Shown here piece after piece: positions 1 to 64,000 of a DNA stretch of 64,000 nucleotides (within the stretch, counting starts at the first letter, position 1; the number at the start of each line of letters is the position of its first letter). The stretch is from contig JARVGJ010000001.1 in assembly GCA_029762595.1 (NCBI GenBank), forward strand, positions 228,081-292,080. Reading direction: 5' to 3'. Source of the DNA: Methanolobus sp. Lineage in GTDB: Archaea; Halobacteriota; Methanosarcinia; Methanosarcinales; Methanosarcinaceae. The notes below the pieces were generated by a model, which was not told where the DNA came from, did no database searches, and worked only from the letters and a program-made list of their open reading frames with translations. Made by a program: the position numbers and the translations under genes.

Positions 1-1
1 G

Positions 2-253
2 TTCAGCTATCCGAAATTCGAAGCATCTTTCACAGAGGAATTCTCCGACGAGAAACTGGAAGAGATAGGCATACTTCTTGCTGCCCTCAGGTTCGAACAC
101 AAAAGCGAATACTTCTACACAGAACTTGCAAAACGTACAGATGACGAAGAACAACGTATCTTCTATGAAAAAGTAGCTGCTGCAGAAAGAGGCCATTACA
201 TGATAATTGACGAGTTGCTGGATGCTGCAACCGAGTTCAGGATGCAGACATAA
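2..253 (+). CDS. C-terminal fragment of a ferritin-like/rubrerythrin-type protein (5' end outside window)
   Basis: Open frame from the window edge: FSYPKFEASFTEEFSDEKLEEIGILLAALRFEHKSEYFYTELAKRTDDEEQRIFYEKVAAAERGHYMIIDELLDAATEFRMQT*. E..H-type helices typical of ferritin-like domains; next to FprA. Confidence 0.65.
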   Translation, partial: FSYPKFEASFTEEFSDEKLEEIGILLAALRFEHKSEYFYTELAKRTDDEEQRIFYEKVAAAERGHYMIIDELLDAATEFRMQT

Positions 254-264
254 ACCCAAGAGAG

Positions 265-1482
265 ATGGCAATGGACGATCATAAACCACCTGAGATAGCC
301 AGCGGTATATACTGGGTAGGCGTGGTTGACTGGAACCTCAGGGATTTTCACGGTTACCAAACACCAAAAGGTGGAAGTTATAACGCCTATCTTATAGTTG
401 ATGAGAAAATAGCCCTCATCGATACGGTAAAAGCACAATTTTCAGGAGAGATGTTAGAACGTATAAGCCAGATAGTCGATCCTGCAAGAATTGATTATGT
501 GATATCGAACCATGTGGAAATGGACCATTCGAGTTCCATCCCGGCAATAATGGATGTCGCAACAAATGCCAAGTTGTTTGCATCTTCCAAAGGTCAAGCC
601 GGTCTTGCAGAATACTATAAAGAGGAAGGCTTTGATAAATGGGACATAGAGGTTGTTGGAACAGGTACTGAACTGAGCCTTGGAAAAAGAACACTTATGT
701 TCATAGAGGCAACCATGCTGCACTGGCCTGACAGCATGCAGACCTATGTGAAAGAAGACAGGATACTCTTTTCAAATGATGCTTTCGGACAGCACGTTGC
801 AACCTCAAAACGCTTTGATGACGAAGTAGAGGACGTAATGGAAGATGCTGGCATATACTACGCAAATATACTGCTTCCTTTCGGATCCCAGGTGCTCAAA
901 TATGTAGGAAAGCTCAAAGAGCTTGATGTCAGTCCTAGCATGATAGCACCAGCACATGGTGTCATATGGAGAAAAGGCGTGCAGCGCATAGTTGAAGCAT
1001 ATGGAAGATGGGCACATGGAGATAGCGTAGCCAAGGTGCTTGTGATATATGACACTATGTGGGGAAGCACCGAGAAAATGGCATTGGAGATAGTTGAAGG
1101 AGCCCGGGAATCAGGTGTTGAAGTACGCCTGAGGCACCTGCGCAAGAATGACTGGAGCATGACCATGAAAGAATTAATGGATGCTTCTGTTGTTGCAATT
1201 GGCTCACCTACAATGAACAACGGGATGTTCTTTACTATCGCAGGTTTTCTTAACTACATGAAAGGACTGCGTCCAAAGGACAAGAAATACTTCCTTTTCG
1301 GCTCATACGGATGGGGAGGAGGAGCTATTAAGGCAATGGAAAAAGAAATGGAGGACGCCAGATTCGAACTTGTCATGGAAAGCATGCAGGTAAAGTTCAG
1401 ACCTTATGAAGAAGATAAGGAAGCATGCAGGAATATAGGTTACAAACTTGGTGAAATTGCAAAAGAGAATGCAAAATCTTAA
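265..1482 (+). CDS. fprA: A-type flavoprotein / flavodiiron protein (F420H2 oxidase-like FprA)
   Basis: N-terminal metallo-beta-lactamase diiron site (NHVEMDHSSS, APAHG) and C-terminal flavodoxin domain (VIYDTMWGSTEKMA, GSPTMNNG). Confidence 0.95.
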   Translation: MAMDDHKPPEIASGIYWVGVVDWNLRDFHGYQTPKGGSYNAYLIVDEKIALIDTVKAQFSGEMLERISQIVDPARIDYVISNHVEMDHSSSIPAIMDVATNAKLFASSKGQAGLAEYYKEEGFDKWDIEVVGTGTELSLGKRTLMFIEATMLHWPDSMQTYVKEDRILFSNDAFGQHVATSKRFDDEVEDVMEDAGIYYANILLPFGSQVLKYVGKLKELDVSPSMIAPAHGVIWRKGVQRIVEAYGRWAHGDSVAKVLVIYDTMWGSTEKMALEIVEGARESGVEVRLRHLRKNDWSMTMKELMDASVVAIGSPTMNNGMFFTIAGFLNYMKGLRPKDKKYFLFGSYGWGGGAIKAMEKEMEDARFELVMESMQVKFRPYEEDKEACRNIGYKLGEIAKENAKS

Positions 1483-1527
1483 ATTTATGTAAATGAATGT
1501 TTAAATGAAAGTATCGAGTGTGTTAAT

Positions 1528-1803
1528 ATGAGATTTGAAAATGATCTAGAAGCTGAATTCTATGAACGGTCAAGAAAAAATGCAGAACAGTCAGGATACA
1601 GACTTAACAGTGACTGGGATGTCATTACAACTGCAGTAAAGGGTATTTGTAACAACAAGAAGCAGTATGGTGAATGGTACTGCTTCTGCCAGAAAAGAAC
1701 CGGTGACAAGGAACAGGACAAAAAGATCATATGTCCATGTGCTGCAAGATCAAGAGACGTTGAAATGCGTGGTGCCTGCAAGTGCGGACTCTACATCAAG
1801 TGA
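1528..1803 (+). CDS. Ferredoxin-thioredoxin reductase catalytic subunit-like protein
   Basis: 91 aa with CFC...CPC...CKC cysteine spacing and NSDWDVITTAVKGICNNKKQYGEWYC. Confidence 0.75.
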   Translation: MRFENDLEAEFYERSRKNAEQSGYRLNSDWDVITTAVKGICNNKKQYGEWYCFCQKRTGDKEQDKKIICPCAARSRDVEMRGACKCGLYIK

Positions 1804-1840
1804 TGTCAGATTTTAAAATTACTTGCTTTTAACTATAAAA

Positions 1841-1862
1841 CAGGGTCATTTTGGGGACCCTG
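1841..1862 (+). terminator. Hairpin downstream of FTR-like gene
   Basis: Inverted repeat cagggtc / gaccctg with an 8-nt loop. Confidence 0.45.
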
Positions 1863-1887
1863 AGGCTATTTTTCAAAAGACAAAGAA

Positions 1888-2352
1888 ATGAATCCTGCAC
1901 AAGGAGCTACATTATCTGAGATCTGTGCTGATATAAAGGTCAGTCAGATAATGTCAAAAGAAACTGTTTTCATTAAGGATACTGATTCCATAGAGCAGAT
2001 CATAGAGCTTATGGCAAGTAATCCATACCATATCTATCCGGTCCTTAATTCTGAGAAGGAGCTGGTGGGTGTCATCGATCAGGACAATATTCTGGAATTA
2101 CTCTTTTTTGAAAGAAGCCAACGAAACCACCATACACATTTAATGGCTACCAAGGCCCTTAGTGAAAAAGCATCCAGCCTTATGGTGCACCATCCTATGA
2201 CAATATCCTTTGATGCTAATTTTTTTGATGCTGCAGACCTTATGATCAAACACCACATCGATTACCTTTGTGTTGTCAGGGATAAGAAACTGGAAGGTAT
2301 CATCTCTAAATCGGACCTTATAAAGAAGATATTCAAGCTTAGAGGCAAATGA
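1888..2352 (+). CDS. CBS-domain pair protein
   Basis: Two CBS repeats (MSKETVFIKDTDSIEQIIELM; MVHHPMTISFDANFFDAADLM). Confidence 0.85.
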   Translation: MNPAQGATLSEICADIKVSQIMSKETVFIKDTDSIEQIIELMASNPYHIYPVLNSEKELVGVIDQDNILELLFFERSQRNHHTHLMATKALSEKASSLMVHHPMTISFDANFFDAADLMIKHHIDYLCVVRDKKLEGIISKSDLIKKIFKLRGK

Positions 2353-2355
2353 TCA

Positions 2356-3555
2356 ATGGAAACCCTCCTTCAAATAATGGCCATTTTGTTCTTTGCAAGG
2401 ATATTCAGCGAAATCTTAGAAAGGTCAGGACTACCTGGCCTTATTGGAGAGATGGGGGCAGGCTTTCTCTTCGCTCTTACCTTTAAGCCTGACGATATAG
2501 AGATATTTACATTCTTTGCAGAATTAGGGGCCATATTCCTGCTTTTTACCGCAGGGTACAGAGAGGTCCACATAAAAGACCTGAAAGCTGCATCCAAAAG
2601 TGCACTCATCCCCACATTATCACAGATAATTGTGGCGTTTGCATTCGGTTTTCTTCTGGGGGATTTTTTTGGTTTTAGTTTCACAGAAAGTCTTTTCCTG
2701 GCTGTTGCATTCAGCCCCACAAGTATAAGCATTGTTGTTAAAACACTGATAGACAACGCTTACCTTTCAAGCAAGCCTGGTTCACTGATGCTAACATCAG
2801 CGATATTCGATGACATAATAGGGATTTTCCTGCTTACCCTCCTTGTATCTGTTGCAACGCTTAACCAGTTTCCTTCGGGCATCCAGGTGCTATGGATACT
2901 TGCACAGATGCTTGCCTTTGCACTTATCATGGGCCTTCTGGGATGGAAAGTATACCCATTCATTTTCAAGCACGTACAAAGGATGCATTCCAAAGAATCA
3001 CTGTTCTCCTTTGTGATACTTGTTGCTCTTTTCTCGGCATACCTGTCTGAGCTGTTTGGATTGCATGCCGTCATTGGTGCATTTTTCGGAGGGGTCATTC
3101 TTTCTGATCTGCCACCTGCAAAGATCGATGCAGTGCAGAAAAAGGTAAGTGGTGTGGCCTATGGAATATTCACACCGCTTTTCTTTGCATTCATCGGTCT
3201 TTCCATTGATACGGAAGTGTTATCTTCTGCTGGTATTTTTACGGCTCTTGTAATCATACTTGCGCTTTGCGGAAAACTTATCGGTGGGTTCATAGGCACT
3301 AAACTGACAGGTTTCAGTTCTGAGGATAGCCTGATCTTTGGGATCGGGATGATGCCAAGGGCAGGAATTGAACTTGTGGTCATAGCCATTGGAAAAGAAC
3401 TTGGGATCATAAGTAATGAACTGTTTGCCAGTATCGTATTAATGGTAGTGATGTCTATCATAGTTTCCCCCATTTTACTAGAAATGTCTATCAAGTACAA
3501 AGAAAAAAGAATGTCCATGCCAGAAATGGAAAATATCCCGGACAAAAGTACTTGA
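2356..3555 (+). CDS. Kef/NhaP-type cation:proton antiporter (CPA2)
   Basis: 399 aa polytopic; GLIGEMGAGFLFA, GLHAVIGAFFGGVILSD, MMPRAGIELVVIAIG. Probably co-transcribed with the CBS gene. Confidence 0.9.
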   Translation: METLLQIMAILFFARIFSEILERSGLPGLIGEMGAGFLFALTFKPDDIEIFTFFAELGAIFLLFTAGYREVHIKDLKAASKSALIPTLSQIIVAFAFGFLLGDFFGFSFTESLFLAVAFSPTSISIVVKTLIDNAYLSSKPGSLMLTSAIFDDIIGIFLLTLLVSVATLNQFPSGIQVLWILAQMLAFALIMGLLGWKVYPFIFKHVQRMHSKESLFSFVILVALFSAYLSELFGLHAVIGAFFGGVILSDLPPAKIDAVQKKVSGVAYGIFTPLFFAFIGLSIDTEVLSSAGIFTALVIILALCGKLIGGFIGTKLTGFSSEDSLIFGIGMMPRAGIELVVIAIGKELGIISNELFASIVLMVVMSIIVSPILLEMSIKYKEKRMSMPEMENIPDKST

Positions 3556-3556
3556 A

Positions 3557-4327
3557 CTACAGATTACTGATGACAAATGGGAAAAGCTGTACAGAGAACG
3601 CAATTAATAGCAAGACGGATGATAGCATATAATCAGCCATTACCATCCTAAAGTCTGTGAAAAGCCGTGGATTGCCCGTATAACCCCTGGATAACATCGA
3701 TCTGTAAACCTTCTCCCCCCTTTCATAGCTTTTTACAAGGAGCATACCAATCATATTCCCAATTATATTCAAACTATACTGATTCAGCTTCATTTTGAAT
3801 CCCCTTGTATACATGGATCTCTTCATAGTGAAAAACTCCCCAAGGAGTACAAAGATGTATCTGTAAGAAAAAGTGATCATCTGAATCAGGATATTTGGTA
3901 TTTTCAGAGAATACATGGCTTTTATGATCTCATCGAACCTGCTTGTGGCAAGCATGAGAAATGCAAGGATAAGTGATGCTATGGCCCTTAAGAAAATGAG
4001 TGCGCCTATATAAAGTCCTTCAATGGTGATACTGACATATCCAAGTCCAATGAGAGGACTGCCCTGGACAGTGAAAGCCATCACCACAATTATCATAAAT
4101 ATAAAAAGAGCTGGGAATTTCAGTGATATGTATACAAAGTGAAGAGGTATCCTTGATATGAATATAAGGATAATTGAAAAAATAACAGCTAACAGTGCAA
4201 CTACCAGCTCGGTTATAAAGGCGAATGAGAATATCAGGATAGTGAATGTTATCAACTTTGCCCTTGGATCGAATCTGTGGAGAATGGAATCCAGTGTTGA
4301 ATATGTATCTATCACAGGGTAGCTCAT
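3557..4327 (-). CDS. cbiQ: ECF-type cobalt/nickel transporter transmembrane (T) component
   Basis: DSILHRFDPRAKLITF N-terminus and ERGEKVYRSMLSRGYTG coupling motif of CbiQ/EcfT. Confidence 0.88.
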   Translation of the reverse strand: MSYPVIDTYSTLDSILHRFDPRAKLITFTILIFSFAFITELVVALLAVIFSIILIFISRIPLHFVYISLKFPALFIFMIIVVMAFTVQGSPLIGLGYVSITIEGLYIGALIFLRAIASLILAFLMLATSRFDEIIKAMYSLKIPNILIQMITFSYRYIFVLLGEFFTMKRSMYTRGFKMKLNQYSLNIIGNMIGMLLVKSYERGEKVYRSMLSRGYTGNPRLFTDFRMVMADYMLSSVLLLIAFSVQLFPFVISNL

Positions 4328-4348
4328 TCAAATACACCTTTACATCTT

Positions 4349-4804
4349 TTATTTTTGCTGTTTTATCCTTCTTGCAGATATAAGCATACCCAGGCCTGCA
4401 AGTCCAAGCATATATCCAAGGCCTGCAACTATCTTTGTGGCCTTTGAATCCCCGGATGAACTATATAACTGAGATGAGCCCGAACCAACGTTTATTACAG
4501 CCTCACTCTGATGACCCCAGTCATCAAATATCTTCACCCTATATTCTTCATACCCGGGGACAGGTTCAAAATAATACAAGCCGTTATTGTCAAGATTGTC
4601 CTGAATATGCAATTCCTCATTACCCTGCCCATCTATCAGATAAATTTCCACAATTGCACCTGGAATTGGGTTACTCTGGTCAAAAGATCCTTTAACTTCT
4701 ATGCTCTGAGAGACATCCAGATGAGCCGCATGTGAAGATGCAGGCACTACAAGAAGAGCAGATACTGCACAGAATATTATAAACAGGTTTATCCATCTAT
4801 TCAT
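4349..4804 (-). CDS. Secreted/membrane-anchored accessory protein of Ni/Co ECF transporter (NikL/CbiN-like position)
   Basis: N-terminal signal sequence, Ig/carboxypeptidase-regulatory-like domain (SNPIPGAIVEIYLIDGQGNEE), C-terminal TM helix; sits between cbiM and cbiQ. Confidence 0.55.
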   Translation of the reverse strand: MNRWINLFIIFCAVSALLVVPASSHAAHLDVSQSIEVKGSFDQSNPIPGAIVEIYLIDGQGNEELHIQDNLDNNGLYYFEPVPGYEEYRVKIFDDWGHQSEAVINVGSGSSQLYSSSGDSKATKIVAGLGYMLGLAGLGMLISARRIKQQK

Positions 4805-4819
4805 TTTCACTAACACCTC

Positions 4820-5440
4820 TTATTTTTTCATCTTTTTAGGAAGGAGTTCTGGCTTTACCTTTGCAAGGTAAGTGACAATTGCCCCTGTGAGTATACCCTC
4901 GATCACTATCAGTGGAAGGTGGGCCACCGCTGCAACCCGGGCCAGGCCTGAGAACTCCTGTCCTGTAGATAACAGCACAAATACAAGTAAAATAGCAGCA
5001 AGTGCAATTGCAAATGCACCACACATAAAGCCAAGTGTTTTCTCAGATATTCCACGTTCATAGCCTTTCATGAACAGATAATATGCAATCATTGCAGGTA
5101 TTCCCACCATTGCTGCATTGACACCTATGGTGGTTACTCCTCCGTGCTGGAACAGGAAGGCCTGCAGAATAAGACCAACAAACATTGAAACATAGGCAAT
5201 AGGACCAAGTACTATGCCTATAAGGCCATTTAACATGGGGTGAACACTGGTTGGCCCTACAGGTATGTGGATAAGTGATACAACAAAAAAAGCAGCCGTC
5301 ATTACTGAGAATTTTGGTATTTGTTCTACTATATCATATTTCTTCATCGTTGATCTTATAGTCAGAGCAATGAAAAATAACGTTACTATCCAGCCAGCAG
5401 CAATTACCGGTGCCGATAAAACTCCATCAGAAATGTGCAT
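4820..5440 (-). CDS. cbiM: CbiM/NikM-like substrate-specific component of Ni/Co ECF transporter
   Basis: MHISDGVLSAPV N-terminus; VGPTSVHPMLNGLIGIVLGP; FQHGGVTTIGVNAAMVGIP. Confidence 0.92.
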   Translation of the reverse strand: MHISDGVLSAPVIAAGWIVTLFFIALTIRSTMKKYDIVEQIPKFSVMTAAFFVVSLIHIPVGPTSVHPMLNGLIGIVLGPIAYVSMFVGLILQAFLFQHGGVTTIGVNAAMVGIPAMIAYYLFMKGYERGISEKTLGFMCGAFAIALAAILLVFVLLSTGQEFSGLARVAAVAHLPLIVIEGILTGAIVTYLAKVKPELLPKKMKK

Positions 5441-5476
5441 AACTTATTCCTCTTTGTTGCTAAAACAAACAATAGG

Positions 5477-5521
5477 CAGATAATGGAAGTGAGTACTTAA
5501 AAACCCTGCTCCCATTATCTG
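5477..5521. promoter_or_regulatory. Inverted repeat upstream of cbiM (operator or hairpin)
   Basis: Perfect 10-bp inverted repeat cagataatgg (5477-5486) / ccattatctg (5512-5521). Confidence 0.4.
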
Positions 5522-5531
5522 AAATTGGAGA

Positions 5532-6563
5532 TCATTTTCTTCTTGTTAGGAAGGCAACAGCAAGCAAGCCTGCTACAGCAAAGAGCATTTCAAAACCAGG
5601 TGTGCTTTTTACAGGATACTCCTCAACTGCTTCAACTGGCGCTTCATTTGTGTCCACCCATTCATTGAAAAGTATTTCAAAAGACTGGAAAGCTGCCTGC
5701 AGGTCATGCAGATCGTGGTGGATATGGTCTGCATGATGTTCATGAGATTGCGGGACCATGTCCTCAAGACCATGGGCAGGACCACTGATCTGGACTATAA
5801 GTGCTTTGAGATTGGAAAGTTCTGCTTTTGCTTCTTCAGATTTACGGTCATCAATATAGTGTCCCATATCATCTGCCGACCTGTCGATATCGTGGGCAAG
5901 GAGATGGACCTCTTCTGCTACATCCCTGACATCATCGGAAAGTGATTCATCGTCGGCAATATGCTCTGATTCATCATGAATATCCTGAGCAAGACCTCTG
6001 ATATCATTAATGATATCCCGTAGTTTATCATTGGAATCCATGTCATCTTCGTCTGTGTAGACCTGATCGGCAAACTCATAGTTCCCAACCTCTTCATTGA
6101 AAAGTATTTCAAAGGACTGGAAAGCTTTCTGCAGGTCATGTAGATCATGATGGATCTGGTCTGCATGATCTTCATAGGATTGTGGTACCATATCCTCAAG
6201 ATCATGGGCAGGCCCGCTTATCTGGACTATAAGTGCTTTGAGGGTAGCAAGTTCTGCTTTGGCTTCATCATATTCCCCATCACCCAAATATTGTCCGACA
6301 TCATGTGCCGACCTGTCGATATCATGAGCAAGAAGATGGACCTCTTCTGCCACATCCCTGACATCAACAGGTAGTGACTCATCATCGGCGATGTGTTCTG
6401 ATTCGTCATGAATATTCTGTGCGATGTTTCTTATCTCATCCCTTACGTCTGAGATCTCACCGCTAATTGCCTGTGCTCCTTCATCCGGATGTGATGATGC
6501 AGGTACACAAAGAGCAAGCATCAAAACACATAATATTGCAAGTATTTTTGTTCTAATCTTCAT
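5532..6563 (-). CDS. PGF-CTERM surface protein with two ~144-aa His/Asp/Glu-rich tandem repeats
   Basis: Likely start MKIRTKILAILCVLMLALCVPASSH (signal peptide); two near-identical HDESEHIADDESL...HHDLHDLQ.AFQSFEILFNE units; C-terminal STPGFEMLFAVAGLLAVAFLTRRK (PGF-CTERM sorting signal). Confidence 0.75.
   Translation of the reverse strand: MKIRTKILAILCVLMLALCVPASSHPDEGAQAISGEISDVRDEIRNIAQNIHDESEHIADDESLPVDVRDVAEEVHLLAHDIDRSAHDVGQYLGDGEYDEAKAELATLKALIVQISGPAHDLEDMVPQSYEDHADQIHHDLHDLQKAFQSFEILFNEEVGNYEFADQVYTDEDDMDSNDKLRDIINDIRGLAQDIHDESEHIADDESLSDDVRDVAEEVHLLAHDIDRSADDMGHYIDDRKSEEAKAELSNLKALIVQISGPAHGLEDMVPQSHEHHADHIHHDLHDLQAAFQSFEILFNEWVDTNEAPVEAVEEYPVKSTPGFEMLFAVAGLLAVAFLTRRK
5661..6420. 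repeat. 432-bp-period tandem duplication inside the PGF-CTERM gene
   Basis: ttcattgaaaagtatttcaaa starts at 5661 and again at 6093 (432 bp apart); flanking sequence is highly similar. Confidence 0.8.
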
Positions 6564-7127
6564 AGATATCACTTCTGTAGTTAGATCTATTATTGCCATG
6601 TGGGCATTAAGTATGGATATAAATGCACATAATATACACATATATACTATATGCCCATGAATGTAAGTATTCATGCATATAAACTTAATACACTAGAGAA
6701 TGTAATGGAAGTACTTATCATTTAAAAGTTTAATCCTATAAGTAAAAGCTATTCTGTATTAACACACATATATACACTATAAGAGAATATATATAGTTAT
6801 ATGCCTCCTGCATCTTAGAATAGGATACAACGATACAACAAGATTATTGTTCAGAGAAACGTAATAACAATGAGAAAATATAATATACGAATGCATATTT
6901 AAAACTATTGTTTTACAATTATGTAATAAAAGACTACTAATTATAAATACTCTTGCAATTTACCTATTAAACACGGATCCAGGGTTATTACAGATCTTGG
7001 AAAATACATTTATTGAAATCCTCTGATCTTAAATCATTGAATGAGAGAATTATAAAACACTATTTAATAGAATAGATATCATTGGAAATGTGGGGTTTTA
7101 TAGTCAAGGGAATAAGAGAATACGTAA

Positions 7128-8156
7128 ATGTCAGTCAATGACCTGAAGCGGGTGGGTGCGACCATATCTTATGTATTTGCATTAAGTGAAACGTTCTATG
7201 ACATCGTTTTCAAAAATGGGGAGCATGTTTCTGCCGGCCCCGGAGGAGCCATGCTCAACAGTTCAGTATCACTTGGCAGAGCAGGCATCCAGGTATCATT
7301 CATCAGTGAATTTGGCTGCGACAGAATTGGGAATATGATCCATGTACTGCTCACTGATAATAATGTCTCTACAGACCATCTCTGCATATATGAGGGCAAG
7401 TCACCCCTTGCACTTGCTTTTTTGGACCATAGGACAGATGCCAGCTATGAGTTTTATGAAGAACTGCCACAAAGACGTCTTCAGATAGATTGCCCGTCCT
7501 TTTCCCGTAATGACATTTTAATGTTCGGATCAATTATCTCCTTGCAAAAAGACACCCGAGAAAAGGTTGAAGAGATAATTGATGCTGCAAGGAAAGCTGG
7601 TTCTACTGTATTGTATGACCCTAATTTTCGCCCATCCCGGTTTCATTCAACTGACAGGATAAGGGATCTTATAAACAAAAATATAGCAGCTTCCGATATA
7701 ATCAGATGTTCGCAAGAAGATATGAGACTGGCATATAGATGCAAAGGACCGGATGAAGCATATGACCTGATACGAAAGAATGGTTGTTCCCATATGATAT
7801 ACACTTCTGGACCTGAAGGAGCATACCTGAGAACACCCAAGCTATCGAAATATTATGAAATCCCATCAATAAAAACAGTCAGCACCATTGGAGCCGGAGA
7901 TAATTTCAATGCAGGTATAGCTTACATGATTAACTCAGAAAACATGGGTCATCCGGATACTTTTTCAGAGAGCATGTGGGACATGATAATCGACAATGCC
8001 ATTGCATTTGCATCTGATGCCTGTATGAATAGCGAGAATTATATATCCTGTGAATTTGCCAGAATGTTGAAACCTGCAAAACATAGCCACAGTGAACCGA
8101 CTACAGGAAAAAAAGGGAGCTATCATAGTGACCAAGGCAAACACGATGCAAAATGA
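7128..8156 (+). CDS. PfkB-family carbohydrate kinase
   Basis: GGAMLNSSVSLGRAG and C-terminal TIGAGDNFNAGIAY signature. Confidence 0.9.
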   Translation: MSVNDLKRVGATISYVFALSETFYDIVFKNGEHVSAGPGGAMLNSSVSLGRAGIQVSFISEFGCDRIGNMIHVLLTDNNVSTDHLCIYEGKSPLALAFLDHRTDASYEFYEELPQRRLQIDCPSFSRNDILMFGSIISLQKDTREKVEEIIDAARKAGSTVLYDPNFRPSRFHSTDRIRDLINKNIAASDIIRCSQEDMRLAYRCKGPDEAYDLIRKNGCSHMIYTSGPEGAYLRTPKLSKYYEIPSIKTVSTIGAGDNFNAGIAYMINSENMGHPDTFSESMWDMIIDNAIAFASDACMNSENYISCEFARMLKPAKHSHSEPTTGKKGSYHSDQGKHDAK

Positions 8157-10821
8157 CCAGTTCAGCAAACTGGAAAGTTCAGAGACAGGCATCTCCGAAC
8201 AGGAAGCGTATGATAGATTGCAAAAGTATGGGAAGAACAAACTCGAGGAGAAAGAAAAAACCACAGCACTTAAGGTATTTGCCGGGCAGTTCGTTAACCT
8301 CATAGTATGGGTACTCATGGCTGCTGCCGGAATATCCCTGTTCATCGGGGAGATCATCGATTTTGTGGTCATAATGTTCACTGTGGCTGTTGTAATTATA
8401 CTTGGATTCTTTCAGGAATACAGGGCTGAAAAAGCAATGGAAGCGCTCATGAATATAGTCCAGCCTCAGACTACGGTCCTAAGGGATGGTAAAATGCGCA
8501 AGGTACTTACAGAAGACATAGTACCTGGTGATGTGCTAGTCCTTGAAACCGGAGATAAGGTCCCTGCAGATGGGGTCCTGTTTGGGTCCGTTGCACTCAA
8601 AATAGATGAGTCCGCCCTGACAGGGGAAAGTGTTCCGGTAGAAAAGAATGAAAACGATAAGATCTATGCAGGGACCCAGCTGGTACATGGTAAATGCAAC
8701 ACATTTGTTACAGAAACAGGAATGAATACCAGGATAGGGCAGATAGCCAGTCTCATACAGACAAAAGATGAGAATACGCCCCTGCAGAATAAGATCAGAA
8801 AATTATCCCTGACACTTGCCATGCTTGCAATAATGGCCTCTGCACTGACCTTTTTGATCGGCCTTTCAATTGGTGCGCCTTTTGCTGACATGCTGATAAT
8901 ATCACTTGCTCTTGCCGTTGCAGCCATTCCGGAAGGACTGCCACTTACGCTTACAATAACCCTTGCCTACGGTATGAAAAAAATGGCAGGCCATAATGCC
9001 ATAATAAGGAAGATGCTTGCTGTTGAGGCACTGGGATCAACAACTGTGATATGCACTGACAAGACAGGCACTCTCACCCGAAACGAGATGACCGTGGAAA
9101 GAATATTTGTCAGTGATGATGTCCTGGAATTGAAAGGGACCGGCTACGAGCCAAAAGGAGAGATCCTGAAAAAAGGAAATACTTTTGATCTGAGCGAAGA
9201 ACCTACAACAAAAAAACTGCTCAAAGGCATTGCTTTGTGCAATAATTCCTCGATTGAGAAACGACATGATAAGTGGGAGGTTGTGGGAGATCCCACAGAG
9301 ATAGCACTAACAGTTGCTGCTGCAAAAGCGGATCTCTGGAAAGACGACCTGGAGAAAGGATACCAAATGCTCGAAGAGATCGTTTTCACCTCCGAAAGGA
9401 AGATCATGACAACCATCCACAAAACACCAGGAGGAACAGTCTCGTTTACAAAAGGTGCTCCTGAATTTATCCTTCCTGATTGCAGCAAGATAGAGAAAAA
9501 TGGAATATCCCAAGCTATCACAGAGCATGAAATGGAGATGATACTTGAAAAGAACCTGGAGTTTGCAGGTTCTGCATATCGTGTACTTGCTGTTGCCTGT
9601 AAGGAAAATATTGTTGAAAAAACGAACCTGAACGCTGAAAAGGAGATGACATTCCTCGGGCTTGTAGCTATGATAGACCCACCCAGGGAGGAAGTAAAGG
9701 AGGCGGTGACAATATGCAAAGATGCAGGCATCCAGGTAATAATGATAACCGGAGATAACCAGGAGACAGCAAAAGCTATCGCCAGAGACATAGGACTCTT
9801 TGACAACGGCCAGGGGTGTGGAACCTATAAGGATGATAAACTGCAGCACATAGCACAAGACTGTGCTGTTACAGGGGATGAACTTAATGAACTTGATGAA
9901 GAGGAATTCTCAACTATTGTGGAAAATATACATGTGTATGCCAGGACCATGCCTGAACAAAAGCTCAGGATAGTGCAGGCCCTTCAGAAAAAAGGGCATA
10001 TCGTAGCTATGACAGGAGATGGCGTAAATGATGCCCCTGCACTTAAAAAGGCCAATATCGGCATTGCTATGGGAATAAAGGGCACAGATGTTGCAAAAGA
10101 GTCCAGTGTAATGATACTCCAGGATGATAATTTTGCCACCATTGTTGAAGCTGTGAAAGAGGGGAGAGCTATATACGACAATATAGAGAAGTTCATAACA
10201 TACCTTATATCAAGGAACTTCATGCTGATAATTCTCATTATGGCAGGCATCGGTCTGCTTGGGTTTGACCTTATACCACTGCTTGCACTGCAGATACTTT
10301 TCATAAATATGTTTAATGAAATAATGCCTGCTATATCACTTGGACTTGACCCTGCAGCTGATGGCATCATGAAAAAACCACCAAGAGAGCCTGAAGATAA
10401 TTTCCTGAAAAAGAGAAATCTTACAATGGTCATTAGCCTGGCACTCATTATGGGAATAGCAGCTTTTTTGGTCTTTGCACTCAGCCGACCCTCAGAAGAT
10501 GTGGTCATGGCACGGACACTTGTATTTGCAACGGTGGTCAGTATGATACTTTTCATTCCTCTTGCATTCAGATCACTTGAACGCTCTGTCTTCAGCATAG
10601 GTATTTTCAGCAACAAACTGATGATCGCAGGTGTTGTAGCTACCTTTTTAGCCACCATGTCGGTTATGTATATCCCTTACCTGAACAAAGTATTCGGATT
10701 ACTGCCACTATCTTCCAGGGAATGGATAGTTCCAATGAGTGTTGCTTTCATTACATTCCTCATGGCCGAAGGTCTGAAATATTTGATGAACAGGTATACT
10801 AAAGTACCATATTCCTACTGA
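8128..10821 (+). CDS. P-type cation-transporting ATPase (Ca2+/PMR1-like)
   Basis: ICTDKTGTLTRNEMTV phosphorylation motif, TGESVPV, MTGDGVNDAPALKKANIGIAMG. Start taken at GTG 8128; ATG 8146 is an alternative. Confidence 0.93.
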   Translation: MTKANTMQNDQFSKLESSETGISEQEAYDRLQKYGKNKLEEKEKTTALKVFAGQFVNLIVWVLMAAAGISLFIGEIIDFVVIMFTVAVVIILGFFQEYRAEKAMEALMNIVQPQTTVLRDGKMRKVLTEDIVPGDVLVLETGDKVPADGVLFGSVALKIDESALTGESVPVEKNENDKIYAGTQLVHGKCNTFVTETGMNTRIGQIASLIQTKDENTPLQNKIRKLSLTLAMLAIMASALTFLIGLSIGAPFADMLIISLALAVAAIPEGLPLTLTITLAYGMKKMAGHNAIIRKMLAVEALGSTTVICTDKTGTLTRNEMTVERIFVSDDVLELKGTGYEPKGEILKKGNTFDLSEEPTTKKLLKGIALCNNSSIEKRHDKWEVVGDPTEIALTVAAAKADLWKDDLEKGYQMLEEIVFTSERKIMTTIHKTPGGTVSFTKGAPEFILPDCSKIEKNGISQAITEHEMEMILEKNLEFAGSAYRVLAVACKENIVEKTNLNAEKEMTFLGLVAMIDPPREEVKEAVTICKDAGIQVIMITGDNQETAKAIARDIGLFDNGQGCGTYKDDKLQHIAQDCAVTGDELNELDEEEFSTIVENIHVYARTMPEQKLRIVQALQKKGHIVAMTGDGVNDAPALKKANIGIAMGIKGTDVAKESSVMILQDDNFATIVEAVKEGRAIYDNIEKFITYLISRNFMLIILIMAGIGLLGFDLIPLLALQILFINMFNEIMPAISLGLDPAADGIMKKPPREPEDNFLKKRNLTMVISLALIMGIAAFLVFALSRPSEDVVMARTLVFATVVSMILFIPLAFRSLERSVFSIGIFSNKLMIAGVVATFLATMSVMYIPYLNKVFGLLPLSSREWIVPMSVAFITFLMAEGLKYLMNRYTKVPYSY

Positions 10822-10832
10822 AGGGAAATACA

Positions 10833-10951
10833 TGTAACGTGCAATTGCTCAAAGAATAGCCTCTGAGGCATATGCGGTCATATGATAGTGACTATTCTTT
10901 GCCCTTCACTGAAAATAGTTGAACCCGGGACATTAGCCATTGAACGTTACA
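10833..10951. promoter_or_regulatory. Nested inverted repeats between the P-type ATPase and ArsR genes
   Basis: Outer 13-bp stem with one mismatch (tgtaacgtgcaat 10833-10845 / attgaacgttaca 10939-10951) enclosing inner 10-bp perfect stem (caaagaatag 10850-10859 / ctattctttg 10892-10901). Confidence 0.55.
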
Positions 10952-11350
10952 TTGCAAAACCTATTAAATCATTCAAACATAATTATCCAGCAGATGACAA
11001 TGCAGGAGACAAACTCAGAACAGGAACCTTACATACTTCCTGATACAACATCCATAAAAGTCCATGAAGCTATGAAGGAAAATGTGGACAACATGGTATC
11101 GATCTTTAAATTACTGTCAGATCCTGTGAGGATACGCATACTCAAGGCCCTCCAGATCAGTGATCTGTGCGTCTGTGTGCTGGTAGAGATCACAGACTAC
11201 AAACATTCTGCACTATCCTACCATCTTAAGTTGCTCAAGGATGCTGAACTGGTGGATTCAAGAAGGGACAGGAATTTCCAGATATACTACCTCACAGAAA
11301 TGGGAAAGAGGATGTTGAGGACAATAGAATCCTCATTTAAAAAAGTATAA
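10940..11350 (+). CDS. ArsR-family winged-helix transcriptional regulator
   Basis: LLSDPVRIRILKALQISDLCVCVLVEITDYKHSALSYHLKLLKDAELVDSRRDRNFQIYYLT; true start may be ATG 10995. Confidence 0.88.
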   Translation: MNVTLQNLLNHSNIIIQQMTMQETNSEQEPYILPDTTSIKVHEAMKENVDNMVSIFKLLSDPVRIRILKALQISDLCVCVLVEITDYKHSALSYHLKLLKDAELVDSRRDRNFQIYYLTEMGKRMLRTIESSFKKV

Positions 11351-11369
11351 ACTAAAGCTTAAAAAAATA

Positions 11370-11792
11370 TCATGTTTTCTCTGCAGGAAGAGCCGTATTT
11401 AGCTTGACATAATTAACACCTTTAAGTGCCATTGTTCTTTCAGCAACGGCTTTTACCTCTTCACCCTCACCATCAAGTATGATCACTTCAAGACAATTAT
11501 CATGGTCAAGATGGATGTGGACGGAAGACTTAATAATGTGAGAGTAATCATGCTGTATCTCGGTAAGGGCACTTGAAAGGCCGCGCTTTGTATGATCATA
11601 TATCAAAGTAATAGTGCCTACTCGCCTGCCTTTTACATCACTCATCCATTCATAATGGGTAATATAGTTCCTGATCGCATCCCTTATTCCCTCTGAACGG
11701 GAAGAATAGCCCCTCTGCTCGATTATAGTGTCAAATTTAGTCAGAAGGTTTTCGGGAAGCGATACTCCAATACGCATAAGTTCCTGTTCCAT
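11370..11792 (-). CDS. nikR: Nickel-responsive regulator NikR (ribbon-helix-helix + ACT-like domain)
   Basis: [38 protein letters not shown] and Ni-site [17 protein letters not shown]. Confidence 0.93.
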
Positions 11793-11937
11793 ATGATTCA
11801 CCTATATCAATCACTATTATAATAACATATAGTATGCATTACTGACCTGCTGATAATACATAAATTAAGACATTAATAATTATAGAACATCTTATATAAA
11901 GGATGGCAACCTATGCCCACTAAAAAGGAAGATATAG

Positions 11938-12651
11938 ATGAAAAAGGAAATATTATACTCTGGAAAAGCAAAGACAATATACAAAACCCAGAACCCGAAG
12001 AAACTCATATCCGAGTTCAGGGATAGCCTTACTGCATTTGATGGAAAAAAGAAGAGTGAGGCTAAGAACAAGGGATATTTCAATGCCCAGATATCAAAAA
12101 AACTCTTTGAGATGCTTGAAGAAGAAGGCATTCCCACACATTACCTGGAAATGGTATCTGGTAATGAGATGCTTGTCCATGCAGTAGAGATAATACCAAT
12201 CGAGGTCATTCCCCGTAATATTGCCGCTGGCTCCATCACACGCAAATATCCTATTGAAGAAGGGACTGTTTTTAAGATACCGGTGATCGTACTTGATTAC
12301 AAAAGTGATGAATATGCAGACCCCATGATGAATGAGGATATTGCTGTTGCCATGGGTATTGCCACTTATGAGGAAATAGCACAGATACGTGCAATGGCCC
12401 TGAAGATCAATGGGATCCTTGTGAAATACCTGGATGATAAAGGCTTCATGCTACCTGATTTCAAACTTGAGTTTGGAAGGATGGGAGATAAGATCGTTGT
12501 GGCAGATGAGATCTCCTGTGACACATGCCGCCTCTGGGACAAGAATACAGGCCAGTCAATGGACAAGGACATATTCCGCTTTGACAAAGGAGACCTGTCC
12601 AAGGCATATGAAGAAGTTGCAAAGCGTATTGTGCCAGAAATATTTGAATAA
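11938..12651 (+). CDS. purC: Phosphoribosylaminoimidazole-succinocarboxamide synthase
   Basis: [61 protein letters not shown]. Confidence 0.97.
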
Positions 12652-12685
12652 GAGTTAATGCATTTAGTCGTTATGATGGGATATT

Positions 12686-14134
12686 ATGAACGATTATGAT
12701 GTGATAGTTGTGGGTGCAGGTATAAGCGGACTTTTGTCCGCACTCGCCCTTTCAAAACATGGAAACAAAGTACTGGTGCTTGAAAAAAGTAAATTCGTAG
12801 GTGGCAACTGCAATAGCTACATGGTTGATGGTTTCCAGGTAGATACAGGTGCCCATGCCATTACACACCTTCAAGTGGGTCCCCTTAGAAGGCTGATGGA
12901 CAATTATTTTGATTATGCACCTGTCTTTGAGGACTACGGGAATTACTATGTCAGGACTGAGAATAATTTTCAGAAAGTGCCTTCAAATATCAAGGAGTTT
13001 GTAACATTTGATATCCTCCCGCGCAAGGACAGGATCCTTATAACACAGGCAATAACAAAGGCACTCACGCTTTCAACGTTTGGTACCGACCTGTCCAAAC
13101 AATCAGTATATGAATTCATGCAGGGTAACCTTTCAAAGGATACGTACGCCTTCATAGATACAATATGCCACTTCCTTTCTGGCAAGGATATGAAACAGAC
13201 ATCTGCACAGAGGATACTTGCTGGAAGCAGCTTTGTACGTGACAGTGTACCTGAAGAACAGCTTGAAACCATAATCAAGGAAAATGAAAAAATAGCAGTG
13301 GAAACATTACCAAGGACAATACTCCCTCCAAACATGCATGCTTCTTTGCAGACAAGGCTTAATCGGGTATCCAATCCCTTCACATCACTGGGACGGCTTG
13401 CAACGAATAAGGTGGCATATTCACAAGGATATCCGCGGAAAGGATTGAAGGGACTACTGAATGCAGTCCTTTTCTCACTTCCAAATACCGTGGAGATCAA
13501 AACAGGTTGTGAAGTAAAGAAAATACTCACTGACAAAGGCAGAGTTACCGGTGTGCAGGCCGATGAAGTATATAATGCCGCAAAGGTCATATATACAGGA
13601 TTTGTAACTGAGCTCCCATCTATGATAGAGACACTCCCTGAATCCTATGTACAGGAACTGAAAGGTGTTGTTCACACCAAGAGCCTTACAGTATGGACAG
13701 GACTGGATTCTGTGATGAAGGAGTTCAATTATATCGGCTCAGAGATATGGTTCAAGGATGCCCCCTATTGGGCAATGCCCATAAGTAACTATGATGCATC
13801 CCTTGCACCCAAGGGCAAACAACTTGTAGGCTTCTCCTTCATAATTGACAGCGAAAAGAGTGAAGAACAACAGATCAATAAAGCATACGAGACCATATAT
13901 AATGCAGTCCCTGCGATCGAGGACCACATAGAGATGAAACATAACCAGATCACGGTCCCTGAGAAAGCTGCAGTGACAATAGATGGTTATTTTGCCGATG
14001 TGAGAACACCCATAAAAGGACTCTACGCGGCAGGAACGGATACGGACCGTAGAAGTATGGGGATTACCCGTGCTGCTTATTCGATCGTTGAATTACTTAA
14101 GAAAATGAACGAAGACGGATGTCTATATAAATGA
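12686..14134 (+). CDS. Phytoene desaturase/CrtI-like FAD-dependent oxidoreductase
   Basis: N-terminal DVIVVGAGISGLLSALALSKHGNKVLVLEK dinucleotide fold; C-terminal IKGLYAAGTDTDRRSMGITRAAYSI. Confidence 0.85.
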   Translation: MNDYDVIVVGAGISGLLSALALSKHGNKVLVLEKSKFVGGNCNSYMVDGFQVDTGAHAITHLQVGPLRRLMDNYFDYAPVFEDYGNYYVRTENNFQKVPSNIKEFVTFDILPRKDRILITQAITKALTLSTFGTDLSKQSVYEFMQGNLSKDTYAFIDTICHFLSGKDMKQTSAQRILAGSSFVRDSVPEEQLETIIKENEKIAVETLPRTILPPNMHASLQTRLNRVSNPFTSLGRLATNKVAYSQGYPRKGLKGLLNAVLFSLPNTVEIKTGCEVKKILTDKGRVTGVQADEVYNAAKVIYTGFVTELPSMIETLPESYVQELKGVVHTKSLTVWTGLDSVMKEFNYIGSEIWFKDAPYWAMPISNYDASLAPKGKQLVGFSFIIDSEKSEEQQINKAYETIYNAVPAIEDHIEMKHNQITVPEKAAVTIDGYFADVRTPIKGLYAAGTDTDRRSMGITRAAYSIVELLKKMNEDGCLYK

Positions 14135-14146
14135 TATGAAAAGGTA

Positions 14147-14839
14147 TCACCTTCTCATAATCATTGTCCTTAACCTGTCAGCAGCATGCTCAGACTTGTC
14201 TGCGATATCGCCTATACCCCTTACCAGGCGTGCCAGGTGATACACCCCAACTGCACCAATCCTAGCCTCATTCCTGAATATCTGCCTGACAAGGTTCTTT
14301 TCAATCATATCGACCTGATGTTCCATTTCCTCTACTTTCACAACAAGATCAAGGGTATCTTCAACGTCCCTTTTACTGAAAGATGTTTCCAGCAATTCCC
14401 CAAGGGTTGAAACAAGTACCTCATACATTTCCACGGTTTCAAGGGTCTTTGATATGAGTTCCCTGAACCCTTCCCGTATTTCATCAGGAGCTTCGAACTT
14501 CCTGACAGTAAGCCAGAATGCCACCTCCTGTGCATCGTCAGATATCGAGTCCTGGGGCTTGAGAAAGTTAAGAAGGTCATTGGAATGCACTGGAAGCATG
14601 ATCGATGAGGAAAGCTCTGATCGGATGGTCTGTTTTATGACATCTGCCTCATGTTCGATCACATCGATCTCACGGCTTAAGGCTTCTACTTTCTCCATGT
14701 CACCATTGCAAAATGCAAAAAGGGATTCACTAAGCTTCCTTACACAGTCCCCTCCTTTGTTGGCATGCATTACAAGTGGTTTGAAAGGAGAGCTTGCAAA
14801 TATGTTCAATACAGAACGGATATAATCTTTTTTAATCAT
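14147..14839 (-). CDS. DUF47/PhoU-like phosphate transport accessory protein
   Basis: Internal start [28 protein letters not shown]; adjacent to PiT permease with 4-nt overlap. Confidence 0.88.
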
Positions 14840-15873
14840 AGTCCAACTCCCAGCAATCCTGCAAATATGATCGCAGATGTAAAGGCAGCCACTGGCACAG
14901 TGACCACCCATGACAAAAATATCTTCCAGATAATACTTAGATCAACCGCTGCAAGACCACCTGCAAGACCCACACCTATTACTGAGCCCACAAGTGTGTG
15001 AGTAGTTGATATCGGCAGGGAAATATAACTATGCAAAACCACAACAGTAGCTGTGGCAAATTCTGCAGAAAAGCCTCTTGTGGGTGTCAGCTCGGTAATA
15101 CGTGTACCAATGGTCTCTATCACGCGATACCCCCATGTGGCAAGTCCAATGACCATTCCAAGACCTCCCATGACCATCACCCAAAGAGGAATGGTAACAC
15201 CTGCCATATCAAGCGCATGTAGTCCTGCATAGAGAGGACCTACTGCATTTGCCACATCATTGGACCCATGTGCAAAGGCAATAAAACATGCAGTCATTAT
15301 CTGAAGGATGACAAACTTCTTCTCTATATTGTATGGGTCACCTGCTCTTTGGAGAATGAAATACCTGATAATGGAAAATATAACATAAGCGATCACTGCT
15401 CCCAGGACCGGGGATATTATCCAGCTTCCTGCGATCTTGATAAGAACTCCCCATTGTATATCTTCAAAGCCGATTATTCCCCTGTATGCGGCCATCAGAC
15501 CAAAACCAAGCACCGCACCAACTATGGAATGGGTAGTCGATACAGGAAGATTATAGAATGTGGCAAGGGTTATCCAAAAACCTGCGGCAAGAATAGCTGC
15601 AAGCATTCCCAATGCCACAAGATGTGGATCAACGAGATTTATAGAATCCACAGGGACAATACCTTTGGCAATGGTGGATGTAACCCTGCTTCCCAAAACT
15701 ACAGCACCTACAAACTCAAAAACTGCTGCAATGATAATAACCTGTTTGATAGACAGAGCACCACTGCCCACTGACGTTCCCATGGCATTTGCCAGGTCAT
15801 TGGCACCTATGTTCCATGCCATGTACAGACCTGCTATAACCAGTAACAATACAAGAGGATCAAAAAGAATCAT
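14836..15873 (-). CDS. PiT-family inorganic phosphate transporter
   Basis: [20 protein letters not shown] and [15 protein letters not shown] signatures; [23 protein letters not shown]. Confidence 0.95.
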
Positions 15874-15987
15874 CGATATTATTCTCCACTATATAGAATT
15901 AGTATGGCAATGGAGAACACGAACATAAACCTAAGTAACATAGAATAAATAGACATACATAGTGATATATATAATATATAGATAGCC

Positions 15988-17211
15988 TTAGAAAAAAGAA
16001 TCAAGTGTCCTCTGGAAGCGGACATCGTGCAACAAAGATGCCTTAGGCATCCAAAGAGATGAAGAAGTCTTTAAACGGGAGGAAATATCTGCAAGTGCCT
16101 GGCTTAAAGATTCAAATCTCATGGGTTCTCTGCTGAAAGCTTCCCTTACGCCCTCCCTGACAACCCATACACCAAGCGGTGCCCAGTATTCAGGCCTTAT
16201 TTCCCTTAGCATGAATACTGTTGCCTGCCTGCGAATGGAACGAAGGTACTCCAGAGCACCCAGACGTGCGGCATAGTATCCGCCTGCAAGGCTGGAATAG
16301 TACTTCTTTCCGCTAAATCCTTCATGATCTGCATCTATCCACGTATTCCCTCCTGACCACACAGTACGTGGCATCCAGACTTCCATCAACTCAAAGGAGA
16401 AAGCACGGGGAATGAGAAGGATCTCAAAGTGATTTCCAAATACACCACCGCTGAACACCATTACTTCATTAAGCTGTTGATAGTCCCTTATCCCTGGAAG
16501 TAGGTCCTTTCCAACCATATCATCAACCGCTGTTATGGACCAGCGGGTTGGGACAAGTTTTCTATCCTGACCTAAAAGTCCAATAGAGAGAAGGCGAGTG
16601 ATGTGTTCTTCAGGGACGTTGCTGTTCCATAGTTCTGAGATTACATCCTTTGCAAGTGCATCTGTGTCATACACCAGGGAATCTACTTTTTTAGGAACTT
16701 TGGGATTTTCAGTGATATCGAACTTTTTAAGGTCACCTGATGGACCCATGGGAGTGAGGACATTGTCGAACTTAAGTTTATTGCTTATAGGCTTATTGAA
16801 CCACGCTTCTGTATCCACAGGCCTTTTTGATAATGCCAGTTCCTGGGATTTCTCTATCAGGGAATTCTCAGGAAAACGTGCATTCTTAACGTTGATACCG
16901 GTATTGGCCCTGACAAGCTGGGAACGGGAAGATATGACATCCTGTATGTTCATTTTAAGTAATGATTTGGGATCTTCAAGCAGAACTGCATCATCACCGC
17001 TAAGCTGAGGAGGGATCATAGGACCTGCTTTTACCTGAGGGTAATTGTACCTCCCCACAAAAACAGACGGGGGTGAGGCTCCGAAAATGGATGTCTCACC
17101 TGATGAAACAGGAATCAAGGATTCAATGGACCTGAACTTTTCCAGTATGGGGCACATTGGCCGCCCACAGAGACCTTTTCCCTTACATCTTACGCACAGA
17201 TTGGGAGTCAC
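15988..17211 (-). CDS. nreA: Archaeal Nre (NreA-type) DNA repair protein
   Basis: N-terminal Cys cluster CVRCKGKGLCGRPMCP, GETSIFGASPPSVFVGRYNYP, C-terminal PIP box QRTLDSFF. Confidence 0.85.
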   Translation of the reverse strand: MTPNLCVRCKGKGLCGRPMCPILEKFRSIESLIPVSSGETSIFGASPPSVFVGRYNYPQVKAGPMIPPQLSGDDAVLLEDPKSLLKMNIQDVISSRSQLVRANTGINVKNARFPENSLIEKSQELALSKRPVDTEAWFNKPISNKLKFDNVLTPMGPSGDLKKFDITENPKVPKKVDSLVYDTDALAKDVISELWNSNVPEEHITRLLSIGLLGQDRKLVPTRWSITAVDDMVGKDLLPGIRDYQQLNEVMVFSGGVFGNHFEILLIPRAFSFELMEVWMPRTVWSGGNTWIDADHEGFSGKKYYSSLAGGYYAARLGALEYLRSIRRQATVFMLREIRPEYWAPLGVWVVREGVREAFSREPMRFESLSQALADISSRLKTSSSLWMPKASLLHDVRFQRTLDSFF

Positions 17212-17570
17212 TTGGGCTCATCGTCCCCACAAAGAATACAATAACCAGAATCAGGTTCATTTTTATTGAGCCAGCCCGAGCGCTGGACGAACTTACAGAC
17301 ATTGCACATGCCTGCAACCTGTTCCTTGGGACTCATTCCTTCAAGCAGGCTGGCAGCAAACCGCTTTATCTCCTGCTGGGCATCTTCAGAAAAATCAATT
17401 TCTGCACCGCGCTTATCGTTCAGATACTGGGATACTGCTGCCCGTGAGAGTTCCAGCACTTCGGCAACTTCCTGCTGACTTTTCCCATGGACTGCAATCA
17501 TACATCTTGCAAGTTCAGCTCGTATAGCAGGAAGTATACGCTGGACCATTACTTCACATGTTGTTTTCAC
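17208..17570 (-). CDS. HTH (XRE-like) transcriptional regulator with C-terminal Cys motif
   Basis: GKSQQEVAEVLELSRAAVSQYLNDKRG helix-turn-helix; CNVCKF...GYCILCG. Stop overlaps nreA start. Confidence 0.8.
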   Translation of the reverse strand: MKTTCEVMVQRILPAIRAELARCMIAVHGKSQQEVAEVLELSRAAVSQYLNDKRGAEIDFSEDAQQEIKRFAASLLEGMSPKEQVAGMCNVCKFVQRSGWLNKNEPDSGYCILCGDDEPK

Positions 17571-17591
17571 AGGAATGACCTCTTTTGGTAT

Positions 17592-17960
17592 TTATTTATT
17601 CTTGTGTATATAATCGTCTACTGCCAGCTTAAGAGCATCAAGAGCAAAGCCCGAGCATCTGTCCTTACCTTCAGGAAGACCACCAAGTGCATCTATAACA
17701 TCTTTATTTGTCAGTGCAAGAGCCTCATCTATTGTCCTGCCCTTTGCCAGTCTTGTGACCATGCTTGACGTTGAGATGGCAACAACACATCCAAAGGTCT
17801 TGAATTTGACATCCTCAAGTACGTTGTCCTTCACCCTGACAGAGATAGTTATAATATCACCGTCAACTGTACTGCCTATTTCACCTACACCATCAGCATC
17901 TTCTATTGTCCCGACATTCTCAGGACTGCTAAATTCTTCTATGACCTTTTTTGAATACAG
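17592..17960 (-). CDS. nifU: NifU/IscU-like Fe-S scaffold (122 aa, proposed CTG start)
   Basis: Frame reads (L/M)YSKKVIEEFSSPENVGTIEDADGVGEIGSTVDGDIITISVRVKDNVLEDVKFKTFGCVVAISTSSMV...GGLPEGKDRCSGFALDALKLAVDDYIHKNK; GGAGG 7 nt upstream of CTG; no ATG/GTG/TTG between the upstream stop and the conserved N-terminus. Confidence 0.85.
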   Translation of the reverse strand: MYSKKVIEEFSSPENVGTIEDADGVGEIGSTVDGDIITISVRVKDNVLEDVKFKTFGCVVAISTSSMVTRLAKGRTIDEALALTNKDVIDALGGLPEGKDRCSGFALDALKLAVDDYIHKNK

Positions 17961-17979
17961 ACCAATTCCTCCTATGTAG

Positions 17980-19137
17980 TCATTGACCGGAAAGTGGGGA
18001 CATTGCCCTCAGTTTAAGTATGGTTTCCTGCAAAACCTCAACAAGATAATCGATCTCTTCCATTGTATTCTCCCTGCCAAGACTTATCCTCAGGGAACCG
18101 TGAAGGTAATCATCTTCTATATTAAGGGAGCTGAGTACATGGGATGCCTTCAGTGATTTTGAGGAGCATGCAGAGCCGGTGGACACGGCTATTCCTTTTA
18201 TGTCAAGAAGCATCAGCAAGGATTCACCTTCAGCATACTTAAAACTCAGATTCACATTGTTGGGCAAACGCTGTGTAGGATGGCCATTTAGACGAACATG
18301 GGAAATAGAATCGAATAGCCTGCTGATGAGGGAATCACGCATTTGCTGCATGTTCTCGGAGTCCACTTCCATGCGCTGTTCTGCAAGTGTCATCGCCCTG
18401 GCAAATCCAATTATACCGGGTATGTTCTCCGTTCCTGAACGCATGCCTTTTTCGTGATTACCGCCAAAAATGATAGGCTCGATAGCAGTACCTTTACGGA
18501 CATAGAGAGCTCCCACACCTTTTGGGCCGTGTAGCTTGTGTGAAGAGATGGACAGCATGTCAACGCCCAGCTCGCCCACCTTGACAGGGATCTTGCCAAC
18601 GGTCTGTACAGCATCAGTATGGAAATAAATACCGTTCTTCTTTGCTATACCTGCGATTTCCCGGATGGGCTGGATGGTACCTACTTCATTGTTTGCATGC
18701 ATTATGCTGATAAGGACAGTATTATCACAAATGGAACCCTCTAATTGTACCAGATCCACTACACCATCTTCATCCACAGGAACATACGTCACCTCATGAC
18801 CCAGACTTTCAAGGAAAGCACAGGTATTGAGTACTGCCGGGTGCTCAATGGAAGATGTGATGATATGCTTTTTTCCGGAGTTGTGAGGTATTGAGCCCCT
18901 GATGGCCAGATTGTCAGACTCGGTTCCACCTGAGGTGAATATGATCTCTTCAGGCAGTGCACCGAGACACTCAGCAACCTGCTGACGTGCAATGGAAAGT
19001 GCTTCTGCAGCCTCCCGGCCAAAAGAATGCAGGCTTGAAGAATTACCAAACATCCCAGTAAAGTAAGGCAACATAACATCCACGACCTGAGAATCTGTCG
19101 GGGTGGTTGCACTATGGTCCATATAGATCCGTTTCAT
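17980..19137 (-). CDS. nifS: Cysteine desulfurase
   Basis: MKRIYMDHSATTPTDSQVVDVMLPYF, FTSGGTESDNLAIRG, SISSHKLHGPKGVGALYVRKG, GSACSSKSLKASHVL. Confidence 0.96.
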   Translation of the reverse strand: MKRIYMDHSATTPTDSQVVDVMLPYFTGMFGNSSSLHSFGREAAEALSIARQQVAECLGALPEEIIFTSGGTESDNLAIRGSIPHNSGKKHIITSSIEHPAVLNTCAFLESLGHEVTYVPVDEDGVVDLVQLEGSICDNTVLISIMHANNEVGTIQPIREIAGIAKKNGIYFHTDAVQTVGKIPVKVGELGVDMLSISSHKLHGPKGVGALYVRKGTAIEPIIFGGNHEKGMRSGTENIPGIIGFARAMTLAEQRMEVDSENMQQMRDSLISRLFDSISHVRLNGHPTQRLPNNVNLSFKYAEGESLLMLLDIKGIAVSTGSACSSKSLKASHVLSSLNIEDDYLHGSLRISLGRENTMEEIDYLVEVLQETILKLRAMSPLSGQ

Positions 19138-19180
19138 AGTATCCAGTAATACTAGAGAAGACTTTCAATAAATAAATATC

Positions 19181-19266
19181 CTTCAGCAATGCGTGCTGAA
19201 GAATTAGAAGCAGGCAGTATTACATCCGGCAGTATTACATCCTGCAGAGTATGTGGATAATCCACA
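19181..19266. promoter_or_regulatory. Cluster of inverted and direct repeats upstream of nifS
   Basis: 8-bp hairpin cttcagca/tgctgaag (19181-19201), two perfect tandem copies of ggcagtattacatcc (19213-19242), palindrome tgtggat-a-atccaca (19252-19266). Confidence 0.5.
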
Positions 19267-19280
19267 CATTGAGAATTTAA

Positions 19281-19589
19281 TTAATCTTTTATCTGATCCG
19301 GAGAAAATCCTTTTTCAATAAGTACATCTTTCATACGGTTTAGATGGTTGCCCTGTAATTCCACCGCGCTACCTTTTACTGTTCCACCGCATGCAAATTT
19401 AGACTTGAGGTAAGTTGAAAGTTCATGAAGGTCTATTTCATGGGCATCAAAACCCTCAACGACCGTTACTTCTTTACCATACCTTCTTCTGTTTACTTTG
19501 ACAGTTATTCTTTGCTGTTCTTTTGCCACTTCTTCACATATGCAAAGCTCTTTTGGCAATCCACAGACTGAACACATTTCAGAACTCAT
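19281..19589 (-). CDS. Translation initiation factor aIF1 (SUI1 family)
   Basis: [16 protein letters not shown]-terminus; [34 protein letters not shown]. Confidence 0.93.
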
Positions 19590-19673
19590 CTTGTGGTATT
19601 TCCTCCGACATTATTATCTATTTTAAACACTCCTTATGTCTTTAATAAAATAGATGGTTAGAGTAAAACTTCG

Positions 19674-20033
19674 ATGATATTAATAACTAATGGTAAAGAA
19701 GTAGCAACAGACATTGATTTTGCCTGCAGTCTGTTCGAACAGGTAAAAGGGCTCATGTTCAGCAGGAAGATAGCTGACAACTATGCACTCATTTTTGTAA
19801 TGAAAAGAGCGCAACGGGTTTCCTTGCACATGCTATTTGTGAATTACCCTATTGATGTTATTTTCCTTGACGAGAATAAAAGAGTGATAAAGACTTCCAG
19901 CATGAGACCATGGATAGGCACATGCACATGTGCGGGAAAAGTAAAATATGTCATCGAGACCTCGCATGGAAAATCAAAGGCAATGGGAATCAAAGAAGGT
20001 GACGGTTTTAAATTTGATCATAAAGTCCTGTAA
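19674..20033 (+). CDS. DUF192 family protein
   Basis: EQVKGLMFSRKIADNYALIFVMKRAQRVSLHMLFVNYPIDVIFLDENKRV pattern. Confidence 0.85.
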   Translation: MILITNGKEVATDIDFACSLFEQVKGLMFSRKIADNYALIFVMKRAQRVSLHMLFVNYPIDVIFLDENKRVIKTSSMRPWIGTCTCAGKVKYVIETSHGKSKAMGIKEGDGFKFDHKVL

Positions 20034-20185
20034 TGGACCACTTTACCAAAGGATTACAGGGGACGTAGCAAGAATAGGTATTGCATTATGGGCAAAGAAA
20101 TGTTTATTACATTCCGGGTTCTTTAGAGCCCTGATAGAATCCTCACATCAATCAAATCAATATATTATGAACCAGAGGCACATGA

Positions 20186-22333
20186 ATGTTACCTGAAGAT
20201 GACTTTAAGATCATAACAGATAAGATGGGAAGGGAACCCAATCTTGTGGAACAGGGATGTTTCCTGAACCTATGGAGCGAACACTGCTCATATCGCTCAA
20301 GTGCACCATTGCTCAGGACCTTCACAACAACCGGCGACAAAGTGATTATCGGTCCGGGAGATGATGCTGCAATTGTTGACTTTGGACATGGCTGGGTACT
20401 TGCCATAGGTATGGAAAGTCACAACCACCCATCATATGTGGACCCTTATAACGGTGCAGCAACTGGTGTTGGTGGTATCGTGCGTGACATCATATCCATG
20501 GGTGCAAGACCAATAGCACTTATGGACCCACTCTATTTCGGACCTCTTGACAACCCCAAGAACCTCTACCTGTTCGAACACATCATAGAAGGAATTGCAG
20601 GATACGGCAACTGTATCGGAGTGCCCGTGGTACGAGGAGAGGCATTCTTTGACCGCTCATACAGTGGCAACCCTCTTGTGAACGTAGTCGCGGTAGGCCT
20701 TGCGCGTGAAAAGGATGTTGTGACAGCCTGTGCACAGAAGGCAGGCAACAAACTTGTGCTCATGGGATCTACGACTGGCAGGGACGGGCTCGGTGGGGCA
20801 TCCTTTGCATCAAGAGACCTTTCAGAGGATTCTGAGGCACAGGACAGACCAAGTATCCAGATTGGCGACCCCTTCACCGAAAAATTACTCATCGAGGCAA
20901 CCCTGGAAGCCATTGGTAAAGGATATATCAGATCCTGCAGGGACCTTGGTGCGGCAGGACTTGCCGGCGCAAGTTCTGAGATGGCCTCAAAGGGAAATCT
21001 GGGAATGCGGATAGTTGCTGATAATGTGATCCTGCGTGAGACAGGCATGACACCTTATGAGATACTCATTGCTGAATCACAGGAGCGCATGCTTCTTGAA
21101 GTGGAACCTGAAAATGTGGATGCTGTCCTGGGCATAGCTAAAAAGTACGACCTCAACGCAAGCATGATAGGCGAACTCACTGAAGAGATGCAATACAAAG
21201 TTGAATTTAGAGGCGAGGTCGCAGCCGACATGCCAATCAAACTGCTGACAGAAGGTGCCCCAACATTTGAAAGACCTTCCACTCCGACAGAACGAAGGGA
21301 TGCAGGAGAGAAACCAGGCGTGCCATCCGACCTCAGAAAAGCCATAATTGACGTACTTTCCTCCCACAATGTAGCATCAAAGAGATGGATCTACAGACAA
21401 TACGACCATGACGTGCAGGTTCGCACGGTCAGGAAACCGGGTGATGATTCAGGGATACTACGCATTGAAGGGAACGAAGGAATAGCACTCTCATGCGGTT
21501 GCAACCCCAGACACACACTGCTTGATCCCTATGAAGGCGGAAGAGGAACTGTTGTTGAGAATGCAATGAACCTTGCAGTAAAGGGAGCAAGAGGTATTGC
21601 TATTGTGGATTGTCTCAACTTCGGCAACCCAGAGAGACCGGATATATACTGGCAGTTCAAAAATGCCATCCTTGGACTGGGTGATGCGGCAAGGGAACTG
21701 GGAATACCCGTAGTAGGTGGAAACGTTTCCCTGTACAACGAGAGCGGGGAATTCAAGACTGCCATCGCACCCACACCATCCATTGGTCTTGTTGGCTACA
21801 TCGGGGATGTCAGCATGGCACCTGAAGGAGTATTCACAAAAGAGGGCGACACAATATTCCTGATAGGTACAACAAATGATGAAATGGGTGGCTCTGAATA
21901 TTACAACATTATAGGAAAGGAGAAGTATGGAAAGAGTCCAAAGGTGCCAGGTAACGTTACAGAGATAATAGACAAGCTCATTGAACTTGCAGCAAGTGGT
22001 AAACTCACCGCATCACATGACGTGTCACTTGGTGGCATTGCTGCAGCAATCGCAGAGATGTGTACAGATTACGGTGCAGATATCGACCTGGGACCCATCG
22101 CTGAAGGTTTAGGACCTGATGAACTGCTCTTCTCCGAATCCTGTGCAAGGGCAATAGTGACAAGTCCTGAGCCTGAGGCTATTATGGAAATGCTGGAAGG
22201 TATCCCATATTCAGTTATCGGTAAGGTCATGGGAAAGGAACTTAAAATATCAGGGAACGGATTCGCCATAAAAATCCCTATTGAAGAAATTAATGAGGCC
22301 AGAGAAAGCCTCATGAACTTGATGATGGAATGA
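20186..22333 (+). CDS. purL: Phosphoribosylformylglycinamidine synthase subunit PurL
   Basis: [68 protein letters not shown]. Confidence 0.97.
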
Positions 22334-22393
22334 TTTCCATCATTTTTCATTAATAGAACAGAAAACAGGCCGCTTTTAAATGACAAGCCAAAA

Positions 22394-23044
22394 TTATCTG
22401 CTCTCTTTAAGAGCATCCTCATATAGCTCCCTGAGATTTGTAGGGATGGGATTTTCCTTTAACATTTTTGCAAAATAGGCGAGGTTATGCACCATATAGC
22501 GTACTGTCTTGTTGGTGTAAAGATGTTTTTCCCCGCCCGCCTCTATATAACTTGGACCGGGACCTGCAGGCCCTACCCAGTAACTATCCACATTAGGCGG
22601 GATGGTGCATCCTAAATGAGTAAGGTTGAAAAGCGTATTTGCAGCAACATCGTGGGCTCCGTCCTCGTTACCTGTGATGATCACTCCACCGACCTTCCCA
22701 TACAGAGGGAACTGGCCGGTCTCAGGATCACTTTCCTCATAGATACCATCAAGCCTTTCAAACACCATTTGAGCCACAGACGAACGCACACCGAACCATA
22801 TAGGAGATCCTATGACAAGAATATCACATGCTTTTATCCTCTCCAGTATCAACGGCCATTCGTCCCCATCGCCCTCATCTGAAGAAACACCAAAGCGTAC
22901 ATTGTAATCAGTGACACGTACAACCTCACTTTCAATACCCATATCCCCAAAAAGCCTGACGGCTTTGTCAATAAGTGCCCTTGTGTTTGATATTTCATTC
23001 GAGCTTTTAAGAGTACAGTTGAGAAATAATGCATTTAACCCCAT
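22394..23044 (-). CDS. NADPH-dependent FMN reductase/flavodoxin-fold protein
   Basis: MGLNALFLNCTLKSSNEISNTRALIDKA and CDILVIGSPIWFGVRSSVAQMVFERLDG; ORF-track start at 23119 probably overextended. Confidence 0.85.
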   Translation of the reverse strand: MGLNALFLNCTLKSSNEISNTRALIDKAVRLFGDMGIESEVVRVTDYNVRFGVSSDEGDGDEWPLILERIKACDILVIGSPIWFGVRSSVAQMVFERLDGIYEESDPETGQFPLYGKVGGVIITGNEDGAHDVAANTLFNLTHLGCTIPPNVDSYWVGPAGPGPSYIEAGGEKHLYTNKTVRYMVHNLAYFAKMLKENPIPTNLRELYEDALKESR

Positions 23045-23189
23045 GAAAAAGCATAGGAGTTTAGCACATAAAGCTATTTCCCTGCAAAAACAGGACATAG
23101 AAATAATGCAAAGATACAAAGCCTCAAAATGAAATGAAAATTAATAAAAAGAGTTTGAAAGAATGGTAACTACCATTCCCTCTGAAGAT

Positions 23190-23402
23190 TTATTCGGTCT
23201 TCTCTCCAAAAGCGAATTTGCGCAGTACTCTTGTAATCTTGATGTTTACAGTATCGCCGACCTGGGCCTGCGGCACAAATATCACAAATCCTTCTACCCT
23301 TGCAATTCCATCGCCTTCTCTTGCGATATCTTCAATCGTTACTTCATAGGTTTCCCCAACATCTACAGGAGCTGTTGATTCTCTGTCATTGTTGTTAAAC
23401 AA
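23190..23402 (-). CDS. TRAM domain protein (small archaeal RNA-binding protein)
   Basis: APVDVGETYEVTIEDIAREGDGIARVEGFVIFVPQAQVGDTVNIKITRVLRKFAFGEK. Confidence 0.93.
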   Translation of the reverse strand: MFNNNDRESTAPVDVGETYEVTIEDIAREGDGIARVEGFVIFVPQAQVGDTVNIKITRVLRKFAFGEKTE

Positions 23403-23674
23403 AATAATGCACGTCCTTTAAATTCAAAAACAAGATCTAAGACCATACTGAAAACACAATCAATCGAAAATCCGATTAAACTGAATCCCAGAACAGTACT
23501 AGATCTTACAGCGCTATGTACACATAACAGGTATTTAAATCTTCGTGACAGGAAAATGAATTGACATGAAATATGAGATAATATTGGAAACCATATCTTA
23601 TTTATCCTTTAGAATAAAATAGGTAGCTATAAATCACAAGCATACAAAATATTCAGAATGATTTTTGGGATGAA

Positions 23675-25915
23675 ATGATGGATGAAGTACAGATCAAAAT
23701 AGAAAAAGCGCACCCTAATGACTTTGGAAGAGGTATTATCCGCCTGGACCCTACTACACTCTTAAGCCTGCAACTCTCACCTGGTGACATCGTGGAGATA
23801 GAGGGCAAGAGAAAAACCGCAGCTAAAGTATGGAGAGCTGAGAGACAGGATTGGGGGCAAGGGATTGCCAGGATAGACGGATTCATAAGGCAGAATGCAG
23901 GTGTGGGAATAGGCGAAAGGGTAACTATCCGCAAAGCCGATTTTGTGACCGCCACCAAAGTAATCCTGGCACCCCCCGAAGGTGTCACCATGGAATATGG
24001 AGACCATATAAGCGAGATAATCAAACGTAACATAATGAAGCGACCTCTTGTGGAAGGAGATATAATCCCTATTATCAGCTCCATGACACAACCCATGACA
24101 AGCCAGATGGGCGGGGGACAAGCAATACCTCTGATAGCCGTTGAGACAGAACCAGCAGAAGAGATCCTTATCATAGGGGAATTCACAGAGATAGAACTTC
24201 GCCAGAAACCTGTCCGTGGCTATGACGGGGCAGCAAGAGGAATAACTTACGAGGATATAGGTGGCCTCGGTTCAGAAATACAGCGCGTAAGAGAGATGAT
24301 CGAGCTTCCGCTGAAACACCCTGAACTCTTCCAGAGGCTGAATATCGAACCTCCCAAGGGAATAATACTCTATGGGCCCCCAGGCACTGGAAAAACATTA
24401 ATAGCCAAGGCTGTTGCAAACGAATCAAGGGCAAATTTCCTTTACATAGCAGGACCTGAGATAATGGGCAAGTATTACGGAGAAAGTGAAGAACGTATCC
24501 GTAAGATCTTTGAAGAGGCAGAGGAGGATGCCCCATCTATTGTGTTCATTGACGAGATAGACTCCATCGCACCAAAACGGCAGAACGTTACCGGAGAAGT
24601 GGAGCGCAGGGTCGTTGCCCAGCTCCTTACAATGATGGACGGTCTTGAAGAAAGAGGACAGGTAGTTGTAATAGGCGCCACCAACAGACTGGATGCTATT
24701 GATCCTGCACTCAGAAGGCCTGGAAGATTTGACAGGGAAATTGAGATTGGTGTCCCGGACATTGAAGACAGACTGGAGATAATGCAGATCCACACCAGAG
24801 GTGTACCCCTGGCCGAAGATGTTGACGAGGAGTTCCTGGACTACATTGCCAAACACACCCAGGCATTTGTAGGTGCTGACCTGCTTGCACTTGTACAGGA
24901 AGCTGCAATGCGCTCCTTAAGGCGTGCCCTTCCCGATATAAATCTTGAAGATGAGGACATTCCACAGGAAATACTTGAGACAATTGTGGTATGCAAGGAT
25001 GATTTTGAGAATGCGTTAAGGGAGATCGAACCTTCCGCAATGAGAGAAGTGCTTGTTGAAGTACCGCCGGTAAAATGGGATGACGTTGGTGGGCTGGACA
25101 AAGCGAAGCAGGAGATAAAAGAAGCTGTGGAATGGCCACTAACAAGACCTGATAAGTTCGTCAGCATGGGTATCAAACCACCAAAGGGAGTTTTGTTATT
25201 CGGTCCCCCCGGAACCGGGAAGACCCTTATAGCTCAGGCAGTGGCAAATGAATCTAACGCCAACTTCATCAGTGTCAAAGGGCCTCAGATGCTTTCAAAA
25301 TGGGTAGGAGAATCCGAGAAGGCCATCAGGGAGACTTTCAAGAAAGCAAGGCAAGTAGCACCTTGTATAGTATTTTTTGATGAAATTGACTCCATTGCAC
25401 CCATGAGAAGTGCAGCTTCTGAGGATTCAAAGGTTTCAGAGAGAATAGTCAACCAATTGCTTACAGAGCTTGATGGCCTTGAACCGCTGAAAGAGATCAT
25501 AGTAGTTGCTGCAACCAACCGGCCAGACATCATAGACCCTGCACTCCTGAGGTCTGGCAGGTTTGACAGAATGGTGCTTGTAGGGCACTCCACCTACAAC
25601 GGAAGGAAGGATATCTTCAAGATACATACAAAGAACATACCCCTGAGTGACGATGTTACGATAGATGACCTTGCAACCATCACAGAAGGTTTTGTCGGTG
25701 CAGACATAGAAGCTGTCTGCAGGGAAGCCGTAATGCTTGCATTGAGGGAAGACTTTGAAGTGGAGAAAATTAGTATGAAACATTTCAGGGAAGCTCTGAA
25801 CAAGGTCAGGCCAACGCTTTCTGAGAACATGATGGAATATTACAAGAAGATAGAGGAACAATTCAAAGGCGGCATTAAGAAAGAGGAAGCAAGCTCCTAT
25901 ATAGGCTTCCTTTGA
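23675..25915 (+). CDS. CDC48/VAT-type AAA+ ATPase
   Basis: Cdc48 N-domain plus two AAA modules ([18 protein letters not shown]..., [18 protein letters not shown]...; two ATNR motifs). Confidence 0.97.
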
Positions 25916-26024
25916 ACATTTATCAGGAATAAGCTTCCAATTGCAGGATAAATAGGCAAGTTCTTATATAGTATACAGATTAATAAATGAAAAATTTACA
26001 TGTGATATTTATATCAAGGGGCGA

Positions 26025-26306
26025 ATGAAAATGGCAAATGTCTTTGCAAAGAACCTTTCAAGCAAGCAGGTAATGGCAACAGATGGAACTGAAATAGGCA
26101 TCCTGTTCAATATTGTAATGGATATAAGGACAGGTGACCTCATTGACCTGATAGTCAAACCGGACATGAGTCTGGATACATCCAAGTACAAGAGTGATGA
26201 GCAGTATATATTGTTGCCTTTTGAATCTGTCAGGGCGATCAAGGATTACATAGTCGTTGACAAGAACATAGCACGTGGATTAGTTACAGAACACAGCAAC
26301 GTCTGA
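26025..26306 (+). CDS. PRC-barrel domain protein
   Basis: SSKQVMATDGTEIGILFNIVMDIRTGDLIDLIVKPD. Confidence 0.85.
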   Translation: MKMANVFAKNLSSKQVMATDGTEIGILFNIVMDIRTGDLIDLIVKPDMSLDTSKYKSDEQYILLPFESVRAIKDYIVVDKNIARGLVTEHSNV

Positions 26307-26364
26307 GTAAGCAGACTGCAAAGAATGAAATCGCCTTTGCAGTACTGTAAAAAATATTCTTATT

Positions 26365-27045
26365 TCAGATCATGCCCTTGGAAAGGAGATGATCGATTGC
26401 TTCCACTGTGCCATTGCCGTATGTCGCTGTGCTGACATAATCTGCAATATCCTTCAGGAAATCATCTGCATTTCCAACAGCTATTGCAAAACCAGCCTCC
26501 TGAAGCATTTCCAGGTCATTCACAGAATCACCAATGGCAACAAAATCAGTAGTCTTAAGTCCCATTAGTTCTGCCATTTTGATTAAACCTGTGCCTTTGT
26601 TTATTTTCCTGCTCTTTATATGGATAGCAAAATGGGTGTCAATTATCTCGACCCCCGGGAAATGTGAGCCCAGCAGTTCCCTGGCTTTTTCAATATCAAA
26701 ATCACTTCGCAGGACAATTTCGGTTTCCCGGTGTACAGAATCGAGTTTTTCCATATCGAAATGATCTGCAAGTAATTCGTATGCTTCTTCACATTCATGG
26801 ATTACATCTGAGACTATTGGCTCATTGTCAAAACCATCTACTATAACGCCACCGTTCTCAGCAATGATATTGCAGCACACACCTACAAGCTTTGCTACTG
26901 CCTTTGCATAACAGAGAACATTCCCGGTTGCTATCACAACAGGAACATCGATTGACCTGAGTTTTGCAGCAGCCTTAAGACTAAGCTTGCGATCCATATG
27001 AGTAATAGTGCCATCAACATCTATAACAAGAGCCTTATACTTCAT
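26365..27045 (-). CDS. Phosphoglycolate phosphatase-like HAD hydrolase (archaeal type)
   Basis: MKYKALVIDVDGTITHMDRKLSLKAA, IATGNVLCYAKAVAKLVG, IGDSVNDLEMLQEAGFAIAVGNAD. Confidence 0.9.
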   Translation of the reverse strand: MKYKALVIDVDGTITHMDRKLSLKAAAKLRSIDVPVVIATGNVLCYAKAVAKLVGVCCNIIAENGGVIVDGFDNEPIVSDVIHECEEAYELLADHFDMEKLDSVHRETEIVLRSDFDIEKARELLGSHFPGVEIIDTHFAIHIKSRKINKGTGLIKMAELMGLKTTDFVAIGDSVNDLEMLQEAGFAIAVGNADDFLKDIADYVSTATYGNGTVEAIDHLLSKGMI

Positions 27046-27158
27046 AAGCAATAGATGATAATCGAGAGATAAAAGCGTTTCCAATGTAAAGTATGTTCAA
27101 ATTATAAAAATAATCCAGCATTCAAAATACTCATACTTCAGCTAAAAAGAAAGTAATT

Positions 27159-27172
27159 CCTCCTTAAGGAGG
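27159..27172. terminator. Palindrome 3' of radA (candidate terminator)
   Basis: Perfect 14-bp palindrome cctccttaaggagg located just beyond the radA stop. Confidence 0.4.
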
Positions 27173-27190
27173 TGTCAATATAACCCTGCC

Positions 27191-28168
27191 TTATGGATCA
27201 CGCAGACCTGGCGTGGTTACGGAGATTATTGATTCCCCGTCAGGAAGATTTGGAGAGTCCACAAGTTTGACTATTCTTTTATCACCCTTGGATTTGCGCA
27301 GATAGAGCCTGAAAGTCGCTGTGTGGCCCACAATGTGTCCGCCAATAGGTTTTGTAGGGTCCCCGAAGAACGCATCCGGTTTGGACATGACCTGGTTTGT
27401 AACAACAACGCATGAATTATAGAGATCACCGCATTTTTGCAGAGCGTGCAGATGCTTGTTCAGCTTTTGCTGCCTGTCAGCAAGTGTTCCTCTTCCTATG
27501 TATTCAGCCCTGAAGTGAGCGGTAAGGGAATCCACTACAAAAAGTCTTACAGGCATGTCTGTATCCTTAAGTTCGTTTGCAAGCTCCATTGCTGAATCAA
27601 CAAGAAGGATCTGGTGATTGGAATTATAGGCTCGGGCCACATGTATGTGTTTGAGGAATTCTTCAGGGTCATATTCCTGACCGTATCTTTCGGACAGGCC
27701 ATCTACCATCTGTTTAATCCTTTCCGGCCTGAAAGTGTTCTCCGTATCAATTATGATCACAGAACCACCAAGTCCGCCCATTTCTTTTGGCAATTGCACA
27801 TTTACGGCAAGCTGGTGTGCAACCTGTGTTTTACCGGAACCGAATTCACCATAGAGTTCAGTAATTGCCTGAGTGTCTATCCCACCGCCCATCATCTCAT
27901 CAAATTCTGTACACCCGGTAGATAACTTACCCACCAGTTTTCTGCGCTCAAGCACAACATCGCCTGTCTCAAAACCCCCTATATCAGCAGACTGACGAGC
28001 CGCAAGGATGATCTTTGACGCAGTGGATTCACCGATTTCTGCAGCCGTTGCAAGTTCTGCCGGAGAGGATACCGCAATTGCCTCAATGGTCGTAAATCCT
28101 GCATCTTTCAATTTCTGAGCGGTTGCCGGACCAACATGATCCAGTTCTTCCAATAACACTTCTGACAT
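27191..28168 (-). CDS. radA: DNA repair and recombination protein RadA
   Basis: N-terminal HhH domain, [21 protein letters not shown] Walker [33 protein letters not shown]. Confidence 0.97.
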
Positions 28169-28324
28169 TTATCTTAACTCCTTGGTGCACATGTTTTCTT
28201 CCGGTGCACAATTCGATTATCTAATTGGCTTCACAGTATATATAGCTGAATAGAGCGGGGTGAAAGTATTTCATGTGATGAAACTAACACAAGACTTATC
28301 AGCAAAAGCAGGTATTAAGGAGCA

Positions 28325-28801
28325 ATGGCCAGAGTGGTAGTCGGCGGAACTTTTGAGTGCCTCCATGACGGGCACCGGGAACTTTTAAGAAAAGCATTCG
28401 AGCTTGCAGATGATGGAGAAATGGACATTGGCCTTACATCCAATGAAATGGCTCACAAACGTCCGCGCCCTGTCCCGGATTATAGTGTCCGCAAAAAAAG
28501 ACTTCTTAAGTACATACGCAAGATCGCAGCCAACACGAATTATACTATCGTTGAACTTAAAGACCCTTACGGCAATACCCTTACTAAGGATTATGATTAC
28601 ATTGTAGTTTCCCCGGAAACATACCCTGTTGCGCTTAAGATCAACCAGCTCAGAAGAGAGCGGAACATGCAACAGATGGAGATAGTAAGGATAGAATACA
28701 TACTTGCAGACGATAAAGAGCCCATTTCCTCCACAAGGATAGTCCGGGGAGAGATAGACATTCACGGCCATTTAAGGCATACACAGGGACATGATTTATA
28801 A
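28325..28801 (+). CDS. coaD: Archaeal phosphopantetheine adenylyltransferase
   Basis: VVVGGTFECLHDGHRELLRKAFELAD; ISSTRIVRGEID. Confidence 0.9.
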   Translation: MARVVVGGTFECLHDGHRELLRKAFELADDGEMDIGLTSNEMAHKRPRPVPDYSVRKKRLLKYIRKIAANTNYTIVELKDPYGNTLTKDYDYIVVSPETYPVALKINQLRRERNMQQMEIVRIEYILADDKEPISSTRIVRGEIDIHGHLRHTQGHDL

Positions 28802-28824
28802 GCTACCTTTTACAAGTAAGGTTC

Positions 28825-29157
28825 ATGGGCAGAATATTCAGTGAAATGGACAATCAGATATTTGATAAACTTGCACCGGAGCTTAGCGGAAACAGAATGT
28901 CCTCGGCAGGTCATAATTATCCTTTCATACTACGACCACTCTCGCATAAGATTGCACAGGATGGAGCTGACTTCCGCAATCGCATGGAAAGACTAGGTAA
29001 GGAAGAAATGGAGTACCTGTTCCAACTTGCCATGGAAGGCAAAGAAGATATCAGGTCACTTAATGAAGATGACGTAGACACTTTCATGGAACTGGTCGAG
29101 GAAAAGCTCTCAACTGAAAGGTTAAAAGAGCTAAAGGCAAAGCTTGGCATGGCATGA
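28825..29157 (+). CDS. Conserved archaeal hypothetical protein
   Basis: 110-aa ORF between coaD and nfo-like gene; ATGATG overlap with downstream gene. Confidence 0.75.
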   Translation: MGRIFSEMDNQIFDKLAPELSGNRMSSAGHNYPFILRPLSHKIAQDGADFRNRMERLGKEEMEYLFQLAMEGKEDIRSLNEDDVDTFMELVEEKLSTERLKELKAKLGMA

Positions 29158-29993
29158 TGAGGCCTTCAAAACTTCTTTTTGGGACCGCAGGTACACCAAA
29201 AAGCTCTGAAAAAAAAAGCAGTATCTCAGGCATTGAGAGGGTCAGGGAACTGGGCCTTGGATGCATGGAACTGGAATTTGTTCGCGGAGTCAGAATGGGC
29301 GAAGCCACAGCATCAGAAGTTAAAGAGAAATCACTAAACGAAGAGATCTCACTGAGTGTACACGGACCATATTACATCAATCTGAACTCACATGAACCTG
29401 AAAAGATACATGCAAGCATTGAAAGGATATACAGCTCTGCAAGGATAGGTGATCTTTGCGGTGCAAGGAATATAGTGTTCCACCCGGCATATTATCACAA
29501 GGATGCACCGGAGAAGGTGTATAAAAATGTTTTTTTATTACTGGAACAACTATGTTCAAGGCTTGATGATGAAGACATAAATGTGATACTCCGGCCAGAA
29601 ACCACAGGGAAGGAGACGCAATTTGGGAGCCTTTTAGAAAACGTCAGGCTTGGAGCAGAATTGGAAAAAGTGCTTCCATGTATTGATTTTGCACACCTTC
29701 ATGCAAGAAGCAATGGTGCTGAGAACAGCTATGAAGAATTCTCTGCAACGCTGGAATCCATAGAGAATGAAATTGGCAGGGAAGGACTGGATGATATGCA
29801 TATGCATGTGTCAGGTATCGAATATGGGGATAAGGGAGAGAGGAATCACCGCAACCTTGAGGATTCGGACCTGCGATATTCAGAGCTCATGCGTGCATTG
29901 AAGGACTTTAAGGTAAAGGGTTTGCTTATATGTGAAAGCCCGGATAATGAGGGAGATGCTTTACTGCTTAAAAGGACCTATGAAAGGCTATAG
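29154..29993 (+). CDS. Endonuclease IV-like TIM-barrel protein
   Basis: LLFGTAGTPKS, GLGCMELEFVRG, SLSVHGPYYINLNS, ARNIVFHPAYY, RPETTGKETQFGSLLE, CIDFAHLHAR. Confidence 0.87.
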   Translation: MMRPSKLLFGTAGTPKSSEKKSSISGIERVRELGLGCMELEFVRGVRMGEATASEVKEKSLNEEISLSVHGPYYINLNSHEPEKIHASIERIYSSARIGDLCGARNIVFHPAYYHKDAPEKVYKNVFLLLEQLCSRLDDEDINVILRPETTGKETQFGSLLENVRLGAELEKVLPCIDFAHLHARSNGAENSYEEFSATLESIENEIGREGLDDMHMHVSGIEYGDKGERNHRNLEDSDLRYSELMRALKDFKVKGLLICESPDNEGDALLLKRTYERL

Positions 29994-30037
29994 ATATAGA
30001 ACAATAAAATGCAGATATTGCATTCAGATATGGCATT

Positions 30038-31375
30038 TCAGCATGAACCAGCCCCATTATCCTTTTCAGCTTCACCTGTGACAACACCAACATGAAGGTT
30101 TATTCCACTCTTTTCAATATATCCGTTTATCCGTTCAAGGGCATGCTCAACCATTCCCCCATGGGTCAGTATAAGACAGCGTTGGCCTGAAAGGGCATTC
30201 AGGATAGACCGGTCTATAACACCAGCAGTAACATCAAGATAGATCTCATCCCGTTCTGCAATTATCTTACTTTTCTTGCCCATAGCGCCCACACATTCGA
30301 TATCATCCCTCTTGATTATCTTCAGGATCTCCTCATTATCATACTGGGAAGTATCATATATGGCTATTGAGCCTGCCCTCAGGGCCTTGCGGTCCATCTC
30401 TACAATAGCAAGACCATCTTCATGAATATGAAGGACCTTACAGTTTGCCGCTTCATACATAGAGTCCTGGGCGAATTCACCGTAAAGTATACCAAGGTTT
30501 ATGGTTTCACCTTCCTTTACTTCAGGAGGAACATCGACCCACATGAGGTGTTGCGGTCTCAGGGTATGAACAAGATCAGGAATATCCCTGGGAGGCTTTG
30601 AGACACGGGCTATACCCCGTTTTCGGATCTCATCGTATATCTCAAGGGTTATTGGTCTTTTAAGGTAGGCCTCCTTGAGCTTTTCTGTCTGCCTGAAGAT
30701 CTCTTCCGGAGTACCCTCACTGAGTACCTTCCGGTCATTCATGAGAAAAACATAATCTGCCCAGCCGTAGGCCAGATCCACATCATGAGTTGATATTATA
30801 ATCGTCTTACCAAAATAATTCAGTTCGTTCAGGAGGTCCATAACCTCATCTGCCCCCACAGGATCAAGATTTGAAAGAGGCTCGTCCAGAACAATAACCT
30901 CAGGGTCCATGGCAACCACTCCTGCTATGGCAACCCTCTTTTTCTGCCCTCCGCTTAAGTGATGAGGGGGCTTGTCCTTTAAATGGGTCAGTCCCACATA
31001 TTCAAGCGTATCGTGAACTATCTTTTCTACCTTGTTTTTTGGATAATCCAGATTTGTAGGACCAAATGCCACATCCTGATAGATAGTTGGAGCAAATATC
31101 TGGTCATCGGAGTTCTGGAACACGATACCTACACTTTTTCGTATTTCCCGCAGGGACCTGGAATCATATTTCACAGGTTTACCATGGAAGAGCACCTCGC
31201 CTTTCAGAGGACGGAAAGTACCATTAAGCATCATGAAAAGAGTGGATTTCCCCGAGCCGTTACGACCTACAAAGGCAATCTTCTTTCCTTTTTCAATTTT
31301 GATATTGATGTCCTCAAGTGCCAGAGTACCATCGGGATAAGAGTAGCTGAGATTCTTTGTTTCTAAAATAATCAC
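30038..31375 (-). CDS. cbiO: Cobalt ECF transporter ATPase with ~165-aa C-terminal extension
   Basis: Walker [51 protein letters not shown]; ATPase ends ~aa 250-275, with an extra C-terminal domain. Confidence 0.92.
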
Positions 31376-31384
31376 TGTTTCACC

Positions 31385-32167
31385 TCAAATAAGCGACATT
31401 CCCCTTGTGAACCAGAATACTGTGATCACTATCGTAAAATATGCGCCTGTCAGCAGGATTTCCGGCATTTTCACAGGCCTTTTCTCATCATACATTATCA
31501 GCTTTCCGTCATAACATCTTGAATTCATGGCCAGGTAAAGCTTCTCACCCTGTTCCCACGACCTTATGAAAAGATTTGTCCCAAGCATCACCATGGACCT
31601 GAAAGAGGTCCTGAAATCCCGGTATCCAAGGCGTACTGTCTGAGCATATTTCACCCCCATGGCCACATCAAGGAAAACAAAGATGTAACGATACATCATC
31701 ATTGCTATCTCTACAAAAGAGTCCGGTAATTTTGCCTTCTTTAAGACTGCAAATAGTTCGATCACCGGGGTTGTCAGCGACAGGAAGAACAGGCATGACA
31801 TACCACCAAAGGTTCTTGCAAGAATAAGAAGGGCCATATTCAGTCCTTCGGGGTTCACTCCAAGGGTATATCCAAACAGACTGAAACTAAAGATATCAAC
31901 CCCTTCACCAAAAAAGAATGCTATAACTATGATGCTCACAAGCACAAATCCTGAAGGCACAGAAAGTATTTGAAGATAGAATTTTACAGGTATCCTGCCA
32001 AAATATATGGTTGCAAAGCTCATACACAATGCTATAGTAAAGGGCACAAGTGGAGATGATGCTGAAACACCTACAAGGATCCCGAAAGCCACGATAGCTA
32101 ATTTAAGCCAGTTGTTCCTGGACCTTAGCGGACTCAATATTGCATAATCATCCAGAATGTATGTCAT
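31385..32167 (-). CDS. cbiQ: Cobalt ECF transporter T component
   Basis: SWEQGEKLYLAMNSRCYDG motif; polytopic. Confidence 0.9.
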   Translation of the reverse strand: MTYILDDYAILSPLRSRNNWLKLAIVAFGILVGVSASSPLVPFTIALCMSFATIYFGRIPVKFYLQILSVPSGFVLVSIIVIAFFFGEGVDIFSFSLFGYTLGVNPEGLNMALLILARTFGGMSCLFFLSLTTPVIELFAVLKKAKLPDSFVEIAMMMYRYIFVFLDVAMGVKYAQTVRLGYRDFRTSFRSMVMLGTNLFIRSWEQGEKLYLAMNSRCYDGKLIMYDEKRPVKMPEILLTGAYFTIVITVFWFTRGMSLI

Positions 32168-32403
32168 TTTTCAACCACGTTATTGGATAGATATCAAAAC
32201 AAATTAAGCTTTATTAATTTTCGTGCAAGATAATCAGAAGATAAGAGACGGTACTTTATACATAAACATATCGTTAGAGAGCTAAAATATGTGTAATACA
32301 TAGGGGATACAAATAAGGGAACAAAAATAATAAATAAATAAATAAATAAAATACAAATATTACAAATAAATTTGTGTGCTCAATGAGGAACACACGCATT
32401 ATA

Positions 32404-32691
32404 TTACTTGTTCTTCTCGCCTTTGCCCTTATAGTAACCAATGGTATAACCAATAACTACCGCACCAAAAGCAGCCTGGAGGGCAAAGAGCAGGCTTTCA
32501 GTTTCACCGCCGGGAGGTTCAAAGCCAATCCCGCCAAACCATGGTTCATAATCAGGATTGATCTCCGCTATAACATCTTCTGCTTCACCGTCGGCACCAC
32601 CGAATTCAGAATCCGGGTTTGATGCCACACCATAGAAGAACTGAGCTGCAAAGAGTATCACCACAATAGCTACAATATACTCCAGTTTCAC
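32404..32691 (-). CDS. cbiN: Cobalt transport protein CbiN
   Basis: Two TM helices flanking an extracellular loop GADGEAEDVIAEINPDYEPWFGGIGFEPPGGETESLLFALQAAFGA. Confidence 0.88.
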   Translation of the reverse strand: MKLEYIVAIVVILFAAQFFYGVASNPDSEFGGADGEAEDVIAEINPDYEPWFGGIGFEPPGGETESLLFALQAAFGAVVIGYTIGYYKGKGEKNK

Positions 32692-33383
32692 TGCATTGCC
32701 TCCCTGAGTTTTGTAGCCTTGTCTATACTCAGCACTTTAAGATCGACCAGTACATCGCTCTTGATCTGTATTACATATTTCATTATAAGTGCTGTAAGAG
32801 CACCTTCCATTATTGCAAGTGGTACCTGTGTTGTTGCAAACACAGCACCAAAGGCCAAAAATGATGCCAAAATACCGCCTTCCGGTGCAGGGAAGGCTAA
32901 CGCAAGTTGCAGCGATGTAAACACATAAGTCACCCAATTAGCAATTGCCGTTGCAAGGAAAACATTCAGATAGAAGTTCATTCCCGACCTTGATGCTGCC
33001 CTGTAGAACAAATAAGCAACCAATGGACCTATTATACCCATGGATGCAACATTTGCACCAAGGGTGGTTATACCCCCATGGGCCAGGAAAAGGGACTGGT
33101 ATAAGAGAACGATCAATCCAAGGACAGCTGTGATCGCCGGCCCAAAGAGAATTGCTGCCATGCCGGTACCGGTGGGGTGGGAGGAACTTCCGGTAACAGA
33201 CGGAAGCTTAAGCGACGAAAGAACAAATATGAATGCCCCCGCAACAGCTAAAAGAGGTACTACCTCACGCCTTTCATTTACGAGTTTGTTCAACCTGTAC
33301 ATACCATATAATATCACCGGGATGGAGAATACAAACCATGCCTGCCACCATGGGGATGGCAGAAAGCCCTCGAATATGTGCAT
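32688..33383 (-). CDS. cbiM: Cobalt transport protein CbiM
   Basis: MHIFEGFLPSPWWQAW; SSSHPTGTGMAAILFGP; LAHGGITTLGANVASMGIIGP; cbiN start overlaps its stop region. Confidence 0.93.
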   Translation of the reverse strand: MHIFEGFLPSPWWQAWFVFSIPVILYGMYRLNKLVNERREVVPLLAVAGAFIFVLSSLKLPSVTGSSSHPTGTGMAAILFGPAITAVLGLIVLLYQSLFLAHGGITTLGANVASMGIIGPLVAYLFYRAASRSGMNFYLNVFLATAIANWVTYVFTSLQLALAFPAPEGGILASFLAFGAVFATTQVPLAIMEGALTALIMKYVIQIKSDVLVDLKVLSIDKATKLREAMQ

Positions 33384-33657
33384 TAATTATCACCTGCCGT
33401 TTTCATTACAATGCATAATCAACTAAATTTGATTTATGCAGAGGATGTAATATGTAATTATAGATAAATATAACGATTCGCTCAAAGCGTAATTAACCTT
33501 ACCTATAGCAATAACACATATATAACTTTATGACAAAAGTAATATACCTGCTAAGTAAGTGCTATCATCCAATAAATCAGAAAGAAGAGCATATATAAAT
33601 GAAATATGATGAACAGAATTAATTGAGCTAGCACAAAATAAGCAAATGTCCTGAGAA

Positions 33658-34239
33658 CTACAGGACCACTAAAATGCAGTACATGTCGGAATGATGTTCA
33701 GGTGGATTGTTTACGGTGCCGCATATGGAACGCTCATAAGGATAACCTATATCCTCATAGATACATATCCTGGCATCGACACCGATTTCCCCCAGGACCG
33801 AAGCAACTTCCTTTGGACCAAATGTATCTGCAGGCAGCAGGAATATATTCTTGCGCAGGCCAATCTCCCTTGTAAGTGCCTCCCTTGCTGGTGCGGGGTC
33901 TCTGCCATGTGCCGTGATCATGGCCAGGTTTGACATCTCAACATGGAAGCGTGCACATGCGGCCTGTATGGACGATATCCCTGTTACTACCCTGTCCTTT
34001 TCAGTGGCAAATTTCCCAAGTCCTGAGAACATAGGGTCACCTGTAGACAAAACAACAGCATCCTCAGGCAAAAGATGAAGGTTCTTGTAATCCTTTATTA
34101 GATGAGCTTCGCATTTTATGAAATCTTCCGCAAGTTCGATGGAACGCCTTGAACCATAGACCACCGGAGCACTGCTTATTACATCTATGGCCTCCTGTGT
34201 CATCATCCCTGGGCCAACACCAACGCCCACAATTATCAT
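33658..34239 (-). CDS. cbiE: Cobalt-precorrin-7 (C5)-methyltransferase
   Basis: [48 protein letters not shown]. Confidence 0.92.
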
Positions 34240-35252
34240 ATACCCTCCCCGCTGTCCATCAGCACGGTCCCGTCCCTGCCAACAACAACTATACGGGCAC
34301 CTTTTGCTTTTTCCACCGCCATTTCAAATGCCTGCTTAAGACGCTGATTCTGAGGATCAAGCTCAAGCATTTCGACCACCGTGGCAAAACCACTGTCCTT
34401 TAGCATGTCAGGGTTGCCCCATTTCAGTACAAGGCCCGGCAGCCCGCAAATGACAACATCGCCATGAGCCGCACTAAGAGCTTCTGATATACGACTTCCT
34501 GCAAGCACCACAGTATGATCCGGGAAGAGCATTGTGGAATACCTGATGCCAATTCTCCCGGTAGTCAGTACGACCTTATCAGAATCCCTTATCAGGTCAC
34601 CTTTCATCTCACCAAGATGATCATTCCACGGCTCGACAAAACCGGTGGTACCGAGGATGGAAATGCCATCCACTACACCAATACGACTGTTAAGGGTCTC
34701 TTTTGCTATTTCCTTGCCATTTGGAAGATAGATGGTCACTTCAGCACCCTTCATTCCAAGCTCCTTAACAGCCTCTGAAATGGATGCCCTTATCTGCTCC
34801 ATGGGACGTGGATTGATAGCAGGATGACCTTTTTTGGATTCAAGTCCGCTGCGTGTAACTATACCTATACCCTCACCAGCGTAGACAGTAATACCTTCTG
34901 CCTCCCTGGCATCTGCAACGAACTCAAGTCCTCTTGTAATATCAGATTCGTGATCATTATTGATTTTCACTGCAACAGCATGCCCTTTACTTCCTGTTAC
35001 ATCCATTTCTGCACGAAGCCCAACAGGCGTAGGTACGGAAACATGATCCACATCACCAGCAAGTGACATAACTGCAGCCTTTGCAGCAAGTGCTGCAGTG
35101 GTTCCGGTAGTATATCCTCTCTTAAGCACGGAGCCATCGCTCAGCACCACAAGCATTCCACTCTTAATACCTGCTTCCAGCTCATCACGTTGCATTTTTG
35201 AACTATCCAACCACTCATCAGGGATCCTGGATTTATTTACCGGGTCTATCAT
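34236..35252 (-). CDS. cbiD: Cobalt-precorrin-5B (C1)-methyltransferase
   Basis: [55 protein letters not shown]. Confidence 0.95.
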
Positions 35253-35293
35253 CTCTGGTCAATTGTAAGTAATATATTTAAAATCTACCGACT

Positions 35294-37204
35294 CTACCCT
35301 GTCCTTTTGAACAGTTTTGCCAGTTCAGCCTTTGTGAAAGTGATCATTGTTGGCCTTCCGTGCGGACATGTATAGGGAGTATTACAACGCATGAGCTGAC
35401 GCATAAGCCCTTCCATCTGATCGTTGCTGCACACAGCCCCGGCCTTGATGGCAGCCCTGCATGCTATTGTGCTGCACAGAAGATCATACCTATCAGTGTC
35501 CTCCTTCACCCTGCCTGCAGAAAGGAGGTCCGAAATGATGTCATGTATCACATCAGTGTCTTCCAGTTTACCGAATATACTTGGAACAGTACTGACTACA
35601 TAACTTTTGGGACCGAACTCAGAAACCGAGAAACCAAGTTTCTCAAGCTCAGGGATGAAATCATCTATAATGACCTTCTCCTTCAGGCTCAGGTCAAGTG
35701 TCACAGGTGTGATGAGCTCCTGCCAGCTCACATCCTGCATCCTCAGCACCTGCTCATACATGATACGCTCATGTGCTGCATGCTGGTCTATCAGCATAAG
35801 ATTGTTGTCTATCTCACATATTATGTAAAGATCGGCATACTGCCCGTAAACCTTTATTTTAGAGGGACTGAAGGATGTGCCGGGTTCCGGTACCCCATCA
35901 CAAGTAACGGTCATCTGCATCCTCTCACTCCTTTTAAGACGGCGCTGAGTATCCTTTGCAGGATAATGATAAGGCTGTTTTCCCTCCCTGATGACATGTG
36001 GATTTAAGGCAGTAGCCGGAGCGACATCAGGACGTGACATGTCTTGCGGTACCTGAAGGCCATCATTGCTGCCAGGAATATTTGATGTCACATGATCTGC
36101 CTTTGCAGGCTCATAAAAACGTGATTGCACTGGAATCTCCTTTTTCCTGATCTCTACTTCAGGAACCAGCGACTCCTTCCCAAGAGCATCCTCCACAGCA
36201 GCAATGATCATTCTCTCAATATCTTTTTCGTGGCTTAGTCTGACCTCCCTTTTTGCGGGATGAACATTAACATCCACGTTCACAGGATCGATGCTAAAGT
36301 CCAGGAAGGCTGCAGGATAGCGACCTTTTGGAAGCAGGGTGTAATATCCAAGCCTTACAGCATTGCTTATCTGGTTTGAGGAAATGGGCCTGCTATTTAT
36401 GAAGAAGACCTGCAGGTCCTTTCCACTTCTGGTAAGCTCAGGTTTTGAGAGATAACCGGAGATAGTCAGCAGATCAGAAATGTATTCCACAGGAACAAGT
36501 GAACGTGCAATATCAGCACCATAGAGATGCACGATGCTGTCCAGCATCTTAACAGATGAAGGTGATCTGAGTGTAACCTTGCCGTCGATCACAAGGGTGA
36601 AGGAAACATCAGGATGTGCGAGGCAATTCCTGGAAACGACATCCACAATATGGGCAATCTCTGTCCTGGCACTTTTGAGATACTTCTTCCTGGCAGGCGT
36701 ACTGTAGAAAAGATCTTTGACAAGTATGCTTGTTCCCACTGCAGTGCCCGCCGAACTTATATTCCTGACACCGCTGCTGTCAACTACTACCCTGGTGCCT
36801 TCTATTCCATTTTCCTGCCTGGTGACAAGTTCAACCTTTGCAACCGACGCTATGGAAGCCAGGGCTTCACCCCTAAATCCCATGGTAAGTATACGATCAA
36901 GGTCTTCGACACTGTTTATTTTACTGGTTGCATGTTTCTTGAAAGCAAGGGAAGCATCCACATGGCTCATTCCAAGGCCATTGTCAACAACAAGAATACT
37001 TTTCGTGCCATACCCCCCTATTTCCACTCGAACATCGGACGCATTAGCATCAATGGAGTTCTCAATGAGCTCCTTGACCACCGAAGCCGGGCGCTCGATC
37101 ACTTCTCCTGCTGCTATTTTATTGATGGTGGACTCGTCAAGTAACCTGATCCTTGAGGTCCCCGTATCACATGAATCACCTGTCATTGTGTATTTCATCT
37201 CCAC
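35294..37204 (-). CDS. mutL: DNA mismatch repair protein MutL
   Basis: INKIAAGEVIERPASVVKELIENSIDA, GFRGEALASIASVA; endonuclease motif DQHAAHERIMYE, CPHGRPT. Confidence 0.97.
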   Translation of the reverse strand: MEMKYTMTGDSCDTGTSRIRLLDESTINKIAAGEVIERPASVVKELIENSIDANASDVRVEIGGYGTKSILVVDNGLGMSHVDASLAFKKHATSKINSVEDLDRILTMGFRGEALASIASVAKVELVTRQENGIEGTRVVVDSSGVRNISSAGTAVGTSILVKDLFYSTPARKKYLKSARTEIAHIVDVVSRNCLAHPDVSFTLVIDGKVTLRSPSSVKMLDSIVHLYGADIARSLVPVEYISDLLTISGYLSKPELTRSGKDLQVFFINSRPISSNQISNAVRLGYYTLLPKGRYPAAFLDFSIDPVNVDVNVHPAKREVRLSHEKDIERMIIAAVEDALGKESLVPEVEIRKKEIPVQSRFYEPAKADHVTSNIPGSNDGLQVPQDMSRPDVAPATALNPHVIREGKQPYHYPAKDTQRRLKRSERMQMTVTCDGVPEPGTSFSPSKIKVYGQYADLYIICEIDNNLMLIDQHAAHERIMYEQVLRMQDVSWQELITPVTLDLSLKEKVIIDDFIPELEKLGFSVSEFGPKSYVVSTVPSIFGKLEDTDVIHDIISDLLSAGRVKEDTDRYDLLCSTIACRAAIKAGAVCSNDQMEGLMRQLMRCNTPYTCPHGRPTMITFTKAELAKLFKRTG

Positions 37205-39857
37205 ATAATTTACCTTTTAGATCATGCAGTTTATTCAGTGCTTCCAGAGGGGTCATTGAATTTAGTTCCAGCTTCTTAAGCTCTTCCAGCACAGGATTTG
37301 TCTTAACTGTATCTTCAGAACCATACGAGCTATTCTGGTCAAAAAGTATCACCTGGGTATACTTGGCACTACTGCGTTGTTTTTTCCTTCCCCTGCGATC
37401 CTCATCGCTTATTACACATTCATTCTCTATATCCTCAAGGATCTCCCTGGCCCTGTTTGTAACAGCATGCGGGACGCCTGCTATCCTTGCAACATGTATA
37501 CCATAGCTTCGGTCCGTTGCACCAGGCACGATCTTGCGCAGGAATACCAGGTCATCCCCATCCTCCTTTACAGCGATATGATAATTCCTAACACGCTTCA
37601 GGTTTGCAGCCATATCCGTAAGTTGATGGTAATGTGTGGCAAACAATGATCTCACACCCACACGTCCTTTGTTATGGATGTATTCCACCACTGCCTTTGC
37701 GATACTGTAACCATCATAGGTACTGGTGCCCCTGCCTATCTCATCCAGAAGCAACAGGCTTTTAGGAGTGGCATTGTTCAGGATGTTTGCAAGTTCCACC
37801 ATTTCCACCATGAAAGTGCTCTGTCCGCTTGCAAGGTCATCAAAGGCCCCAACCCTTGTGAAAACCCTGTCAACGATACCGACCAAAGCATGGGAAGCGG
37901 GCACAAAGGACCCTGCCTGGGCCATGATAACGATCATGGCGATCTGTCTCATATATGTGGACTTGCCTGCCATGTTAGGCCCGGTTATAAGCTGAAACTG
38001 GTTTTCACTGCAATCCATTTCCGTGTCGTTGGGAACAAAACCACCGGGAACCGTATTCTCAACAACAGGATGTCTCCCGTCCCTTATCAGAAGCTTGCAG
38101 TCCGGGGCTATTGCCGGCCTTATGTAGTTGTTATTGGCAGCAACTTCAGCCAGGTCTGCAAGCACATCCAGCGTACCGATAAGTAAAGCCGTCTCCTGTA
38201 ACTGCCTGGAATGTGATGCAACAGTGGAATTGATCTCACAGAGCAGTTCGTACTCCAGTGCGGTCATCTTCTCTTCTGCAGAAAGAATGGCACTCTCACG
38301 CTCCTTGAGTTCAGGAGTGTAGAAACGCTCGGCATTGGTCATGGTCTGTTTCCGGATATAATCATCGGGGACCTGGGATATATTGGCCTTTGTAACCTCG
38401 AGATAATAACCGAATACCTTGTTGTATCCCACCTTAAGGGACCTGATACCTGTCCGGTCTCGCTCCTTCTGCTGGAATTTTGCAACCCATTGCTTGCCGT
38501 TTTTTGAAAGGTCTGCCAGCTCATCCAGCTGCTGGTTATAGCCGGACCTTATCATACCGCCATCCCTCACACTAAGAGGAGCTTCCTCAACAATAGCATT
38601 GTCTATGAGCCTGGCAAGCTCCTCCAGCTCCCCGAAGGAAGACAGTTGCGACACAATACCTTCCAGTATGCCAACGCCCTTGCAGCCCATGAGTGAATCA
38701 AGCAGCTGAGGAACTGCCTCAAGTGACCTTTTCAATGATACAAGGTCCCTTGCATTTGAATTACCATACATAACCCTGCCTACAAGCCTTTCCATGTCCT
38801 TTACAAAGGAAAGATGAGCACGGATATCAAAACGAACAAGTGTATTATCATGAAGCCACGCCACAGCATCCAGCCTGTCATTGATGGCATCGACAGATAT
38901 GAGTGGTTTCAGGAGCCATTTCTGCAGGAGCCTCTTGCCCATGGGAGTCTTTGTCTCATCAAGCACCCCCATCAATGAAGAATCGTTACCTTCGCCCCGT
39001 ACATTCCTGATTATCTCAAGGTTTCTAAGGGTAATGGCATCCAGTACCATGAACTGGGAATCGAAATAAGTATTCAGGGATTGTACCTGCGACAGTTCCC
39101 TCATCTGGGTATCAGTAGCATAACGCAGTGCAGCGCCTGCAGAAGCTACCGCAGACCGGAGCTCACTGCAGCCCATACCCTCCAGTGTGGACACCCTGAA
39201 CTGTTCCAGGAGCGTCTTTTCAGCTCCTGCCGGGTCGAAAAGATCCACATCATATTCATGGATGATAACCTTCAGTTCCCTTAACCGTTCACAGAGTTGC
39301 CGATCCTCCTTAAGAGATGGTGGCATGATGCATTCAGACGGACCCATCCTTGCAACCTCGCTTGCGATCCTGTTAAATGGTGCACTGTCTGTGAACTGTG
39401 TGACCAGGAACTCCCCTGTGGAAATATCCAGGAAAGAGAGACCGTATTCATTCTTTTCACCATACACTGCCATCAGGTAGTTATTTGAAGCATCCGTGAA
39501 CATTGAAGAATCCATGGCAGTACCTGGAGTGACAACCCGCACAACCCCACGCTTAACAACACCTTTTGCCTTCTTAGGGTCCTCAAGCTGCTCACATATG
39601 GCGACCTTGTAGCCCTTTTTGATAAGCCGGGGAAGATAATTGTCAATCGCATGATAGGGAATACCTGCCAGGGGCATCTTTTCCCCGTCCCGTCCTTTCC
39701 CCCGGGTCGTCAGAGTGATCTCAAGCTCCTTTGCGATGGTTTTAGCATCCTCTCCGAAGGACTCGTAGAAGTCCCCCATCCTGAAGAATATGAGAGCATC
39801 CCTATGCTCTTCCTTGGCTGCATAATACTGCTGCATTGCCGGGGTCATCTTTTCCAT
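37176..39857 (-). CDS. mutS: DNA mismatch repair protein MutS
   Basis: MTPAMQQYYAAKEEHRDALIFFRMGDFYESFGEDA; TGPNMAGKSTYMRQ; LLLDEIGRGTSTYDGYSIAKAVVEY. Confidence 0.98.
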   Translation of the reverse strand: MEKMTPAMQQYYAAKEEHRDALIFFRMGDFYESFGEDAKTIAKELEITLTTRGKGRDGEKMPLAGIPYHAIDNYLPRLIKKGYKVAICEQLEDPKKAKGVVKRGVVRVVTPGTAMDSSMFTDASNNYLMAVYGEKNEYGLSFLDISTGEFLVTQFTDSAPFNRIASEVARMGPSECIMPPSLKEDRQLCERLRELKVIIHEYDVDLFDPAGAEKTLLEQFRVSTLEGMGCSELRSAVASAGAALRYATDTQMRELSQVQSLNTYFDSQFMVLDAITLRNLEIIRNVRGEGNDSSLMGVLDETKTPMGKRLLQKWLLKPLISVDAINDRLDAVAWLHDNTLVRFDIRAHLSFVKDMERLVGRVMYGNSNARDLVSLKRSLEAVPQLLDSLMGCKGVGILEGIVSQLSSFGELEELARLIDNAIVEEAPLSVRDGGMIRSGYNQQLDELADLSKNGKQWVAKFQQKERDRTGIRSLKVGYNKVFGYYLEVTKANISQVPDDYIRKQTMTNAERFYTPELKERESAILSAEEKMTALEYELLCEINSTVASHSRQLQETALLIGTLDVLADLAEVAANNNYIRPAIAPDCKLLIRDGRHPVVENTVPGGFVPNDTEMDCSENQFQLITGPNMAGKSTYMRQIAMIVIMAQAGSFVPASHALVGIVDRVFTRVGAFDDLASGQSTFMVEMVELANILNNATPKSLLLLDEIGRGTSTYDGYSIAKAVVEYIHNKGRVGVRSLFATHYHQLTDMAANLKRVRNYHIAVKEDGDDLVFLRKIVPGATDRSYGIHVARIAGVPHAVTNRAREILEDIENECVISDEDRRGRKKQRSSAKYTQVILFDQNSSYGSEDTVKTNPVLEELKKLELNSMTPLEALNKLHDLKGKLCGDEIHNDR

Positions 39858-39969
39858 ATAGACTCACACAAAATTGATGCTGCCAATTATCTGGTTGTTA
39901 GTATTTTTGTTTTTTGCACAGGAAAACTAACGATAAAGTATATGAGAAACTGGAAACTATTACCAATCC

Positions 39970-40470
39970 ATGTTCGGGATTGAATCATTGAGTAGCACTA
40001 CCGGATTTGCTGCTTATGCACTGGTATTCATAATGGCAGCTGTTCCCTGGTTTGAGATACTTATAGTGATACCTCCTGCAATTGCCATGGGGATGGATCC
40101 TTTTGTAGTCTCTTTCCTGGCATTTACGGGAAACCTGGTAACGGTCTTTCTTTTGGTGTTTGCCCATCACTCCCTGAATACCATATGGAAAAAGTTCAGG
40201 GTAAATGAAGACAACCCGGAAAACACCTCTGCTCCATCAGGAAGAAGAAAAAAGGCCATTAAGCTCTGGAACAGCTACGGATTGCCAGGAATTGCAATGA
40301 TGGGACCTTTGATACTGGGCACTCATTTTGCTGCGCTTATTGCACTTAGCCTGGGTTCCAAAAAGAATCCTGTGGCATTATGGATGACCATCAGCCTGTT
40401 CATATGGACCATAATAATTGCAGCTGTTTCATATTATGGAATAGAGAGCCTGAAATGGATAGCTGGATAG
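39970..40470 (+). CDS. Small multidrug export-like membrane protein (COG2426-like)
   Basis: AAVPWFEILIVIPPAIAMGMDPFVVSFLAFTGNLVTVFLL; YGLPGIAMMGPLILGTHFAALIALSLG. Confidence 0.75.
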   Translation: MFGIESLSSTTGFAAYALVFIMAAVPWFEILIVIPPAIAMGMDPFVVSFLAFTGNLVTVFLLVFAHHSLNTIWKKFRVNEDNPENTSAPSGRRKKAIKLWNSYGLPGIAMMGPLILGTHFAALIALSLGSKKNPVALWMTISLFIWTIIIAAVSYYGIESLKWIAG

Positions 40471-40578
40471 AAGGATTGGATTCCAGTCAACTAAGCAGAT
40501 GAAAAATAAAAATAAAGAGAAATATGCTTCCACTTAATGATCCACAATGGATCTGTGTTATTAAATGTTAGCAGTCTG

Positions 40579-41196
40579 TTACTCCCCCACCAGCTTCTTA
40601 GTGATCTGCGCAACATGCCTTCCCTGAAACCTTGCAATCCCAAGCTCGTTCTCACTTGGGTGTCTGGTATTCGGGCCGCTGCCGGCAACCGTTGAAGCAC
40701 CATATGGACTGCCGCCTGTGATCTCACCAAGGATTGACTGCCTTTTTTCAGAATATGGCACACCAACTATGATCATACCATGATGTAGCATTGTTGTATG
40801 GAAACTAAGTATCGTGGATTCCTGACCGCCATGCTGGGTACTGCTGGATGTGAAAACGCTGCCGACTTTGCCTATTAGCCCACCCTTTGACCAGATGCCC
40901 CCCGTCCTGTCAAGGAAGGCACGCATCTGTGCAACCATCATTCCAAATCTTGTCGGCGTTCCAAAGATGATAGCATCTGCTTCAGAAAGATTTTCAATGC
41001 CTGCAACAGGAATATGCTCAAAACTTTTTTTTGACTCTGTTGCTCCCATTTTTTCAAGAATATCCGGTGTAAAGGTTTCCTCTACCTGATATAGTCCGAC
41101 TTCTGCACCTTCTACTTCTCTGGCACCTTCTGCAACAGCCTCGGCCATCTTGTAGTTGTGACCGTACAAACTGTAAAAAATAACATTTATTCTCAT
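40579..41196 (-). CDS. NAD(P)H:quinone oxidoreductase WrbA-like flavodoxin
   Basis: [82 protein letters not shown]. Confidence 0.92.
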
Positions 41197-41346
41197 CGTT
41201 CCCACCTGCTGAAATCCCGCTGCTCAAAACAATTACGGTGACATAGCATGAGTTGATTACAGCATAAATAATTTCCCGGTAGCACGGACAGGGATTTACT
41301 ATAAGCGTATATAAATAAGAGATGTCAGAATATAGAAGGTATATGC

Positions 41347-41371
41347 ATATATATATATATATATATATATA
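41347..41371. repeat. AT dinucleotide microsatellite
   Basis: About 12 consecutive AT units after gc at 41345-41346. Confidence 0.95.
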
Positions 41372-41446
41372 ACATAATAATAAAAATATATCATTTTATT
41401 TTAGAAGTACTTACACCTGCTATGAGCTAAAGAAAAGAGAGAAATT

Positions 41447-41824
41447 ATGTCAGAAATCCAGAGCTACACCAAAATGAGTTACACTTCAGCTGGAATTATG
41501 ATACTCATCGGCATTTTCCTGGTTGTTACGAATGAAAAATACCAGACCCACGGCATAGGGTTCATAAATGCGGGGTCCATCGTTATCTTTATCACCTTCA
41601 TAAAGGCAAGAAGATATGGGAAAAGACCATTAAAGGACGAAAGGACTATTAAGATAGGCGCTTATGGTCTTTCATATTCCTGGCTGATAACATTCATTCT
41701 TATATCGCTGCTTTTCTGGATAGACCTTTTTGATATTGTGCATTTGACCGTTAAGCAGATACTGGCAATCCTTATGTTCACAATGATAGTCACTGCAAAA
41801 GGCATTCAATGGTATCTTTTCTGA
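41447..41824 (+). CDS. DUF2178-like membrane protein
   Basis: Four predicted TM segments; next to a small XRE regulator, a typical archaeal pairing. Confidence 0.7.
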   Translation: MSEIQSYTKMSYTSAGIMILIGIFLVVTNEKYQTHGIGFINAGSIVIFITFIKARRYGKRPLKDERTIKIGAYGLSYSWLITFILISLLFWIDLFDIVHLTVKQILAILMFTMIVTAKGIQWYLF

Positions 41825-41865
41825 AAAGGGGATGTTGAATAAGATGAAAACAACGGGAAGATAGT

Positions 41866-42072
41866 ATGAAAACAAGAATCAAGGAACTCCGGGCCAGATA
41901 CGACCTGACCCAGGAGGAACTTGCAAACATGGTTGGTGTCAGAAGAGAGACCATCGGTTTTCTCGAAAAAGGGAAATATAACCCCTCACTAAAACTTGCA
42001 TATAAAGTAGCAATAACTTTAGAGACAACAATAGATGAACTATTCATATTTGATGAATCAGACCTCAAATGA
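41866..42072 (+). CDS. Small XRE-family HTH regulator
   Basis: [59 protein letters not shown]. Confidence 0.92.
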
Positions 42073-42088
42073 CACAGGAGAGATAATT

Positions 42089-42643
42089 ATGGAAACAAAA
42101 ACAAAGGTCTGGCTTGCAGAAGATGGAAAACCGATCATAGGTGCCGGAAAAGTTGCACTGCTTAAAGCCATCGATGAGGAAAGGTCACTTCGAAAGGCCT
42201 GTGAAAAAATGGATATTTCCTACAAGCATGCCTGGAACGTGCTCAATAAAATGAGCGAAAGGCTCGGAAAGGATGTAGTCACCACCATTCGCGGGGGAAA
42301 GAAACAGGGTACGTTCCTTACCGCAGAAGGAAGACGGCTTATCAGTGAATACGAGATCAACAGGAAATTCGTAGACAGTACCATGGAAGATGAAGGCTCC
42401 TGGGAGAATATAGGACTTACAATATCTGCACGCAACAAAATACCTGCAAGGGTTGTTTCAGTGGAAAAGGAAGGGCTTGTCTCCAGGATAAAACTGGAGA
42501 TAGATCCTTCAGCACTTACATCAATAATAACTTCAGAAGCTGTTGAGAAACTTGATATCAGGGAAGGGGACATCGTATACGCAATAATCAAGTCTACTGA
42601 AGTCCTTATTGGCAAAGTCAAAACAGACGCAGAGAGAAACTGA
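42089..42643 (+). CDS. ModE/LysR-like HTH regulator with TOBE domain
   Basis: GAGKVALLKAIDEERSLRKACEKMDISYKHAWNVLNKM; C-terminal TOBE (SARNKIPARVVSVEKEGLVSRIKLEID). True start after the ORF-track start. Confidence 0.88.
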   Translation: METKTKVWLAEDGKPIIGAGKVALLKAIDEERSLRKACEKMDISYKHAWNVLNKMSERLGKDVVTTIRGGKKQGTFLTAEGRRLISEYEINRKFVDSTMEDEGSWENIGLTISARNKIPARVVSVEKEGLVSRIKLEIDPSALTSIITSEAVEKLDIREGDIVYAIIKSTEVLIGKVKTDAERN

Positions 42644-42749
42644 TTTCCAGGGGTCTATTCAAAAACCGTATATACCTTATATTCATTATATAGCTATATA
42701 AGAAAAATAAATAGCACAAATCTAATCCTGTCAATAAAATGGAGACTTT

Positions 42750-42965
42750 ATGTCAGAAAATAAAGATTTTTCATGGGGAAGCGGGAAAATAAAGAACCTT
42801 TCCACGCTTGGAAATATAACAAGGATACCTGCCCATGAAGATCCGGATACTGAAGTGACCAAAGGCATGATATTAAAAGAAGGCAAACACGAATATATTG
42901 TCATTGATGATTTCAAAGAGAGGATGGCTGATATCCTCTCAAAAGAACTTCATAAAAATAAATAA
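42750..42965 (+). CDS. Small hypothetical protein
   Basis: 71-aa ORF with upstream promoter-like AT-rich region. Confidence 0.55.
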   Translation: MSENKDFSWGSGKIKNLSTLGNITRIPAHEDPDTEVTKGMILKEGKHEYIVIDDFKERMADILSKELHKNK

Positions 42966-42980
42966 TTCCTTTGCCTATTT

Positions 42981-44102
42981 TTACCTTCTTTGTGCATATG
43001 TGCCATAAACCATGAAAGGCAGCAAGCCCAGTGCAAACATTGTCTTTATTTCTGGTGGCAGTACCTCACTTGCACTCCCAACAATTGAGCTCATCTCGAT
43101 ACCAAGTCTCAGATATATTACATCAAGCAGAAGCCCAAATGCCAAGGAGCACATTGCTATCATTCCAAGATAGATGGCTGCACTTCTTTTCCCGAGGAAT
43201 TTAGCTACCATAGTTATGGTTGCGGCGTTTGTAGCAGGTCCGGCCAGCAGGAACACAAAAGCAGTCCCGGGGCTCATGCCCTTTGCCACAAAGGCAGCAG
43301 CAAGGGGAGTAGAGGCCGTTGCACATATGTAGAGCGGAATACCTACGATCAACATTATCAGCATTGACAGGATACCACCTCCCAGATAATCACTGAACAG
43401 TTCATTGGGTATGATAAAGGAAATCATTCCTGCAATCAGGATACCCACCATCAGCCATCCTGATATGTCACCCAGTAGTTCGACAAAGGCGTACTTTAAA
43501 CCGTCTGTCATTTTCTGTAAAACAGGTTTGTTAGAGTCTTCATTATCAAAGGGAATAGTATGGCATGAGCAAGCTGTGTCGCTGCACGCTGCCATTGGCT
43601 GCATTACAGGAAGCGGTTTTTGCACAGAATTGTCTTCTTTTTTGTCCTTTGTTCCAGATCCTTCCTCCCCCAATAGGTTTTCTGTGATACCTGTAAGCAA
43701 GGCGGTTGTCATACTTGCAATGGGACGGAAAACCGTCATGATCGGGTCCAGTAAAGCATAGGTAATAGCAACAGAGTCCACACCTGTTTCAGGAGTTGAT
43801 ATGAGAAAGGATAAGGTGGCACCCTTTGTAGCTCCCCTGTTCTTCAGGGAAAGCGCTGTGGGAACCACTCCGCATGAACATAAAGGCAAAGGGATGCCAA
43901 CTAATGAGGCATTAAAAGCTGACCGGAACTTCCCAGCAGACTTACCAAGATATTTGAGTATCTTATCGTCCGGAACAAAAGCATTTAAAAGGCCTGCAAC
44001 TGCAAAACCCAGGAACAGATAAGGTGCAGCTTCTTCAAACAGACGCCATGATTCTGTTGCAACACCTGTAAAGAAGGATAGGACATATTCTGAAATGGAC
44101 AT
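42981..44102 (-). CDS. DUF318/ArsP-like permease with Cys/His-rich cytoplasmic loop
   Basis: VGIPLPLCSCGVVPTALSLKNRGATKGATLSFLISTPETGVDS; GPATNAATITMVAKFLG; loop MAACSDTACSCHTIPF. Confidence 0.9.
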   Translation of the reverse strand: MSISEYVLSFFTGVATESWRLFEEAAPYLFLGFAVAGLLNAFVPDDKILKYLGKSAGKFRSAFNASLVGIPLPLCSCGVVPTALSLKNRGATKGATLSFLISTPETGVDSVAITYALLDPIMTVFRPIASMTTALLTGITENLLGEEGSGTKDKKEDNSVQKPLPVMQPMAACSDTACSCHTIPFDNEDSNKPVLQKMTDGLKYAFVELLGDISGWLMVGILIAGMISFIIPNELFSDYLGGGILSMLIMLIVGIPLYICATASTPLAAAFVAKGMSPGTAFVFLLAGPATNAATITMVAKFLGKRSAAIYLGMIAMCSLAFGLLLDVIYLRLGIEMSSIVGSASEVLPPEIKTMFALGLLPFMVYGTYAQRR

Positions 44103-44458
44103 TATTTCGTTTCCTCCACATGTTCCCTGCACATGGATATAAATAGTTCCACATGCTCATCAGCAAGATAGTACACTGCAAACCTGCCTTCTTTCCTTAC
44201 CCTTACAAGATCAAGCTGCCTCAGATTTTTCAGGCTATGGGATATGGCGGACTGGGATATGCCAAGCGCATTCTCCATACCTTTCACACACATACCTCCC
44301 TGTAAAAGCAGGAACATTATCTTCAGGCGGGTTGTGCACTGAAGGGCATTGAATATCTGGCACATTGAATATACTGACTTCTCTGAGGGTAATTTACCAA
44401 CTTTTTCAACAAGGGTTTTTTTGTCTGAGCAAATATGATCTTCATCCACTAGTATCAT
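44102..44458 (-). CDS. ArsR-family metal-responsive regulator
   Basis: CTTRLKIMFLLLQGGMCVKGMENALGISQSAISHSLKNLRQLDLVRVRKEGRFAVYYLADEHV. Confidence 0.92.
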   Translation of the reverse strand: MILVDEDHICSDKKTLVEKVGKLPSEKSVYSMCQIFNALQCTTRLKIMFLLLQGGMCVKGMENALGISQSAISHSLKNLRQLDLVRVRKEGRFAVYYLADEHVELFISMCREHVEETK

Positions 44459-44499
44459 GAATATATGAACATATATTCATATATCAATATATCCCCGAA

Positions 44500-45273
44500 T
44501 CAGAACACTATATAATAAAAAAGCAAGAATAGGTAGATTATGATTGCAATATGATCCATAGGCCCGTATCCGATGGAATGGACAGAAGTGCGGCCAGAAC
44601 CACGATAGCAGCGACTTTCCATGGCAAGGGAGACATCCTCCACTGCACGCAAAGACGTGCTCACCAGGGGAACCGAAAGGGAGAAAATAGCTCTCAAAGG
44701 ACTTTTTTTTACATCCAGACCTCTTGAAAGCTGGGAATCCCTCAGAACTTTGAAACTATCATACAGAAGAGGGACAAAATATAGGGACAGGGACATCATC
44801 ATAGCAAGATCGTGTGAAGATATTCCGGCATACCTGAGAGGAAGAGGACGAAGAAGCCTTTCAATACCCGCGGTTATCTTAGAGGGAGAAGTGGTCGATG
44901 TGAGTAATACTGCAAAGAGCAGCAAGAAAACAAAGCGCAAAGTCAGAACAGTACCAAGCACCAGGCCTTCATGACTTGCACTTATTATCCGATACTGGAA
45001 AATCACCTGCCCTTCAGTGAAGAAAAGCTGCATGAAGAAAATCAAAGAAAAAAAGATCAGCATCGGACGTATAGAGCGGAAAAAATGCTTTAAGGGAATT
45101 TTACATGTAGCAACCAGGGATAAAAAAACAAAAACCAATAATGACATGCCTGTAAATGATGAAACCTTGAGAATGAACATGCTGGCAAGCATAAGACCAA
45201 GGATCTTTGTCCTGGGATCAAGTCTGTGGAGTATGGAATCTCCCGGAATGAAAGAGAAAAAGAGATCATTCAT
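44500..45273 (-). CDS. ecfT: ECF transporter T component (biotin module)
   Basis: DSILHRLDPRTKILGLML; AVEDVSLAMESRCYRGSGR. Confidence 0.9.
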   Translation of the reverse strand: MNDLFFSFIPGDSILHRLDPRTKILGLMLASMFILKVSSFTGMSLLVFVFLSLVATCKIPLKHFFRSIRPMLIFFSLIFFMQLFFTEGQVIFQYRIISASHEGLVLGTVLTLRFVFLLLFAVLLTSTTSPSKITAGIERLLRPLPLRYAGISSHDLAMMMSLSLYFVPLLYDSFKVLRDSQLSRGLDVKKSPLRAIFSLSVPLVSTSLRAVEDVSLAMESRCYRGSGRTSVHSIGYGPMDHIAIIIYLFLLFYYIVF

Positions 45274-46099
45274 CCGGTCTTACCTCCGTGGATCCAAAGA
45301 AGCGGATAATTTCAGAGAAAGCACCATCAACAGAATAGATATCATCAGCTATATCGATACCAGCAAGATTTAGTTCTTTCATAAGGAAAGTTATATCCGG
45401 CAAAGTAAAGGTATCTGACCTTAAATATTCCCGTACAGAGCCAAGAAATCCTATGCTTCCACTCTTTAGGATAATTATCTTTTCTGCAAATGCAAGCATT
45501 TCAGATAACTGGTGGGATACAACAACAATTGAAATTCCAGAGCTATGAAGCTTTCCCAATGTCCTGGTGAGCATCGAGCGATTATGAGGGTCCAGCCCTG
45601 AACCAGGTTCATCCAGAATAAGATAATCCGGTTTCATTGCCAGTACCCCTGCAAGAGAAACAAGCCTCATCTCCCCTCCACTAAGAGCAAAAGGAGATAG
45701 TGAGGCTACTGACCTATCAAGGCCTACAAGACCCAGAGCATACATTACATGCTCATCCAGTTCCTTTCCTTTAAAACCGAAGTTAGAAGGAGCAAAGGCA
45801 ACATCCTCATAAACTGTCCTTCCAAACAGTTGTTTTTGGGGGTGCTGCATCAAAAGACCAGCTTTTGATCGAACCTTCCTGCTACCTGCTGCTTTGCCAT
45901 CTATTGTCACCGAGCCGCACCGGGGACTTAGCAGACCGGTCAAGAGCCGTGCAAGGGTAGATTTTCCGCAGCCAACTTCACCCCCGATGAGAACGAACTC
46001 ACCTTTACCTACTGAAAAACTGATATTGTCGATTGCATGCTTTACAAGTGATGTTCCCCGGTTATAGCAGAAAGATAGATCCTTTACTTCAATTGACAT
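45266..46099 (-). CDS. ecfA: ECF transporter ATPase
   Basis: GGEVGCGKSTLARLLTG; FALSGGEMRLVSLAGVLAMKPDYLILDEPGSGLDP. Confidence 0.9.
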   Translation of the reverse strand: MSIEVKDLSFCYNRGTSLVKHAIDNISFSVGKGEFVLIGGEVGCGKSTLARLLTGLLSPRCGSVTIDGKAAGSRKVRSKAGLLMQHPQKQLFGRTVYEDVAFAPSNFGFKGKELDEHVMYALGLVGLDRSVASLSPFALSGGEMRLVSLAGVLAMKPDYLILDEPGSGLDPHNRSMLTRTLGKLHSSGISIVVVSHQLSEMLAFAEKIIILKSGSIGFLGSVREYLRSDTFTLPDITFLMKELNLAGIDIADDIYSVDGAFSEIIRFFGSTEVRPDE

Positions 46100-46899
46100 A
46101 GCACATCCCTCAGTTCTTCCCGGGACAACGGAAAGCATCCAGGCTCAAAAAAGCCGGCATTCAAAAGCCTTCTGGACAGCTCCATTATCGGAGGAAGTCC
46201 AAGACCTGAGTTCATGACATCCCCCCGGCTTATCAGAAGACGTGGATCACCATCATGTGTTATGTGACCTTTTTCCATAATGATAAGACGATCTGCATGA
46301 ACCAGTTCATCCAGGCAATGGGTCACATATACGACCGTGGTCCCATTTTCATGCAATTGTTTTATGAGCGAAAGGATATCCATTCTGGAATCCGGATCCA
46401 GCATGGACGTTACCTCATCAAATAATATCACCTCAGGCTCCATGGCAAGAACAGATGCTAGTGCAACCTTCTGTTTCTGGCCTCCACTGAGCTTCCCGGG
46501 TGTGTGGTCGTTGTAACCTGCCATTCCCACAGCTGAAAGTGAGCTTTCAACACGCCTGCGTATCTCCTTGGGAGGAAGGCCCAGATTCTCTGGTCCAAAT
46601 GCAATGTCCTCCCCAACTGTCATCCCTATGAATTGTGATCCCGGATCCTGAAACACCATTCCTGCAATCTGGCGTATGTTAAATACAGAAGAAATATCTT
46701 TTGTATCCATTCCTTTTATCGTGACAGAACCGGCACTTGGCAAAAGAAGACCATTAATGTGACGCAAGAGGGTTGATTTGCCGCTACCGTTGCCCCCTAT
46801 AATGGCTACAAATTCGCCCTTATATATTTCAACAGAGACCGAATGCAGCGCCGGTATGTGTCCATTATAACTATAACTTACGTTTTGTATGCTGATCAT
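46084..46899 (-). CDS. ecfA: ECF transporter ATPase
   Basis: [54 protein letters not shown]. Confidence 0.93.
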   Translation of the reverse strand: MISIQNVSYSYNGHIPALHSVSVEIYKGEFVAIIGGNGSGKSTLLRHINGLLLPSAGSVTIKGMDTKDISSVFNIRQIAGMVFQDPGSQFIGMTVGEDIAFGPENLGLPPKEIRRRVESSLSAVGMAGYNDHTPGKLSGGQKQKVALASVLAMEPEVILFDEVTSMLDPDSRMDILSLIKQLHENGTTVVYVTHCLDELVHADRLIIMEKGHITHDGDPRLLISRGDVMNSGLGLPPIMELSRRLLNAGFFEPGCFPLSREELRDVLCQLK

Positions 46900-46908
46900 G
46901 AAATCACA

Positions 46909-47451
46909 TCAAACGGAGTAACGGGATACTATGAATGCGCCTGCAAGCAGCTTGAACACATCTCCCGGGACATAGGGGGCAATACCAATGGTAATAGATT
47001 CTGCAAGCGAGAGATCTGCAATGTTCATCAGTTGAAGAATACCCAGAAAATAGATAATAATGAGGCCTGAAAACATGAATATTACATTGAAATGAAAACG
47101 GGAGTTGCCATACCGGTCACAAAGAAGACCGGTCACAAAAGCCCCGAAGACAAAACCGACAAGATATCCACCTGTGGGTCCGAATAACATACCAAGACCG
47201 GAACTGCCGCCTGAGAACACAGGAAGTCCTGCAATTCCCAGAAGCAGATAGACAATTACACTTATCGTGCCCCATCTTGCACCCAGCATCGCTCCTGCCA
47301 TCAATATGAAAAGGATCTGCAGTGTGATGGGAACAGGACTTACAGGAACAGGTATCCTTATGTATGCCCCAACTGCCATCATAGCAGCAAACATAGAAGC
47401 TAAAACCATTTTCCGGATGTTTTCATTATGATAGTAAACTTTTTCTGCCAT
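46909..47451 (-). CDS. bioY: Biotin transporter substrate-binding component BioY
   Basis: AYIRIPVPVSPVPITLQILFILMAGAMLGARWGTISVIVYLLLGIAGLPVFSGG; FGPTGGYLVGFVFGAFVTG. Confidence 0.95.
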   Translation of the reverse strand: MAEKVYYHNENIRKMVLASMFAAMMAVGAYIRIPVPVSPVPITLQILFILMAGAMLGARWGTISVIVYLLLGIAGLPVFSGGSSGLGMLFGPTGGYLVGFVFGAFVTGLLCDRYGNSRFHFNVIFMFSGLIIIYFLGILQLMNIADLSLAESITIGIAPYVPGDVFKLLAGAFIVSRYSV

Positions 47452-47687
47452 CTCATCACCGAAGTCTTTGCAAATTGTTTTGTCCAGGAGATTTGTGTAT
47501 CAGCGCAACATACACAATCAATGATCATTGTTTGGATAATAACCATTGTATACCATATACACGGCAACTGAGTTTACAATATATATAAGCCTTATGCCAG
47601 CATAAAAACAGCAAGAAACAATATTACAAAGCAATATCAAAAATAAAAAAGCATAGCTTACAAGGCTAAATATTAAATATAAAAAGT

Positions 47688-47710
47688 AAGTTCAGGGAAA
47701 CCCTGAACTT
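47688..47710 (-). terminator. Hairpin terminator downstream of thermosome gene
   Basis: Perfect 10-bp stem aagttcaggg / ccctgaactt with aaa loop; minus strand continues into ttactttttat. Confidence 0.75.
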
Positions 47711-47718
47711 AAAAGACC

Positions 47719-49338
47719 TTACATATCCATATCAGGCTGCGGCATTCCTGGTGGCATTGCGCCGCCTTTGCCGCTTGTAGCTACAACATCGTCTATCCTG
47801 AGGATCATGACTGTTGCTTCTGTAGCTGCGTTAATTGCCTGGGTCTTTATCCTAAGTGGTTCAAGAACATCGCACTCATACATGTCTACCACCTTACCGG
47901 AGAAAACATCCAGACCCATGTTCTTGTTGCCCTGCTCATGCTGTGCACGCAGATCGATAAGCTTGTCTATTGGATCAAGACCGGCATTCTCTGCAAGGGT
48001 TTGCGGAATTATCTCAAATGCCTCTGCGAACTTGCCTACTGCAAGCTGCTCCCTGCCTTTGAGTGTTGATGCATATTCCCTGAGCCTCAGTGCAATCTCG
48101 ATCTCAGGAGAACCGCCACCTGCTACGATCTTCTGATCTTCCAGTGCCACACCGATAACACAGAGTGCGTCATTCAGTGAACGCTTAAGGCTGTCAACTA
48201 TATGGGTCGTACCGCCATGGAGAATGAGTGATGCGGTCTTTTCTTCCTTGCATCCCATAAGGAAGGTCATCTTTGAACCGTGAAGGTCCCTCTCCTCTAC
48301 CATCTCTGCAGAACCAAGGTCTTCAGGCCTGATATCAGTAACATCCTGGAAGAGGGTTGCTCCTGTTGCCTTTGAAAGCTTCTGAAGGTCACTCTTCTTT
48401 ACTCTCCTGCATGCATATATTCCGGCTTTCTCAAGATAGTATTGTGCAAGGTCATCAATGGCCTTCTGGCAGAATACCACATTTGCACCACTTGCAATTA
48501 TCCTGTCTACCATATCCCTGACCATTTTCTCTTCCTGTTCGACAAAGAGTTGCATCTGGTCAGGAGAAGTGATCTTGATCTCTGCATCTTTCTCTATTTT
48601 CTGGAACTCGATCCCAAAGCTTGCAAGAAGGATCTTGGCACCCTCTATTCTTTTTGGCATGTTGGACCTGACCCTTTCCTTGTCAACGACAAGACCTTTT
48701 ATAAGCTCAGTGTCAAGAATGCTGCCACCTTCACGCTTCTCGATTGTTATATCGTTCACGTCTACCTTGATACCTTCATCTGTTTCCTCTGCCACTGAAA
48801 GCACGGCATCGATTGCGATATCTGCAAGGAATTCCTTGTATTCGCCTGCATCTTTCCCGGTAAGAGAGGTCTTTGCCAGCTTCTTCATGGTTTCCCTGTC
48901 ATCCTTTGACACATCAATGGTGATAGTCTTCAGTATGTCGATAGCTTTTTTAGCAGCGTGTCTGTAACCGCTTGCAATGATCGTAGGGTGAACTCCTTTA
49001 TCCATGAGTTCCTCTGCCTTGGCGAGGAGCTCTCCTGTGAGAACGGCTGCTGTTGTAGTACCATCGCCCACTTCGTCGTCCTGTGTTTTTGAGACCTCAA
49101 CAACCATTTTTGCAGCCGGATGTTCGATATCCATCTCCCTGAGAATAGTCGCACCATCGTTAGTTATCACGATATCTCCCATCGAGTCCACAAGCATTTT
49201 ATCCATGCCTTTGGGACCCAGTGTGGTCCTTACTGCTTTTGCAACGGCTTTTCCTGCAAGGATGTTGATACTCTGTGCATCCTTTGCCCGGTTCCTGTTG
49301 GATCTGTTCTGTAAAGCGTACATAGGCTGTCCTGCCAA
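47719..49338 (-). CDS. Thermosome (group II chaperonin) subunit
   Basis: [52 protein letters not shown]-terminal [12 protein letters not shown]. Confidence 0.98.
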
Positions 49339-49565
49339 TTTTTAACCTCCTGATGAATAATAAAGTCTGTAATAGAATTAATATAACTCACAATTGAGCA
49401 CATTTTCCTGTACTGCTCAATCTAAATGCAGGCAGTTCTATATAAAGATAACTGATGGACTTTTCAACATGAATAAAAAAAAGTATACCTTCGAAAAACT
49501 GACAGACATACTGAAAGCTACAATATAAACAAACATTAACAAAAATATCTAAGCAGCAGGCATAG

Positions 49566-49973
49566 TTACCTGCTATATAATTTGTTCAAATGGGTACGTA
49601 TCAGACAGTACACATGATCCCTGTAGCAATCTTTATCAGGTATCTCGAATATTGCCATACCGCCGGCATTCCATGCAACTTTGGATATGACTTTTTTCTC
49701 TTCCATTTCGTCCATAACCTGTTTTAGCATGGAAAGATCATCAACTGCTTGTCTCCAGTCACCTGCATGAATTTGCGATGAAGCAGTCCCCTCAGCGAGT
49801 TCCAGTTGTTGAAGGGCGAATGAGTACACCTGGAAAAGATGTATATCACCCTTTGTTAAAACAATCAGTCCTTCCTTGGAATCCTGATCCAATATTTTCA
49901 GAACCAGTGGGATATCCGATGAACGAAACTTGTTATTGTTGATCTTTTCAATGTATATTTTTATTTCCTGCAT
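49566..49973 (-). CDS. Hypothetical protein
   Basis: 135-aa ORF, well isolated, ATG start. Confidence 0.6.
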   Translation of the reverse strand: MQEIKIYIEKINNNKFRSSDIPLVLKILDQDSKEGLIVLTKGDIHLFQVYSFALQQLELAEGTASSQIHAGDWRQAVDDLSMLKQVMDEMEEKKVISKVAWNAGGMAIFEIPDKDCYRDHVYCLIRTHLNKLYSR

Positions 49974-50163
49974 ATTTTACACCCGGGACAGTAAACCCTC
50001 TTTTAAGATGGCCCTTTATGCAGATAAGTATTGCTCAGACCGGTGTTTAAAACTATTACTTGAACATGAAGAAATCAAACAAGATACATTTATTACGTGA
50101 TAAGATAAAAACGGTACATGAACAAGCAATAGCTTGTTTGGAAAATAAAAGGGAGTGAAAGCA

Positions 50164-50319
50164 ATGACCAATGCTTGCAATGTTTTAAAGAAAGGACAGC
50201 GCATCACCTGCGACGAATGTGGGATCACATTAGAGGTGGTCAGCGAATGTACAGGCGGGTGCGGCGACGACTGTGAGATAATACTTAAATGCTGCGGAAA
50301 AGAAATGAAAATCGCCTAA
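50164..50319 (+). CDS. 51-aa cysteine-rich protein, desulforedoxin-like
   Basis: MTNACNVLKKGQRITCDECGITLEVVSECTGGCGDDCEIILKCCGKEMKIA*; preceded by gggagtg RBS and followed by a hairpin. Confidence 0.75.
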   Translation: MTNACNVLKKGQRITCDECGITLEVVSECTGGCGDDCEIILKCCGKEMKIA

Positions 50320-50346
50320 TATAATAACGTTAGGCAATTTTTTATT
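50315..50346 (+). terminator. Hairpin + T-run terminator overlapping stop of the 51-aa Cys-rich ORF
   Basis: gcctaa ... ttaggc followed by aatttttta. Confidence 0.7.
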
Positions 50347-50509
50347 TTTAAAAAATGGATGCTCTTTATGCGTTGATTTAAGATATGCATTGATTTAAGA
50401 AGGTTTTGTTTTCGACTGAGAACTATTGCAGGAAAATAAAAATAGATAGCCTTAGCTTTACAAGTGATAAGGGACTCCTTTATAGAAACTTTTTATCTTG
50501 CCAATATGA

Positions 50510-50665
50510 TCAATATGGCATTAGTGTCTGTATACATGCAGTTTTCACGAAATTGATCATGTCACACCTGAGTTCGAATTCCTGCTCGGAAAGATCGTCT
50601 GTCTCCAGATATCTGCAGAACATTTCCCTGAACTCATCAAATTTCTTTTCGTCTTGCTCCTTCAT
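50510..50665 (-). CDS. 51-aa hypothetical small protein
   Basis: MKEQDEKKFDEFREMFCRYLETDDLSEQEFELRCDMINFVKTACIQTLMPY*; GAGGGG RBS 5 nt upstream of ATG. Confidence 0.6.
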   Translation of the reverse strand: MKEQDEKKFDEFREMFCRYLETDDLSEQEFELRCDMINFVKTACIQTLMPY

Positions 50666-51078
50666 AAGTTCCCCTCGAATTCACAACTATTTACCAATAA
50701 TGTATATTTAGATTTATAATATAAAAATATTATCATAATTATATAATTGTATACAAGCAGTGGAGTGGAGAACAAAAATTGAAAAACACCCATCATCCAA
50801 TGAATAGCAGTTCATAAACCCACTTGAACCAAAAAGTCTGAGCAAGGAGGCTGTATCATTTGCTATTGCACATGTACCAAAGACAGCTATGGTAGATATT
50901 AGCTTCTTGCAGTACCGAGTGAAATTATTATTCTATTCCCGGAACATGTTTCAGAATCACTGCTCTTTAGTCCTTTTAAAATAGAAAATATTTCAAATAT
51001 AATACTAGTTAGTTATTGCAGAAGGAAAGAACCGTCTGGAAGGATGCATATTTATATTTCAAATTATGATTTACACCT

Positions 51079-51375
51079 ATGCAGGAAAAGAGATATCCAA
51101 AGGGTTATTTCATATCACATGGAATGGTTGTCGGCTTACCCCTTGGCATTCCTATTGGCATTGTATTGGACATGATAGTAATAGGCCCGCTGATTGGCTT
51201 AGCCCTTGGGGCCGGTATAGGAACATATATGGAAAAAAAGAAGAATCCAGACCCTTTACAACTTGCACCTGAAGATGCAAGACAAAGAAAAAGGATCATT
51301 CTTGCACTGTCTGGCTTTTTCCTGCTTGGCATCCTTGCATTCATTGCGTTATTAATGATGACTGATGGAATGTAA
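51079..51375 (+). CDS. Small membrane protein, hypothetical
   Basis: 98 aa with glycine-rich TM hairpin (GMVVGLPLGIPIGIVLDMIVIGPLIGLALGAGIGTYMEKK) and C-terminal TM. Confidence 0.65.
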   Translation: MQEKRYPKGYFISHGMVVGLPLGIPIGIVLDMIVIGPLIGLALGAGIGTYMEKKKNPDPLQLAPEDARQRKRIILALSGFFLLGILAFIALLMMTDGM

Positions 51376-51463
51376 TATCACCCTAATTAAAAGCTATCTG
51401 ACAGACAAGTCCGGAAAAAGGGAATAAAGTGGTGTGAATCAAAACACACCAGACTTAAAACAT

Positions 51464-53011
51464 CTACCTGCGTTTACATTTACCGATAAATGCTGCTGCA
51501 AAAAGACCTGCAAGTCCCACAAGCAGTTCAAACCCGGGTGTAGGCTGGGCACTTTCCTGAGCAGCTCCATCAATAGCTGAGTCCATAGCTTCTATTTTTT
51601 CGAGCTCTTTACCCGAGATGGCTCTCTCACCATATATCATCGGATCACCTTCATAACCCAGGGCAGCAAAGTCCATGTTACCTCCGTCCAGGTGACAATC
51701 CTTGCAGGCAAGAGCATATTCTTTAGGTGCAACTTCATGGTTTATGCTTTCATAATAAGTGGTTTCCACGAATTCATATTCACCACTGTATGGCATACCC
51801 ACATAATCCATGCCTGCCCTGACAGCCCGGTCCCAGTCGTAAGTTGCCCAGTATGAATCCTCGCCGCCAAAAAGATCAGGGATCAGCAGGTACTGGTATT
51901 GTGCATCGCTTATCTGCTTTGCACGATGGATCTTGAAAGGATATATCTTGGAATTTGCATCATACCTGTCACCAAGAGGAGTGGAAAGGTCTGTAACTCC
52001 CTGCGGGTCAATCTTGTCCCCGAGATAATACTTCTCAAAACTCCCATTGAACCAGGCGTAGGTAGGAACAACATTCATACCCCATACAAATTCTCCTTTC
52101 ATCATATTATATGTGGCTTTTCCATATTCATCCACAGGTATGGTATCAACGTCCTGCCCGGCTTTGGACCAGTCCCAGTACATCTTTGTCGGAACCTCGC
52201 GGGCAAAGGAGGGTATGTGACATGTCTGGCAGGCTATGGAATCCGAATGGCCGTTAAGGCGGTCACTGTATTCACCCTGGTGAGGAGTATCACCGTGACA
52301 GTCAGAACACTCAACCCTGCATTCAGATCCGGGTATGCCGGCAAATCTGCCCGCTACATTGTGCGCAGTTGTCTTATGACAGTTCTGGCACTGGAAATCC
52401 ATACCACCCATATGAACGTCAAGTTCCCTTGAAGGGTCGTACAATGCAGATGACATATCCCCATGCTTTACATTATCGCCCCCACCTCCAAAGAAATGGC
52501 AATTGCCACCACATGTTAACCGTGATGGACTGCCCACACTCCGGGCCACGGCCAAAAGGTCTACAGAAGGATCAACGGCTCCTGCGCCTGTGGGTATCTT
52601 CTTGTATGTGCCTGTGGTCTCATGGCATACTACACAGTCTATATTCGATGCATTGCTAAAATCAAAAGTCTTGTCTTCCCACCCATATCCTGTGTGGCAG
52701 GAAGTACATCGCGGTTCATTGGATGCCAGAGCAACGCAGAAATTGTTAATAACCGTCCTCTTACCCAATTCCATAAGTCTTGCTTCCTCACATCCGCATT
52801 CAGCACATGTAGTCCAGAGCCAGTGGGTCGAGTTAAGCATATCTGCAGCCTGTTCAGAGTGACATTTGATACAATCCGCAGTCACATCCTGCCCAACATC
52901 ATAAGGACCTTCGAGGAAAGAATGGTTCAGATACGAGGCTGAACATGAGAAGGACAGAAAGATCACGCAAGCCAGCAAGCAGCAAAAACCAATGTATTCA
53001 GTACGTTTCAT
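51464..53011 (-). CDS. PGF-CTERM-anchored octaheme cytochrome c, tetrathionate reductase (OTR)-family-like
   Basis: CIKCH, CTSCH, CVVCH, CGGNCH, CQNCH, CSDCH, CQTCH, CKDCH; GGGGDNVKHGDMSSALYDPSRELDVHMGG; signal peptide; C-terminal PTPGFELLVGLAGLFAAAFIGKCKRR. Confidence 0.88.
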   Translation of the reverse strand: MKRTEYIGFCCLLACVIFLSFSCSASYLNHSFLEGPYDVGQDVTADCIKCHSEQAADMLNSTHWLWTTCAECGCEEARLMELGKRTVINNFCVALASNEPRCTSCHTGYGWEDKTFDFSNASNIDCVVCHETTGTYKKIPTGAGAVDPSVDLLAVARSVGSPSRLTCGGNCHFFGGGGDNVKHGDMSSALYDPSRELDVHMGGMDFQCQNCHKTTAHNVAGRFAGIPGSECRVECSDCHGDTPHQGEYSDRLNGHSDSIACQTCHIPSFAREVPTKMYWDWSKAGQDVDTIPVDEYGKATYNMMKGEFVWGMNVVPTYAWFNGSFEKYYLGDKIDPQGVTDLSTPLGDRYDANSKIYPFKIHRAKQISDAQYQYLLIPDLFGGEDSYWATYDWDRAVRAGMDYVGMPYSGEYEFVETTYYESINHEVAPKEYALACKDCHLDGGNMDFAALGYEGDPMIYGERAISGKELEKIEAMDSAIDGAAQESAQPTPGFELLVGLAGLFAAAFIGKCKRR

Positions 53012-53210
53012 ATTATACCCCATAAATGATGTGAATCCAACCTTAATAATATGGGTGAAAAATAATCCTATTTAAATATGGGGTGAAGCTGTGGAAATTT
53101 TGCAATTACACGGCGTTAACAAACTATCTTTTTGATACTTAGAAGAACGCATGGACAAAGCAAATTCAAAAAAAGAGGACCCGACAAAAATAGACAAAAA
53201 TAAAAGAAGG

Positions 53211-54092
53211 TCAGTATGCATAAGTCCTTCTGTTAAGATAGTACTTTGATCTGCCCCCGGATGATGTCATTTTCTTTTTAGCTTGAGAAGGCTGGGTCTT
53301 AGCCTTGCGGGCTCTTTTGTTACTGCTGCCATTCCCCTCTTTCTTACACTGCATATCAAAGCTTACCTTTCGTATTGACAGATCCATGCCCAGACCCCTT
53401 AGCATCCACATCAGAGCTTGGGCCTGATAATATCTGTTCTTCGCTTTTTTGCCCGCAAATGCATCAGAAACCATTTTAACAGCCCTTTCACCTGCCATTT
53501 TCTGCAGTTCGAACAGGCTTTTATCAGATAGTATGTCCCCATGATCACAACGGAGGCGCTTGAACATAGCATTTGCAGGGAAAGGAACCGAATTCATCGC
53601 ATTGATCTTCTGCCTTAAATTAGCAGATACAGGAGCATGGTGCACATCGATCAGCTTCTCCCTGTCTGCAGGATAGATGAGCCTCACTTTCTGCTTTGTC
53701 TTTGATAATTTGTCAGCCTGTTGATTCTGCATTCTTGGCACCCAGCGGAAATATATATCTAGTCCATATTCCCTGATGATGTTTGTTATATCCCGGTAGA
53801 TAGCCCCCATCCCCTCATCCACTACAGGATAGATGCCCCGCATCTGGTAGATAACTGTCTGACTATCCCCCATCACAGTCACAGGACCCTGCCCGTCAGC
53901 TTTGACATATTCCAGCATCCCTTTTTTAAGAGCAAGATATTCAGCAAAAAGAGCGTTATTACTGGTGTCTTTTTCCAGCCTGTCGTTTCCGAGTATAGAA
54001 TATGAGTTGTTCTGCAAGGTCACAACCCAACCAAATCCCATGCACCCACCCGGATTAGGTGTGCATGAGCCGTCAAAGGTTATTGCATCCAT
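53211..54092 (-). CDS. RNase HI-like domain protein with extra C-terminal domain and basic tail
   Basis: DAITFDGSCTPNPGGCMGFGWVV, NNALFAEYLALKKGML, VTVMGDSQTVIYQMRG, NQQADKLSK (four acidic catalytic positions present). Confidence 0.85.
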   Translation of the reverse strand: MDAITFDGSCTPNPGGCMGFGWVVTLQNNSYSILGNDRLEKDTSNNALFAEYLALKKGMLEYVKADGQGPVTVMGDSQTVIYQMRGIYPVVDEGMGAIYRDITNIIREYGLDIYFRWVPRMQNQQADKLSKTKQKVRLIYPADREKLIDVHHAPVSANLRQKINAMNSVPFPANAMFKRLRCDHGDILSDKSLFELQKMAGERAVKMVSDAFAGKKAKNRYYQAQALMWMLRGLGMDLSIRKVSFDMQCKKEGNGSSNKRARKAKTQPSQAKKKMTSSGGRSKYYLNRRTYAY

Positions 54093-54235
54093 GTTTCTCG
54101 TACTGTTAGAATGTATCTTCAGCCGTACACAGGAATATTCCCTTGCAGAATTATATTGGCTCAGAAATATATAACTGTGTTCAAGGTAAAGTATTTATAA
54201 ATATATAGATTGTAAAACAGACATCATTACCGAAT

Positions 54236-55057
54236 TCAATAAAAGACCAGAAATATTAGTTCCCGGACCTTATCGATCAATTCCCGGACCTCATCAGCAT
54301 GCATTTTATCGTTAAAGTCCGCACAATTGCTTGTTTCTGCACAGTTGTTTATTATAACTGCAAGATCCACAATTGTCCGCAGCATTTGTGAATCAAACTC
54401 ATATACCAGGTTCGATCCATGGATAGCATGGGCCATTTCAACAATGGCAGCATCAGGACCTGCCTGAAGTCCGTTCGTTTCACACAAAACCTTTAAACAT
54501 CTTTCAAGAACAGGCCCGGCGACACTGCCAGCCTGAAGGATCTGTCCCTGCTGGTATAGGCTTTCAGCATCTTCCAGTTTTGATATCAGGTTGCCTGCCA
54601 TGGGCATCCTAACCCGGTCATTCCTGCCCGAAGCAATAAGCTGCTGCACTGAATGAAGTACATAGACCTGAGCATCCAGACTGGCAATGAATTCTTTTCT
54701 CAGGTGTTTCCTCTCGTTGGATTTTCGGACAGAATCTTTCAGGTTGATCAGGCTTATGATATTTTTATGCAGCTTTTCAAAATCCCCGGTCTTTGAGGAG
54801 CTCCATGAACCAGAACATTTCCGGATAAGCTCATGGCAATTCAGATACCAGGCATTGTACTTTTCCATAACCGTGCTTTGGAGAAGCTCGTTTTTAGAAT
54901 TGATCACACATATTCCGTATTCAACATTTTGCAAGCCTGTGGAACCATCATCAACACGTTTCACCCTTTTCTGGGTTGTACCTTCCAGAAGATACATATA
55001 CATTCTTTCGATCTTTTCGGCTTCTTTGATGTATGCGTCAATATCCGGACCATCCAT
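54236..55057 (-). CDS. Hypothetical protein (helical)
   Basis: Start MDGPDIDAYIKEAEKIERMYMYLLEGTTQKRV; no family recognised. Confidence 0.65.
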   Translation of the reverse strand: MDGPDIDAYIKEAEKIERMYMYLLEGTTQKRVKRVDDGSTGLQNVEYGICVINSKNELLQSTVMEKYNAWYLNCHELIRKCSGSWSSSKTGDFEKLHKNIISLINLKDSVRKSNERKHLRKEFIASLDAQVYVLHSVQQLIASGRNDRVRMPMAGNLISKLEDAESLYQQGQILQAGSVAGPVLERCLKVLCETNGLQAGPDAAIVEMAHAIHGSNLVYEFDSQMLRTIVDLAVIINNCAETSNCADFNDKMHADEVRELIDKVRELIFLVFY

Positions 55058-55172
55058 AATAGTAGAATAGGAAAAATCGTATTTAAATGTAAATCGCAAA
55101 GTGATGATAATCATTGCAGAATTATTGTTGCAGAACGTGTAAGCAACAAATGCATAAGAATTAAAGTAAGAG

Positions 55173-55244
55173 CGTCCCGACCGAGGATCGAACTCGGATC
55201 TAAGGCTCCGCAGGCCTCAAGGATATCCATTACCCTACCGGGAC
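55173..55244 (-). tRNA. tRNA-Arg(GCG)
   Basis: Minus strand GTCCCGG TA GGGTAATGGATATCCTT GAGGC CTGCGGA GCCTT AGAT CCGAG TTCGATC CTCGG TCGGGAC G; cloverleaf with anticodon GCG in loop CTGCGGA. Confidence 0.93.
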
Positions 55245-55376
55245 ATTGGGGTTCATGCTCTAATGTCTTTCTCTGATATAAAGATTGTTGGTCGGGGTTA
55301 GTATGCGTATTCTTCCAAAAGAAAAGTTATGTTCACAATCAATAAAAGTTAAATGCTGCAAGAATGATTATAAAGC

Positions 55377-56561
55377 ATGACGATGACAATTGGACTTGCA
55401 GGAAAACCCAATGCCGGAAAATCCACATTCTTCAAGGCAGCCACCCTGGCAGACGTGGAAATTGCCAATTATCCATTCACAACGATCCATGCTAACAAAG
55501 GAGTGACATACGTAAGGGAGCAGTGCCCGTGTGTAACCCGCGAAAAGCGCTGTGGCAACTGTTCTGACGGTATAAGGTATGTGCCCATCGTGCTCATAGA
55601 CGTTGCGGGGCTGGTACCTGACGCACACCTGGGGCGCGGACTCGGTAACACTTTCCTGGATGATCTGCGACAGGCACAGGCAATTATCCATGTTATCGAT
55701 GCTTCGGGAGGCACTGATATAGAGGGTAATCCGGTTGACATAGGAGACCACAACCCCCTCGATGACATTGATTTTCTCAACCGGGAGCTCACCATGTGGA
55801 TCTTCAGCATCCTCAAACGCAACTGGGAGAGGCTTGCACGTAAAATACAGGGAGAGGGCCTTAAGATAGAACGCATACTTGCAGAGCAGCTTGCAGGTGC
55901 CGGGGTCGATGAGATACAGATCAGTTGCGCACTTAACGAATGCAAACTGGACAGGAGCCATCATACCAAATGGACAGATGACGATCTCATCCATCTTTGT
56001 GATATTATCCGTGCCATGAGCAAGCCCATGATAATAGCTGCCAACAAAGCAGATGTAGCACCCAGGGAGAATATAAGCGCCCTGATGGGACTTGAACAGA
56101 TAGTGGTACCCACAAGCGCAGCTGCAGAACTGGTGGCCAGATCCGCATCCAAGAGCAGGGCCATCAAATATGAACCCGGAGACAACGAATTCACGGTACT
56201 GTCCCAACAGCTCACACCTGCCCAGAAAAAAGGACTTGATAACGTACAAACCCTCATAAAGGAAATGGATGGAACAGGCATACAAAAATGCATAAACAGC
56301 GCTGTTTTTGAACTTCTGGACCTTATAATAGTATATCCGGTGGAGGACGAAGGGAAATGGACCGATAAGAACGGAAAAATGCTTCCGGATGCATTCCTCA
56401 TGAAAAAAGGTTCCAATGCCCACGACCTTGCATACAAGATACATTCAGACATCGGCGACCGGTTCTTATATGCAGTGGATGCAAAGACAAAAATGAGACT
56501 TGGAGAGAAACATGAGCTCAACAACGGGGATGTTGTCAAGGTAGTCTCAACCGCAAAATGA
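55377..56561 (+). CDS. YchF/OLA1-family redox-regulated GTPase (archaeal)
   Basis: GLAGKPNAGKSTFFKAATLADVEIANYPFTTI; IDVAGLVPDAHLGRGLGNTFLDDLRQAQ; NKADVAP; C-terminal TGS. Confidence 0.93.
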   Translation: MTMTIGLAGKPNAGKSTFFKAATLADVEIANYPFTTIHANKGVTYVREQCPCVTREKRCGNCSDGIRYVPIVLIDVAGLVPDAHLGRGLGNTFLDDLRQAQAIIHVIDASGGTDIEGNPVDIGDHNPLDDIDFLNRELTMWIFSILKRNWERLARKIQGEGLKIERILAEQLAGAGVDEIQISCALNECKLDRSHHTKWTDDDLIHLCDIIRAMSKPMIIAANKADVAPRENISALMGLEQIVVPTSAAAELVARSASKSRAIKYEPGDNEFTVLSQQLTPAQKKGLDNVQTLIKEMDGTGIQKCINSAVFELLDLIIVYPVEDEGKWTDKNGKMLPDAFLMKKGSNAHDLAYKIHSDIGDRFLYAVDAKTKMRLGEKHELNNGDVVKVVSTAK

Positions 56562-56576
56562 AGAGAATATGCTGTT

Positions 56577-57248
56577 TTGGAAGTGCCTATGGATTTTATA
56601 AACTCGCTTTATGAAAAGCATCTCTTTCAGCAGATAGGGAAATACCCTGTGCCTGAGCATGTTTCTCTCGTGCTTTCCGAGACTGACCTGCTGCATAAGG
56701 ACGGTTTTAAAAGGCTCAGGGATTACCTGGTCTGGTGCAGACAGCTGAAGATAAAGATAACAAGTATCTATATAGATGTCCTGGACACTGAAGAGACGCT
56801 TAAGTCACAAATGTCGGATAAGCTTCACGCAAAGATAATTGAGATGCTTTCAAAAGTACCCCATGACATCGGATACGAGATACTTGCAGAGAACGGTGAA
56901 CTTTGTTCAAAAAGAGAGGGGAAGGGTCTGCAGGTCTATGTTTCAATGGGTTTTGGCGGTCGCAGGGAAGTCACAAAAGCCGTTATATCGATACTGAAAA
57001 ACGTAAAGGAAGGAATTATTAAGCCTTTACAGATAAGCGAAGAAACCATAGAGTCCCGCCTGATGGTCAAAAATGAACCTGACCTTTTCATCCGTTCAGG
57101 AGGGAAACACCTGTCAGATTTCCTCATATGGCAATCCGTATACTCAGAATACTACTTCACCGATGTCAACTGGCATAGTATAAGGAAAATGGATATTCTC
57201 AGAATAATAAGGGATTTTCAGAAAAGACAGAGACGATTTGGAAAATAA
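56577..57248 (+). CDS. uppS: cis-prenyltransferase/undecaprenyl-diphosphate synthase-like
   Basis: KNEPDLFIRSGGKHLSDFLIWQSVYSEYYFTDVNWHSIRKMDILRIIRDFQKRQRRFG. Confidence 0.82.
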   Translation: MEVPMDFINSLYEKHLFQQIGKYPVPEHVSLVLSETDLLHKDGFKRLRDYLVWCRQLKIKITSIYIDVLDTEETLKSQMSDKLHAKIIEMLSKVPHDIGYEILAENGELCSKREGKGLQVYVSMGFGGRREVTKAVISILKNVKEGIIKPLQISEETIESRLMVKNEPDLFIRSGGKHLSDFLIWQSVYSEYYFTDVNWHSIRKMDILRIIRDFQKRQRRFGK

Positions 57249-57263
57249 CAAGGATTGTAAAGC

Positions 57264-57686
57264 TCATATATTCCTGCCCATTAGAATTGCATTGTCATCT
57301 AAATAGTAATCTTCAACCATACCCTCTACCTCAAACCCATTCCTCAGGTAGAAGATACGGGCATTCATATTCAGTTCTCTGACCTCGAGCACCATTTTAT
57401 GAAAACCATAGAGTTTTACAAGGTCTATACTCCATTCAAGCAACTTGCTGGCAATTCCCTTGCGCCGATATTCCGTACGAACAGCAATGCTTTGAAGATG
57501 AGCTTTCCTTTTATCATCCGATGAGCCTACAATTGCATAACCAAGTATATGATCTTGCTTATATACAAGAAAACCCGGGTTGCTCAGATGTGACTTGAAC
57601 AGGAAATCCGGCCAGGGAACCTTAAAGGAACAATTCTCAATCTCAACTACCTCGGGTATATCCGAGGGCAATGCTCTTCTTATCAT
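57264..57686 (-). CDS. rimI: Ribosomal-protein-alanine N-acetyltransferase RimI-like
   Basis: IRRALPSDIPEVVEIENCSFKVPWPDFLF; LQSIAVRTEYRRKGIASKLLEWSID; NMNARIFYLRNGFEVEGMVEDYY. Confidence 0.92.
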   Translation of the reverse strand: MIRRALPSDIPEVVEIENCSFKVPWPDFLFKSHLSNPGFLVYKQDHILGYAIVGSSDDKRKAHLQSIAVRTEYRRKGIASKLLEWSIDLVKLYGFHKMVLEVRELNMNARIFYLRNGFEVEGMVEDYYLDDNAILMGRNI

Positions 57687-57766
57687 TGTATCATTACATG
57701 ATCCTTTTTATTTAGGAGGTCTTTTGTGAGACTATTATTTATAGGATACATACTAAAAAGCTATCG

Positions 57767-58270
57767 ATGCCTTACGGAGTAATTATATGCACCAGATGCA
57801 GGAAGCAGGCACAGATCATTGACATTGGGATTTCAAAAACCATACGCTGCCAGAGATGCAACGCAAGCCTTGTAACAAGGAAACTTCGTCGTTTCTTTTC
57901 ATCCGAGAAGCTTGAGGACGCCATTTCTGCCAGAACACAGATACAGGCCAGGATATCTGAAAGTGGTGCATATCCATTGCAAACTGAAGGTATAGAAGTA
58001 CCTGGGACAGGATACCAGACATTTGGTGATGAGCTAAATGATAAGACAGGTTACCTGATAGGGAACAGAGGAATAGTGAAAAAGAAGACTACATATGAAC
58101 TGGTAATCTCTATACTTCGCTCCAGTGGCAACAGGATGCCTTATGAAGAGCTGAGAAAAGAAGCGTTGTATATGGACATAGATAGAGAAGAACTTGACGA
58201 TACTCTCGCAAGGCTGCTCCATGCAGGTGAAATATACAAACCCTCAAAAGAGACCATCGGACTTGTATGA
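57767..58270 (+). CDS. Archaeal zinc-ribbon/winged-helix protein (DUF1922/DUF5817-like)
   Basis: VIICTRCRKQAQIIDIGISKTIRCQRCNASLV zinc ribbon; C-terminal wHTH. Confidence 0.75.
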   Translation: MPYGVIICTRCRKQAQIIDIGISKTIRCQRCNASLVTRKLRRFFSSEKLEDAISARTQIQARISESGAYPLQTEGIEVPGTGYQTFGDELNDKTGYLIGNRGIVKKKTTYELVISILRSSGNRMPYEELRKEALYMDIDREELDDTLARLLHAGEIYKPSKETIGLV

Positions 58271-58422
58271 ACGGATATGGAAATGTGAACTATATCGGAC
58301 AGAATATCAGATCCAATATATTCGGGCATTAATATCCAATTATACAAAAAATATATCTAAAAAGATGTATAATATATAATGTCTCAACGATTTATCCCCA
58401 TAAAAATATTATATAACCAGGT

Positions 58423-59700
58423 ATGAATATGTCCGATATAACCCTTGATATTGTGGAACTGCTACTTACAGCTCAAATATATAACAAGTATCCTGAAATG
58501 GATGTAAGCGATCTGCCAAAAGATATACGCAAGTATTACTGGAGCAAGGACCAGAAAACAGTTCCAAAGCCCATCAAGGTCACGGTCACAGATATTGAGA
58601 AGATGTTCCATACAGAGGACATAGGTAGTAAATTAAGATCACTGCCTTTTATTAAGATCGATGAGATGGAATTCTCTGCAAAGATAACAGCTCTTGAGGT
58701 TGGAGCGGAATGGTTCCAGAAAAAGGACGATAAAAGGGAACGAATTTCACAAAACCCAGCCCTTGCATTCTACTTCGAGAAGAAAAAAACCCATGGAGCA
58801 GACTATAATAGTGCAAGATCAAAGGTCAGACCAAAAGAGGTGGACAGGGAATGGATCGAGTCGCTTATCGCAGATATTGAAAAGGAAGATGCTGGCCCTG
58901 ACATGCTCAAACTTGTGCAGATCAGTGCCCCTGAAGATATACAGCAGACCATGAAGGAGTTCGTCCTCACACATGAGCAGGAAGAGGAAACAAAGAAGAT
59001 AGTAAAGGCAATACAGTACAGGGACTACCTTAAACGCATAGGCCTGTATGATGTGGGCAAGATACTGATGGTAGGTCCACCAGGAACCGGGAAAACATCA
59101 CTTGCAAGGGCAATGTCCGAACACCTTTCTATTCCTTTTGTAGAGGTCAGGCTTTCAATGATCACTGACCAGTATCTCGGAGAGACAGCAAAGAACATTG
59201 ACAGGGTATTCGCACTTGCCAAGAAACTAAGTCCCTGTATACTGTTTATTGATGAATTCGATTTTGTGGCAAAGACGCGCTCATCTGATGAGCATGCAGC
59301 CCTTAAAAGGGCTGTGAACACACTTCTAAAAGCCATTGACAACATCAGCCTGACAAACGACGGCGTGCTCCTGCTGGCCGCAACGAACCATCCAAAGATG
59401 CTTGATTCTGCTGCATGGAGACGTTTTGATGAGATAATGAAATTCCCTCTTCCTGATGTGGATATGCGTAAAAGGATACTGGACATCGTCACAACAAAGA
59501 TCAAAGGTGACTTTGATACAGCAGAAATTGCAGCCCTGACACATGGATATAGTGGTTCTGACCTGCGTATGGTCATCCGTGAAGGTGTGCTAAGTGCACT
59601 TGTTACCGAAAGAACGGAACTTACACAAAAGGATATGCTCAATGCAGTGGCATCATTTGATGAAAGGGCAGTCATCAAGACTAACGAATATGAAGAATAA
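58423..59700 (+). CDS. AAA+ ATPase (single module, FtsH/proteasomal-ATPase-like, no protease domain)
   Basis: [64 protein letters not shown]. Confidence 0.92.
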   Translation: MNMSDITLDIVELLLTAQIYNKYPEMDVSDLPKDIRKYYWSKDQKTVPKPIKVTVTDIEKMFHTEDIGSKLRSLPFIKIDEMEFSAKITALEVGAEWFQKKDDKRERISQNPALAFYFEKKKTHGADYNSARSKVRPKEVDREWIESLIADIEKEDAGPDMLKLVQISAPEDIQQTMKEFVLTHEQEEETKKIVKAIQYRDYLKRIGLYDVGKILMVGPPGTGKTSLARAMSEHLSIPFVEVRLSMITDQYLGETAKNIDRVFALAKKLSPCILFIDEFDFVAKTRSSDEHAALKRAVNTLLKAIDNISLTNDGVLLLAATNHPKMLDSAAWRRFDEIMKFPLPDVDMRKRILDIVTTKIKGDFDTAEIAALTHGYSGSDLRMVIREGVLSALVTERTELTQKDMLNAVASFDERAVIKTNEYEE

Positions 59701-59716
59701 CACTCCAGGACAATTC

Positions 59717-60511
59717 ATGAAGATTACGCTTCTTGGAACAGGAGATGCCACAGGGACCCCGGTTATTGGCTGCAGTTGCCCTACGTGCCGGGATGCGCTT
59801 AAGGGTGGTAAAAGCCAGAGAACAAGATTTGCAATACTTGTTGAATCGGACAGTGGAGCTGTGCTAATAGACACCGGACCTGACCTTCGTGACCAGTTGC
59901 TCAAACATGGTACAAAACACATAGATGGAGTAATATGGACCCATGGCCATTATGATCACTTTGCAGGTTTTGCCGAGTTCCACAGGGTCCAGTACAACGT
60001 TGATGTTTACGGACTGCCTGAAACACTTGCATATATACTTGATTATCTGCATTTCCTCCACCCTAAAAAGCATGAAAGGAAACTCTATGAGCCGTTTGAG
60101 TTAATTGGCCTTGAATTCACTCTTTTTGAGGTTATCCACCCACCTGTTAAGAGGTCCGTTGGCGTAATGGTACGCCAAGGACGCACAAAAGTTGTCATTA
60201 CTGGAGATACGCAAAGGGATATCCCAAAAAAGAGTATGGACCTTATAAAGGAACCGGACCTGCTGATCGCAGATGCTATTGTTCCGCCTACTGTCGAAGT
60301 CAAAAAACACATGAACACCGAAGAAGCCTTTGAACTGGCCCGGGAGATCAAAGCAAAGAAAGTGATATTCACACACCTGAGCCATTTCTTCAAGCCGCAT
60401 GATGAAGCAGCAAAGGAATTTCCCATGGGATATGACGGCATGTCCTTTGAATATCCGAAAAATCAAGTACTAACGTATGTCAGTCCTTACCTTTCTTTTT
60501 TGGAAGAATAA
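59717..60511 (+). CDS. PhnP-like MBL-fold metallohydrolase
   Basis: MKITLLGTGDATGTPVIGCSCPTCRDALKGGKSQRTRFAILVES; VIWTHGHYDHFAGFAEF; VIFTHLSHFFKPHDE. Confidence 0.9.
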   Translation: MKITLLGTGDATGTPVIGCSCPTCRDALKGGKSQRTRFAILVESDSGAVLIDTGPDLRDQLLKHGTKHIDGVIWTHGHYDHFAGFAEFHRVQYNVDVYGLPETLAYILDYLHFLHPKKHERKLYEPFELIGLEFTLFEVIHPPVKRSVGVMVRQGRTKVVITGDTQRDIPKKSMDLIKEPDLLIADAIVPPTVEVKKHMNTEEAFELAREIKAKKVIFTHLSHFFKPHDEAAKEFPMGYDGMSFEYPKNQVLTYVSPYLSFLEE

Positions 60512-61391
60512 AATTGTCCTCTATATTTCTACGTAACTGTTCAAGTCTTTTTCTTTCAGCCCTATATCTGGAAAAGACCAGAAAAGCAAAGGAACCCAGG
60601 ATAAAAACAGCTATCCCCAAATCCCTTGGAGCGTTGAGGGTATAGAACTTAACGCTTATGAGTTTAGGGATAGGTTCTTTTTCCCCATCCAGGGAATTAC
60701 GGCCAAGAATATTCAGAAGACTGGTGCTCTCAAGCTCATTTTTCCAGACAAGATTCTCACGTGCGGAACTATCATAGAAGACCATGTAAGGAGATGGTTT
60801 TACCTTTCCTATAAGAGGATTGCCTGTGGTATACCCCGGCGGGAGAACAAAACGAACAATGGACGGGGGTGTTGTAACATACATGAAATCATGGCCTAGG
60901 GGCTTGGACACGGTATATGCCACAAAACCGGTTATCGGGCGTTCAAATGTGATGAAGACATGTTTCTGGCCCCGGATAACCTCTTCGGTGATAGTATAAT
61001 TGATATCATATGGCTCCTCCTTCATTGAGAAAGCACTTAGAGATCCAGAGGTTGCTTTGGTCCTTTCAGACAGGTCCCCCAGAACAACAATATTGCTTAC
61101 CACCCCATCCCTTGAAGTTCTCAGATCTTCAAGAGGCATTATATCTATGACCGATTCATTCTCGACTATAGAAACAACCTTTGCAGATACTTCCTTTGAA
61201 AGGTAGAAAGTGTGGGTCGGGATGAACTGTCCTTCCGCATCATAACTATTGTTAAGGAATACCTCAAACTCATATGCAGATGGGTCCTGAGTAGGATCTT
61301 CTTTGTTAACCGGCACAAGTTCATCAATACACCCGCCAGCTATGACAACCAGAAAAAGAGTACACATTGTCAGGACAAAATATCTGTTCAT
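60480..61391 (-). CDS. Membrane-anchored lipoprotein-like hypothetical (DUF5803-like)
   Basis: N-terminal MNRYFVLTMCTLFLVVIAGGCIDE lipobox; C-terminal TM FILGSFAFLVFSRYRAERKRLEQL. Confidence 0.75.
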   Translation of the reverse strand: MNRYFVLTMCTLFLVVIAGGCIDELVPVNKEDPTQDPSAYEFEVFLNNSYDAEGQFIPTHTFYLSKEVSAKVVSIVENESVIDIMPLEDLRTSRDGVVSNIVVLGDLSERTKATSGSLSAFSMKEEPYDINYTITEEVIRGQKHVFITFERPITGFVAYTVSKPLGHDFMYVTTPPSIVRFVLPPGYTTGNPLIGKVKPSPYMVFYDSSARENLVWKNELESTSLLNILGRNSLDGEKEPIPKLISVKFYTLNAPRDLGIAVFILGSFAFLVFSRYRAERKRLEQLRRNIEDNFILPKKKGKD

Positions 61392-61460
61392 TTATACACC
61401 AATTGATGATTTATTTTATGAAACTGTCGCTACACTTGTTTATCCTGCTACAAAAGACGT

Positions 61461-62252
61461 TCATATGACCAGTCTTTTCCTCATGAGGTTGATGGAAAGT
61501 ACGATCAACAGTACACTTACAAAAAGGACCCATATTATATCAAATAATAAAGAAGCTTCAAGAATACCAAATGACAGGGACCTTATAACGTTTACTATGT
61601 GTGTCAGGGGTAAGAATGCAATTGCAAAATATTGTATCGGAAGGGGAAGAGCACTCAGAGGGAAGAAAGTTCCGCTGAAAAGGAACATCGGGGTTATGAA
61701 CAGTAATACGGGGTAATTTAGGGACATTATATTAGGAGTCACTGCAGTAAAACACATTCCAATGGCTGCAAAAAGCAGACCTCCCAAAAATGCGAACGGT
61801 ATTATGAGAAGTGAATATCTTATATCTATCAACCCAAAGAGGGCTATCACCGGTATCATCACTATGGCATTTATCATGCTTCTTGTAGCCCCCCAGAGAA
61901 GCTCCCCTGCAATTACATCCTCAATGGTCAATGGTGTGGCCACAATGGCATCGAAAGTCTTCTGGTAGTACATCCTGACATAGGAACTGTAACTGCACTC
62001 AAAAAATGATGCATACATGACCGAAACAGCGATCAGTGCCGGAGCTATGAACTCAGCGTACGCAATACCATCAATGCTCTCTACGAATTTCCCAAGACCA
62101 AAGCCAAGGGCCATGAGGTACAAGAGGGGCTCAAGGAAAGGGGGAAGGAAATTCAGCTTTATGTCTTTCATAAAGACATCTTTGTTCCTCTGCCACACCT
62201 TGATCGCCCTGGTGCTTACACCGGGAATGCGGAAATGATCTGCCAGCTTCAC
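61461..62252 (-). CDS. ABC-2 type transporter permease
   Basis: Six TM segments; NKDVFMKDIKLNFLPPFLEPLLYLMALGFGLG; LFITPMFLFSGTFFPLSALP; overlaps ATPase stop by 4 nt. Confidence 0.92.
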   Translation of the reverse strand: MKLADHFRIPGVSTRAIKVWQRNKDVFMKDIKLNFLPPFLEPLLYLMALGFGLGKFVESIDGIAYAEFIAPALIAVSVMYASFFECSYSSYVRMYYQKTFDAIVATPLTIEDVIAGELLWGATRSMINAIVMIPVIALFGLIDIRYSLLIIPFAFLGGLLFAAIGMCFTAVTPNIMSLNYPVLLFITPMFLFSGTFFPLSALPLPIQYFAIAFLPLTHIVNVIRSLSFGILEASLLFDIIWVLFVSVLLIVLSINLMRKRLVI

Positions 62253-63157
62253 TCCCTCAGCCTCCTCCCGGTAAGCTTAAGGAACACATCTTCAAGTGTA
62301 GCGGGTCTTGCACTTATCTTTGAGAGGGAACATTCCATGAGAAGATACTCAGAGAGTTCCCTGGCATTATCAACATAGATGTGAACCATGTCACCGATTA
62401 TCTCATAATTGGCTTCCCTTTGCCGCAGGCATTCCAGAAGTCTTGGATGGTTCTCAGCTTCCAGGATATCCGAACCAATGAAATCCCTGATGACCCCTGC
62501 AGGACTGCCATGGACAAGTATCCTGCCATAGTCCATTACCACAAGTCTGTCACATAGTTTTTCCACTTCATCAAGGTAATGGGACGTAAGAACAATGGTA
62601 ACTCCCCGCTTTTTAAGACCTCTTAGCTTATCCCATATCAGATGCCTGGCCTGGGGATCAAGTCCGACCGTCGGTTCGTCCAGTATAAGGAGCCTTGGGC
62701 GATTTATGAGGGCCCTCGCAAGAACAAGTCTGCGTTTCATTCCCCCGGAGAGGGTTTCTGTCATAACGTCCCTTTTTTCCAGCAGATGTACAAAATCAAG
62801 TAATTCCGTGGCCCTTTTTTCGGCCTCCGGGCGCGGGATATCAAAGTATCTGGCATACACTAACAGGTTCTCATATACTGTAAAATCCCCGTCAAGATTA
62901 TTCTCCTGGGGAACAACACCCATCAGGGACTTTATTTCCCTATGCCGGGTGGCAACATCCATTCCCATCACCTCAAGCCTGCCGGACGACAGTGGAGAAA
63001 CACACTGTATCATCCGCATTGCGGTGGTCTTGCCGGCACCGTTAGGTCCAAGGAAACCGAATACTTCTCCCTCCTCAATGGTGAAACTGATCTTATTCAC
63101 AGCTACAAGATCATTGAACGATTTTTGCAGGTCCTTTGCTAGAATTACAGAGGCTAT
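62249..63157 (-). CDS. ABC transporter ATP-binding protein (proposed non-canonical ATA start)
   Basis: GPNGAGKTTAMRMIQ, LSGGMKRRLVLARALINRPRLLILDEPTVGLDP; frame extends upstream of GTG 63100 as IASVILAKDLQKSFNDLVAVNKISF with GGTGAT 5 nt before ATA. Confidence 0.85.
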   Translation of the reverse strand: MASVILAKDLQKSFNDLVAVNKISFTIEEGEVFGFLGPNGAGKTTAMRMIQCVSPLSSGRLEVMGMDVATRHREIKSLMGVVPQENNLDGDFTVYENLLVYARYFDIPRPEAEKRATELLDFVHLLEKRDVMTETLSGGMKRRLVLARALINRPRLLILDEPTVGLDPQARHLIWDKLRGLKKRGVTIVLTSHYLDEVEKLCDRLVVMDYGRILVHGSPAGVIRDFIGSDILEAENHPRLLECLRQREANYEIIGDMVHIYVDNARELSEYLLMECSLSKISARPATLEDVFLKLTGRRLRE

Positions 63158-63300
63158 GTATTATCACCATTAAGAGAGTTGGGATGAATCGGTATTAATT
63201 ATTTCGATGAAGAAATCGATGGAAGAATTTTGTGTAAAGAGGGTACTCAAACCTTTTTTAAGAATGAAGAACATACATGCTTCAAATAAGAGGAAAAAAA

Positions 63301-63708
63301 ATGACAGAATTGAAGAACCTGATAGCAACAGCAAGAGATAAAGGCTCTTTTTCCACACTCCTGCAGGCAGCAGAGAAACTAGGCCTCATTGATAGATACA
63401 GCAATGAAGGACCTTTTACGATATTTGCACCTGTGGAATCTGCATTTGAACCTATACCCGATGAGGTCATTGATGAATCCTTTGATGATCACGGTTACCT
63501 TCTTGGAATCATCAACTATCATATCGTGGAAGGAAAATACACTACCTCAGACCTTTCATCTCTCTCAGAGCTTGAGACCATCAGCGGAAACAAGTTGAAG
63601 ATCAGTGCCAAAGATGGGATCAAAGTAGATACTGCAAAGATAATCAATGCTGATATAGAATGCAGCAATGGCGTGATCCATGCCATTGATGAGATACTGG
63701 TTCCGTGA
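63301..63708 (+). CDS. Fasciclin (FAS1) domain protein
   Basis: LIATARDKGSFSTLLQAAEKLGLIDRYSNEGPFTIFAPVESAFEPIPDE; ADIECSNGVIHAIDEILVP. Confidence 0.93.
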   Translation: MTELKNLIATARDKGSFSTLLQAAEKLGLIDRYSNEGPFTIFAPVESAFEPIPDEVIDESFDDHGYLLGIINYHIVEGKYTTSDLSSLSELETISGNKLKISAKDGIKVDTAKIINADIECSNGVIHAIDEILVP

Positions 63709-63760
63709 AAACACATAAACTTTTTTATGTTCAATTCCCAGGGTTCATTTGTAACAGAAA

Positions 63761-64000
63761 GTATGACACTGTGTGTAATACCTCATGAAAAGCTGGAAGG
63801 AGTAGAATGGTGGGACTGCTAAGATTTGCAACCCAGAGCACGCTTCCGGAGCACGAGACGAGGTATGACACTGTGTGTAATACCTCATGAAAAGCTGGAA
63901 GGAGTAGAATGGTGGGACTGCGGAGATTTGCAACCCAGAGCACGCTTCCGGAGCACGAGACGAGGTATGACACTGTGTGTAATACCTCATGAAAAGCTGG
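63761..64000. repeat. 102-bp tandem direct repeat (2 full copies plus a truncated third at window edge)
   Basis: gtatgacactgtgtgtaatacctcatgaaaagctgg begins at 63761, 63863 and 63965; copies 1 and 2 differ at two bases (gctaag vs gcggag). Confidence 0.97.

Follow-up and report, generated by a model that had tools for sequence, protein, structure and literature searches.

Accessory proteins of nickel and cobalt importers, together with one group of metal-storing bundles, are the closest described systems to the protein analyzed here. NikK (DUF4198, PF10670) is secreted, is encoded by the first gene of an M-L-Q-O operon, and carries a PGF-CTERM tail in the archaea considered here, and its bacterial DUF4198 counterpart is a proven nickel binder with a Kd of 18 nM via an N-terminal His (PMC12537917). 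CbiN and NikN, which are accessory subunits of the Ni/Co ECF importers CbiMNQO and NikMNQO and are encoded beside M, are small membrane proteins with two TM helices. The anglerase domains (Ang-1/Ang-2) of HupE/UreJ permeases are an extracytoplasmic metal-binding part dedicated to a nickel permease (PMC12537917). Lastly, Csp copper storage proteins are four-helix bundles with repeated metal ligands.

The window, a 64,000-nucleotide stretch of Methanolobus sp. DNA, contains a gene (hereafter, X) that opens an importer operon in the manner of NikK. Many X proteins likewise begin with His after the signal peptide, but X has no sequence relationship to NikK, is all-helical and repeated, and is expected to hold its ligands within the domain, whereas NikK uses a histidine brace. 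Unlike CbiN and NikN, X is predicted to be extracellular and anchored, and belongs to an M-L-Q type operon. The anglerase domains differ in being fused to the permease, in their unrelated sequence, and in their N-terminal His, while the Csp proteins use Cys ligands for Cu(I), are mostly cytosolic, and share no sequence similarity with X. Our analysis indicates that X is probably an interchangeable cell-surface subunit of a NikKMLQO-type ECF importer that would serve to capture metal, and this capture subunit is probably previously undescribed.

The X gene and its operon

The following features of the window are referred to throughout:

5532..6563, minus strand: X gene, the operon's first gene, for a predicted secreted, PGF-CTERM-anchored, two-domain His/acid-rich protein of 343 aa
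6492..6563, minus strand: predicted signal peptide, residues 1-24, read from the sequence
6075..6479, minus strand: helical domain 1, residues ~29-163 (AF2 model and conservation)
5643..6047, minus strand: helical domain 2, residues ~173-307, same fold as domain 1
6088..6387, minus strand: DNA repeat core, domain 1 copy (spacing 432)
5656..5955, minus strand: DNA repeat core, domain 2 copy (84% to 6088-6387)
5535..5603, minus strand: PGF-CTERM archaeosortase-A sorting signal, residues 321-343 (PF18204, 1.2e-9)
4820..5440, minus strand: NikM/CbiM, ECF S-component (PF01891, 1.4e-54; tree)
4349..4816, minus strand: NikL-like accessory protein with signal peptide and one C-terminal TM helix (NF058648, 2.5e-10, below the curated cut-off)
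3557..4327, minus strand: NikQ/CbiQ, ECF T-component (PF02361, 1.6e-38; TIGR02454 above cut-off)
30038..31375, minus strand: ATPase (CbiO) of the CbiMNQO cluster, a candidate to serve X-M-L-Q as well
11370..11801, minus strand: candidate NikR nickel-responsive regulator (PF08753, 2e-33; NF002169 above cut-off)

The X open reading frame occupies 6563 to 5532 of the minus strand, and its product begins with MKIRTKIL; an alternative in-frame ATG lies upstream at 6674 and would give a protein of 380 aa. The initial annotation had described a signal peptide and His-acid motifs, and both are present in the sequence, with HDESEHIADDESL and HEHHADHIHHDLHDL each found in X. Cleavage is predicted between PASS and H, as read from the sequence, such that the mature protein would begin with His. 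The C-terminal PGF sorting signal was likewise borne out, scoring above cut-off against Pfam PF18204 (1.2e-9, 38.2 bits, cut-off 18.8) and TIGR04126 (1.9e-6, 27.4, cut-off 24.5), and comprises a PGF motif, a TM helix, and a basic tail. Archaeosortase A processes PGF-CTERM proteins, leading to their attachment at the cell surface, and this enzyme (ArtA) is encoded in the window genome (TIGR04125, 1.6e-77, over cut-off). Together, the motif and the presence of ArtA suggest that X is an archaeosortase A substrate that is presumably anchored at the surface. Elsewhere in the window, a minus-strand ORF of 519 aa (51464-53023) shows a weak match to X (32%, 1e-4), probably due to a common PGF-CTERM tail.

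X had also been described as two ~144-aa repeats with a 432-bp period. The 300-nt repeat core is 84% identical between its copies at a spacing of exactly 432, which confirms the period, while the domains themselves measure ~135 aa. The accompanying description of X as recently duplicated was overstated, since the two window domains share 71% aa identity, no higher than the 73% between domain 1 and its nearest relative, and the domain tree shows a recurrent pattern. X proteins contain one (L077, L129-L132), two, or three (L033, L083) domains. The two domains of Methanohalobium and Methanohalophilus are 86-95% alike (Methanohalophilus, as a label on loci, is an inferred genus), and the two in Methanococcoides are old and cluster by position. 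Judging from these sequences, the repeat has undergone recurrent duplication or homogenisation in the family, and its two window copies do not stem from a fresh event.

X and cbiM are separated by 91 bp, and X, NikM/CbiM, the NikL-like gene, and NikQ/CbiQ follow one another in that order on one strand, so the initial placement of X upstream of, and co-oriented with, cbiM-accessory-cbiQ holds in gap, order, and strand. Since the gene upstream of X (7128, a PfkB kinase) is divergent, X is the operon's first gene. The M, L, and Q components of a NikKMLQO-type transporter are thus all present, with CbiM and CbiQ above cut-off and NikL below it. No gene for the O component (ATPase) was found within the window X-M-L-Q operon, and no cbiO adjoins it; the operons of L033, L080, and L083 also do without their own O, and most other X operons have one. 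The sole Ni/Co-type ATPase gene found in the window genome is the CbiO at 30038-31375, in the cobalamin cluster, which X-M-L-Q presumably borrows, and in Methanosalsum the orthologous cbiO is divergent and adjoins X-M-L-Q. The window CbiO has a long C-terminal extension (445 aa versus ~300 in NikO-type ATPases) that is kept in relatives.

A scan for NikR-type or palindrome-type operators upstream of X found none in the window. An inverted repeat, GTTAYC-N4-7-GRTAAC, precedes the start of X by ~110-165 bp in loci resembling those of Methanohalophilus, Methanosalsum, and Methanococcoides (L033, L038, L072, L074-L076, L078-L080, and L083; p<=0.025 versus shuffles). Since this repeat is absent upstream of the window X, we make no regulatory claim. 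In place of the GTTAYC-type repeat, the nikMN of L102 bears a perfect TGTTAC-N14-GTAACA.

Relatives of X and the NikK slot

The search of one repeat by HMM and structure that had been suggested at the outset returned no known family. Sequence searches of Pfam, NCBIfam, and the PDB gave nothing significant for the X domain, the only feature of the window protein above cut-off being PGF-CTERM, and the domain model returned nothing at E<=0.001 in Foldseek. The plasmid collection contained no X match, and our searches turned up neither a family model nor a solved relative, and no publication on X. Matches of X to SMC, Rad50, and MCP proteins were coiled-coil noise, and proteins of 1160-1230 aa at E>1e-5 in the genome searches were discarded as SMC-like coiled coils. 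The weak Foldseek matches reflect ordinary four-helix similarity to designed metal/heme bundles, Avd, and Csp (6ei0, TM 0.60/0.70, E 0.57, not significant).

A search of 112 Methanosarcinaceae genomes with domain profile A1 identified strong family members in 18, with two weaker matches left out. Comparison of the X positions with those of every CbiM gene in these genomes, together with a reading of the loci, showed a copy directly upstream of NikM in all 18, as X-M-L-Q or X-M-L-Q-O. Phylum-wide, X stands immediately before M in 25 X-M-L-Q(-O) loci from 25 genomes, and one further locus reads M-L-X-Q-O (L138). X-M-L-Q-O operons occur in other families as well (L127-L132 and L089), and in G063 the operon is divided between two contigs, with an identical X sequence at the end of each. 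Loci with names are Methanosalsum sp. (L043), Methanohalobium sp. (L045), Methanolobus vulcani B1d (L046), Methanococcoides (L047, L048), Candidatus Methanolliviera (L049), and Methanophagales (L050). X identity among linked loci ranges from 25 to 71%, and linkage to M at as little as 25% identity is far beyond chance. The initial interpretation would have been refuted by the lack of a metal-transporter neighborhood in relatives, an outcome that did not occur.

Some family members have no adjoining metal importer (L034, L035, L041, L081, L082, and L084-L086). Two of these, in L085 (1-4355) and L086 (7744-12300), are proteins of ~1450-1520 aa with N-terminal X domains that have lost the second His triad, and no importer lies nearby. 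Solo NikM genes without Q or O are present at L091, L092, and L093, in G020 and genomes resembling Methanosalsum, none of which has CbiMN; these NikM proteins would have to share the one Q and one O encoded with X.

Related genomes have NikK-M-L-Q-O in place of X-M-L-Q-O, with a DUF4198 NikK (PF10670, 5.6e-26 and 4.3e-28) that has a PGF tail as well (scoring over the Pfam cut-off in L101 and just short of the NCBIfam one in L039). Within Methanosarcinaceae, such operons with a PGF-CTERM NikK were found in L095, L098, L101, L105, and L107, and in L089 a NikK-L-M-Q-O operon and an X-M-L-Q-O operon lie side by side. In the M tree, the X-linked and NikK-linked proteins group together in a single clade (97/99) that excludes both the CbiM proteins paired with CbiN and the NikM proteins paired with NikN. 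X itself did not match PF10670, and hhalign against six archaeal NikK proteins gave a probability of 0.1%, with no detectable relationship, and we rejected X as a NikK homolog. By operon position, X is NikK-like in its predicted role and is not a NikK. Most Methanosarcinaceae and importer-linked X proteins have His after the likely signal-peptide cleavage (following A-x-A or S-S), the exceptions at the predicted N-terminus being Q or S in L036, L071, and L039.

A 2009 survey of Ni/Co transporters listed archaea with NikMNQO-type systems only (PMC2667541). Our findings add that archaea also have NikKMLQO-type operons, together with an unrelated second occupant of the capture slot. In L129, a further PGF-CTERM-like, His-rich protein (3597-4610, G331), which is unrelated, has two repeats (DHWHGRLPVV ... 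SHGDHVHV), and has no match in Pfam or NCBIfam, is encoded before another NikM-NikL pair within a cobalamin operon. It may be a third protein to fill the NikK slot, homologous to neither of the other two.

Domain fold and conserved histidines

AlphaFold (AF2) predicted a single X domain as a four-helix bundle with high confidence (pLDDT 92.2, pTM 0.86), with helices at 8-32, 39-67, 71-98, and 101-140 (A2 numbering, which equals domain numbering + 1). The full-length model had a pTM of 0.44, at which the arrangement of the domains is not interpretable. The principal histidines, in domain numbering, are H24 in helix 1, H48 and H52 in helix 2, H92 in helix 3, and H110 and H114 in helix 4, such that each helical hairpin contributes one three-His set of the form H...HxxxH and each domain has two sets. 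In the window protein, these are H52/H76/H80 and H120/H138/H142 in domain 1, and H196/H220/H224 and H264/H282/H286 in domain 2.

Across 65 aligned domains, His occupies 7 of the 16 top conserved columns, compared to 7.5% of residues overall. Of the six principal histidines, 90% are retained in importer-linked domains and 75% in unlinked domains, counts that are not independent of phylogeny. Loss of the histidines in homologs, the other outcome named beforehand as adverse, was therefore not seen. H48 and H52 are nearly always kept, and H92/H110/H114 are largely lost as one unit: they are gone together from domain 1 of the Methanococcoides/M. vulcani type, from the orphan L032/L035/L082 subfamily, and from the giant L085/L086 proteins, and are partly lost in L133, L135, and L136. 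All importer-linked X proteins have at least one domain with complete H92/H110/H114. H24 is missing from all domains in four importer-linked loci of other families, one of which, L130, is also without H52. By a helix-face estimate, H48, H52, H92, H114, and E45 point to the polar side and away from the core, an orientation more in keeping with exposed HxxxH clamps or an interface than with a site buried in the core.

Metal specificity and alternative roles

Methanogens depend on nickel (F430) and cobalt (corrinoids), two metals in short supply in the sulfidic waters where they often live. The window genome has two CbiM genes, the second in a canonical CbiMNQO adjoining cobalamin genes (30038-35252), and three CbiQ-type genes, the third in another ECF cluster at about 44-47 kb. 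A search of this genome found no DUF4198/NikK, NikMN, NiCoT, or SBP_bac_5 protein. Because methanogens require nickel for F430 and no other importer of a known nickel type was found, X-M-L-Q is likely the nickel importer of this organism, and nickel is, from gene content, its most likely metal.

The same role could instead be exercised for cobalt, with X-M-L-Q(-O) feeding cobalamin synthesis, in the window organism too, alongside CbiMNQO. In Methanosalsum (L033, L080, L083), X-M-L-Q stands where cbiMNQ would, between cbiO and cbiE/cbiD of the cobalamin locus, and in L128 and L129, X-M-L-Q-O lies co-directionally inside a cobalamin operon (cbiF/G/H/C/D/E ... X M L Q O), followed in L129 by cbiA; in these lineages, cobalt is the likelier metal. 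An orphan X in L041 (137-3143), with all six histidines and no importer gene, has cobS and a gene for a cobY-like NTP transferase in its vicinity, and there is precedent in bacterial NikKMLQO operons located near B12 genes (PMC2667541). However, the window genome already has CbiMNQO, a cobalt assignment would leave it without a nickel importer of known type, and X-linked M groups in the NikM(K/L) branch. We regard cobalt as unlikely for the window. Whether X delivers metal at all is a separate question, as its very acidic, His-rich composition, its one to three repeated domains, and its orphan paralogs without importers would also suit a surface buffer or detoxification sink that is co-regulated with the importer and stands outside the delivery path. 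The fixed first place in an import operon, the replacement of NikK, and the association of distant members with FeoB all point to uptake, and make a sink still less likely than cobalt. Least plausible, to the point of being highly improbable, is a structural envelope protein or coiled-coil spacer whose His and acidic residues follow from halophilic composition and whose neighborhood is incidental. Many carriers are probably salt-tolerant genera, the composition of X is acidic, and giant multidomain members exist in other families (L085, L086), but it is specific His columns, not His generally, that are conserved at 25% identity, the linkage is 18/18, and a compact bundle is predicted with confidence.

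Iron is hinted at in other relatives. FeoB adjoins X-type proteins in the ANME-1/Methanolliviera-like L087, L134, and L139, where the L139 FeoB genes are assigned by sequence similarity only, and FeoA is also present in L134 (PF02421, 1.8e-51 and 5.8e-48; PF07664 and PF04023 above cut-off). In L087, the X domain is followed by a segment resembling an FmdE-type (HGHLCVCGA) domain. Since some relatives are encoded in cobalamin operons and others next to FeoB, different lineages may handle different metals, and the X family looks like a general divalent-metal capture domain.

The surface Ni/Co capture role feeding CbiM/CbiQ that was originally proposed for X is supported, given that both adverse outcomes that could be computed were negative. 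According to this capture model, X would be exported through its signal peptide, its PGF-CTERM tail would be processed by archaeosortase A, and the protein would stay on the external face of the membrane beside the importer. The three-His sets H24/H48/H52 and H92/H110/H114, with nearby conserved acids, may bind Ni2+ or Co2+ from the medium. Metal would then pass from X to NikM, the S-component, with NikL helping, and NikQ and a presumably shared CbiO would drive uptake. In this way, X would substitute for the unrelated NikK (DUF4198), which does the same job in related methanogens. Points that weigh against the model are the polar-side placement of several conserved histidines, the four importer-linked loci without H24, the family members with no adjoining importer, and, as regards nickel, the operons set among cobalamin genes.

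A broader reading, which we offer tentatively as a possibility, is that X represents a hitherto unrecognised archaeal family of modular, surface-anchored divalent-metal capture domains, with two three-His hairpin sites per bundle, that are swapped between importers. These would serve ECF Ni/Co importers in methanogens, displacing NikK, and FeoB in the ANME-1-like L087, L134, and L139, with specificity set by the importer served. Metal capture at the periplasm-less archaeal surface is so far poorly known. If X binds metal, it would constitute a non-homologous replacement of the substrate-capture subunit in an ECF importer and would provide a small, repeatable Ni/Co-binding bundle.
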